This document shows, piece by piece, positions 1 to 34,592 of a DNA stretch of 34,592 nucleotides; position 1 is the stretch's first letter; each line of letters opens with the position of its first letter. The translations under genes were made by a program, and so were the position numbers. This DNA is from Bacteroidales bacterium. GTDB lineage: Bacteria > Bacteroidota > Bacteroidia > Bacteroidales > UBA3824. The DNA lies in assembly GCA_024401025.1 (NCBI GenBank), contig JAKSLV010000016.1:1-34592 (forward strand), given 5' to 3'. The notes under the pieces were generated by a model. The model did no database searches. It worked only from the letters and a program-made list of their open reading frames with translations, and was not told the origin of the DNA.

Positions 1-74
1 ACGCCACAGCAGGCGGCAAGAATTCAGCCGGTCTCCAGGCAGCCGTAGAGAAGGCAAAATCAATGTTGAAGTAA
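1..74 (+). CDS. 3' end of an unidentified gene (truncated by window edge)
   Basis: An open frame enters from the left edge and ends with TAA at 72-74; its last visible residues read ATAGGKNSAGLQAAVEKAKS followed by MLK. The alanine/lysine-rich, probably helical tail has no diagnostic motif and I do not recognise the family. The next gene starts 160 bp downstream behind its own promoter-like sequence, so co-transcription is not required. The fragment is too short for a functional call; that it is coding is inferred only from the clean frame and plausible composition. Confidence 0.4.
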   Translation, partial: ATAGGKNSAGLQAAVEKAKSMLK

Positions 75-166
75 AATTTTTGTTGGCATAGTATTTTTAT
101 TTTGCGTCATTGCTGCAAGGGAAACCGAGTGGCAATGGCGTTTTTTTTTGTTTTTGTATTACTTTT

Positions 167-199
167 TTTGCTATTGGTATTTATTTTGTTTTATATTTG
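167..199 (+). promoter_or_regulatory. Bacteroidota-type promoter for the TonB-dependent receptor
   Basis: TTTG at 167-170 and TATATTTG at 192-199 match the -33 TTTG and -7 TAnnTTTG elements, with a 21-bp spacer, slightly longer than the usual 19-20. It lies about 35 bp before the chosen ATG at 235. The surrounding T-rich DNA makes chance TTTG matches common, so the -33 element is less certain than the -7. Confidence 0.45.
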
Positions 200-234
200 C
201 ATTATCTTTCAAATACAACTAACAAGACTTGGAT

Positions 235-3093
235 ATGAGGAATTTTTTATTGATTTTTTTTGTGCTTTTGCTGTCTTGCAATGATGCGTTGGCTCAGATT
301 GTTATGAGCGGCAAGGTGGTAACCACCAGAGACGAGGCCCTTGTGGGCGCTCTTTTGGTGGTGGAAGATACGGATTTGGCCGCCCTGTCCGACAATCAGG
401 GCTATTATGTGCTCAAGATTCCGGAGCAGTATGCCGGAAAGATGGTATCGGTATCGTATTACGGATACAAAAACTTGCAGATTCCCGTAGAGGAAGGCAC
501 TGTGAATGTGGTGCTTACCGACCGTCCCTCGCAGTTGGTGGACGAGGTTACCGTAAGTACTCAGAAGAGGGCTCAGCGCGAGGTGGAGGTGCCAATTGCC
601 ATGACTGTGCTCACCACCAACAGGATGAGGCTGCAAAACTACAATCAGATCGACGAGATGTCGTTTTTTATTCCGGCGCTTCAGAATAATTTCCAGGACT
701 ATGCCACCGGCGTGTATGGAATCCGTGGCGTAACATCAGACGGTATAGAAAGCTACGCACAGCAGCGCATATCGGTATACCTCGACAATATTTCCATCGG
801 ACGCCTTCAGACATCCATAATAGAGCCGCTCGACCTGGCGCGTGTGGAGGTGGTGAGGGGGCCTCAGGGTACTCTTTTTGGACGCGGCGCGCTGGTGGGT
901 GCGGTGCAGTATGTGCGCAACAAGCCGGCTAGGAACTTCGATTTTAATGTTATGGCCAATTACGGCGCCTACAATCAGCGCGGCGGAGAGCTGATGCTGA
1001 ACACTCCTTGGGGCAGCAGGGTATCCAACCGACTGGCTTTCAGATACGATGCCCACGACGGATACATCAAGAATCTGGCCGGAGGATCTGCCAACGGCAA
1101 GAGCGCCTTTGCTATTAAGAATGCCACGTCGGTTTTCCTGAAAGACAGCAGCTCGGCCATCACCCTTACTCTCGATATGCTGCGCAACAACAATTCCACC
1201 ACAAGTTTCAAGACCAATCGTCTGGGCACTCCCGACGATCCCGACAACAAGTCGCCTTTTACGGCTGCGTATTTCAATGGCGGCGATACTCTGGGTCTCG
1301 ACAGGAGTGTCTACAACGCAATACTTCAGTACGACGGCCGCATAGGAAACCATCTGACCATCACAAACACCATAGGTGCCAGGTATTATGATTGCAATCT
1401 GGGTTTCGATGTTGACGGTTCGTACAGGAACATTCTTCTGGGCTACGACATCGCCAAGGGACATCAGCTGAGCGAGGAGCTGCGCCTAAACTGGGACAAC
1501 GGCAAAAACCTGAGCGGATTTTTCGGAATGTCGTATGTTTATGAGTACAACGAGCATCAGTACATTCTGGGTGGCAACATGGGTTTTGTGTTCCCTATTG
1601 TGGTGGGTCCCAAGATGTATGTGGAGCTTCAGAGCGTGCCTGATCTTATAGGATTGTCTGTGGTATCATCGTTCAACGATCTGGCCGACCAGGTGAAGGC
1701 CGCCGTGCCAGGCGCCGACGAGCAGGTGGACGCCTTGATGGCCACTTTCATGCCGCTGGCGCGCAAGGGCGTGGCCGACAAACTTAGGGAGCGCTACGAC
1801 AAGCTTTACCGAAAGTCCGACCACTGGGAAAAGACTCCCGACCTTGTGGCCGAATCTGCCGACGTGATATACGATGTGCTTGGCAGTCAGTTGAAGAATA
1901 TTATGGATTCCAATCCTCAGGTGGGTGCCATTATGGGCGCCGTGATGGGGGAGGCCTCATTAGACCAATTCCTCCACAGCTTGAGAATAGAAGACCAGCT
2001 GGCTCAGAACGAGATGCTTTCGGCAATATCCAACGTGTATCTGCCTGACGACTATTACGAAAACGCCACCGACAAGTGCAAGACTTACGAGTTTGGAATT
2101 TTTGCCGACCTCACATGGAATTTCTGGCGAAACCTCTATTTCACCGTTGGTCTGCGAGGCACCGACGAATCCATGAGGACCGGATATTTTTCCACCAGCG
2201 ACGTGGCTCCAATAATCAATCAGTCGCTGCTGCTTACCTCGTCTAACGGCCAGCAGCTCTGGACCGAGCGCAAATACCGCTCGTGGGTGGGCCGTGCCGT
2301 GCTCAACTGGAAGTTCGACGCCCGACACAATGTGTACGCATCAGCATCCAAGGGACGACGCCCGGCTCAGGTTTACTACGACCTAAGGCCTGATATCGTG
2401 GTGGAGCTGCGCCCCGAGCATCTCTACAACTACGAGATAGGCGTAAAGGGTATCTCTCAGAACGGATACTTCAACTATAATGTGGCCAACTATTATTATG
2501 TATGGCACCATTTCCAGAGCACCGAGTATGGCATGCGCCCCGATGGCAGCGTGGGATACATCACCAACGACAAGGGACGTGCGCGCGGTTTCGGAATCGA
2601 CGGATCGCTCATATACAAGTTCGGTCCCAAGCTCACCACCTTCATCGACTACACATTCTGCAACGGCCGTTTCGCCGACAAGGATATGGACGACAAGGAG
2701 CAGGAGCTCAAGGGCAACCGCTTCCGCCTAAACCCCGAGCACAAGTTCGATGTCGGTTTCAATATCACTCATCAGTTTGGCGGACCCAACAAGGTGCTCC
2801 ACATCCACCCCTCGGTGGCCTTTGTGGGCAAATACTATTTCAGCGAGCCCAACGTCTCGTACCTGCGTCAGGACGCCTATTCGATGGCCAACCTCAATGT
2901 GGGCTATCAGTGGACTGATTCGCGCAATATTGTCTACGACATCAGCCTTTACGGCAAAAACCTCTTTAATTCGAAGTATTGCGTGGATGCCGGCAACTCC
3001 GGCGATGTGTTCGGATACCCCACCTATGTGGCCGGCGCACCGCTCACATTCGGCGTTGTGTTCAGGGCAGGCCTCAGCCCTCGCATTCATTAA
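235..3093 (+). CDS. TonB-dependent outer-membrane receptor with N-terminal CarboxypepD_reg-like domain
   Basis: A 952-residue outer-membrane, TonB-energised transporter. ATG at 235 was preferred to TTG at 229 because it starts directly with a signal peptide (MRNFLLIFF..., cleavage near ALA-Q21). Residues ~25-100 form a carboxypeptidase-regulatory-like beta domain (GKVVTTRDEALVGALLVVED). The plug follows (~105-225) with a TonB-box-like VDEVTVSTQKR and the conserved stretch ARVEVVRGPQGTLFGRGALV, then a beta-barrel ending in an aromatic-rich C terminus. The plug resembles siderophore/pesticin-type (FyuA-like) receptors rather than SusC, and no SusD gene follows. Residues ~453-608 form an unusual charged, helix-like insertion within the barrel. 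The substrate is unknown; adjacent thiD is convergent and does not imply thiamine uptake. The stop codon overlaps that of thiD within a shared TTAA. Confidence 0.9.
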   Translation: MRNFLLIFFVLLLSCNDALAQIVMSGKVVTTRDEALVGALLVVEDTDLAALSDNQGYYVLKIPEQYAGKMVSVSYYGYKNLQIPVEEGTVNVVLTDRPSQLVDEVTVSTQKRAQREVEVPIAMTVLTTNRMRLQNYNQIDEMSFFIPALQNNFQDYATGVYGIRGVTSDGIESYAQQRISVYLDNISIGRLQTSIIEPLDLARVEVVRGPQGTLFGRGALVGAVQYVRNKPARNFDFNVMANYGAYNQRGGELMLNTPWGSRVSNRLAFRYDAHDGYIKNLAGGSANGKSAFAIKNATSVFLKDSSSAITLTLDMLRNNNSTTSFKTNRLGTPDDPDNKSPFTAAYFNGGDTLGLDRSVYNAILQYDGRIGNHLTITNTIGARYYDCNLGFDVDGSYRNILLGYDIAKGHQLSEELRLNWDNGKNLSGFFGMSYVYEYNEHQYILGGNMGFVFPIVVGPKMYVELQSVPDLIGLSVVSSFNDLADQVKAAVPGADEQVDALMATFMPLARKGVADKLRERYDKLYRKSDHWEKTPDLVAESADVIYDVLGSQLKNIMDSNPQVGAIMGAVMGEASLDQFLHSLRIEDQLAQNEMLSAISNVYLPDDYYENATDKCKTYEFGIFADLTWNFWRNLYFTVGLRGTDESMRTGYFSTSDVAPIINQSLLLTSSNGQQLWTERKYRSWVGRAVLNWKFDARHNVYASASKGRRPAQVYYDLRPDIVVELRPEHLYNYEIGVKGISQNGYFNYNVANYYYVWHHFQSTEYGMRPDGSVGYITNDKGRARGFGIDGSLIYKFGPKLTTFIDYTFCNGRFADKDMDDKEQELKGNRFRLNPEHKFDVGFNITHQFGGPNKVLHIHPSVAFVGKYYFSEPNVSYLRQDAYSMANLNVGYQWTDSRNIVYDISLYGKNLFNSKYCVDAGNSGDVFGYPTYVAGAPLTFGVVFRAGLSPRIH

Positions 3094-3908
3094 TCCTGCC
3101 AGAATTCCCAGAAATGCTTTACGGGGCCGTGCCCGTGGCCAATGCTGTAGCCCGCGCCGGCCTCTATGGCCTTGTGGAGATATTGCTTGGCCTTGCCCAC
3201 GGCCTGCTCCAGGTCCATGCCCAGAGCCAGATACGATGCCATTGCCGACGACATTGTGCATCCCGTGCCGTGCGTGTTGCATGATTCCACCCTGGGCGCG
3301 CTGTAGCGGCTTGTGCGTCCGTTTCCGGCATTGTATAATACATCCGTAAGTACGTCGGTATCAGCCAGATGGCCGCCCTTCAGCAGCACCGATCCGCCGG
3401 TTATCTTATGTAGCTGATACGCACATTCTTCCATTTGGCTGATGCTTCCGATACTTGTTCCAAGCAGCGCCTCGGCCTCGGGCAGGTTGGGGGTTATCAC
3501 GCTCGACAGCGGCATCAGCTGGCTTATGAGGGCCTCCATGGCGTCGGGCTGAAGCAGCGGATGCCCCGATGTGGATATCATCACCGTATCCAGCACCTTG
3601 GGTATGCCTTGGGCACATTCGCGCAGGGCATCCGCCACGGCCAATACAGTATCGGCCTTCGACAGCATGCCTATCTTTATGGCCTGCGCGCCCATGTCGC
3701 TTATCACCGATTTTATCTGGGCCTTTATCACGCTGGCTGGTATGTCGTGTATGTCGCTCACGCCCAGTGTGTTCTGTACCGTTACGGCCGTTATGGCGCA
3801 TTGGGCGTAGCATCCGCAGGCGCTTATGGTTTTTATGTCGGCGGGTATGCCTGCGCCGCCGCCGCTGTCGGTGCCTGCAATGGCAAGCACGGTATGGTAT
3901 TTCTGCAT
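3090..3908 (-). CDS. thiD: Hydroxymethylpyrimidine/phosphomethylpyrimidine kinase
   Basis: A 272-residue cytoplasmic ribokinase-fold enzyme that phosphorylates HMP and HMP-phosphate to HMP-pyrophosphate in thiamine diphosphate synthesis. Diagnostic features are the N-terminal substrate loop AIAGTDSGGGAGIPADIKTI (residues ~9-28), the central IKIGMLSKADTVLAVADAL, PNLPEAEALLG, and the C-terminal anion-hole/catalytic region THGTGCTMSSAMASYLALG. The length is normal for stand-alone ThiD, with no fused ThiE or TenA. It stands alone: no thiC, thiE or thiG neighbours and no recognisable TPP riboswitch in the 222-bp upstream gap. thiL is in the same window at 28.4-29.4 kb, but not linked. A -7-like TAAATTTG lies at 3929-3936. 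Confidence 0.95.
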   Translation of the reverse strand: MQKYHTVLAIAGTDSGGGAGIPADIKTISACGCYAQCAITAVTVQNTLGVSDIHDIPASVIKAQIKSVISDMGAQAIKIGMLSKADTVLAVADALRECAQGIPKVLDTVMISTSGHPLLQPDAMEALISQLMPLSSVITPNLPEAEALLGTSIGSISQMEECAYQLHKITGGSVLLKGGHLADTDVLTDVLYNAGNGRTSRYSAPRVESCNTHGTGCTMSSAMASYLALGMDLEQAVGKAKQYLHKAIEAGAGYSIGHGHGPVKHFWEFWQD

Positions 3909-3928
3909 GATGTTCCGTTTTTGTGCGG

Positions 3929-3936
3929 CAAATTTA
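3929..3936 (-). promoter_or_regulatory. -7 box upstream of thiD
   Basis: Reading the minus strand, TAAATTTG fits TAnnTTTG about 20 nt before the thiD ATG. No TTTG is present at the right distance for a -33 element, so only half of the promoter is supported. Confidence 0.35.
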
Positions 3937-4073
3937 CTCCAAAAAAATATTTCCGGCGGCCTTTTCCATGTATTTTTTTCTTTCGGGCTGAAGCTTCAGT
4001 TCTCCGCCCTTGCCCTCCTATGCCTGTGCTTGCCCTGAAGCCTCCGAAAAATGGAAAACTGCATAAAAAAATC

Positions 4074-4104
4074 TTTGCGCAATCAAAAAAAACAATTACC
4101 TTTG
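4074..4104 (+). promoter_or_regulatory. Strong Bacteroidota promoter for the serine palmitoyltransferase homologue
   Basis: TTTG at 4074-4077, a spacer of exactly 19 bp, then TACCTTTG at 4097-4104: a perfect match to TTTG-N19-TAnnTTTG. It lies 26 bp before the ATG at 4131 and helps reject the far-upstream in-frame start of the longer open frame. Confidence 0.8.
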
Positions 4105-4130
4105 CCCGAAAGAAACATAATACACAAAAT

Positions 4131-5396
4131 ATGGATATTTTTGACAGAATAGAAGCTTCTACAGGTGGTCCTATCGGACAGTACCGCCAGAAGATCGAGG
4201 GTTACTACACCTTCCCAAAGCTTGAGGGTGAGCTTGGTCCTCACATGACTTTCAATGGCCAGCCAGTTCTCAACTGGTCGCTCAACAACTACCTTGGCCT
4301 TGCCAACGATCCCGAGATCCGCAAGGTGGATGCCGAGGCTGCCGCCAAGTGGGGTATGGCTTATCCTATGGGCGCCAGAATGCTCACCGGCCACACAGCT
4401 CTCCACGAGCAGCTCGAGAAGGAGCTTGCCGAGTTCGAGAAGAAAGAGGCCGCCTACGAGTTCAACTTCGGTTACCAGGGTATCGTTTCTTGTATCGACG
4501 CTCTCGTAACACGTCACGATGTTATCGTATATGATGCCGAGATCCACGCATGCCTTACCGACGGCAAGCGTCTCCACCAGGGCAGCAGCTACTCTTACCG
4601 TCACAACGACATCAAGAGCTGCGAGCAGAAGCTCAAGGTGGCTTGCCAGAAGGCTGAGGAGCAGGGCGGCGGCGTTCTCCTTATCACCGAGGGTGTTTAC
4701 GGTATGACCGGAGCTCTTGGTATCCTCGACCAGATTTGCGCTCTCAAGAAGAAATACAACTTCCGCGTTATGATCGACGACGCCCATGGTTTCGGCGTTA
4801 TGGGTCCTACAGGCCGTGGTACATCAGAGCACTTCGGCGTTATGGACGAGGTGGATATCTACATAGGCGCATACGCCAAGAGTATGGCCACCATCGGCGG
4901 TTTCGTAGCATCAGAGAAGAGAGTAATCGACTACCTTAAGTACAACATGAGATCTCAGATGTACGCAAAGAGCCTTCCAATGCCTATCGTTGAGGGCTGT
5001 CTTAAGCGTCTCGAGATTATCCGTGGCGAGAAGGGTCAGCAGCAGCGCGAGAAACTCTGGAAGATTACAAAGCGTCTCCACGAGGGCTTCCGCAACCTGG
5101 GCTTCGATATAGGTCCTGCCGAGGCTTGCGTGGCTCCTGTAAGCATCAAGGGTGGCGTAGAGCAGGCCACACGTATGGCTCTCGACCTCAGAGAGAACTA
5201 CAAGATTTTCTGTTCTATCGTAATCTACCCTGTAATTCCTCCGGGAATGGTAATCTTCCGCATCATCACCACAGCGGCCCACACCGAGGAAGATGTTGAC
5301 TACACACTAAAGGCCTTCACCGAGATCCGCGAGAAACTCAACCGCGGCGAGTACGACGGCGAGATGCCTGATGTAGTAAAGCTTCTCAAGAAGTAA
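4131..5396 (+). CDS. spt: Alpha-oxoamine synthase, probable serine palmitoyltransferase
   Basis: A 421-residue PLP-dependent fold-type I enzyme. The frame is open from 3435, but the ATG at 4131 just behind a perfect promoter begins the family's usual N terminus (MDIFDRIEAS). Landmarks are NYLGLANDPEIRKVD, MAYPMGARMLTGHTALHEQL, the PLP-stacking/aspartate region MIDDAHGFGVMGPTGRG, and Schiff-base Lys250 in AYAKSMATIGGF. The AOS family includes glycine C-acetyltransferase (Kbl), BioF, HemA and serine palmitoyltransferase. The N-terminal extension and DDAHGFG context resemble the Bacteroidota enzyme that condenses serine with an acyl-CoA in the first step of sphingolipid synthesis. Kbl is the main alternative: no tdh or bio genes are nearby. 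It is monocistronic, with its own promoter and a following terminator. Codon use is moderately biased, suggesting good expression. Confidence 0.75.
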   Translation: MDIFDRIEASTGGPIGQYRQKIEGYYTFPKLEGELGPHMTFNGQPVLNWSLNNYLGLANDPEIRKVDAEAAAKWGMAYPMGARMLTGHTALHEQLEKELAEFEKKEAAYEFNFGYQGIVSCIDALVTRHDVIVYDAEIHACLTDGKRLHQGSSYSYRHNDIKSCEQKLKVACQKAEEQGGGVLLITEGVYGMTGALGILDQICALKKKYNFRVMIDDAHGFGVMGPTGRGTSEHFGVMDEVDIYIGAYAKSMATIGGFVASEKRVIDYLKYNMRSQMYAKSLPMPIVEGCLKRLEIIRGEKGQQQREKLWKITKRLHEGFRNLGFDIGPAEACVAPVSIKGGVEQATRMALDLRENYKIFCSIVIYPVIPPGMVIFRIITTAAHTEEDVDYTLKAFTEIREKLNRGEYDGEMPDVVKLLKK

Positions 5397-5423
5397 GTTT
5401 TTTAAGGTTTAGCATAATATATT

Positions 5424-5463
5424 AAAGTGTCTGTCTCATGATGAGGCGGACACTTTTTTTGTA
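5424..5463 (+). terminator. Intrinsic terminator after spt
   Basis: Stem AAAGTGTC (5424-5431) pairs with GACACTTT (5449-5456). An inner CTCAT/ATGAG pairing extends it, and a T-run follows to about 5460. It lies 28 bp after the stop and separates spt from the 33-bp array. Confidence 0.85.
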
Positions 5464-5468
5464 TTCAA

Positions 5469-5633
5469 ACTCCGAAAAGGTGTGCTTTGGGTCCTAAAAC
5501 AACTCAGAAAAAGTGTGGTAAAGTAAAGAATAAATTACGGAAAAAGTGTGGTTTTTGCTTGTAAAATACTCCGAAAAAGTGTATATTTGTGCTCAAAATA
5601 ACCCCGAAAAAGTGTTGAAATGAAAAGGAAAAT
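5469..5633 (+). repeat. Five-unit, exactly 33-bp tandem repeat array preceding the DUF4143 ATPase
   Basis: Five units start at 5469, 5502, 5535, 5568 and 5601. Each carries a core close to ACTCCGAAAAAGTGT in its first 15 bp (variants ACTCAG..., TTACGG..., ACCCCG...) followed by 18 bp of looser T- then A-rich sequence. The distance between core G residues (5474, 5507, 5540, 5573, 5606) is 33 bp each time. Unit 4 contains a -7-like TATATTTG (5582-5589), and unit 5 runs through the ATG at 5620. There is no continuous open frame through all units (a TAA falls in the apparent frame), so they are non-coding. It may be an operator array, a set of duplicated promoter units, or an iteron-like element; the role is inferred, the periodicity is seen. 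Confidence 0.9.
5582..5589 (+). promoter_or_regulatory. -7 box for the DUF4143 ATPase inside repeat unit 4
   Basis: TATATTTG fits TAnnTTTG and sits 30 bp before the ATG at 5620. A partial -33 (CTTG, 5558-5561) lies 20 bp upstream. Repeat cores flank the box on both sides, so anything bound to the repeats could control this promoter. Confidence 0.5.
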
Positions 5634-6909
5634 TTACACTGAGTTGCTGGAATGGAAAAATTCTGATGCCCGCAAGCCGTTGATTATCAGTGGTGCCCGT
5701 CAGGTGGGTAAGACATGGATAATGAATGAGTTTGGAAAACGGGAATATTCCAACGTAATTTACGCCAATTTTGACAATGACAACAGACTCCGCAATCTTT
5801 TTGAGCAGGATTATGATATAAACAGGATTCTCCTGACACTTCAGGCCCTTATTGGTGTAAAGGCTGAGCCCGGCAAGACATTGATTATCCTCGACGAGAT
5901 TCAGGAAGTGCCCAAAGGACTCGGCTCGCTGAAATATTTCTGTGAGAATGCGCCGGAATACCATGTGATGGTGGCTGGCTCCCTGCTTGGCATAGCCTTG
6001 CATCCGGGTACATCGTTTCCTGTCGGCAAGGTGGATATGATTGACATTCACCCGATGGATTTCGAGGAATTTCTCTGGGCTTCTGGCAACGAGTTGCTTG
6101 TGGATGTCCTGAAATCAAGGGATTTTTCCGTAATCAACAGCATCAGCAGCAAATACATAGAATTGCTTCGTCTATATTACTTTGTAGGCGGAATGCCGGA
6201 GGCTGTTGATAGTTTCTTCAGGCTCAGGGATTTAAAGAAAGTGCGCAAGATACAGAACAACATACTTTCGGCGTATAAGGACGACATATCCAAACATGCG
6301 CCCAAGCACGAGGTTCAGCGCATAAATATGGTGATGGATTCCATTCCGTCACAGTTGGCCAAGGAAAACAAGAAATTCATCTTCGGCGCTATAAAGAAAG
6401 GTGCGAGAGCCAATGATTTCGAGATTGCCATTCAGTGGCTGATAGATTGCGGCATAGTCCACAAGGTATCGAGGGTGAGTGACGTGAAACTTCCATTGAA
6501 ATTCTACGAGGACCTTAACGCATTCAAGCTCTTTTTCGTGGATTGCGGATTGCTCGGGGCATTGTCGCAGGCTCCAGCCGATCAGATTATCGTTGGCAAC
6601 AACATCTTCAGCGAATACAAGGGAATGTTTACCGAGCAGTTTGTGCATCAGCAGCTTGTGTCACGCAACGACCTCTTCATATATTACTGGAGCAGCGAGA
6701 AACGGGAGTTTGAACTCGATTTTGTGGTTCAGAAAGAGTCAAGACTGATACCCGTTGAGGTAAAGGCCGAGGGCAACGTGCATGCCCGCTCATTGCGCAA
6801 TTTCATGCAAAAACATCAGGAACTCAAGGCCGTACGGGTTTCTATGCTCGACTACATCGACCAGGAATGGATGGAGAACTGGCCGCTGTTCGCAGTGGGA
6901 GAGATGTAA
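5620..6909 (+). CDS. AAA-family ATPase with C-terminal DUF4143 nuclease-like domain
   Basis: A 429-residue protein of the AAA_14/DUF4143 group, abundant in Bacteroidota and archaea and of unsettled function. Walker A is GARQVGKT (residues 25-32) and Walker B LIILDEIQE (88-96); AGSLLG and MDFEEFLWA follow the ATPase core as usual. The C-terminal third carries a PD-(D/E)xK-like signature, ELDFVV...LIPVEVKAEG, typical of the restriction-endonuclease-like fold of DUF4143. No signal peptide or membrane segment is visible, so it should be cytoplasmic. All motifs are intact and the length is full. The ATG lies inside unit 5 of the 33-bp array, which suggests control by whatever binds there. It is followed by the ruin of another ATPase of related architecture, suggesting repeated acquisition between spt and gapA. 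Family assignment is firm; biological role is not. Confidence 0.9.
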   Translation: MKRKIYTELLEWKNSDARKPLIISGARQVGKTWIMNEFGKREYSNVIYANFDNDNRLRNLFEQDYDINRILLTLQALIGVKAEPGKTLIILDEIQEVPKGLGSLKYFCENAPEYHVMVAGSLLGIALHPGTSFPVGKVDMIDIHPMDFEEFLWASGNELLVDVLKSRDFSVINSISSKYIELLRLYYFVGGMPEAVDSFFRLRDLKKVRKIQNNILSAYKDDISKHAPKHEVQRINMVMDSIPSQLAKENKKFIFGAIKKGARANDFEIAIQWLIDCGIVHKVSRVSDVKLPLKFYEDLNAFKLFFVDCGLLGALSQAPADQIIVGNNIFSEYKGMFTEQFVHQQLVSRNDLFIYYWSSEKREFELDFVVQKESRLIPVEVKAEGNVHARSLRNFMQKHQELKAVRVSMLDYIDQEWMENWPLFAVGEM

Positions 6910-6969
6910 AAAAAATGTTTTTTCCTTTGTGGAAGTGTTTTCCTTTCCAAAAATCTTTTCCTATCTTTG

Positions 6970-7276
6970 TAACGGCCGTTTGATACTCCGTGATTAAGAC
7001 CAATACTCAGGCCTTGTGCTCGAGCAGTATTTCCGGCAGAAATACTCCGAGGAAGAGCCCGTAACAGCCGTTGGCAGCTACTGGGACCGCAAGGGCGAGT
7101 GCGAGATAGACCTTGTCGCCATCAACGGCATTGACCATACGGCCACCATTGCCGGGGTGAAGCGAAATCCGGATAAATACAAGCCCGCACTGTTGCAGGC
7201 AAAGGTTGACAAAATCGCCCATTTGCTTGATGGTTATGACGTGAAGGTTTTGGTATTGAGCATGTGCGAGATGTAG
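6970..7276 (+). pseudogene. C-terminal remnant of a second ATPase (DUF234-like nuclease end), nonsense-broken
   Basis: The frame reads NGRLILRD, then an in-frame TAA (6995-6997), then DQYSGLVLEQYFRQKY and on to SYWDRKGECEIDLVAI, ending MCEM with TAG at 7274-7276. The joined text matches the C-terminal part of archaeal-type ATPases with a DUF234 end (family pattern ...LRDY..YSG.VLE.YFR...WWDRKGE.EID...). Here TAA replaces what is normally a tyrosine. The usual E-x-K nuclease signature is also damaged: AGVKRN has glycine (codon 7154-7156) where EVKRN is expected. No Walker A or B region exists upstream, because the intact DUF4143 gene ends at 6909. A GTG at 7016 could in principle start an 86-residue peptide, but this looks like a decaying fragment. 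Confidence 0.75.
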
Positions 7277-7345
7277 CCACAATCCTTAACCCAAATTTAA
7301 CGAAAAAAATCTCAAAAAAATAGTACAACTAAAAAAAATATTTCA

Positions 7346-8407
<1,062 letters not shown>

Positions 8408-8451
8408 TTTCTGTTAGCTGAGTAAACACTCAACCGTAGAAAACTTATTTC

Positions 8452-8493
8452 GGGCCGGTGTATCACAAACGCGTGATTCGCCGGCCTTTTTTT
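8452..8493 (+). terminator. Strong intrinsic terminator after gapA
   Basis: GGCCGG (8453-8458) pairs with CCGGCC (8481-8486). The stem continues through ATCAC/GTGAT to a small loop, and a seven-T run follows (8487-8493). It lies 45 bp after the gapA stop. Confidence 0.9.
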
Positions 8494-8513
8494 GTGTATA
8501 TACAAAAAAAAGC

Positions 8514-8628
8514 GACCCCGGAGGGGTCGAGCGTAGCCTGCTGTTAGCCCATAGTGAAAATCCACAAACATAGTTTGTGGATTTTCACTATGGGCTAACG
8601 TATGCTTGCGCTCGACCCCTCCGGGGTC
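8514..8628. repeat. 115-bp imperfect palindrome with a 9x9 unpaired internal loop
   Basis: The left arm 8514-8569 is the reverse complement of 8573-8628 around a 3-nt loop centred on 8571. There is an inner perfect 27-bp stem (8543-8569 with 8573-8599) and an outer perfect 20-bp stem (8514-8533 with 8609-8628). Between them are two 9-nt segments (8534-8542 and 8600-8608) that do not pair. Each outer arm contains its own mini-hairpin (GACCCC-GGA-GGGGTC and its complement), so a cruciform of smaller hairpins is also possible. It contains no open frame. It resembles REP/MITE-like intergenic palindromes; an origin through a REP-associated tyrosine transposase is a guess. Confidence 0.9.
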
Positions 8629-8640
8629 CCTATATATTCT

Positions 8641-8738
8641 TTATACGTTACTCTTTATACGTTACTCTTTACACTTTACTCTCATCTCTCATCTCTCATC
8701 TCTAATCTCTAATCTCTAATCTCTAATCTCTAAACTTT
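8641..8738. repeat. Heptanucleotide tandem array (~14 units)
   Basis: From 8641 the sequence keeps a 7-bp register. TTATACG+TTACTCT occurs twice, TTACACT+TTACTCT once, then CATCTCT three times, AATCTCT four times, and a closing AAACTTT. It ends four bases before the stop codon of the minus-strand LysM gene and follows the palindrome directly. Being outside any coding region, copy changes would alter only the 3' flank. Confidence 0.9.
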
Positions 8739-8741
8739 CAT

Positions 8742-10583
8742 CTATTCCGCCTCTTGCAGCGTGTAATCCTCGCTGTATTGGAGTACATAGTTGCTGTGGT
8801 TCTCGTAGCCGCCAAGTGGTGCCACCTTCCTGAAATCGAACTTGTAGACAAGGCCCTGGCTTGGATCGTCTGGACAGAAGTGGAAGTATTTGCCCTTTTT
8901 GCTTATCTGACCCAGGAAGTAGTTGGTGATGTCGAAGCCCGAGAATGCGTAGATGCCTGGCTCGCTGTTGAATCTGCTCCTGAACTCTGATATGAACGTC
9001 TTTACATTGCCGTTGTTGTAGTTTACAAAGCTTGACGACCTGTAGCTGAAGTTCATGCCCTGAAGGAACTCGATGTCGATGTTGCCGATCTTCTCCCAGC
9101 TCTGGCTTCCGAACAGGAGTATCTTGTAATGGTCGTTCTTCACAAGTCCGTTTAGGTAGTTGAACACCTTGCTTATAAATACCTCCTTGGTGCTGGTCAT
9201 TATCACGATGTTGTTCTGAGCCGAATTCAATGCCGATTTCAGTATCGACGCGCCTCCGTTGTCGTAGTTTATCTCCTTGAGAGTCAGGTTGTCCACCTTC
9301 TTGATGATGTCGCGGTAATTCTTTATCAGCGATATCTCGTTGGGATTGTTGTTGCCCTCGTTGTCGTATACCAAAACCACGTTGCTGCCCTCCAGACCTG
9401 CAAAATAGTTGAGAGTCTCCTCTATGGATGTTGCGTTGCTTGGAGTCATCTGGAACAGGTAAGGATTTTCCTTCAGGAGGTCGTTCTTGATGGCGAACGG
9501 CGACACCATTGCTATCTGGTTGTCCTTGGCGAATTTGGCCGCCTTTATCACGTTGTCGGTGTAGAGAGGGCCAATTATCAGGTCAGCCTTCTTAAGCTCG
9601 GGATTAGAGCATATCTCGTTGGTCTTAGATGTAGAGTTCTCTGTATCAAGGATGTCGAGCTGTATGTTGAATCCCCTCAGCTGATAGTCTCTGGTGGCCA
9701 TCAGCACACCCTCGTAAAACTCGTAAATCTTCTCGCTGTTTTTGCTGTAGAGGCTGTTCTTGTTGGGGTCTTGGCGGTATGCGTCTATCTTGGCCGCATT
9801 CTCGCTGATGAACAGTGGCAGCATCACGGCAATCCTTATGGTCTTGCTGCGGTTGTAGGTGAAATTCTCGCAAGGGCAGTAGTCGCTGTTTTTGGCAGCC
9901 TCCAGCCTTACAAGGTCCTGCTGGTCAATCATTTCGGGCTCGTCCTCGCCGTCGCTGTTGTTGCGGTTCATGTATTCCGGAGTCTTGGGCAGGGTAAGGA
10001 TCATGCCGGCCTTGAAATCTGTCTTGGCCTTGGGATTGTATTTCAGCAAGTCGTTGATATCCACCTTGTAGAGCACGCATATCGAGTTTATGCTCTCGTT
10101 CTGCTTCACCGAGTGGTATATGAACTCGGCATTCTGACGGTCGGGATTGTCCACGTGACCTACTGGAATTTTCAGGGTTTCGCCGCTTTTGATGCCGAAC
10201 CTGGCCTCAGGATTGTATTTGTACACATCCTCCTCGTTTACGCCGTATTTCTGGCATATCGAATACAGGGTCTGCTTTTTCTCCACTGTGTGGTAGGCGA
10301 ATTCCTGAGTGCTTGGAGGGGTAGAGTTGTTGCTCAGCACGGGTATCTTTATCAGGATTCCGGGCTGAAACTTTCCCGTCTTGTCCTGATTGTTCATCTT
10401 AATATCCTGTACTGTAGTCTGATACGCCTTGGCTATATCTTCCAGGCTCTGTCCCTCGGTAATCTTGTGCAGGTAGTATCGGGTGCCGTTCATGGATATA
10501 AATCTGTCCGATTTCACCACCTGGGCGCTCAGTGTGCCTGCCAGGCATAATGCCGTCAATATCAGTAATATGCGTTTTTTCAT
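8742..10583 (-). CDS. LysM (x3) protein with periplasmic-binding-protein-like domain
   Basis: A 613-residue exported protein. The start was set at the ATG whose product opens with a signal peptide (MKKRILLILTALCLAGTLSAQ) rather than the in-frame ATG 36 bp upstream, which adds a non-signal extension before it. Three LysM peptidoglycan-binding modules occupy residues ~35-85, ~95-145 and ~155-205; each opens with a segment like YHTVEKKQTLYSICQKYGV and ends ..G..L.IPV. The C-terminal ~370 residues, from TIRIAVMLPLFISENAAKID, resemble the type I periplasmic binding fold (Peripla_BP_6-like) of amino-acid ABC receptors and LpoA-type regulators. No permease genes are adjacent, so a cell-wall-associated sensor or regulator of peptidoglycan synthesis is more likely than transport; this is inference. 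It is convergent with gapA, separated by the palindrome and heptamer array. Confidence 0.85.
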   Translation of the reverse strand: MKKRILLILTALCLAGTLSAQVVKSDRFISMNGTRYYLHKITEGQSLEDIAKAYQTTVQDIKMNNQDKTGKFQPGILIKIPVLSNNSTPPSTQEFAYHTVEKKQTLYSICQKYGVNEEDVYKYNPEARFGIKSGETLKIPVGHVDNPDRQNAEFIYHSVKQNESINSICVLYKVDINDLLKYNPKAKTDFKAGMILTLPKTPEYMNRNNSDGEDEPEMIDQQDLVRLEAAKNSDYCPCENFTYNRSKTIRIAVMLPLFISENAAKIDAYRQDPNKNSLYSKNSEKIYEFYEGVLMATRDYQLRGFNIQLDILDTENSTSKTNEICSNPELKKADLIIGPLYTDNVIKAAKFAKDNQIAMVSPFAIKNDLLKENPYLFQMTPSNATSIEETLNYFAGLEGSNVVLVYDNEGNNNPNEISLIKNYRDIIKKVDNLTLKEINYDNGGASILKSALNSAQNNIVIMTSTKEVFISKVFNYLNGLVKNDHYKILLFGSQSWEKIGNIDIEFLQGMNFSYRSSSFVNYNNGNVKTFISEFRSRFNSEPGIYAFSGFDITNYFLGQISKKGKYFHFCPDDPSQGLVYKFDFRKVAPLGGYENHSNYVLQYSEDYTLQEAE

Positions 10584-10603
10584 TTGTATTTTGTTATTTT
10601 CTG

Positions 10604-10635
10604 CAAAGTTACTAAACACACTTTATAATTTGAAA
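10604..10635 (-). promoter_or_regulatory. Promoter of the LysM/periplasmic-binding gene
   Basis: On the minus strand TAACTTTG (10604-10611) fits TAnnTTTG, with an imperfect TTTC 20 bp upstream in the -33 position. The distance to the chosen ATG at 10583 is 20 nt. Placement of the -7 box inside the longer open frame supports the shorter start. Confidence 0.6.
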
Positions 10636-10734
10636 TCCATTTAGTATTTTTTTTCAAAAATCTTTATCTTTTATTGCTGCTTTTCGTTAATTTCGCATTT
10701 GCAAATCATTGTTGCTTATAATACTTTACTTTAT

Positions 10735-13143
10735 ATGAGAAATCTTTTTCTTTTATTTTTTGTCCTGATGCAGCTCTCGTTGCATGCGCAGGATACCGGC
10801 GTGTTCTCGCTCGAGATTCCGCGCCCTGCCCACATCGATCCCTATTCCGACGGCATGCACGGCAGCAGGGCTTTCGCCAAAGTCTTGCCTGTTGGTGTGC
10901 AGTTCCCGGGAAATATTGTGGCTGATACTTTGGATTCCGGGCTCCGTTACCGCATGCGTATCAGCTCGCCGGATGCTTTCTCTTTGGGCTTATGTATCAG
11001 CTTCTTGCAAATTCAGGAAGGTGTGGAGCTTCAGCTTTCGGGCCCTGATGCTTCCCATTCTGTTGGTGTGTCCCCGTCCATGGGCAGCCAGTCCGACGGC
11101 CTTGTGCGCACTCCGCAGATACCCGGCAGCGAGATCCTGCTGGATATGTTTGTGCCATTTGGGCAGCCTCAGCCCGATATGATGATAGAGAAACTGTACT
11201 ACGATTTTTCCAATCTTGATGCCTCTGTGCGCAGCAAGGAGAGCACCAGCTTCTACGATCTCTGCTCTATAAACGAGGATATAAATTCGGCTTTCGGCGC
11301 CGATTATCAGGCACTTAAACATTCCATCGTGAGATATTCGTTCGAGGCCGACGGCTATCTGTATTATTGTACGGGTGTGCTTCTAAACACTACCCTCTGC
11401 GATACCGCCGCCTACCTTCTTACGGCCGCGCATTGCATCTGCAACCAGCAGACAGCCAACTCCATTGTCTCGTATTTCAACTTCGAGCTGGAATCCGGCA
11501 CAATGTCACATGGCAACATCTTCAGCGATCAGTATCTTGATGGCGCGCGCCTGCTTGCCACTTCGGTTCAGCAGCCATACGTGGATAAGTACGGCAAGGA
11601 ATCGCGCAAGAAGTATTCCACGCTTGATTTCACGCTTTTGCAGCTTCCGGCTATTCCAAAAAGCTACAAGCCATATTTTGCCGGAATCAATATCTCTGAT
11701 ACCGACAATTCGCGCAGCCCTTTCACCATACATCACCCCTGCGGCGGACAAAAATGCATTGCAATATCGTCGCAGTCGGCATATACCGACAACTATCCCG
11801 ACGAGGATCCCGATTGCCATTATCTTAAATTTACTCATTGGCATATCGACCGTTGGAAATGGGGCACCACTCAGGGTGGCTCGTCGGGTGCGCCGCTCTT
11901 CAACGACCAGAATCTCGTAATCGGCACTCTCAGTGGTGGTTACGCTTCGTGTTTTACTCCCGAGAACGATTATTTCGCCAAAATAAGCTCTTCGTGGGAT
12001 TATTATCCATCCTACCAGAATCAGCTTAGGGCCTGGCTTGCTCCCAACAAGGACGTAACAGAAATTCCGCCTTTCGATCCCTACAATCTCGAGAATCCAT
12101 TGCCAAAATCGCATCTTTCTGCCACTTGCAATGCCGATTCCAGCAAGGTGCATCTGTCGTGGAACATTCCTGACAATTCTTTGCTCTCACTTTCTTTCGA
12201 TGATCTGGATCTGGACGACAACATGAAGCAGATTTTCTATGTCAATATAGATCACAATACCTCGCAGTCGTATCCATGGCGCATCACCGACAAGGATTTT
12301 CATTCGGATTCACATTCCATCATGAGCGTTAAGCCCTCATTGAAGCAAATAGCCGATTATTACCTCGTATTGCCCAAGAAACAGCTTTCGGGCGGCGAGG
12401 TCTTGTCGTTCTGGGCACGCAGCTCGTCGGGAATGTCCAGCCTTACTGTCTCGTACAGCTCCAGGGGCTCCAATTTCCACAAATATTCCAATCAGAAGAT
12501 TTCTGATGCCTGGGCTCATTACGAGATTGACCTTGCCGAGCTCAGGAGCGGCTCTTATTACATCAATCTCAACAACGTTACCAGCTATCTTGGTGCTGAT
12601 ACTCTCTTTATCGACGATATCGAGATTCTTGACCGTCCTGCAGGCACTCAGAATGCCGTTTGCACCGGTTACCAGCTCTATTGCAACGATGAGCTTTTGC
12701 ACACTTTCAGCGACGTTTCAATATCCTCGTTTGATTATGATATTTCGAAGGGCAACTCATACACCTTTTATATATTGAATCTGTACGGCGATAACGAAAT
12801 CTCTGGAATGAGCAACTCCGTTACAATTTCGCCCGGCTACGTGCCGAGTCCTTCCACCGCCGTTGGCGATATCATATATAATAAGGTGAATCTTGCTGCT
12901 GAAGTTTTCCCGAATCCAAGCAGCGGAGATTTGCATATTGTGGCTGATTCCGACGTTGAAAACGCCATTGCCGACATCTTCGACGCGCTTGGCCACTGTG
13001 TTGCCACAATTGATTTAGGTTCTCTGCAATCAGGAACGGCATGCAACATTAAGCTTGATTCTCTTGAATCCGGAACATATCTGCTGTTGTTGCGGTCAGG
13101 CTTCAGCAAGCTTTATTCCTGCAAGTTCATTATCAGCCATTAA
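10735..13143 (+). CDS. Secreted trypsin-like serine protease with T9SS C-terminal sorting domain
   Basis: An 802-residue exported protein. ATG at 10735 was chosen because it starts a signal peptide (MRNLFLLFFVLMQLSLHAQ); the TTG at 10699 adds unrelated residues. After a ~190-residue beta-rich pro-like region comes a chymotrypsin-fold protease with His233 (LLTAAHC), Asp298 (STLDFTLLQL) and Ser384 (GGSSGAP), organised as in lysyl endopeptidase-like enzymes of Bacteroidota. Next is a jelly-roll/adhesin-like module (LSFDDLDL to FIDDIEIL) with an Fn3-like segment. The last ~80 residues, from EVFPNPSSGDLHIV to LRSGFSKLYSCKFIISH, form a type A T9SS sorting domain, so surface display or secretion by T9SS is expected. 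susC/susD follow on the same strand after a 411-bp gap, suggesting uptake of its peptides (inference). Confidence 0.88.
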   Translation: MRNLFLLFFVLMQLSLHAQDTGVFSLEIPRPAHIDPYSDGMHGSRAFAKVLPVGVQFPGNIVADTLDSGLRYRMRISSPDAFSLGLCISFLQIQEGVELQLSGPDASHSVGVSPSMGSQSDGLVRTPQIPGSEILLDMFVPFGQPQPDMMIEKLYYDFSNLDASVRSKESTSFYDLCSINEDINSAFGADYQALKHSIVRYSFEADGYLYYCTGVLLNTTLCDTAAYLLTAAHCICNQQTANSIVSYFNFELESGTMSHGNIFSDQYLDGARLLATSVQQPYVDKYGKESRKKYSTLDFTLLQLPAIPKSYKPYFAGINISDTDNSRSPFTIHHPCGGQKCIAISSQSAYTDNYPDEDPDCHYLKFTHWHIDRWKWGTTQGGSSGAPLFNDQNLVIGTLSGGYASCFTPENDYFAKISSSWDYYPSYQNQLRAWLAPNKDVTEIPPFDPYNLENPLPKSHLSATCNADSSKVHLSWNIPDNSLLSLSFDDLDLDDNMKQIFYVNIDHNTSQSYPWRITDKDFHSDSHSIMSVKPSLKQIADYYLVLPKKQLSGGEVLSFWARSSSGMSSLTVSYSSRGSNFHKYSNQKISDAWAHYEIDLAELRSGSYYINLNNVTSYLGADTLFIDDIEILDRPAGTQNAVCTGYQLYCNDELLHTFSDVSISSFDYDISKGNSYTFYILNLYGDNEISGMSNSVTISPGYVPSPSTAVGDIIYNKVNLAAEVFPNPSSGDLHIVADSDVENAIADIFDALGHCVATIDLGSLQSGTACNIKLDSLESGTYLLLLRSGFSKLYSCKFIISH

Positions 13144-13316
13144 GGCCAATCCGCCTCTTCTGGGCTTCGGCCAGCCGCTGATTATGTAAATTTAGTGTTA
13201 AGAAGTAAAGAACGGTTTACTATCAAAAGGGTCTGTTTATTGCTTGAAATATTAAATAAGTTAAAAAAAAAATGACAGTATTAACTACTTTTGATTCTAT
13301 GTACACTTTACATTCT

Positions 13317-13383
13317 GTTACAAATGCGTAATGAAAGTTACTTTTTGGGGCTAAATGTTACAAATGTTACATAGATTTGTAAC
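13317..13383. promoter_or_regulatory. Phased GTTAC boxes upstream of susC
   Basis: GTTAC occurs at 13317, 13337 and 13357, exactly 20 bp apart, again at 13366, and inverted (GTAAC) at 13379. The longer string TGTTACAAATG occurs at 13316-13326 and 13356-13366. Spacing of about two helical turns would place proteins on one face of the helix. The binding protein is unknown. Confidence 0.65.
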
Positions 13384-13388
13384 ATTTG
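13361..13388. promoter_or_regulatory. Perfect 10-bp inverted repeat spanning a -7-like box (candidate operator)
   Basis: CAAATGTTAC (13361-13370), an 8-bp spacer, then GTAACATTTG (13379-13388). The -7-like TAGATTTG (13372-13379) lies in the spacer, so a dimeric protein bound here would cover the promoter. Alternatively the arms could form a short hairpin in RNA if transcription starts further upstream. Confidence 0.6.
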
Positions 13389-13411
13389 GATATAAAAAAG
13401 AAGCCTAAAAA

Positions 13412-13429
13412 TTTGTTAACATTAACAAA
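13412..13429. repeat. Second inverted repeat in the susC leader
   Basis: TTTGTTAA (13412-13419), spacer CA, TTAACAAA (13422-13429): a perfect 8-bp palindrome. It would lie in the 5' untranslated RNA if the -7 box at 13372 is used. The A/T content makes a chance palindrome possible. Confidence 0.45.
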
Positions 13430-13554
13430 AACTTGCAACTTGCATCCGTGAAATTAATCCCTGCCGGGCGAGTGCTTCGTGTGTGGATTTTGGTTTCATT
13501 ACGATTAAATTCGCAAAACATTTTACTAATTTAATTCACTAAATTTTTTAATCT

Positions 13555-16500
13555 ATGAGGAAAGTTTTTCTTCTGGGGTTATTCCTTTTGTTAATCCCAT
13601 TTTCGATTCTTGCCCAGAACATAAAAGTTACTGGTAAAGTAATCGACGGCGCAACCAACGAGACTCTCGTAGGTGTAAACGTAGTACAAGCCGGTACTAC
13701 AAATGGTACTATTACTGACTTGGATGGTAACTTCGAGATCAATGTTCCATCTGATTCAAAACTTACCTTCTCTTACATCGGTTATCTTTCGCAGACTCTC
13801 GATGTAGCTGGCAAAACCACAATCATCTGTACATTGTCTTCTGACGACCAGCAGATCGACGAGGTTGTTGTAGTAGGTTACGGTACACAGCGCAAGAGCG
13901 ACCTTACTGGTTCTGTAGCTTCTGTAAAGAGCTCTGACCTCCAGAACAGGTCTACCACTGATGCCGCTGCCGCTCTCCAGGGTAAGGCTTCTGGTATCCA
14001 GGTTCTCAACTCTTCTGGTAAGCCTGGTCAGGGTGCTTCTATCCGTGTTCGTGGTTACTCTTCTAACTCTAGCAACATCGGTCCTCTCTTGATCGTTGAT
14101 GGTCTTCAGGTTAGCAGCATCCAGTACCTCGATCCTTCTATGATCGAGTCTATGGAGGTTCTCAAGGACGCAGCTTCTGCTGCTATCTACGGTGCCGAGG
14201 CTGGTAACGGTGTTGTTCTCATCACTACTAAGTCTGGTAAGAAGGGTCAGGGCTCTATCTCTTACGAGGCTAAGTTCACAAACCAGCAGCTTGGTAAGGT
14301 TCCACAGCTCCTCAACGCTACTCAGTTCTCTGACTGGATGTCTAGACAGATCACCGAAAAGCAGTTCGAGGCTGATAAGGAGCTTGCTATGTCACGTGGT
14401 TGGGATCCTAACACCAACACAAACTGGCTTGATGAGTACTTCGAGAACACTTGGGCTCAGCAGCACACTCTCTCTTTCCAGGGTGGTAACGACCGTGGTT
14501 CTTACTTCGCTAGCATCTCTAACGTTAGCCAGGATGGTATCGTTAAGGGCAGCAAGGATAAATACAACCGTCTTACAGCTCAGCTCAACGCTGATTACAA
14601 GATCAAGGATTGGTTGAAGATTGGTACTAACACTTCTATCGAGAAGTGGGCTAGCCGTGGCGTTTCTGAGAACGGTTACGGTACAGCTTTCGAGACTCTT
14701 ATGCTTATCGACCCATTGACTCCAGTTTACTGGAAGGATGAGACTAAGTACATGGACTACCTCACTAACGCTATGGATGAGGTTGCCAATGGCAAACAGC
14801 AGTACCGCTTCTTCGGCGACGAGAACGGTATGTTCGCTGGTTCTTCTTACTTCTTCGACCGTCTCGCCGGTGGTAACCCATTCGCTCAGAGAGACCGTGC
14901 CGAGGGCAAGTCTAACGGTGTTAACGTAAACGGTACAGCTTTCGTTAACATTACTCCTATCAAGGCTATCACTTACACTTCTCGCTTGGGTTACAGAATC
15001 TCTTACAACAACTCTAGCGACTGGCAGTATCCTTTCTACATCAACCCAATGTGTAAGAGTGAGGATTACAAGATCTCTGGTGGTATCGGCAACTCACTCT
15101 GGTACAACTGGGAGAACTTCGTAAACTATAACCAGACTTTTGCTGACAAGCACACTGTTTCTGCAATGGCTGGTATGTCATACCGTCAGGGCAACAGCAA
15201 CAACATCAACGCTTCTGCTTCTGGTCCAGACATCCTCAAGGACTACAAGCCAAACTGGATCTACCTCAGCTACGTAAACAGCAACGAGGAGACTTCTAAG
15301 GCTTTCGATGGTACTCCTAACACTTCACGTGCTATCTCTTACTTCGGTCGTTTGATGTACAGCTTCGACAACCGTTACTCAGTACAGGCTAACTTCCGTG
15401 CTGACGCATTCGACTCTTCTAAGCTTTCTGCCGACAACCGTTGGGGTAAGTTCTTCTCTGCATCACTCGGTTGGACATTCTCTAACGAGTCTTTCTTCAA
15501 GGATAACATCGATTCTGACATCATGTCATTCGGTAAGTTCCGTGCTTCTTGGGGTCAGAACGGTAACGTAAACGTTCTCGGTGGCTTCCCTTACACAGCT
15601 GGTATCGCTACCAACTCTACTGCTTACTCTATCGATGCAGAGTCTAACACTGTTGTTCTCGGTTCTAAGCCTAACAAGCTTCCTAACCCAGAGCTTACAT
15701 GGGAGACTTCAGAGCAGATCGACTTGGGTCTCGATATGAGATTCCTTAACGACAGACTTACTCTCGGTCTCGACTGGTACAAGAAGACAACCAAGGACCT
15801 TCTCGTAAATGCTAAGGTTCTCGCTGAGTCTGGTATGACTGAGATGATGAAGAACGCTGGTGAGGTTGAGAACAAGGGTTTTGAGGTTGAGCTTTCTTGG
15901 AAGGACAAGATCGGTGGTGTTAACTACAGCGTAACTGGCAACCTTGCTACTCTTAAGAACAACGTTACTTACCTCGAGCCTTCTATCGACCGTATCCAGG
16001 GTGGTGGCCTTTCAGGTGCCAACCCAGAGACTATCAAGTGCTGGTTCGAGCAGGATCATCCTATCTGGTACATGCGTGGTTACAAGTACCTCGGCCTCAA
16101 CGACGAGGGCAAGCCTTTGTACCAGGGTGCTGATGGCAACCCAACTGATACTCCTACCGATGGTGATATGACTGAGATCGGTTCTGGTCTTCCTTCAATG
16201 ACTTACGGTCTTACAATCTCTGCTGACTACAAGGGCTTCGATCTCTCATTGTTCGGTACCGGTACAGCAGGCAACGACATCTACTACAACCTCTATCGTA
16301 CCAACTATGCTAACGTAGCTGAGGGTGTATACGATATGTTCAATGGTAAGGATATGCCAGATCCAAGCCTCATCGCTGGTGACAAGGTATTCTGGAGCTC
16401 TTCTGCTCTTGTTTACAACGGTTCTTTCTTCAAGATCAAGCAGATCCAGCTCGGTTACACATTGCCTTCAAGCATTGTTAAGAAGGCTTACATGCAGAAT

Positions 16501-16659
16501 GTTCGTGCATACGTTTCTCTCGACGACTTCTTCACATTCACAAAGTACATAGGTCTCGATCCTGAGACATGTACTCAGAGCTACAACGCTCCTGGTTTGG
16601 ATATGGGTGCATATCCTAACATGAGGAAGATTGTTCTTGGTTTCAACATTACATTCTAA
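13555..16659 (+). CDS. SusC/RagA-family TonB-linked outer-membrane transporter
   Basis: A 1034-residue outer-membrane barrel of the SusC family. Signal peptide residues 1-21 end LLLIPFSILAQ. The CarboxypepD_reg-like domain follows (~24-100: GKVIDGATNETLVGVNVVQA), then the TonB-box region DEVVVVGYGTQRKSDLTGSV and a plug with LQGKASGIQVL, IRVRGYSS, PLLIVDG and the SusC hallmark ESMEVLKDAASAAIYGAEAG; the barrel closes with VLGFNITF. The partner SusD gene starts 21 bp downstream. Codon use is extremely restricted (GCT, GGT, TCT, AAC, AAG), as in gapA, implying an abundant protein. No glycoside hydrolase lies nearby; the flanking T9SS protease makes a RagAB-like peptide importer plausible, but the substrate cannot be read from sequence. 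Confidence 0.95.
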   Translation: MRKVFLLGLFLLLIPFSILAQNIKVTGKVIDGATNETLVGVNVVQAGTTNGTITDLDGNFEINVPSDSKLTFSYIGYLSQTLDVAGKTTIICTLSSDDQQIDEVVVVGYGTQRKSDLTGSVASVKSSDLQNRSTTDAAAALQGKASGIQVLNSSGKPGQGASIRVRGYSSNSSNIGPLLIVDGLQVSSIQYLDPSMIESMEVLKDAASAAIYGAEAGNGVVLITTKSGKKGQGSISYEAKFTNQQLGKVPQLLNATQFSDWMSRQITEKQFEADKELAMSRGWDPNTNTNWLDEYFENTWAQQHTLSFQGGNDRGSYFASISNVSQDGIVKGSKDKYNRLTAQLNADYKIKDWLKIGTNTSIEKWASRGVSENGYGTAFETLMLIDPLTPVYWKDETKYMDYLTNAMDEVANGKQQYRFFGDENGMFAGSSYFFDRLAGGNPFAQRDRAEGKSNGVNVNGTAFVNITPIKAITYTSRLGYRISYNNSSDWQYPFYINPMCKSEDYKISGGIGNSLWYNWENFVNYNQTFADKHTVSAMAGMSYRQGNSNNINASASGPDILKDYKPNWIYLSYVNSNEETSKAFDGTPNTSRAISYFGRLMYSFDNRYSVQANFRADAFDSSKLSADNRWGKFFSASLGWTFSNESFFKDNIDSDIMSFGKFRASWGQNGNVNVLGGFPYTAGIATNSTAYSIDAESNTVVLGSKPNKLPNPELTWETSEQIDLGLDMRFLNDRLTLGLDWYKKTTKDLLVNAKVLAESGMTEMMKNAGEVENKGFEVELSWKDKIGGVNYSVTGNLATLKNNVTYLEPSIDRIQGGGLSGANPETIKCWFEQDHPIWYMRGYKYLGLNDEGKPLYQGADGNPTDTPTDGDMTEIGSGLPSMTYGLTISADYKGFDLSLFGTGTAGNDIYYNLYRTNYANVAEGVYDMFNGKDMPDPSLIAGDKVFWSSSALVYNGSFFKIKQIQLGYTLPSSIVKKAYMQNVRAYVSLDDFFTFTKYIGLDPETCTQSYNAPGLDMGAYPNMRKIVLGFNITF

Positions 16660-16680
16660 TCTATTTAAAACGAATTTTAT

Positions 16681-18447
16681 ATGAAAAAGTTTATAGTTCC
16701 TTTTCTTGTTGCAGGTGTATGTTTTACTGCCTGTAATCAGGATTTGTTGGAAGTAGAGCAGAAAGGTGTAAATACTCCAGAGACTTTCTATAGCTCTGAT
16801 GATGATGCATATTCTGCCAAAATGGCCATGTATGCTACATGGAACGAGGAGATTGGTGGTACAGAGGGTATCTGGAACGCTTATCTCATGGGTCTCAACT
16901 ATTCTTCAGACGACGTTTTTGCAGCTGGTGAGAGTATCCACGACCACGAAGGCTTCCGTGAGGTAAACGAGTTCAGATATGATAACGCTACTTCTATCAT
17001 CAAGACTCTTTACAGCCGCCTCTATAAGTCTATCTATCCTGCCAACCTCGTTATCACATACTTCGGTGGCGAGAAGGCTGATACTCCTGCTAAGAAGCAG
17101 GCTGTAGCCGAGGCTAGAGTTGTTCGCGCATGGTGTCACATGATTGCAGCTATGGTTTACAATCAGCCACCTCTCATCGACCACCTTATCGAGCCTAGCG
17201 AGAATCCTACAAACGACAAGACCATGAAGGAGATTCTCGAGTGGTGTACCAAGGAGTGTGAGGAGGCTATGGCTGACCTTAAGGAACGTGAGGGTCAGAG
17301 CGACAAGGTAGGCGCTTACATGGTAACTAAGGGTTTTGCCCAGTACGTTGCTGGTAAGGCTGCCCTTTATGCCGAGAACTACGACAAGGTTATCTCTTGC
17401 TTGAAGCCTCTCGTTGAGTCTCCTAACTACGCACTTGTTCCAGGTGACCGTTTCCGCGACCTCTTCCACGTAGAGGGTGATGGTTGCGAGGAGAAGCTCT
17501 TCGAGTTCAACTATTCTGCCAACACTGAGGTTGCTGGTGGTAATGATTCTTGGAGATCATACAACATCCGCGGCCGTTGGATGGTTGCCAACGTTCTCAA
17601 CTGGCGTGGTGACTACATCCAGGGTTCTGGTACAGCTGTAAAGATCATCTCTTGCAACGGTTGGGGTGGCGGTGCCATCAACGATCAGTTTGCTCACAAG
17701 ATGTACAAGCACGAGCCTGACAGCTACCGTAGAAAGGCTACATTCGTAACTTCTGACGAGTTGTTCTACGATGAGACTCTCGTTCCTTGGAAGTCCGACT
17801 TCGATGCTGATGGCAACTCTAAGGGTCTTACAAAAGAAGAGAAGGGTAAGGATTCCAAGCGTGGTGTTAAGTACACTGGTGGTGTATTCTCATACTGCGA
17901 TATGTGGCAGGTTAAGAACCTGATGGCTCCTACCGATCAGGGCTTCAACGATACCGACAACAACACTAACTTCTCTCTCGGCCGTCTTGCTGAGGCTTAC
18001 TTGATGTATGCTGAGGCTTGCATCCAGAAGGGTCAGCTCGACGAGGCTAAGAAGTACATCAATATGATTCAGGAGCGTGCTGGCGCACCAAAGTCTGCTT
18101 CAGTTGATCTTCAGACTCTCAAGGACGAGAAGCAGTACGAGCTCTGGTTCGAGGGCTGCCGTTGGAAAGACCTCGTTCGCTGGGGTGATGATATCGAAGC
18201 ATACGAGAAGGTTCTCGACAACATTCCTTACGCCTACGACGAGTACTACTGCAAGCAGAACGCAGCCGGCGAGTGGGAGAAGGACAAGGATAAGGGCTCA
18301 AAGCCTCACAACCTTGTTTACGTTATCAAGCACCCATTTGCTGACAACAAGACTCCTCTCAAGTACGAGCAGAAGCACAGATTCTGGCCTATTCCTAAGG
18401 ATGTTATGGAGGTTAACCACAACATGAAGCAGAACCCAGGTTGGTAG
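16681..18447 (+). CDS. SusD/RagB-family surface lipoprotein
   Basis: A 588-residue lipoprotein forming the lid of the SusCD importer. The lipobox FTAC places the lipidated Cys at residue 18. The sequence shows the SusD pattern: an N-terminal helix (DLLEVEQKG), TPR-like helices (VAEARVVRAWCHMIAAMVYNQPP), ARG/SLG-type residues (NFSLGRLAEAYLMYAEACIQ) and the C-terminal RF-WPIP motif (HRFWPIPKDVMEVN) with LWFEGCRWKDLVRWGDD, typical of the family. It starts 21 bp after susC and shares its high-expression codon bias. A strong terminator lies 112 bp after the stop. Ligand unknown. Confidence 0.95.
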   Translation: MKKFIVPFLVAGVCFTACNQDLLEVEQKGVNTPETFYSSDDDAYSAKMAMYATWNEEIGGTEGIWNAYLMGLNYSSDDVFAAGESIHDHEGFREVNEFRYDNATSIIKTLYSRLYKSIYPANLVITYFGGEKADTPAKKQAVAEARVVRAWCHMIAAMVYNQPPLIDHLIEPSENPTNDKTMKEILEWCTKECEEAMADLKEREGQSDKVGAYMVTKGFAQYVAGKAALYAENYDKVISCLKPLVESPNYALVPGDRFRDLFHVEGDGCEEKLFEFNYSANTEVAGGNDSWRSYNIRGRWMVANVLNWRGDYIQGSGTAVKIISCNGWGGGAINDQFAHKMYKHEPDSYRRKATFVTSDELFYDETLVPWKSDFDADGNSKGLTKEEKGKDSKRGVKYTGGVFSYCDMWQVKNLMAPTDQGFNDTDNNTNFSLGRLAEAYLMYAEACIQKGQLDEAKKYINMIQERAGAPKSASVDLQTLKDEKQYELWFEGCRWKDLVRWGDDIEAYEKVLDNIPYAYDEYYCKQNAAGEWEKDKDKGSKPHNLVYVIKHPFADNKTPLKYEQKHRFWPIPKDVMEVNHNMKQNPGW

Positions 18448-18558
18448 TCTTCTACACGTAGTTACTAATCAATGCTTAGAATTTTTAATCGAGAATTTTG
18501 GTTTTCGCATTATTATATTTTAATTAGTAATTTGTAATTAGTAATTTCAGCTTTTATG

Positions 18559-18597
18559 GAGCACCGGTCTTTATATAAGATCGGTGCTCTTTTTTTA
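18559..18597 (+). terminator. Intrinsic terminator of the susCD operon
   Basis: GAGCACCG (18559-18566) pairs with CGGTGCTC (18582-18589); TCT/AGA extends the stem around a short A/T loop, and an eight-T run follows. Confidence 0.9.
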
Positions 18598-18636
18598 TTT
18601 TATCAACGTGAGTTCGACGAATTGTTTTTTAGAACG

Positions 18637-18721
18637 CAGATAACACAGATTAAGCGGATTATCACAGATTTTTTTTTAGATATATTAATCTGTGATAAAT
18701 CTGTGTCATCCGTGTTATCTG
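18637..18721. repeat. MITE/REP-like imperfect inverted repeat
   Basis: The left arm 18637-18670 and the reverse complement of 18687-18721 align over 34-35 bp with about five mismatches and one gap (core CAGATAACAC, ATCACAGATT), separated by a 16-nt T-rich loop. The arms are built from degenerate CAGAT/CGGAT pieces. It contains no coding capacity. Confidence 0.8.
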
Positions 18722-18750
18722 TGTGATTTGAATAATCTCGTCACAATGGG

Positions 18751-18792
18751 CAAAAAAAAGCCCGTCAGATGCGTAGAAACGCATCTGACGGG
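18751..18792 (-). terminator. Intrinsic terminator of the DUF2795 gene
   Basis: A perfect 13-bp stem: CCCGTCAGATGCG (18761-18773) with CGCATCTGACGGG (18780-18792), six-nt loop. On the minus strand it is followed by an eight-T run (the A-run at 18752-18759), so it works for leftward transcription. Confidence 0.9.
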
Positions 18793-18818
18793 AGTAATGT
18801 CATAAAGTTTTATTCGGC

Positions 18819-19040
18819 TTAGTATTCCTCCTCGTTGAAGAAGAAATCTTCCTTGCTTGGATAGTCGGGCCAGATGTCCTCGATACCCTCGTAAATCTCG
18901 CCGTCGTCATCAATCTCCTGCAGGTTCTCGATGAGTTCCAAGGGCGCTCCAGATCTTGTGGCGTAGTCGATAAGCTCGTCCTTTGTTGCTGGCCATGGAG
19001 CATCCTCCAGCTTTGTTGCCAATTCAAGTGTCCAATACAT
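18819..19040 (-). CDS. DUF2795 family small acidic protein
   Basis: A 73-residue cytoplasmic protein, strongly acidic in its second half. MYWTLELATKLEDAPWPATK, ELIDYATRSGAPLELIENLQ and IYEGIEDIWPDYP match the DUF2795 family, which is short, highly conserved in Bacteroidota and uncharacterised. The whole protein is the domain; nothing is missing. It has its own promoter (19104-19134) and a strong terminator, so it is expressed alone, with a leader of about 60 nt. The MoxR gene upstream ends 125 bp before its start. Confidence 0.9.
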   Translation of the reverse strand: MYWTLELATKLEDAPWPATKDELIDYATRSGAPLELIENLQEIDDDGEIYEGIEDIWPDYPSKEDFFFNEEEY

Positions 19041-19103
19041 AGCGCTGTAAGTTTTTATTGTTTATATTATTTTCCTTTTTCCTTTTCTATTACAAAAAGT
19101 GCG

Positions 19104-19134
19104 CAAATTTAAATATTTATCTTAATTATTCAAC
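19104..19134 (-). promoter_or_regulatory. Promoter of the DUF2795 gene
   Basis: On the minus strand TAAATTTG (19104-19111) fits TAnnTTTG, and a near-match GTTG (19131-19134) lies exactly 19 bp upstream. The start codon is about 64 nt downstream. Confidence 0.6.
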
Positions 19135-19165
19135 TATTTGGAGCGATTTTTATTGTTAAATAATG

Positions 19166-20131
19166 TTATAAGAAGCGCTTTATCAGATCGTCTTCGCTAA
19201 GTCCCTGAGCCTCGGCCTGATAGTTTCTTACTATGCGGTGCCTCAGTACCGGCAGGGCCACAGCCTTTACGTCATCGATGTCCGGCGAGTATTTGCCGTG
19301 GAGCAGAGCGTAGGTTTTGGCGCCAATTACGAGGTATTGCGATGCTCTTGGGCCTGCTCCCCAGTTCAGGTATTTCTTTGCGTCAGCGTGGGCCGTAGGG
19401 GCGTTTGCGCGGGTTTTGGCTGCCAGGTCCACAGCGTATTTTATAACGTTGTCGGCCACGGGCACACGCTTTATCAGCTCGCGGAAATAGAGAATCTCCT
19501 CGGCGGATATCACCTTGCGTGGCTCCACGTTGCGGTCGGCGGTGGTGTTTTTCACTATGGTGTATTCCTCCTCGGGCGATGGGTAGTCCAGTATCACGTT
19601 AAACATGAATCGGTCTAGCTGAGCCTCAGGCAATGGGTATGTTCCTTCCTGCTCCACGGGGTTTTGTGTGGCCAATACGAAGAAAGGCTCGTCAAGCCTG
19701 TATGATGTGCCCGATACTGTCACCACATGCTCCTGCATGGCCTCCAGCAGTGCGCTCTGAGTCTTGGGAGGAGTACGGTTGATCTCGTCGGCCAGGATGA
19801 TGTTGCTGAACACGGGGCCGCGCATGAACTTGAATTTCCTGTCGTCGTCCAGTATCTCCGATCCGGTGATGTCGCTCGGCATCAGGTCGGGAGTAAACTG
19901 TATGCGCTTGTAGCCCAGGTCCATCACCTTGGCTATGGTGTTTACCAGCAGGGTTTTTGCCAGGCCCGGCACGCCTACCAGCAGACAGTGTCCGCCGGCC
20001 ATCATCACGGTTATCACCTGCTCTATTATCTCTTTCTGTCCAAACACCACCTTGCCAATCTCCTCCAGGAGCTCGTCGTGGCGTTTCTTGAGGCAGTCTG
20101 CCGCCTCCACGTCGTTTTTGAATTCTATCAT
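19166..20131 (-). CDS. MoxR-family AAA+ ATPase
   Basis: A 321-residue AAA+ ATPase of the MoxR group, thought to act as a chaperone for assembling or activating partner proteins. Walker A is GVPGLAKT (residues 53-60), Walker B IILADEINR, sensor 1 FVLATQNPVEQEGTYPLPEA, and the arginine-finger region AQLDRF. The C-terminal AAA lid runs to the end. Length is normal. The usual partners (DUF58, VWA/Bat proteins) are not downstream: the next gene is the independently transcribed DUF2795 gene. It is instead the last gene of an operon of three parvulin-type periplasmic proteins, 17 bp after the SurA-like gene, which suggests a link to envelope protein quality control (inference). Confidence 0.95.
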   Translation of the reverse strand: MIEFKNDVEAADCLKKRHDELLEEIGKVVFGQKEIIEQVITVMMAGGHCLLVGVPGLAKTLLVNTIAKVMDLGYKRIQFTPDLMPSDITGSEILDDDRKFKFMRGPVFSNIILADEINRTPPKTQSALLEAMQEHVVTVSGTSYRLDEPFFVLATQNPVEQEGTYPLPEAQLDRFMFNVILDYPSPEEEYTIVKNTTADRNVEPRKVISAEEILYFRELIKRVPVADNVIKYAVDLAAKTRANAPTAHADAKKYLNWGAGPRASQYLVIGAKTYALLHGKYSPDIDDVKAVALPVLRHRIVRNYQAEAQGLSEDDLIKRFL

Positions 20132-20148
20132 TGTGGGTATGTGGGTCG

Positions 20149-21537
20149 TTATCTTACAATGTCGTTATGAAGCCATCCGTCGTATTCGAAAGGGCATTTC
20201 TTGTAGTCGGGGGCTATGCGGATGTATGTGGATTTGGATTTCTCCACCTTCCACTTCTCTATGGCGTCCTCGTATTTCTTGTTTAGAGCCATGTCCTGGA
20301 TTATCTGGTAGTCGGTTTCCAGCGATGCCTGATGCGGAGCCTCCTTGCTCTTCACCATCATTATCTTGTACACGCTGGATCCCAGGTCGTCCAGGGTCTC
20401 GAACGGACGGCTGAATTCACCCGGCTTCAGGTTCTTTATGTTGTAGTAGTCCTGCATCAGGATGGTCTCCACGGTAAACTTGGTGTCGGCGGTGTGGCGG
20501 TTTATCATCAGGCCGCCGTTCTTGTTGGTTTTCTCGTCCTGAGAGTATAGGCGCGCGGCGTCCTCGAAAGTAAGCTTGCCCTCCTTCAGCACCTGATAGA
20601 GGCTGTCGGCGGTCTGCTTGGCCTTCTGCTTGGCCTCTATGGTGAATCTGGGTTTCATGAGTATGTGGCGCACGTTTATGCGCTCGCCCTTGCGGTCTAT
20701 CATCTGTATCAGGTGGTATCCGTAGTCGGTTTTTATGATGTCTGATATCGAGTCTTTCTTGAGTGCGAAAGCAGCGGCCGAAAACTCAGGCATCAGCTCG
20801 TTTCTCGACATGTAGCCCAGCTCGCCGCCCGATGTGGCCGATCCGGGGTCCTCGCTGTAGAGTATGGCCTTGGTCTCGAAGAGGGCTCCCTGATGCAGCA
20901 CCTCGTCGCGGAATCCCAGCAGGCGTTTCTTCACCTCGTCGATGTCTTTCTGGCTAATCTCGGGGTACAGCACTATCTGGCACATCTCTATCTGGAGGTC
21001 GATGAGGGGCAGCGAGTCCTTGCTAATCGATTTGTAGAACTTGTGCACCTCCGATGGCGACACCTTTATGTCCTTGGTGATCTCGCGGCGCTCTCCGGCG
21101 GCCAGCAGCTCGTCTTCGGTTATGTCGCGAAGGTCGGCCTTTATCTCGGCCAGCGGCTTGTTGAAGTTCTCCTCCATCTTGTCGATGCCGCCCATCTGGT
21201 TGATGAACTGCTGCAGGCGGTCCTGAATCTCGCTCTCTATCTCCTTGTCGGTTACCTGTATGGAGTCAAGGTCGGCCTGAGCCACCAGCAGTTTCTGATA
21301 CAGCATCTGCTCGTACACCTTGCACTTGGTGGTGGGTATGTTTCGTACCCTGGCCTGCGCATACTGGTTTTCGATGGCCGATTCCAGTATTGGCTTGTTG
21401 CCCACCACGGCCACCACGCGGTCCACCACGATGGTGTCGCCCTTCTGGTTGGGGTCTATTATCTGTGCGCTGGCTGTGTCTGCCACTCCTGCCAGCAGAG
21501 CCGCGGCGGCTATCAGTGATTTGGTCAAGTTTCTCAT
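20149..21537 (-). CDS. SurA-like periplasmic peptidyl-prolyl isomerase/chaperone
   Basis: A 462-residue exported protein with signal peptide 1-24 (cleavage after TASA). The SurA N-terminal chaperone region begins at VVDRVVAVVGNKPILESAIE (~38-57) and spans ~38-170. Two parvulin (PPIC) domains follow: the first includes LIDLQIEMCQIVLYP, DPGSATSGGELGYMSRNELM and IIKTDYGYHLIQMI; the second is NVRHILMKPRFTIEAKQKA to the GGLMINRHT region. It should escort outer-membrane proteins across the periplasm. Second-to-last gene of the four-gene operon; 45 bp separate it from the lipoprotein gene upstream. Organisation is close to canonical SurA, but the gene name is not assigned because three paralogues sit together. 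Confidence 0.92.
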   Translation of the reverse strand: MRNLTKSLIAAAALLAGVADTASAQIIDPNQKGDTIVVDRVVAVVGNKPILESAIENQYAQARVRNIPTTKCKVYEQMLYQKLLVAQADLDSIQVTDKEIESEIQDRLQQFINQMGGIDKMEENFNKPLAEIKADLRDITEDELLAAGERREITKDIKVSPSEVHKFYKSISKDSLPLIDLQIEMCQIVLYPEISQKDIDEVKKRLLGFRDEVLHQGALFETKAILYSEDPGSATSGGELGYMSRNELMPEFSAAAFALKKDSISDIIKTDYGYHLIQMIDRKGERINVRHILMKPRFTIEAKQKAKQTADSLYQVLKEGKLTFEDAARLYSQDEKTNKNGGLMINRHTADTKFTVETILMQDYYNIKNLKPGEFSRPFETLDDLGSSVYKIMMVKSKEAPHQASLETDYQIIQDMALNKKYEDAIEKWKVEKSKSTYIRIAPDYKKCPFEYDGWLHNDIVR

Positions 21538-21582
21538 TTCTTGCGTCTTCGTTAATGTTACTTTTTGTGATGAAATATCGGC

Positions 21583-22443
21583 CTACTCGCCCGTAAAGAA
21601 CTCCAGGTTTTTGTTGCTGAGCGCGTCGTCCAGTATCAGCTGCTCAAAATCGTTTATCAGCTTGGTCTTGCGCTTGTTTATTATTATCTGATATATGGAG
21701 TTTTCGGCCATGTTTAGCGGCATTTCGCCACCGGCCTGTATGTGGTCCCTTATCTTCAGCATATAGATGTATTCGCCGTTGTTCACCACTATTGTTCCGT
21801 TTATCTTTATCACGTCGTTTTTCTCCGATATGGGGTCGGGCATGTTGCGGCCGGCCTCCTGCAGGGTCACCCACCTGTTGTCGAAGTTGTCGAACTTTAC
21901 GGCGTGCTGCCTGCAAAGGTCAATCAGCAGCAGCGAGTCTTTCTCCGACCTGAAATCCAGCAGCTTGCGTATCTCGGTGTCGTTGTCGCTTACGGCCGGC
22001 AGCTGCACGTATATGGCCTTTATGGCCGGGCTGTTTAGCCTGAAATCGTCGGGATGTCCCTCGTAGTAGTCTTTCTTCTGGGCGTCCGTTACCGCCGTAT
22101 CCAGATTTTTGTTTATGTACTGGTCTTTGTAGCGGTATATCAGCAGGTTGTTCCTGTATTCCTGAAGCTGCCTCTCCACGTCTTTCTCGGCGGGGTCCAG
22201 ATACAGCTCGGCCACCTTTATCATCAGCTGCTGGCGTGCCCATACGTGTATGTACTGTTTCACCTTCAGGGCGCTGTCTATTGGGTCGGTGCCCTTTGGC
22301 ACCAGTTCGCCCAGGTCCTCATAATACAGGTAGGTGTCGTACACCTTGGCCACGGGAGTTTTCCCGTTGTGCACGTCGGCGTTGCTGCATGCTTGCAGAA
22401 TCATTGCCGCCATCACGGCGGCCATCATCATTATGCGTCTCAT
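21583..22443 (-). CDS. SurA/parvulin-like lipoprotein
   Basis: A 286-residue lipoprotein if translation starts at the ATG whose product begins MRRIMMMAAV; in-frame ATGs also lie at 22455 and 22470. Lipobox LQAC gives lipidated Cys19. The arrangement (KVYDTYLYYEDLGELVPKG, then a helical SurA_N-like segment with VKQYIHVWARQQLMIKVAEL) matches Bacteroidota parvulin-like proteins. A degenerate PPIase-like region includes IKAIYVQLPAVSDND and a C-terminal IYMLKIRDHIQAGGEMPLN; no full parvulin active site is evident. It lies between two PPIase genes, so a membrane-anchored co-chaperone is the likely role. The start lies in a 21-bp repeat full of ATG codons, so the exact N terminus is uncertain. Confidence 0.8.
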   Translation of the reverse strand: MRRIMMMAAVMAAMILQACSNADVHNGKTPVAKVYDTYLYYEDLGELVPKGTDPIDSALKVKQYIHVWARQQLMIKVAELYLDPAEKDVERQLQEYRNNLLIYRYKDQYINKNLDTAVTDAQKKDYYEGHPDDFRLNSPAIKAIYVQLPAVSDNDTEIRKLLDFRSEKDSLLLIDLCRQHAVKFDNFDNRWVTLQEAGRNMPDPISEKNDVIKINGTIVVNNGEYIYMLKIRDHIQAGGEMPLNMAENSIYQIIINKRKTKLINDFEQLILDDALSNKNLEFFTGE

Positions 22444-22452
22444 ATTATTGTT

Positions 22453-22495
22453 CATTATCTCATTGTCCATTATCCATTATTCATTGTCCATTATC
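22453..22495 (-). repeat. 21-bp repeat with multiple ATG codons at the operon junction
   Basis: TCATTGTCCATTATC occurs at 22460-22474 and 22481-22495 (period 21 bp), with a further CATTATC at 22453-22459. Read in the sense of the operon it gives seven ATG triplets between 22491 and 22441. It fills the gap between the stop of the upstream PPIase gene and the start of the lipoprotein gene. Similar ATAATGGACAATG-like filler is familiar from Bacteroidota intergenic DNA. Confidence 0.8.
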
Positions 22496-24416
22496 TCAAA
22501 GCCTCGGCCACAGTCTGGCAGGCGTTGGGCTGCATGGCTAGTCCGTGGCGCTGCCTCAGGTTGCTCATCCACGATTCCATGATGTGGGCGGCGCAGTTGC
22601 TGGCCACAATGCTGTATGTTTCGCTGTCGCTCAGGGGCTCGGGCCTCTGGTCTATCTCCACTATGGCAAAGGAGTTTATCTGGTCCAGATATATCAGCCT
22701 GTTGGCGGGCATGCGGTATTTGCCGCTGTCCAGCCCGGCTATTATCATGTCGGCGGCCTCGCTCATGCCCAGCTGATATGTTCCGCTCTCGGCAAGCGTG
22801 GCCAGGCCCGGGGCTGCCGTGCTGTCCATGGCCAGGGCCTCGGCGTTTTTCATGGCTTTCTTCTTGTTGGCGGCGTCGTGGTAGCTGTATAGCCTCATCC
22901 TGATGCTGTGGCTGGTTTTGGGGCTTAAGCCTGTCTCCCTGCTGTATTGCAGCGCCTGCTGCATTGTGGGCATGCCTTTGGGGTGGCTTGGGTGCAGCCT
23001 CAGCATGGCGAGGAGGGCCTCGTGGCTGTCGTTGGCCAGGGCCTTGCGGTATCTGGCGTTGCTTTGCTCCATGTAGGCGTATGCCTGGCTGGCCGTTATC
23101 ATGTTCAGGTAGTCCTGATACCGCTCTTCCACGTACTCGGGTATCTTGCAGTAGGCTGTAACGTACTGAGTGGCCTTTATGTACTCGGCAAAATCGGCAT
23201 ACGAGTAGTTCTGGCCTCCGTATGTGAAGAGTGTCTGGCTCAGGTAGCCCAGGTTTCCGGGCTGCCACTTGGCCTCGAATATTGTGGAGTCGGGCATCAG
23301 CTTGGCTATCACGGCCAGGTTTCCCTTCTTGCTGTATCCCGATATGCTCTTTATGGAGTCCATGAAATACTGGCTCATGTTCTGGTATACCACGGTGCCG
23401 GGTATGCGCTCCCTCAGGGCCTTCTGGTAGCTGATGCTTACGTCAAGGGCGTGGGTGTAGTCTATCCTGGCAATGCAGAAAAAGTCGGGAGTCTCCATCA
23501 TGGGCGAGTATCCGCCCTCCTTTATGTTGTCGGCAATGTGGGTGGAATATGTGCGGCAGGCCTGCTCCAGCGACATCCTCTGGCCGAATTTTATATCGCT
23601 GTATTCGGTCTGAAGCTGCCCGAAGTCGGCTCCGGACTTCAGCTTGTCCTCTATCCCCAGCATCAGGGTGCGTATGGAGTCGTTTATCCTGGCGCGAGGG
23701 GTCTTGCGTATTATTATCGGCGATATGCCCAGGGTGTCGATGGCGGGGCGGCGTCCGTCGGCTATCACTATGTAGTAGCTGTTGCCCGATCTTATGGGTC
23801 GGCTGATGCTGGAGCCTCCGTTGTGGTGGGCGTATATGTATTCCAGAATCTCATGGCCGGCAGGTATGTTTACGGGCGATGCCCATCCCAGGTATCCGCC
23901 GTTGCTCTTGGTGGATGGCTCGTCGGATATCTGCCTGGCCGTGGCCTCGAAACTTCCCGATGCGGCCATCTCCTTGGCTCTGATGGCCTTGCGGTAGGCC
24001 GTGGCGGTGTCGCCGTGGCTGTTGAAGTAGATATCGAACCTCATGAGCCACACGCGGTACTGGTATTTCGACTGAAGTATCAGCTCCTGAACAATCTTGC
24101 TGGCCCTGGGGCTGGATGTTATGTGGGCCTGGATCTCCTGATGGCGGTGGTAGTCCATGGCCTTGCGGTAGAGTGTGGTGGTATCCAGCCTTAGTCTGGA
24201 GGCCTCGCACACCATTGTGCGGAAATCGGCGTATTGCTGCAACGCGCGGCACAGGCCGCTGGTATCGCCGCCGGCGGTGTATTCGGGATGGTGGTGCAGG
24301 AAATCGCCGGCGTAAACATCCTGACCGCCCACTTGGAATATGGCTTGCCCGCCCTGAGCCAGGGCGGATATATATGCTGTAAGCATGGCCAACAGCAGCA
24401 TCGTTGTCCTCAACAT
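22491..24416 (-). CDS. Large periplasmic parvulin-type PPIase
   Basis: A 641-residue exported protein; signal peptide MLRTTMLLLAMLTAYISALA. It is the promoter-proximal gene of the operon. A helical N-terminal chaperone part leads into a recognisable parvulin domain at ~130-240 (AYRKAIRAKEMAASGSFEAT, SNGGYLGWASPVNIPAGHEI, ISRPIRSGNSYYIVIADGRR). Repeating helical segments follow, and a second weaker PPIase-like part may lie near the C terminus (SFAIVEIDQRPEPLSDSETY). The size and architecture resemble PpiD/SurA-like folding factors of Bacteroidota. Partners are likely outer-membrane proteins; the order PPIase, lipoprotein, SurA-like, MoxR is one transcription unit from the promoter at 24459-24489. 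Confidence 0.87.
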   Translation of the reverse strand: MLRTTMLLLAMLTAYISALAQGGQAIFQVGGQDVYAGDFLHHHPEYTAGGDTSGLCRALQQYADFRTMVCEASRLRLDTTTLYRKAMDYHRHQEIQAHITSSPRASKIVQELILQSKYQYRVWLMRFDIYFNSHGDTATAYRKAIRAKEMAASGSFEATARQISDEPSTKSNGGYLGWASPVNIPAGHEILEYIYAHHNGGSSISRPIRSGNSYYIVIADGRRPAIDTLGISPIIIRKTPRARINDSIRTLMLGIEDKLKSGADFGQLQTEYSDIKFGQRMSLEQACRTYSTHIADNIKEGGYSPMMETPDFFCIARIDYTHALDVSISYQKALRERIPGTVVYQNMSQYFMDSIKSISGYSKKGNLAVIAKLMPDSTIFEAKWQPGNLGYLSQTLFTYGGQNYSYADFAEYIKATQYVTAYCKIPEYVEERYQDYLNMITASQAYAYMEQSNARYRKALANDSHEALLAMLRLHPSHPKGMPTMQQALQYSRETGLSPKTSHSIRMRLYSYHDAANKKKAMKNAEALAMDSTAAPGLATLAESGTYQLGMSEAADMIIAGLDSGKYRMPANRLIYLDQINSFAIVEIDQRPEPLSDSETYSIVASNCAAHIMESWMSNLRQRHGLAMQPNACQTVAEALR

Positions 24417-24458
24417 TGCAATTTGTGTGTTTGTTTTCGTAGCAAAAAATATTCAGCG

Positions 24459-24489
24459 CAAAGTTAGTAAATAATCGTCATTCCACAAA
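24459..24489 (-). promoter_or_regulatory. Perfect promoter of the PPIase-MoxR operon
   Basis: On the minus strand TTTG (24486-24489), spacer of exactly 19 bp, TAACTTTG (24459-24466): a full match to the Bacteroidota consensus, 42 bp before the ATG at 24416. Confidence 0.8.
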
Positions 24490-24496
24490 AAAATAG

Positions 24497-24504
24497 TATA
24501 TTTG
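24497..24504 (+). promoter_or_regulatory. -7 box upstream of recQ
   Basis: TATATTTG fits TAnnTTTG, 24 bp before the recQ ATG at 24529. No TTTG lies 19-20 bp upstream. It is back-to-back with the operon promoter on the other strand, so the two could interfere. Confidence 0.5.
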
Positions 24505-24528
24505 CCGCTATAAAAAAATCTCCCGGCT

Positions 24529-26463
24529 ATGAGCATATATACCGACATACTAAAGAAATACTGGGGCTACGACGCTTTCCGCCCCTTGCAGGAGGAAATC
24601 ATAAAATCGGTGGCCGATTACGGCAAGGACACTCTGGGCCTGCTGCCCACGGGCGGCGGCAAGAGCATTATCTTCCAGGTGCCGGCTCTCAGCAAGAGCG
24701 GTGTCTGCATAGTGGTTACGCCCCTTATCGCCCTCATGAAAGACCAGGTGGAAAACCTGAGGCGGCGCAACATCAAGGCTGCCGCAATATACTCGGGCAT
24801 GACACAGCGCGAGATCCAGAACGCCTACGACTCATGCATATACGGCGATGTAAAGTTTCTGTACATGTCGCCCGAGAGGCTGGGCACCGAGATGTTCCTG
24901 CAGAAAATCCGCGATATGGAGATCAGCATACTGGCCATCGACGAGGCTCACTGCATATCGCAGTGGGGCTACGACTTCAGGCCCAGCTACCTCAGGATTG
25001 CCGATGTGCGCAAGGTGCTGCCCAAGGGTGTGCCCGTATTGGCGCTTACGGCCACTGCCACGCCCGAGGTGGCCAGCGACATCATGGACAAGCTGGGTTT
25101 CCGCGAGCCAAACCTCTTCAGGAAATCCTTTGCCAGGAAAAACCTTATATACATAGTGCGCCGCGTGGAAGACAAGAATCCGTATATGCTCAGGATTTTC
25201 AACTCGCAGCCGGGCACGGGCATAGTGTATGTGCGCAACCGCAAGCGCACCAAGGAGGCCAGCGAGTATCTCAAGCAGTGCGGCATCAGCTCGGAATATT
25301 TCCACGCGGGCCTCACCCCGGCCTACAAGGACTACCGCCAGCAGCAGTGGAAAGACGGCAACATCAGGGTGATATGCTCCACCAACGCTTTCGGAATGGG
25401 CATCGACAAGCCCGACGTGCGCACCGTGGTGCACATAGACCTGCCCGACAGCATGGAGGGATATTTTCAGGAGGCCGGACGCGGAGGCCGCGACGAGAAG
25501 AAGGCATACGCCGTATTGCTATACAACGACCGCGATATCAGCAGCCTAAGGAGAAACCTGACCAACTCGTTCCCCAGCAAGGACTTCATAAAGAATGTGT
25601 ACAACGCCCTGGGCAACTATCTACAGATTCCCATAGGCGCGGGCAGGGACGTGGCTTACGGATTCAACCTGCTGGATTTCGCCAACAAGTATCAGCTAAA
25701 CCAGCTGCAGCTGATAAGCGCGCTGCACATATTGCAGCGCAACGGATACATAGAAACCACCGAGGAGGTGTTTACGCAGGCCAAGGTGCAGATGCTGGTA
25801 TCCAGGGAAGACCTCTACAAGTTTCAGGTGGCTCAGAAGGCTTTCGATTCTTTCATAAAGCTGCTGCTGCGCAACCACGAGGGCATTTTCAGCAATGCCG
25901 TGGATGTGGACGAGGAGCAGATGGCCCGCGATGGCAAGTGCAAGGTGGATGTGATATACGCCTACCTGAACAAGCTGGCGCAGATGAGGGTGATAAGCTA
26001 CATTCCCCAGAAAAACCAGCCTTACATAATATACATATCGGAGCGCATAGATACCAAGGGCCTGATAATACGGCCCGAGACCTACGACCTCCTGCGCGAG
26101 AAGTATCAGCAGCGCATAAACGCCATGATAAAATACTGCATGAACGACCAGCAGTGCCGCAGCAGGCAGCTTACCGAGTATTTTGGCGAAACCGACGGCG
26201 AGGATTGCGGCGAGTGCGATGTGTGCCGCGCCAGAAAGAGGGCAGGGGAGGCCCCGGCGGCCTTCAACTCCATTTTCGACCAGGTGTTTGCGCTGCTGCG
26301 TGATAATGCCGGCGGCATGGATATCGATGCCATACTGGACCGCACATCGCAGCTGGACGACAGCGACGTGCGCGACGTGGTGCGCAAGATGATGCTGGAT
26401 GCCGTGGTGGAGGTTAGCGAGGAAGGCTTATATAGGCTTGTGGAAACAGCGACCGGGTCTTGA
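24529..26463 (+). CDS. recQ: RecQ-family ATP-dependent DNA helicase
   Basis: A 644-residue SF2 3'-5' helicase for recombination and replication repair. Motif 0 is GYDAFRPLQEEII, Walker A TGGGKS (residues 41-46), DEAH at 138-141 in IDEAHCISQWGYDFRP, motif III ALTATATPEV, and motifs V/VI FGMGIDKPDVR and QEAGRGGRDE. The RQC zinc site is C-x6-C (YCMNDQQCRSRQL) with CGECDVC, followed by a winged-helix region. No HRDC domain is evident; the tail ends in a short winged-helix-like segment (VVRKMMLDAVVEVSEEGLYR). Its last 50 bp overlap the 3' end of the opposing phosphatase gene. A Bacteroidota genome may carry more than one RecQ, so the symbol marks the family. Confidence 0.93.
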   Translation: MSIYTDILKKYWGYDAFRPLQEEIIKSVADYGKDTLGLLPTGGGKSIIFQVPALSKSGVCIVVTPLIALMKDQVENLRRRNIKAAAIYSGMTQREIQNAYDSCIYGDVKFLYMSPERLGTEMFLQKIRDMEISILAIDEAHCISQWGYDFRPSYLRIADVRKVLPKGVPVLALTATATPEVASDIMDKLGFREPNLFRKSFARKNLIYIVRRVEDKNPYMLRIFNSQPGTGIVYVRNRKRTKEASEYLKQCGISSEYFHAGLTPAYKDYRQQQWKDGNIRVICSTNAFGMGIDKPDVRTVVHIDLPDSMEGYFQEAGRGGRDEKKAYAVLLYNDRDISSLRRNLTNSFPSKDFIKNVYNALGNYLQIPIGAGRDVAYGFNLLDFANKYQLNQLQLISALHILQRNGYIETTEEVFTQAKVQMLVSREDLYKFQVAQKAFDSFIKLLLRNHEGIFSNAVDVDEEQMARDGKCKVDVIYAYLNKLAQMRVISYIPQKNQPYIIYISERIDTKGLIIRPETYDLLREKYQQRINAMIKYCMNDQQCRSRQLTEYFGETDGEDCGECDVCRARKRAGEAPAAFNSIFDQVFALLRDNAGGMDIDAILDRTSQLDDSDVRDVVRKMMLDAVVEVSEEGLYRLVETATGS

Positions 26464-28369
26464 TGCCCAGTATCAGGATGTCGTCGATCTGCTCGTAGTT
26501 TCTCTGCCAGTGGTTGAGTGTGATGTCGAGGGTTTCCTTCTGTCGCGGCAGTGGCATGCCGTGCATATCGGACAGGGTTTGCCTAAGGCGCGCCTTGGTG
26601 AATTTCTCGTGGTTGGGGCCGCCCACCTGATCGGTGTATCCGTCAGAGAACATGTAGATTACGTCGTCGGGGTCCAGCTGGAGGTTGATGGTGCGGAATG
26701 GCAGCTGCTTGAAATACCAGCACACCGGATTGTGGGTGCTGCGTATCTCGTCCAGATTGCCGTTTTTGCGCATTATCAGCAGGTCGATGTAGGCGCCGGC
26801 GTATTGGGCCTTAAGGGTCTCCTTGTTGAAAATCACCAGTCCGCAGTCCATGCCGTCGGTCGACGACTGGAGGTCGTCGGTCTGGTTGAGCGCCTTTATC
26901 ACCTGGCCGCGCACCTTGTCGAGCACCTGGCCCGGATCGGGCGCCTCGTGGCTGTTTTGGAACACCTCGTTGAAGAAAGTGATGTTGAGCACGCTAAGGA
27001 ATGCCGCCGGTACTCCGTGACCCGTGCAGTCGGCCACGGCCACCACGGTGTATTTGCTGTATTCCCTCACGTAGTAGAAATCGCCCGACACTATGTTTCT
27101 GGGCCTGTGGAACACAAAATAGTCGCTGAGTATCTCGCGGGCTTTCTTCTCGCCCTGGATGATGATTTTCTGCAGGCGGCTGGCGTAGTTGAGGCTGTTG
27201 TTGATGTTTTGGTTGGCCTTGCTGAGCAGGTTGTTGCTCTTGTTTTTGCGCTTGGTTTCCCTTAGGGCCACCAGCAGCGCCACCAGTGCCAGCACCGACA
27301 CCATCACGAATATTATTATCAAGTTGTGCTGGTTTTCCTTGGTGATCACCAGCTCGGATATCTCCTCCTGTTTCTTGTTGTTGTTGTATTTGGCCGACAG
27401 CTCGTTTATCTGAAGGATGGTCTCGCTGTTCTCCAGCGAGTCCTTTAGCTCCACGTGCCTCATTAGGTAGTCGTAGGCGGCGGCGTGGTTGCCCTGCTGC
27501 TTGTTTATGTATGATAGCTGGCGGAATATCTTGCTTAGCGATACGTAGTTGTGGGTCTGCTCGCAGTATTCGATGGCTCCGGTATAGTAAAGCGAGGCCA
27601 TGGTGTAGTTTTTCCTTATCATGTACAGGTCGGCCATGTATTGCGATATGCCCACGGATATGTCGGTAAGCTTGTCTTCCTGGGCGTATCTCATGGCCAC
27701 ACGGTATAGGCTTATGGCCTTGTCGATGTTGGCGGTGTCCAGCGATGTTATGTAGGCAATGTTGTTGTATGTTTTGGCCAGCTCGCGCTTGTTGTTCAGT
27801 TTCTGGTAAATCTCTATGTTTGCGTTGAAAATCTCCAGCGCCTTGTCGGTGTATCCCAGCATCATCGATGGCATGGCCACGGCGTTGTTGGCCTGTGCTA
27901 TCTCCAGCAGTTTGCCCTGATGCTTGCGTATCTTCAGCAGTATCTGGAAGTATTCCAGTGCGGTTTGCTTGTTGGCTGTCTGAGCCTCGGTTATGTGTCC
28001 GGGCAGGGTCTCGCGGTCATAGTTTAGCCTGTCGTAGTTTTTGCCTAGCACAAAGTATATCCTGGCGCGGAGGTCCAATATGGAGTCGGGCTCTTTGAAG
28101 ATGTCGTTTTCGGGCAGGAAATCGTCGGTGTTCGACATGTTGTTGAAGTATTCCATCGACAGCCGGCAGTAATACATCGATTTGGATATCGACACGGTTT
28201 CGTAGGCCTCGGCCAGCTGGGCCATGACCTTGGCTTTCTGATAGCCCTGCAGCGTATCAGCCCTCCTCTCCAGGTCTTGCAGGGGCGTAGGCTCCGTGTC
28301 CTGGCAGAAGGCTGGCATGCTGCATGCCATGCAGATGGCCGTTGCTAGTATCGATATTATCAGGCGCAT
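26414..28369 (-). CDS. TPR-transmembrane protein with C-terminal SpoIIE/PP2C serine phosphatase
   Basis: A 651-residue protein from the ATG at 28369, which starts a signal peptide (MRLIISILATAICMACS); an in-frame ATG at 28438 would overlap thiL and add a polar extension. Tetratricopeptide repeats span ~40-330 (e.g. LAKTYNNIAYITSLDTANID). One transmembrane helix lies at ~347-368 (NLIIIFVMVSVLALVALLVAL), then a coiled-coil linker and a SpoIIE phosphatase domain from ~400. Metal ligands are in GDFYYV (~429-434), VADCTGHGVPAAFLS (Asp447), DGYTDQ (Asp576) and the terminal QIDDILILGIK. So a periplasmic TPR sensor should control a cytoplasmic Ser/Thr phosphatase. It is 37 bp downstream of thiL and probably co-transcribed with the kinase-like gene. 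Its partner (anti-sigma or anti-anti-sigma protein) is not in the window. Confidence 0.92.
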   Translation of the reverse strand: MRLIISILATAICMACSMPAFCQDTEPTPLQDLERRADTLQGYQKAKVMAQLAEAYETVSISKSMYYCRLSMEYFNNMSNTDDFLPENDIFKEPDSILDLRARIYFVLGKNYDRLNYDRETLPGHITEAQTANKQTALEYFQILLKIRKHQGKLLEIAQANNAVAMPSMMLGYTDKALEIFNANIEIYQKLNNKRELAKTYNNIAYITSLDTANIDKAISLYRVAMRYAQEDKLTDISVGISQYMADLYMIRKNYTMASLYYTGAIEYCEQTHNYVSLSKIFRQLSYINKQQGNHAAAYDYLMRHVELKDSLENSETILQINELSAKYNNNKKQEEISELVITKENQHNLIIIFVMVSVLALVALLVALRETKRKNKSNNLLSKANQNINNSLNYASRLQKIIIQGEKKAREILSDYFVFHRPRNIVSGDFYYVREYSKYTVVAVADCTGHGVPAAFLSVLNITFFNEVFQNSHEAPDPGQVLDKVRGQVIKALNQTDDLQSSTDGMDCGLVIFNKETLKAQYAGAYIDLLIMRKNGNLDEIRSTHNPVCWYFKQLPFRTINLQLDPDDVIYMFSDGYTDQVGGPNHEKFTKARLRQTLSDMHGMPLPRQKETLDITLNHWQRNYEQIDDILILGIKTRSLFPQAYISLPR

Positions 28370-28406
28370 TTTCTTTCTGTTGCTTGTTTTTTTTTGCCGC
28401 GTGGTG

Positions 28407-29399
28407 TCAGCACGCAAAATGGTCGTATCCGCCGCCAAAGGCGTTGGTGGATATTCCGTTCTCGGTGTATATCACTTGCTGGCCGGGGGCTGCTGTTATG
28501 CGGCCTATGGCCGTGATCTTCATCTTGTTGGCCCATTCCTGGGTATAGAATGCGGGGTCTACGGTAAATAGCAGCTCGTAGTCCTCGCCGCCGCATAGGG
28601 CCAGCTCGTTTATCGTGGAGCTGCCCAGGCCCGTCTCCCTCAGCGTCGGGCTTATGGGCAGGGCGGTGGTTTCTATCATGGCTGATACGTTGCTCCTTTG
28701 CAGTATGTGCCTTATGTCTGATGCCACACCGTCGGATATGTCCATCATGGAGTGTACCTGGCTGATGCTGCCCAGTTGCTGTCCCAGCAGTATCCGGGGC
28801 TTTGGGGCGTGGTGGCGACGTATCAGCTTCAGGGCATTGTCGTTGCGCTCCAGCGATGGGTCCAGTATGTACCTGAGGCCGGCTGCCGAATCGCCCAGCG
28901 GACCCGATACGCATATTATGTCGCCGGGCAGTGATTTGTCGCGGCCCTTGCTGCGGCCCTCGGGGCAGTGGCCTATCACGGTTACGTTTATGGCCAGTCC
29001 GTGGCGGCTGCCGGTGGTGTCGCCGCCCAGCAGAGGGCATCCATACACTGTGGACAGCTTGTAGAATCCGTCCATGAAGCTGTCGAGAAACTCCACCTCC
29101 ACATCGCCTGGCACGGCTATGGACAGAAACGCGCCGCAGGGTGTGGAGCCTGATGCCGCCAGATCGCTGAGGTTTACGGCCAGCGACTTGTGCCCTAGCA
29201 GGTAGCCGCCTATCTCGGATCGCACAAAGTGCACATCCTCTATCAGCATGTCGGTGCTTACGGTGTATTCGTGACCGCCTATGTTGGGGATTACGGCGCA
29301 GTCGTCGCCTATGCCGGTGTATCCCTTGGGCAGGTTCTGGAAGTGTTTCTCGCTGAATCTCTTTATGAATCCGAATTCACCTATCTCGTTTAGTCTCAT
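28407..29399 (-). CDS. thiL: Thiamine-monophosphate kinase
   Basis: A 330-residue enzyme making thiamine diphosphate from thiamine monophosphate and ATP. The frame is open further upstream, but MRLNEIGEFGFIKRF is the normal start. Motifs are GYTGIGDDCAVIP, STDMLIEDVHFVRSEI, AVNLSDLAASGSTPCGAFLS, GGDTTGSRHG, MMDISDGVASDIRHIL and LCGGEDYELLFTV, all in AIR-synthase-fold order. The ATG overlaps the stop of the upstream kinase-like gene as ATGA, so translation is probably coupled. A biosynthetic enzyme lies between a sensory kinase-like protein and a SpoIIE phosphatase, which is an odd operon neighbourhood. No TPP riboswitch is seen near it. Confidence 0.96.
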   Translation of the reverse strand: MRLNEIGEFGFIKRFSEKHFQNLPKGYTGIGDDCAVIPNIGGHEYTVSTDMLIEDVHFVRSEIGGYLLGHKSLAVNLSDLAASGSTPCGAFLSIAVPGDVEVEFLDSFMDGFYKLSTVYGCPLLGGDTTGSRHGLAINVTVIGHCPEGRSKGRDKSLPGDIICVSGPLGDSAAGLRYILDPSLERNDNALKLIRRHHAPKPRILLGQQLGSISQVHSMMDISDGVASDIRHILQRSNVSAMIETTALPISPTLRETGLGSSTINELALCGGEDYELLFTVDPAFYTQEWANKMKITAIGRITAAPGQQVIYTENGISTNAFGGGYDHFAC

Positions 29400-31576
29400 T
29401 GTGTAATGGCGTTTAGTTTCATATCCATCTCCTTGCACAGCTCGCTGATGTCGGGCTCCTGAGCGGTAACTATCAGCGGTGCGTTGGGGTATCGTTTCAG
29501 CAGGCTTATGGCGGCCGGATGCGATATCACCCTCTCGTCTATCAGCATCAGGCTTATGGTGCTGAAGTAGTTGGAGAACTGCTGATATGTGTTGTCGGAG
29601 TCGGAATCGTCGCTTATTAGTATGGCGCCGTATTTGGCTCCCGTCTTCATTATCTGGCTGCTTATGAGCGCGTTGTTGTATTTGCTGCATCCCATCAGCA
29701 GTATGCGGTGGTGGTCCCAGCTGTAGGATGCCTCGTATTGGCCATCGCTGATGGCTGCGGGCCTGGTGTATGGCACCGTAAAGAATACCGTGGTGCCGTT
29801 GTTGGGCTCCGATTCTATCCAGAGCCTTCCGCCCATGAGCTCCGCAAGGTTTTTGCAGATGTTGAGGTCTATGGCGGTGTGCTCCAGCTTCAGGTGTATC
29901 AGCTGATCGGGGTATTCCTGGCGTCCGGGATCGAATATGTCGGATTTATCGCCCAGGGGTATTCCCATTCCGTTGTCGGCCACACTAAACTGAAGCTCGT
30001 TGTTGCAGAGCTTGCAGCGTATCCATATTTTGCCTATCTGCGTAAACTTGTATGCCTGCTCTATAAGTGTGGACAGTATCTGCCTTATCCTCCTGAAGTC
30101 GGCTCGTATCAGGTGGGCGTCGCTCGGGAGGTCCACCGTGGTGTTCAGGGTTACGGGTTTCTTGTCCACATACAGGTTTTTGTAGTAATACTGGTCGTAG
30201 ATCTCTGTTATCAGCTCGTCTACGTTGCCGGTAGATATCTTTATCCTCATGCGGCCTTTCAGTATCAGGTCCAGGTCGGAGAGGTCGTCGGAGAGGTCCT
30301 TTACAAAATCGCACCTTTCCATGATCTGCCTTGTGGCCGAGCTTTTGTCGGCGGGGCTTGCGGTGTTGTCGGCCAGCACTTCGGCCAGCTGCCTTATGGT
30401 GTTTATGGGCGTGGCCAGCTCGCGGCTGATGTTGGTGATGTAGCCCAGCTGCTGCTTGTGCGAGTCGCTGATTTTCTCGTTGGCCTCGCTGAGTTTGGCG
30501 TTTACGTCGTTTATCTGGCGGTTTTGCAGTTTCAGCTCCTCGTATAGACGCCTGAACTCGGCGTTCTGCTCTCGTATTATCTTCTCGTTGCTGCGTGTAA
30601 GCTTGTCGTGGAGGTGACGCTCGGTGATGTCGCGTATGATGCCCATGTATCCGGAAGGTATGCCTCCGGGTCCGAATGTCTTTAGTCCTCGGCTGTCGCA
30701 GTATACGTTGTATCCTTTCTTGTGCTTGAATGTTAGTCTGCTGTCGAACAGGCTCTCGTCCACGGTGTTGGTGTATCTAAGCAGCGTGTGGAGCGATTCG
30801 TTGTCGGTGATGATGTCGTGCGGCATGCGGCCTATGAGCTCGTCGGTGGTGTAGCCCAGTATCTTCTCGGAGTTTCCGGATATGTATTTTATGTGTCCGG
30901 TGGAATCCAGTTCCCAGAACAGGTCGTAGGAGCAGCGGGCCAGCATGTTGAATCTGTCCTCGGTGTCGCGTATCTCTTGCTGGGCCTCGTCTTGCAGCAG
31001 GCTGGCCTTCATCATGCGCCCCATCATCAGCACTGTGGCCGGCATCAGCACCCATACGGGCAGTATGGTTTCCGTGAGCTGTGCCCTGGTATCGGCCGAC
31101 GGGGTGATGGCTATGCAGGCGTACAGTATGCCTTGCAGTATCAGCGAACAGATAAACAGGGTGGTGTAGTAGTGGCTGTGTTTCCAACGGGGCAGCATCA
31201 GACGCACGCCCTCATAAAGGCCTATTGCCGGCAGGGTGGATATTAGCTGAAGCAGCGCGTCGTGCATGGTGGGGGCGTACCACAGCGTGAAGGCCGTCAT
31301 CATGGCGGTGGATATCAGCATGGGCAGCCTGCCCCAAAGGAGTCCGGTGATGCAGAGCACCACGGTGCGAGCGTCTAGCAGGGTGTAGTATTCCATCCAT
31401 ACCACCTTTTTGGTGATAAGCAGCACGCCCAACAGGCCCTGCGACAGGCCCATCCAGATGTCGTAGCGGCGTTTGGGATTGGTGGTTTTCAGTTTCCAGA
31501 AATAGTCGGATACTACGAAGTATATCAGCAGTATGGCCGATATTTCCAGAAAACAGGCTACTGCGGTGTTGCCCAT
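29396..31576 (-). CDS. Degenerate hybrid sensor histidine kinase (5TM-PAS-HisKA/HATPase-pseudoreceiver)
   Basis: A 726-residue membrane protein. The N-terminal ~190 residues hold about five or six hydrophobic helices with a 5TMR-LYT-like signature (DARTVVLCITGLLWGRLPML). A PAS domain follows (~205-325: ELDSTGHIKYISGNSEKILG, ending GIIRDITERHLHDK), then a coiled coil, a HisKA-like helix pair and a HATPase_c-like domain. The H-box reads NISRELATPIN: the phospho-acceptor His is Arg385 (CGC, one base from CAC). The N-box Asn is Gln507 (EQAYKFT), and the G2 glycine loop is LEHTAIDLN; DNGMGIP and GTTVFF survive. The C-terminal ~115 residues look like a receiver (ILLMGCSK...LMLIDERV...PLIVTAQEP) without the acidic pair. 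Probably a catalytically dead signalling scaffold. The frame is intact. Stop overlaps thiL start (ATGA). Confidence 0.88.
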   Translation of the reverse strand: MGNTAVACFLEISAILLIYFVVSDYFWKLKTTNPKRRYDIWMGLSQGLLGVLLITKKVVWMEYYTLLDARTVVLCITGLLWGRLPMLISTAMMTAFTLWYAPTMHDALLQLISTLPAIGLYEGVRLMLPRWKHSHYYTTLFICSLILQGILYACIAITPSADTRAQLTETILPVWVLMPATVLMMGRMMKASLLQDEAQQEIRDTEDRFNMLARCSYDLFWELDSTGHIKYISGNSEKILGYTTDELIGRMPHDIITDNESLHTLLRYTNTVDESLFDSRLTFKHKKGYNVYCDSRGLKTFGPGGIPSGYMGIIRDITERHLHDKLTRSNEKIIREQNAEFRRLYEELKLQNRQINDVNAKLSEANEKISDSHKQQLGYITNISRELATPINTIRQLAEVLADNTASPADKSSATRQIMERCDFVKDLSDDLSDLDLILKGRMRIKISTGNVDELITEIYDQYYYKNLYVDKKPVTLNTTVDLPSDAHLIRADFRRIRQILSTLIEQAYKFTQIGKIWIRCKLCNNELQFSVADNGMGIPLGDKSDIFDPGRQEYPDQLIHLKLEHTAIDLNICKNLAELMGGRLWIESEPNNGTTVFFTVPYTRPAAISDGQYEASYSWDHHRILLMGCSKYNNALISSQIMKTGAKYGAILISDDSDSDNTYQQFSNYFSTISLMLIDERVISHPAAISLLKRYPNAPLIVTAQEPDISELCKEMDMKLNAITQ

Positions 31577-31616
31577 GCTTTTTTAACGCTTTTTGCGGTT
31601 GTCTAATTAAACTGAA

Positions 31617-31664
31617 ATAATCGGGGTGTCAGGCAGATGCTGTTTTGCCTGACGCCTCGATTAT
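31617..31664 (-). terminator. Long hairpin between galM and the kinase-like gene (terminator or attenuator)
   Basis: A ~19-bp stem: GTCAGGCA (31628-31635) pairs perfectly with TGCCTGAC (31646-31653), continues through GGGG/CCTC-type pairing with two wobbles, and extends to ATAATC/GATTAT. The loop is 10 nt. In the leftward direction it is followed only by T-rich sequence (TTTAATTAG), not a clean T-run, so full termination of galM transcription is uncertain. No convincing promoter was seen for the kinase-like gene, so read-through is possible. Confidence 0.5.
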
Positions 31665-31703
31665 CTTGATTGCTTTTGGCTTTGGCGTGGATTGGTGGCG
31701 CCG

Positions 31704-32726
31704 TTATGCCTCGAACTTGAATACTGCCTTGTGGGTGTATTCCTGGCCGGGGCAGAGTGTTGTGGATGCAAACTGTGGATTGTTGGGGGCATCAGGATAG
31801 TGCTGAGTCTCGAAACAGAATGCGCTCTGGCGTGTAACCTTCTTGCCGTATGGAGTGTCGAGGGTGCCGTCCAGGAAGTTGCCGGTGTAGAACTGCATGC
31901 CGGGCTCCGATGTGTACACCTTCATTACGCGGCCGCTCTCGGGATCCTTTACCTCGGCGGCAAATGTCATCTCGTCGCCGTTCTTGTTCAGGCAGTAGTT
32001 GTGGTCGTACCAGAAGTCCTTGATTGTATTGAGCACTGTGGGCTTGCGGAAATCGAAGGCTGTGCCCTCCACGGGGGCTATCTTGCCGGTAGGGATGCTC
32101 TCGGCATCCACCTCGGTGATGGCGTCGGCGTTTATCTGAACCTGATAGCCCGATATCGATGGAGTCTTGAAATCGCCGCTCAGGTTGAAGTAGGCGTGCT
32201 GTGTAAGGTTTACGATGGTGGTCTTGTCGGTGGTGGCCTTGTATGTTATGGCCAGCTCGTTGTTCTCTGTAACCTTGTATGTTACCTGCGATGTAAGTGT
32301 GCCGGGGAAGTTTTCCTCGCCGTCGGGCGATACGTACTCGAATGTGATCTCGGGTCCGCAGGCCTTGTCGTCCATGCTCTTTACGGTCCAGTTTTTCTCA
32401 TGGAATCCGTGAGGGCCGCCGTGGAGCGAGTTTTGTCCGTCGTTGGCGTTAAGCTTGTATTCCTTGCCCTCCAGGCTGAACTTGCACTTGCCTATTCTGT
32501 TGGCGTATCTGCCTGGCACCACGCTTATGTAGCATGTGTTTTTCACGTACTCGTCATAGTCTTTCAGCTGTACTATCACGTTCTCTATCTTGCCGTTCTT
32601 GTCGGGTGTGCAGAGGCTTATCATTGTGGCTCCGCGCTCCATAAACGATGCTGTCATGCCCTTGCTGTTGGCCAGGGTATAGATCTTTACGCCTTTGGCG
32701 GCGTCGTAGATATCGGTCTTTATCAT
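31704..32726 (-). CDS. galM: Aldose 1-epimerase (galactose mutarotase)
   Basis: A 340-residue cytoplasmic enzyme (no signal peptide) interconverting alpha and beta anomers of galactose/glucose for the Leloir pathway. Signatures are VVPGRYANRIGKCKFSLEGK, NSLHGGPHGFHEKNW (first His), VNLTQHAYFNLSGDF (catalytic His), YTSEPGMQFYTGN and the catalytic Glu in FCFETQHYPDAPNNP. Length is normal. Its own promoter is at 32766-32797. No galK or galT lies nearby. Codon use is moderately biased. Confidence 0.97.
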   Translation of the reverse strand: MIKTDIYDAAKGVKIYTLANSKGMTASFMERGATMISLCTPDKNGKIENVIVQLKDYDEYVKNTCYISVVPGRYANRIGKCKFSLEGKEYKLNANDGQNSLHGGPHGFHEKNWTVKSMDDKACGPEITFEYVSPDGEENFPGTLTSQVTYKVTENNELAITYKATTDKTTIVNLTQHAYFNLSGDFKTPSISGYQVQINADAITEVDAESIPTGKIAPVEGTAFDFRKPTVLNTIKDFWYDHNYCLNKNGDEMTFAAEVKDPESGRVMKVYTSEPGMQFYTGNFLDGTLDTPYGKKVTRQSAFCFETQHYPDAPNNPQFASTTLCPGQEYTHKAVFKFEA

Positions 32727-32765
32727 TTTCTTATGTGAGTGTTAATGTTGTTTTTTTTATTGTTC

Positions 32766-32797
32766 CAAAATTATGCTAATATTTTATTGTTACCAAA
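32766..32797 (-). promoter_or_regulatory. Promoter of galM
   Basis: On the minus strand TTTG (32794-32797), a 20-bp spacer and TAATTTTG (32766-32773) match TTTG-N20-TAnnTTTG, 39 bp before the galM ATG at 32726. Confidence 0.7.
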
Positions 32798-32814
32798 TTT
32801 TGTTCCGTTTTTTT

Positions 32815-34218
32815 TTATCTGAAGCTTCCTGATGCTGGCTCCTCCAATATCATGGCGTTCTTGCAGATGTCTGGTTTGCCCTGGGTGTCAATGTATTGCA
32901 GCATCAGGGCACTGGCCTTTTGCCCGCTCTTGGCTATGGCGCCTCCCGATGCCAGCTCCAGCGCCTTGGCCAGAAGCGGCTCGCTGATGCTGCCCAGCGG
33001 TTCCATGTAGGTGTCGTCCATGGGGAAATCGGGCATTATGCCCTGGGCGAAATCCATCTGCCCACGCGAGTTCTCGCTTGCGCCCACGCACAGGTACAGA
33101 CACCATTCCTTGTAGGGGATGCCCAGTGGATCGTAGCCCCTGTCTACGTTGTCGTTTATCAGCAGGCATGATGTGAATTTTCCGTATGTGCGCGCGCCTA
33201 TGGTGGTTACATTTATATAAGGCCTCAGCCCCGATATCAGCTGCTCGCTGGCGCTTGCCGTCCTTTGCGACGTTATCACGTATATGTTTTGCAGGTTTCC
33301 CAGCCTTACGTCGGTTTTCACAAACTTCCGCTTGTCGAAATCCTCGCCATACATGTCCAGGTATTGCTGGCTCATGAAGGAGTTGTAGCGCGTTTTCAGG
33401 AACACCTCGCCTTCCATGATGCCGGGCAGCAGCATGGATGCCACGGTGTCCATGGTGTTGGCGTATCCGCCGCCGTTCATCCTCAGGTCCAGTATCAGGT
33501 TGCTGATGCTTTCGTCCGTTAGCCTGCTGATGCTGTCCCTGAGGGCCTGGGTGCTGCGCGTGAACGAGTTGTAGAGTATGTATGCGGTTTTGTTGAAGGT
33601 CTTGGCTATCTGCACCGGGGGTATGTCCATTTCTATCTGGGTGATCTGATGCTGCTCTGCATTGCGTGTGTTTACGCTCCAATGGCCGCTGATATCTGTC
33701 TCCAGACTGCCGAACGTGTATGTGGCCGAGCCAAGAGCCATGAGTTCCTGGTAGTTTTCCCTTGTAAGCGCGGTGCCGTTCACCTTTGTGAGCACCTGTC
33801 CGCGCCTGATGCCTGCCTTGCCGGCTGGCGAATCCTGATACACGTATTCCACAATGCCCACCACGTCGTTCTCGTAAAGGCTCATGCGCATCTCCATGCC
33901 GCTGGTAACGTATTGGTTGTTCAGCTGCTTGGTGAGGCTGGAGTAGTTGCTGTACACCCTGGAGAATCTGTCGTCGGGGTGCCGCCACGAATCGAACAGC
34001 TGGGCCGGGCTGGCGTATTTGCTGTATGTTACCCGTTCGGGCACTTGTTGGTTCCATAAGTACATGGTTTCCGAGCAGTCGTGTACAAACTTCCAGATAG
34101 TGAAGTCGTTGTTGCCTTCCCTCACGTCGTACGGGTCGGGGTCGTAGATGTCGTGGCAGGAGCATAGAGCTGATGCCGCCATTATCGCTGTGGCCAGTTT
34201 GTATATAGTCCTCTTCAT
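32815..34218 (-). CDS. S41-family (C-terminal processing) peptidase, lipoprotein
   Basis: A 467-residue predicted lipoprotein; the ATG at 34218 starts MKRTIYKLATAIMAASALCS with lipobox LCSC (lipidated Cys21), whereas the upstream in-frame ATG at 34269 gives a polar extension before it. A PDZ domain lies at ~110-175 (DSPAGKAGIRRGQVLTKVNG). The S41 core follows, with ISNLILDLRMNGGGYANT and the catalytic Ser322 in TASASEQLISG. The general-base Lys347 is in ARTYGKFT, exactly 25 residues later as in Tsp/Prc. It should cleave misfolded or substrate proteins in the periplasm or at the outer membrane. It is transcribed toward galM but galM has its own promoter, so they are probably separate units. 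Confidence 0.92.
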   Translation of the reverse strand: MKRTIYKLATAIMAASALCSCHDIYDPDPYDVREGNNDFTIWKFVHDCSETMYLWNQQVPERVTYSKYASPAQLFDSWRHPDDRFSRVYSNYSSLTKQLNNQYVTSGMEMRMSLYENDVVGIVEYVYQDSPAGKAGIRRGQVLTKVNGTALTRENYQELMALGSATYTFGSLETDISGHWSVNTRNAEQHQITQIEMDIPPVQIAKTFNKTAYILYNSFTRSTQALRDSISRLTDESISNLILDLRMNGGGYANTMDTVASMLLPGIMEGEVFLKTRYNSFMSQQYLDMYGEDFDKRKFVKTDVRLGNLQNIYVITSQRTASASEQLISGLRPYINVTTIGARTYGKFTSCLLINDNVDRGYDPLGIPYKEWCLYLCVGASENSRGQMDFAQGIMPDFPMDDTYMEPLGSISEPLLAKALELASGGAIAKSGQKASALMLQYIDTQGKPDICKNAMILEEPASGSFR

Positions 34219-34255
34219 TTTTTTATGTTTGGTTTTTGGTGATTGTTTCTGAGTC

Positions 34256-34263
34256 CAAAGATA
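34256..34263 (-). promoter_or_regulatory. -7 box upstream of the S41 protease gene
   Basis: On the minus strand TATCTTTG fits TAnnTTTG, 37 bp before the chosen ATG at 34218. The -33 position has no TTTG. Its place inside the longer open frame supports the shorter start. Confidence 0.5.
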
Positions 34264-34420
34264 CATCAAAACGGGATACGTTGTATCAAGCAGATGAAAA
34301 TTTTAACTGATGCGGTGTTTTCTAGTGCGAAAAACCCGGTAAACATGGCCTTATTAAAAAATTGATAATCAGGCTTGCAAAAAATATTACAAAAAAAGTT
34401 TCAAAAAAGTTGTTGAAAAA

Positions 34421-34452
34421 TTTGCACAATCCGAAAATCCGCCTTACCTTTG
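34421..34452 (+). promoter_or_regulatory. Promoter of tRNA-Gly
   Basis: TTTG (34421-34424), a 20-bp spacer and TACCTTTG (34445-34452) match the Bacteroidota consensus. The tRNA begins 66 bp downstream. Confidence 0.75.
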
Positions 34453-34518
34453 CAGCGCAATCAGGAAAAAAGATTGAGGTTCTTAGAACAGAATGGTCAA
34501 ACAAAAGCACAGTAATCT

Positions 34519-34591
34519 GCGGGAGTAGCTCAGTTGGTAGAGCACAACCTTGCCAAGGTTGGGGTCGCGAGTCCGAGTCTCGTCTCCCGCT
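34519..34591 (+). tRNA. tRNA-Gly (anticodon GCC)
   Basis: A 73-nt cloverleaf. Acceptor stem GCGGGAG (34519-34525) pairs with CTCCCGC (34584-34590), discriminator T34591. The D-loop region is TAGCTCAGTTGGTAGAGCA. The anticodon stem CAACC/GGTTG encloses TTGCCAA with GCC at 34552-34554. The T-arm GCGAG/CTCGT is closed by one G-T wobble, with loop TCCGAGT instead of the commoner TTCGAAT. CCA is not encoded in the one base left before the window edge. More tRNAs may follow outside the window. Confidence 0.95.
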
Positions 34592-34592
34592 C

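Follow-up and report, generated by a model that had tools for sequence, protein, structure and literature searches.

To our knowledge, few cases of pseudo-histidine kinases have been studied. DivL of Caulobacter crescentus is not known to carry a receiver, and RcsD of Escherichia coli relays phosphate via an Hpt domain. In DivL a Tyr stands in for the His, and the protein is described in PMC4211667 as having neither kinase nor phosphatase activity, binding an ATP analogue weakly and acting by binding DivK~P. RcsD carries a transmitter domain that is described as lacking the conserved His (PMC3842833). A pseudo-receiver has a receiver fold from which at least one of five active-site residues is gone. 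Bacterial pseudo-receivers, as characterised by Bourret et al. (2025), are missing the acidic pair and vary at the remaining active-site residues, with Asp at its position in about 65%; they also occur in hybrid kinases, ShkA and CikA being examples given there. Their mechanisms are called a mystery in a 2025 review. Among sensors of the 5TMR-LYT or LytS type, BtsS is presented in PMC10653868 as an active pyruvate-binding kinase working with the regulator BtsR.

Here we compare with these systems a predicted membrane sensor encoded next to galM in a 34,592-nucleotide stretch of Bacteroidales DNA (the window, meaning the whole stretch that was analysed). Like RcsD, the window protein lacks the conserved His, but unlike RcsD it gave no Hpt match in a Pfam scan. 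DivL keeps the N-box Asn and the G2 glycines, whereas the window protein has neither; the two sensors differ, the role of DivL depends on DivK and CckA, and the structural match between them spans residues 359-607 only, at 26% in the structural alignment, the compared chain (4q20) being the C-terminal part of DivL. With the pseudo-receivers the window protein shares, as aligned, the missing acidic pair and the variability of the other active-site residues, whereas its putative receiver has a truncated predicted fold and the Asp position is occupied by Asp throughout its orthologous family. Its membrane domain matches, weakly, the same Pfam family as BtsS. Among the papers listed for pseudo-histidine kinases, pseudokinases, His-less kinases, the ExxT motif, 5TMR-LYT sensors and rumen pseudo-receivers, we recognised no description of this galM-linked family. 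Most likely it is a selected family of pseudo-histidine kinases, of an already known type, in which erosion has gone furthest in the window member.

Domains and active-site residues of the window protein

The features of the locus are as follows, with residue numbers of the window protein.

28407..29399, minus strand, thiL (Pfam AIRS and AIRS_C), with a 4-base overlap with the kinase stop
29396..31576, minus strand, predicted hybrid pseudo-histidine kinase, 726 aa, whole open reading frame including the stop
29399..29707, minus strand, putative truncated pseudo-receiver, residues 624-726 (AlphaFold2 model and weak profile matches)
29537..29539, minus strand, Asp680 at the phospho-acceptor Asp position, closing strand b3 in the model and aligned with the Asp of a canonical receiver
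29687..29692, minus strand, Gly629-Cys630 at the receiver acidic pair, as aligned to a canonical receiver
29762..30256, minus strand, HATPase (CA) domain, residues 441-605 (HATPase_c, 70.7 bits)
29861..29887, minus strand, glycine-free G2 loop LEHTAIDLN, residues 564-572 (orthologue alignment)
29957..29983, minus strand, VADNGMGIP, residues 532-540, a region in which the G1 box is intact (DxGxG in 15/15 orthologues)
30056..30058, minus strand, Gln507 codon replacing the N-box Asn (which all 14 other orthologues have)
30257..30442, minus strand, DHp/HisKA domain, residues 379-440 (PF00512, 18.1 bits, below the cut-off of 26.9)
30410..30421, minus strand, Glu386-Leu-Ala-Thr389, the E/DxxT/N phosphatase-type motif, kept (orthologue alignment)
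30422..30424, minus strand, Arg385 codon where the phospho-acceptor His would stand (sequence and orthologue alignment)
30614..30976, minus strand, PAS domain, residues 201-321 (PF00989, 33.1 bits)
30977..31576, minus strand, membrane sensor, residues 1-200, 5TMR-LYT-like (PF07694, 20.2 bits, below the cut-off of 24.6; helical in the AlphaFold2 model)
31618..31663, minus strand, strong stem-loop in the galM-kinase spacer (fold z -6.1)
31704..32726, minus strand, galM (aldose 1-epimerase; PF01263, 310.7 bits), upstream of the kinase

The frame of 726 codons is intact, as claimed in the earlier note, with zero internal stops on the minus strand (frame 1 of the plus strand across 29396-31576 holds 7), and the strings quoted there, NISRELATPIN (Arg385), EQAYKFT (Gln507), LEHTAIDLN and ILLMGCSK, are all found in the protein. 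Sequencing error is an unlikely cause, given several separate motif changes, the open frame and a normal GC content by codon position (0.508/0.370/0.744, against 0.484/0.384/0.733 in galM). From the proposed layout of membrane, PAS, HisKA, HATPase and receiver domains, the HATPase was recovered, HisKA fell below its cut-off, and the receiver part did not hold as stated, being truncated in the predicted model and not called in a Pfam scan of the window protein. The statement that every catalytic part had been lost goes too far, as G1 (DNGMG), E386, T389 and D680 are still there. In its DHp-plus-CA fold and its missing acceptor His the window protein resembles a pseudo-histidine kinase of the HisKA type, and it lacks the H-box His, the N-box Asn and the G2 glycines expected of an active hybrid histidine kinase. 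The kinase fold is predicted to be retained, with long unbroken helices for the coiled coil and DHp, and a structure search with the model returned DivL as top match, level with HK853. Moreover, 24 of the 26 HisKA matches in the window genome have the His, the exceptions being the window gene and one other, and His-less HisKA domains are put at 0.9% (722/76,471) in the review PMC12632262. Together with the sub-cut-off HisKA score, these figures show that the window gene is not the rule.

The C-terminal domain is predicted to run b1-a1-b2-a2-b3-a3-b4-a, with the would-be alpha4-beta5 part missing, in a whole-protein model of mean pLDDT 74 and pTM 0.38 built on 14 sequences. This strand-helix order appears compatible with a receiver; the sequence relationship is weak. 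Profile matches of the region were weak, with 8 of 16 named response regulators and a best solved-structure match at E 0.047, and Response_reg was matched in one of the 14 members scanned, below cut-off. Comparison by hhalign gave prob 31 (P 5e-4) against one canonical receiver, 13 columns only (P 0.09, prob 0.6) against another, and prob 0.1 against galM as a control. Asp680 is invariant in all 15 orthologues. At the acidic pair both acids are present in 0/15, with a single acid (Glu) in L009. The register here comes from an alignment with a single canonical receiver, and moving it by one position would give L009 a Glu-Asp pair and the window protein still none.

At the other end of the protein, PF07694 was matched at E<=1 in 14/14 members scanned (best 2e-12), exceeding the cut-off in L015 (34.6 bits), L009 (37.0) and L010 (40.0) and falling short of it in L017 (17.0), L020 (22.8) and the window protein. 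The best conserved parts of the family are the PAS domain, with a mean pairwise identity of 0.43 among nine spread members, and the ATPase domain; the receiver is the least conserved domain.

The galM-linked family and the loss of its chemistry

In 15 of the 19 genomes of this gut Bacteroidales genus, window included, a positional orthologue follows galM, and galM is upstream of the kinase in 15/15 genomes that have it. In a non-exhaustive scan by two short peptide patterns, the best 14 of 42 loci, at E 1e-72 or better, appear to be those of the genus, and the next locus stood at E 6e-29; in 41 genomes outside the genus no match reached residues before 208. As far as searched, the family occurs in just one genus of gut Bacteroidales. 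The coupling to a downstream gene that had been noted is real in the window, where the start of thiL lies within the stop codon of the kinase (ATGA, 29396-29399), and is no family rule, since thiL or a remnant follows the kinase in 5/15: thiL itself in the window and G002, a C-terminal remnant in G008, G011 and G012. In G001, G004, G009 and G017 thiL lies at other locations. Given these varied positions, thiL as a functional partner was rejected as a family trait. The stem-loop at 31618-31663 is terminator-like on the plus strand only in a consensus scan, whose 6 sites do not exceed the shuffle yield.

The phospho-acceptor position is occupied by H, R, Q, N or S, and His is absent in 11 of the 15 orthologues, window included. 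Aligning the orthologues, as the earlier note proposed, showed neither Arg385 nor Gln507 to be conserved, and a role for either residue itself as a family trait was rejected. N507Q and G570D are found in the window protein only; its G2 glycine positions read A568 and D570, whereas the 14 other orthologues all have the second Gly (570) and 7 have the first. Canonical H, N and G2 boxes occur in L009 and L015, both about 30% identical to the window protein. A recent local loss, for which close canonical orthologues would speak, is not supported: no close orthologue of that kind was found, and 10 of 14 relatives at about 30% identity are His-less too. On the tree, the loss of His takes at least 3 changes, and a single clade of His-less rows was rejected (p-AU 3e-47).

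Whole-gene dN/dS (NG86) was obtained for seven orthologue pairs. Close pairs in which both members are His-less gave 0.11 (L013/L014), 0.09 (L018/L022), 0.07 (L017/L019) and 0.26 (L012/L016), the range over these four being 0.04-0.26; a deeper Q/Q pair (L017/L018) gave 0.14 at dS 1.6, a pair with His kept (L020/L021) 0.13, with a range of 0.13-0.15, and a mixed pair (L018/L020) 0.08 at dS 2.9. In the four close His-less pairs the ATPase domain ranged over 0.05-0.13, the receiver over 0.05-0.32, and DHp stood at 0.43, 0.11, 0.04 and 0.42; in the His-keeping pair DHp had zero replacements. The His-less orthologues are under purifying selection.

These values bear on a rival explanation, in which a dispensable sensor gene is slowly decaying as the weak selection on the family fades, the window copy having gone far towards loss with its frame still open. 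In G004 and G009 no kinase stands between galM and the gene that follows, and the L013 copy has a TGA at codon 307; the gene is therefore dispensable in some species. Also in line with decay, the window branch is the longest (1.2 changes per column), the losses N507Q and G570D are unique to it, DHp is lax in two His-less pairs, and the kinase evolves far faster than galM, being 25-33% identical to the window copy where galM is 63-69%, and having the higher dN/dS in 7/7 pairs. However, the four close His-less pairs speak against it with their low whole-gene values and an ATPase domain that is low too, as do the codon-position GC of the window kinase, which resembles that of galM, and its retention of 53 of the 69 columns (77%) invariant in six other lineages. 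Where only two lineages agree it keeps 37 of 231. The constraint gradient of the window copy resembles that of its orthologues, although its retention in the most conserved columns, 0.77, is the lowest of seven lineages (others 0.84-0.96). A frame of 726 codons that has stayed open along so long a branch also favours the selected reading. We consider decay unlikely. The earlier reading of a selected pseudokinase rather than a pseudogene thus stands for the family; the window copy is too distant from its relatives for a dN/dS of its own, and in its case the family-like gradient indirectly suggests that selection has kept it.

Proposed signalling by shape and its alternatives

We regard it as probable, if only just, that the window protein is a pseudo-histidine kinase sensor derived from a hybrid histidine kinase, and that it signals to a partner by a shape change via DHp. 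The ancestral membrane sensor would have become a pseudo-histidine kinase as follows. The metal-binding acid pair of the receiver, as aligned, is missing from every known member, the acceptor His was lost on at least three separate occasions, and only in the window member are the Asn and the glycines that hold Mg-ATP missing as well. We infer that it is unable to autophosphorylate or to relay phosphate, and it probably signals by binding partners rather than by phosphate chemistry. The membrane and PAS domains may sense a signal and send it on through the coiled coil, as a shape change, to the surface of DHp. By analogy with DivL, that surface would bind a response regulator or pair with an active kinase and so alter the state of that partner. 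Our guess is that it is a negative regulator, because the Glu386-xx-Thr389 motif is kept in the window protein. Several points count against this explanation: the gene is missing in G004 and G009 and interrupted in L013; DHp, which the mechanism needs, ranks just above the receiver in conservation and is lax in two His-less pairs; the window copy has the longest branch and the lowest retention; Arg385 and Gln507 vary among orthologues; T or N follows at +4 in just 9 of 15 orthologues; and DivL itself showed no phosphatase activity.

The same motif would serve a dedicated phosphatase, in which the missing His means no phosphorylation and the DHp helix dephosphorylates a response regulator. An ATP site often supports phosphatase activity, and that of the window protein is damaged. 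E386 is found in 15/15 orthologues and T389 in the window protein, and PMC3842833 places the phosphatase activity of HisKA proteins in E/DxxT/N, an activity to which the His is said to contribute without being essential (PMC12632262). However, position +4 is Ala, Ser or Pro in 6/15, so this is not a function of the whole family, and the latter review disputes phosphatase activity as a general role on the basis of frequencies. We find this reading improbable.

More doubtful still is phosphotransfer in trans, by which the subunit would pair with an active kinase and lend it its sensor. RetS is a kinase that acts on another kinase. It is among the structural matches, whose entries include the RetS-GacS complex 7n0e, and the long continuous coiled-coil and DHp helices predicted would suit such pairing, but 0/21 other kinase matches in the 75% complete window genome reach residues before 327, the closest (C143, 32% over 361-623) differs in its N-terminal part by eye, and DHp ranks second lowest among the domains in conservation, which does not fit a fixed dimer interface. 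A same-sensor paralogue as dimer partner was likewise not seen among those 21 matches.

In summary, we prefer signalling by shape through DHp. On a more far-reaching reading, one sensor gene, fixed next to galM in one genus, may have gone from phosphorelay kinase to signalling without phosphate on at least three independent occasions. An early loss of receiver chemistry in the common ancestor would have made the His dispensable, and the window protein would be the end point, having lost ATP binding too and signalling by shape alone. We put this scenario forward tentatively, as possible and somewhat short of probable. Some members of the galM-linked family retain H, N and G2, others represent various later stages of loss, and synteny fixes their orthology. 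It may therefore serve as a natural series for the order in which the chemistry is lost under continued selection, and for what signal remains.

The window kinase and its missing residues

The kinase gene and the domains recognised in its product by Pfam are as follows:
29396-31576, minus strand: kinase gene, 726 codons
5TMR-LYT membrane domain: weak match
PAS domain: match
HisKA (DHp): 18.1 bits, under the cut-off of 26.9
HATPase_c: 70.7 bits, a clear match

No receiver was called in the Pfam scan of this protein. The earlier note had described the loss of the H-box His (Arg385), the N-box Asn (Gln507), the G2 loop and the receiver acidic pair, and all four losses are found in the sequence. 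Its claim of loss in every catalytic part went too far, having overlooked that the G1 box (DNGMG), Glu386, Thr389 and D680, the Asp at the receiver phospho-acceptor position, are intact.

An AlphaFold2 model built from 14 sequences (mean pLDDT 74, pTM 0.38) contains membrane helices, the PAS domain, a long coiled coil continuing into the DHp and an ATPase domain whose lid (554-565) is of low confidence. The C-terminal domain is predicted to be b-a-b-a-b-a-b-a, with D680 at the end of the third strand and the part equivalent to alpha4-beta5 missing. Receiver identity is the weakest part of our reading. When the family profile was compared with solved structures (E up to 10), 8 of 16 matches were named response regulators (best E 0.047), and a Response_reg match was found in one of 14 family members, under its cut-off. 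Of two canonical receivers aligned with the family by hhalign, one gave P 5e-4 (77 columns) and the other P 0.09 (13 columns); a galM control gave P 0.64.

Orthologues, gene order and loss of His

A single relative spanning nearly the whole kinase was found in 15/19 genomes of the genus, with galM directly upstream in the same direction in all 15. The orthologous kinases share 25-31% identity with the window protein when multiply aligned (13 sequences) and 26-33% when compared pairwise (14 sequences); galM identity is 63-69% (13, one further galM being missed by the pattern). Two genomes, G004 (locus L100) and G009 (L099), keep the S41-protease-galM block and cleanly lack the kinase, the gene directly after galM being a convergent rimO (identified by eye from the start of the sequence). 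Neither kinase nor corresponding galM was seen in G007 and G015, so absence from this place cannot be judged there.

Between galM and the window kinase lies a strong stem-loop (31618-31663, RNA fold z -6.1), terminator-like on the plus strand only by consensus scan, and the kinase may or may not be co-transcribed with galM. Downstream, the thiL start lies inside the kinase stop codon. The kinase is followed in G008 (L041:5264-5773), G012 (L039) and G011 (L044) by an ORF matching the C-terminal part of ThiL only; the G008 ORF, of 170 aa, has a 4-base overlap with the kinase stop, and Pfam finds nothing in it at E 0.01. G008 and G011 carry, at another locus, a distant full-length ThiL relative (about 30% identity); in G012 (64% complete) no such relative was found. 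After thiL, the window encodes a TPR and SpoIIE-type phosphatase protein (26414-28369). Relatives of it occupy the corresponding place in the gene order of G002, G008 and G012, where an MFS-like transporter (by eye) intervenes.

Across the 15 orthologues (the window kinase and galM-linked loci L009-L022), the H position is His in four (L009, L015, L020, L021), and otherwise Gln (4), Arg (3, window included), Asn (2) or Ser (2). The following Glu, the G1 box and Asp680 are present in 15/15, and T or N occurs at +4 in 9/15. The window kinase is the sole member without the N-box Asn (14/15) and the only one with neither G2 glycine, both being present in seven members and the second only in another seven. 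As aligned, no member has both receiver acids and one has a single acid (L009, where shifting the register by one would give a Glu-Asp pair). The KP of receiver strand 5 is found only in L015 (1/15).

On a maximum-likelihood kinase tree made without the H-box columns, at least three changes between His and non-His are needed. The best tree placing all His-less sequences in one group was 284 log units worse (p-AU 3e-47). The deep joins are less sure because of long branches (window 1.2, L009 0.61, L011 0.58, L015 0.51). Three groups recur in the galM tree, namely L011+L012+L016, L013+L014, and L015 with the six of L017-L022; there L009 is not joined to L013/L014, the window stands alone and L010 was left out. 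The most economical reading is that a common ancestor had already lost receiver chemistry, that His went afterwards, more than once, and that loss of the ATP-site Asn is confined to the window lineage.

Among 26 HisKA matches in the window genome (E up to 0.001), 24 keep His, the others having Arg (the window kinase) and Asp (contig C179). A 2025 review (PMC12632262) puts His-less HisKA domains at 722/76,471 (0.9%). The C179 kinase (L121:812-2359, H-box NINDELRNP) has ATPase boxes that look intact and a receiver-like C-terminal part that, by eye, seems to have no acidic pair.

Constraint on the His-less copies

dN/dS of close kinase pairs, with H-position residues; domain values follow the two whole-gene estimates
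Pair; NG86; YN00; ATPase; DHp; receiver
L013/L014 (R/R); 0.11; 0.15; 0.07; 0.43; 0.11
L018/L022 (Q/Q); 0.09; 0.10; 0.08; 0.11; 0.15
L017/L019 (Q/Q; dS high, 1.1); 0.07; 0.04; 0.05; 0.04; 0.05
L012/L016 (N/S); 0.26; 0.23; 0.13; 0.42; 0.32
L020/L021 (H/H); 0.13; 0.15; –; no replacement; –

In the close His-less pairs, then, the ATPase domain is plainly constrained, and in two of them the DHp is less so. Deeper pairs, with NG86 values only, gave 0.14 at dS 1.6 (L017/L018, Q/Q) and 0.08 at dS 2.9 (L018/L020, Q/H); galM gave 0.01-0.06 for the same seven pairs. The L013 kinase (G014), otherwise constrained, carries an in-frame TGA at codon 307, either a recent break or an assembly error; dN/dS against L014 is 0.13 before it and 0.10 after.

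As the window kinase has no close relative, its retention was scored at columns graded by agreement among six other lineages. It kept 53/69, 38/65 and 51/116 where six, five and four agree, and 56/183, 37/231 and 0/21 where three, two and one do. This slope resembles that of each other lineage, which argues that the window copy has probably been constrained along much of its branch. In the tightest class its retention is the lowest (0.77 vs 0.84-0.96), and it may recently have been released.

A proposed role without phosphate chemistry

The window kinase most likely keeps its sensor half and fold and has given up phosphate chemistry. Ligand would drive a conformational change in the sensor, and the DHp surface would then act on a partner, either an active kinase or a response regulator. 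Drift of the contact with that partner could explain why the DHp is variable; alternatively, the proposed mechanism may be wrong. By analogy, the closest worked-out precedent is the Caulobacter pseudo-histidine kinase DivL, for which PMC4211667 describes Tyr instead of His, weak nucleotide binding, neither kinase nor phosphatase activity, and action by binding DivK~P. DivL is the first structural match of the window kinase, tied with HK853, and ranks twelfth by Foldseek E-value. However, in the alignment DivL retains the N-box and G2 residues, both absent from the window kinase. The protein may also remove phosphate, given that E386-xx-T389 matches a phosphatase motif described in PMC3842833, although a motif of this type is missing in 6/15 orthologues.

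Pseudo-histidine kinases and pseudo-receivers are kinds already known. As far as our literature searches show, what is new is an orthologous family that has lost His repeatedly under purifying selection, together with a truncated receiver bearing an invariant Asp, the extreme member lying in the window.
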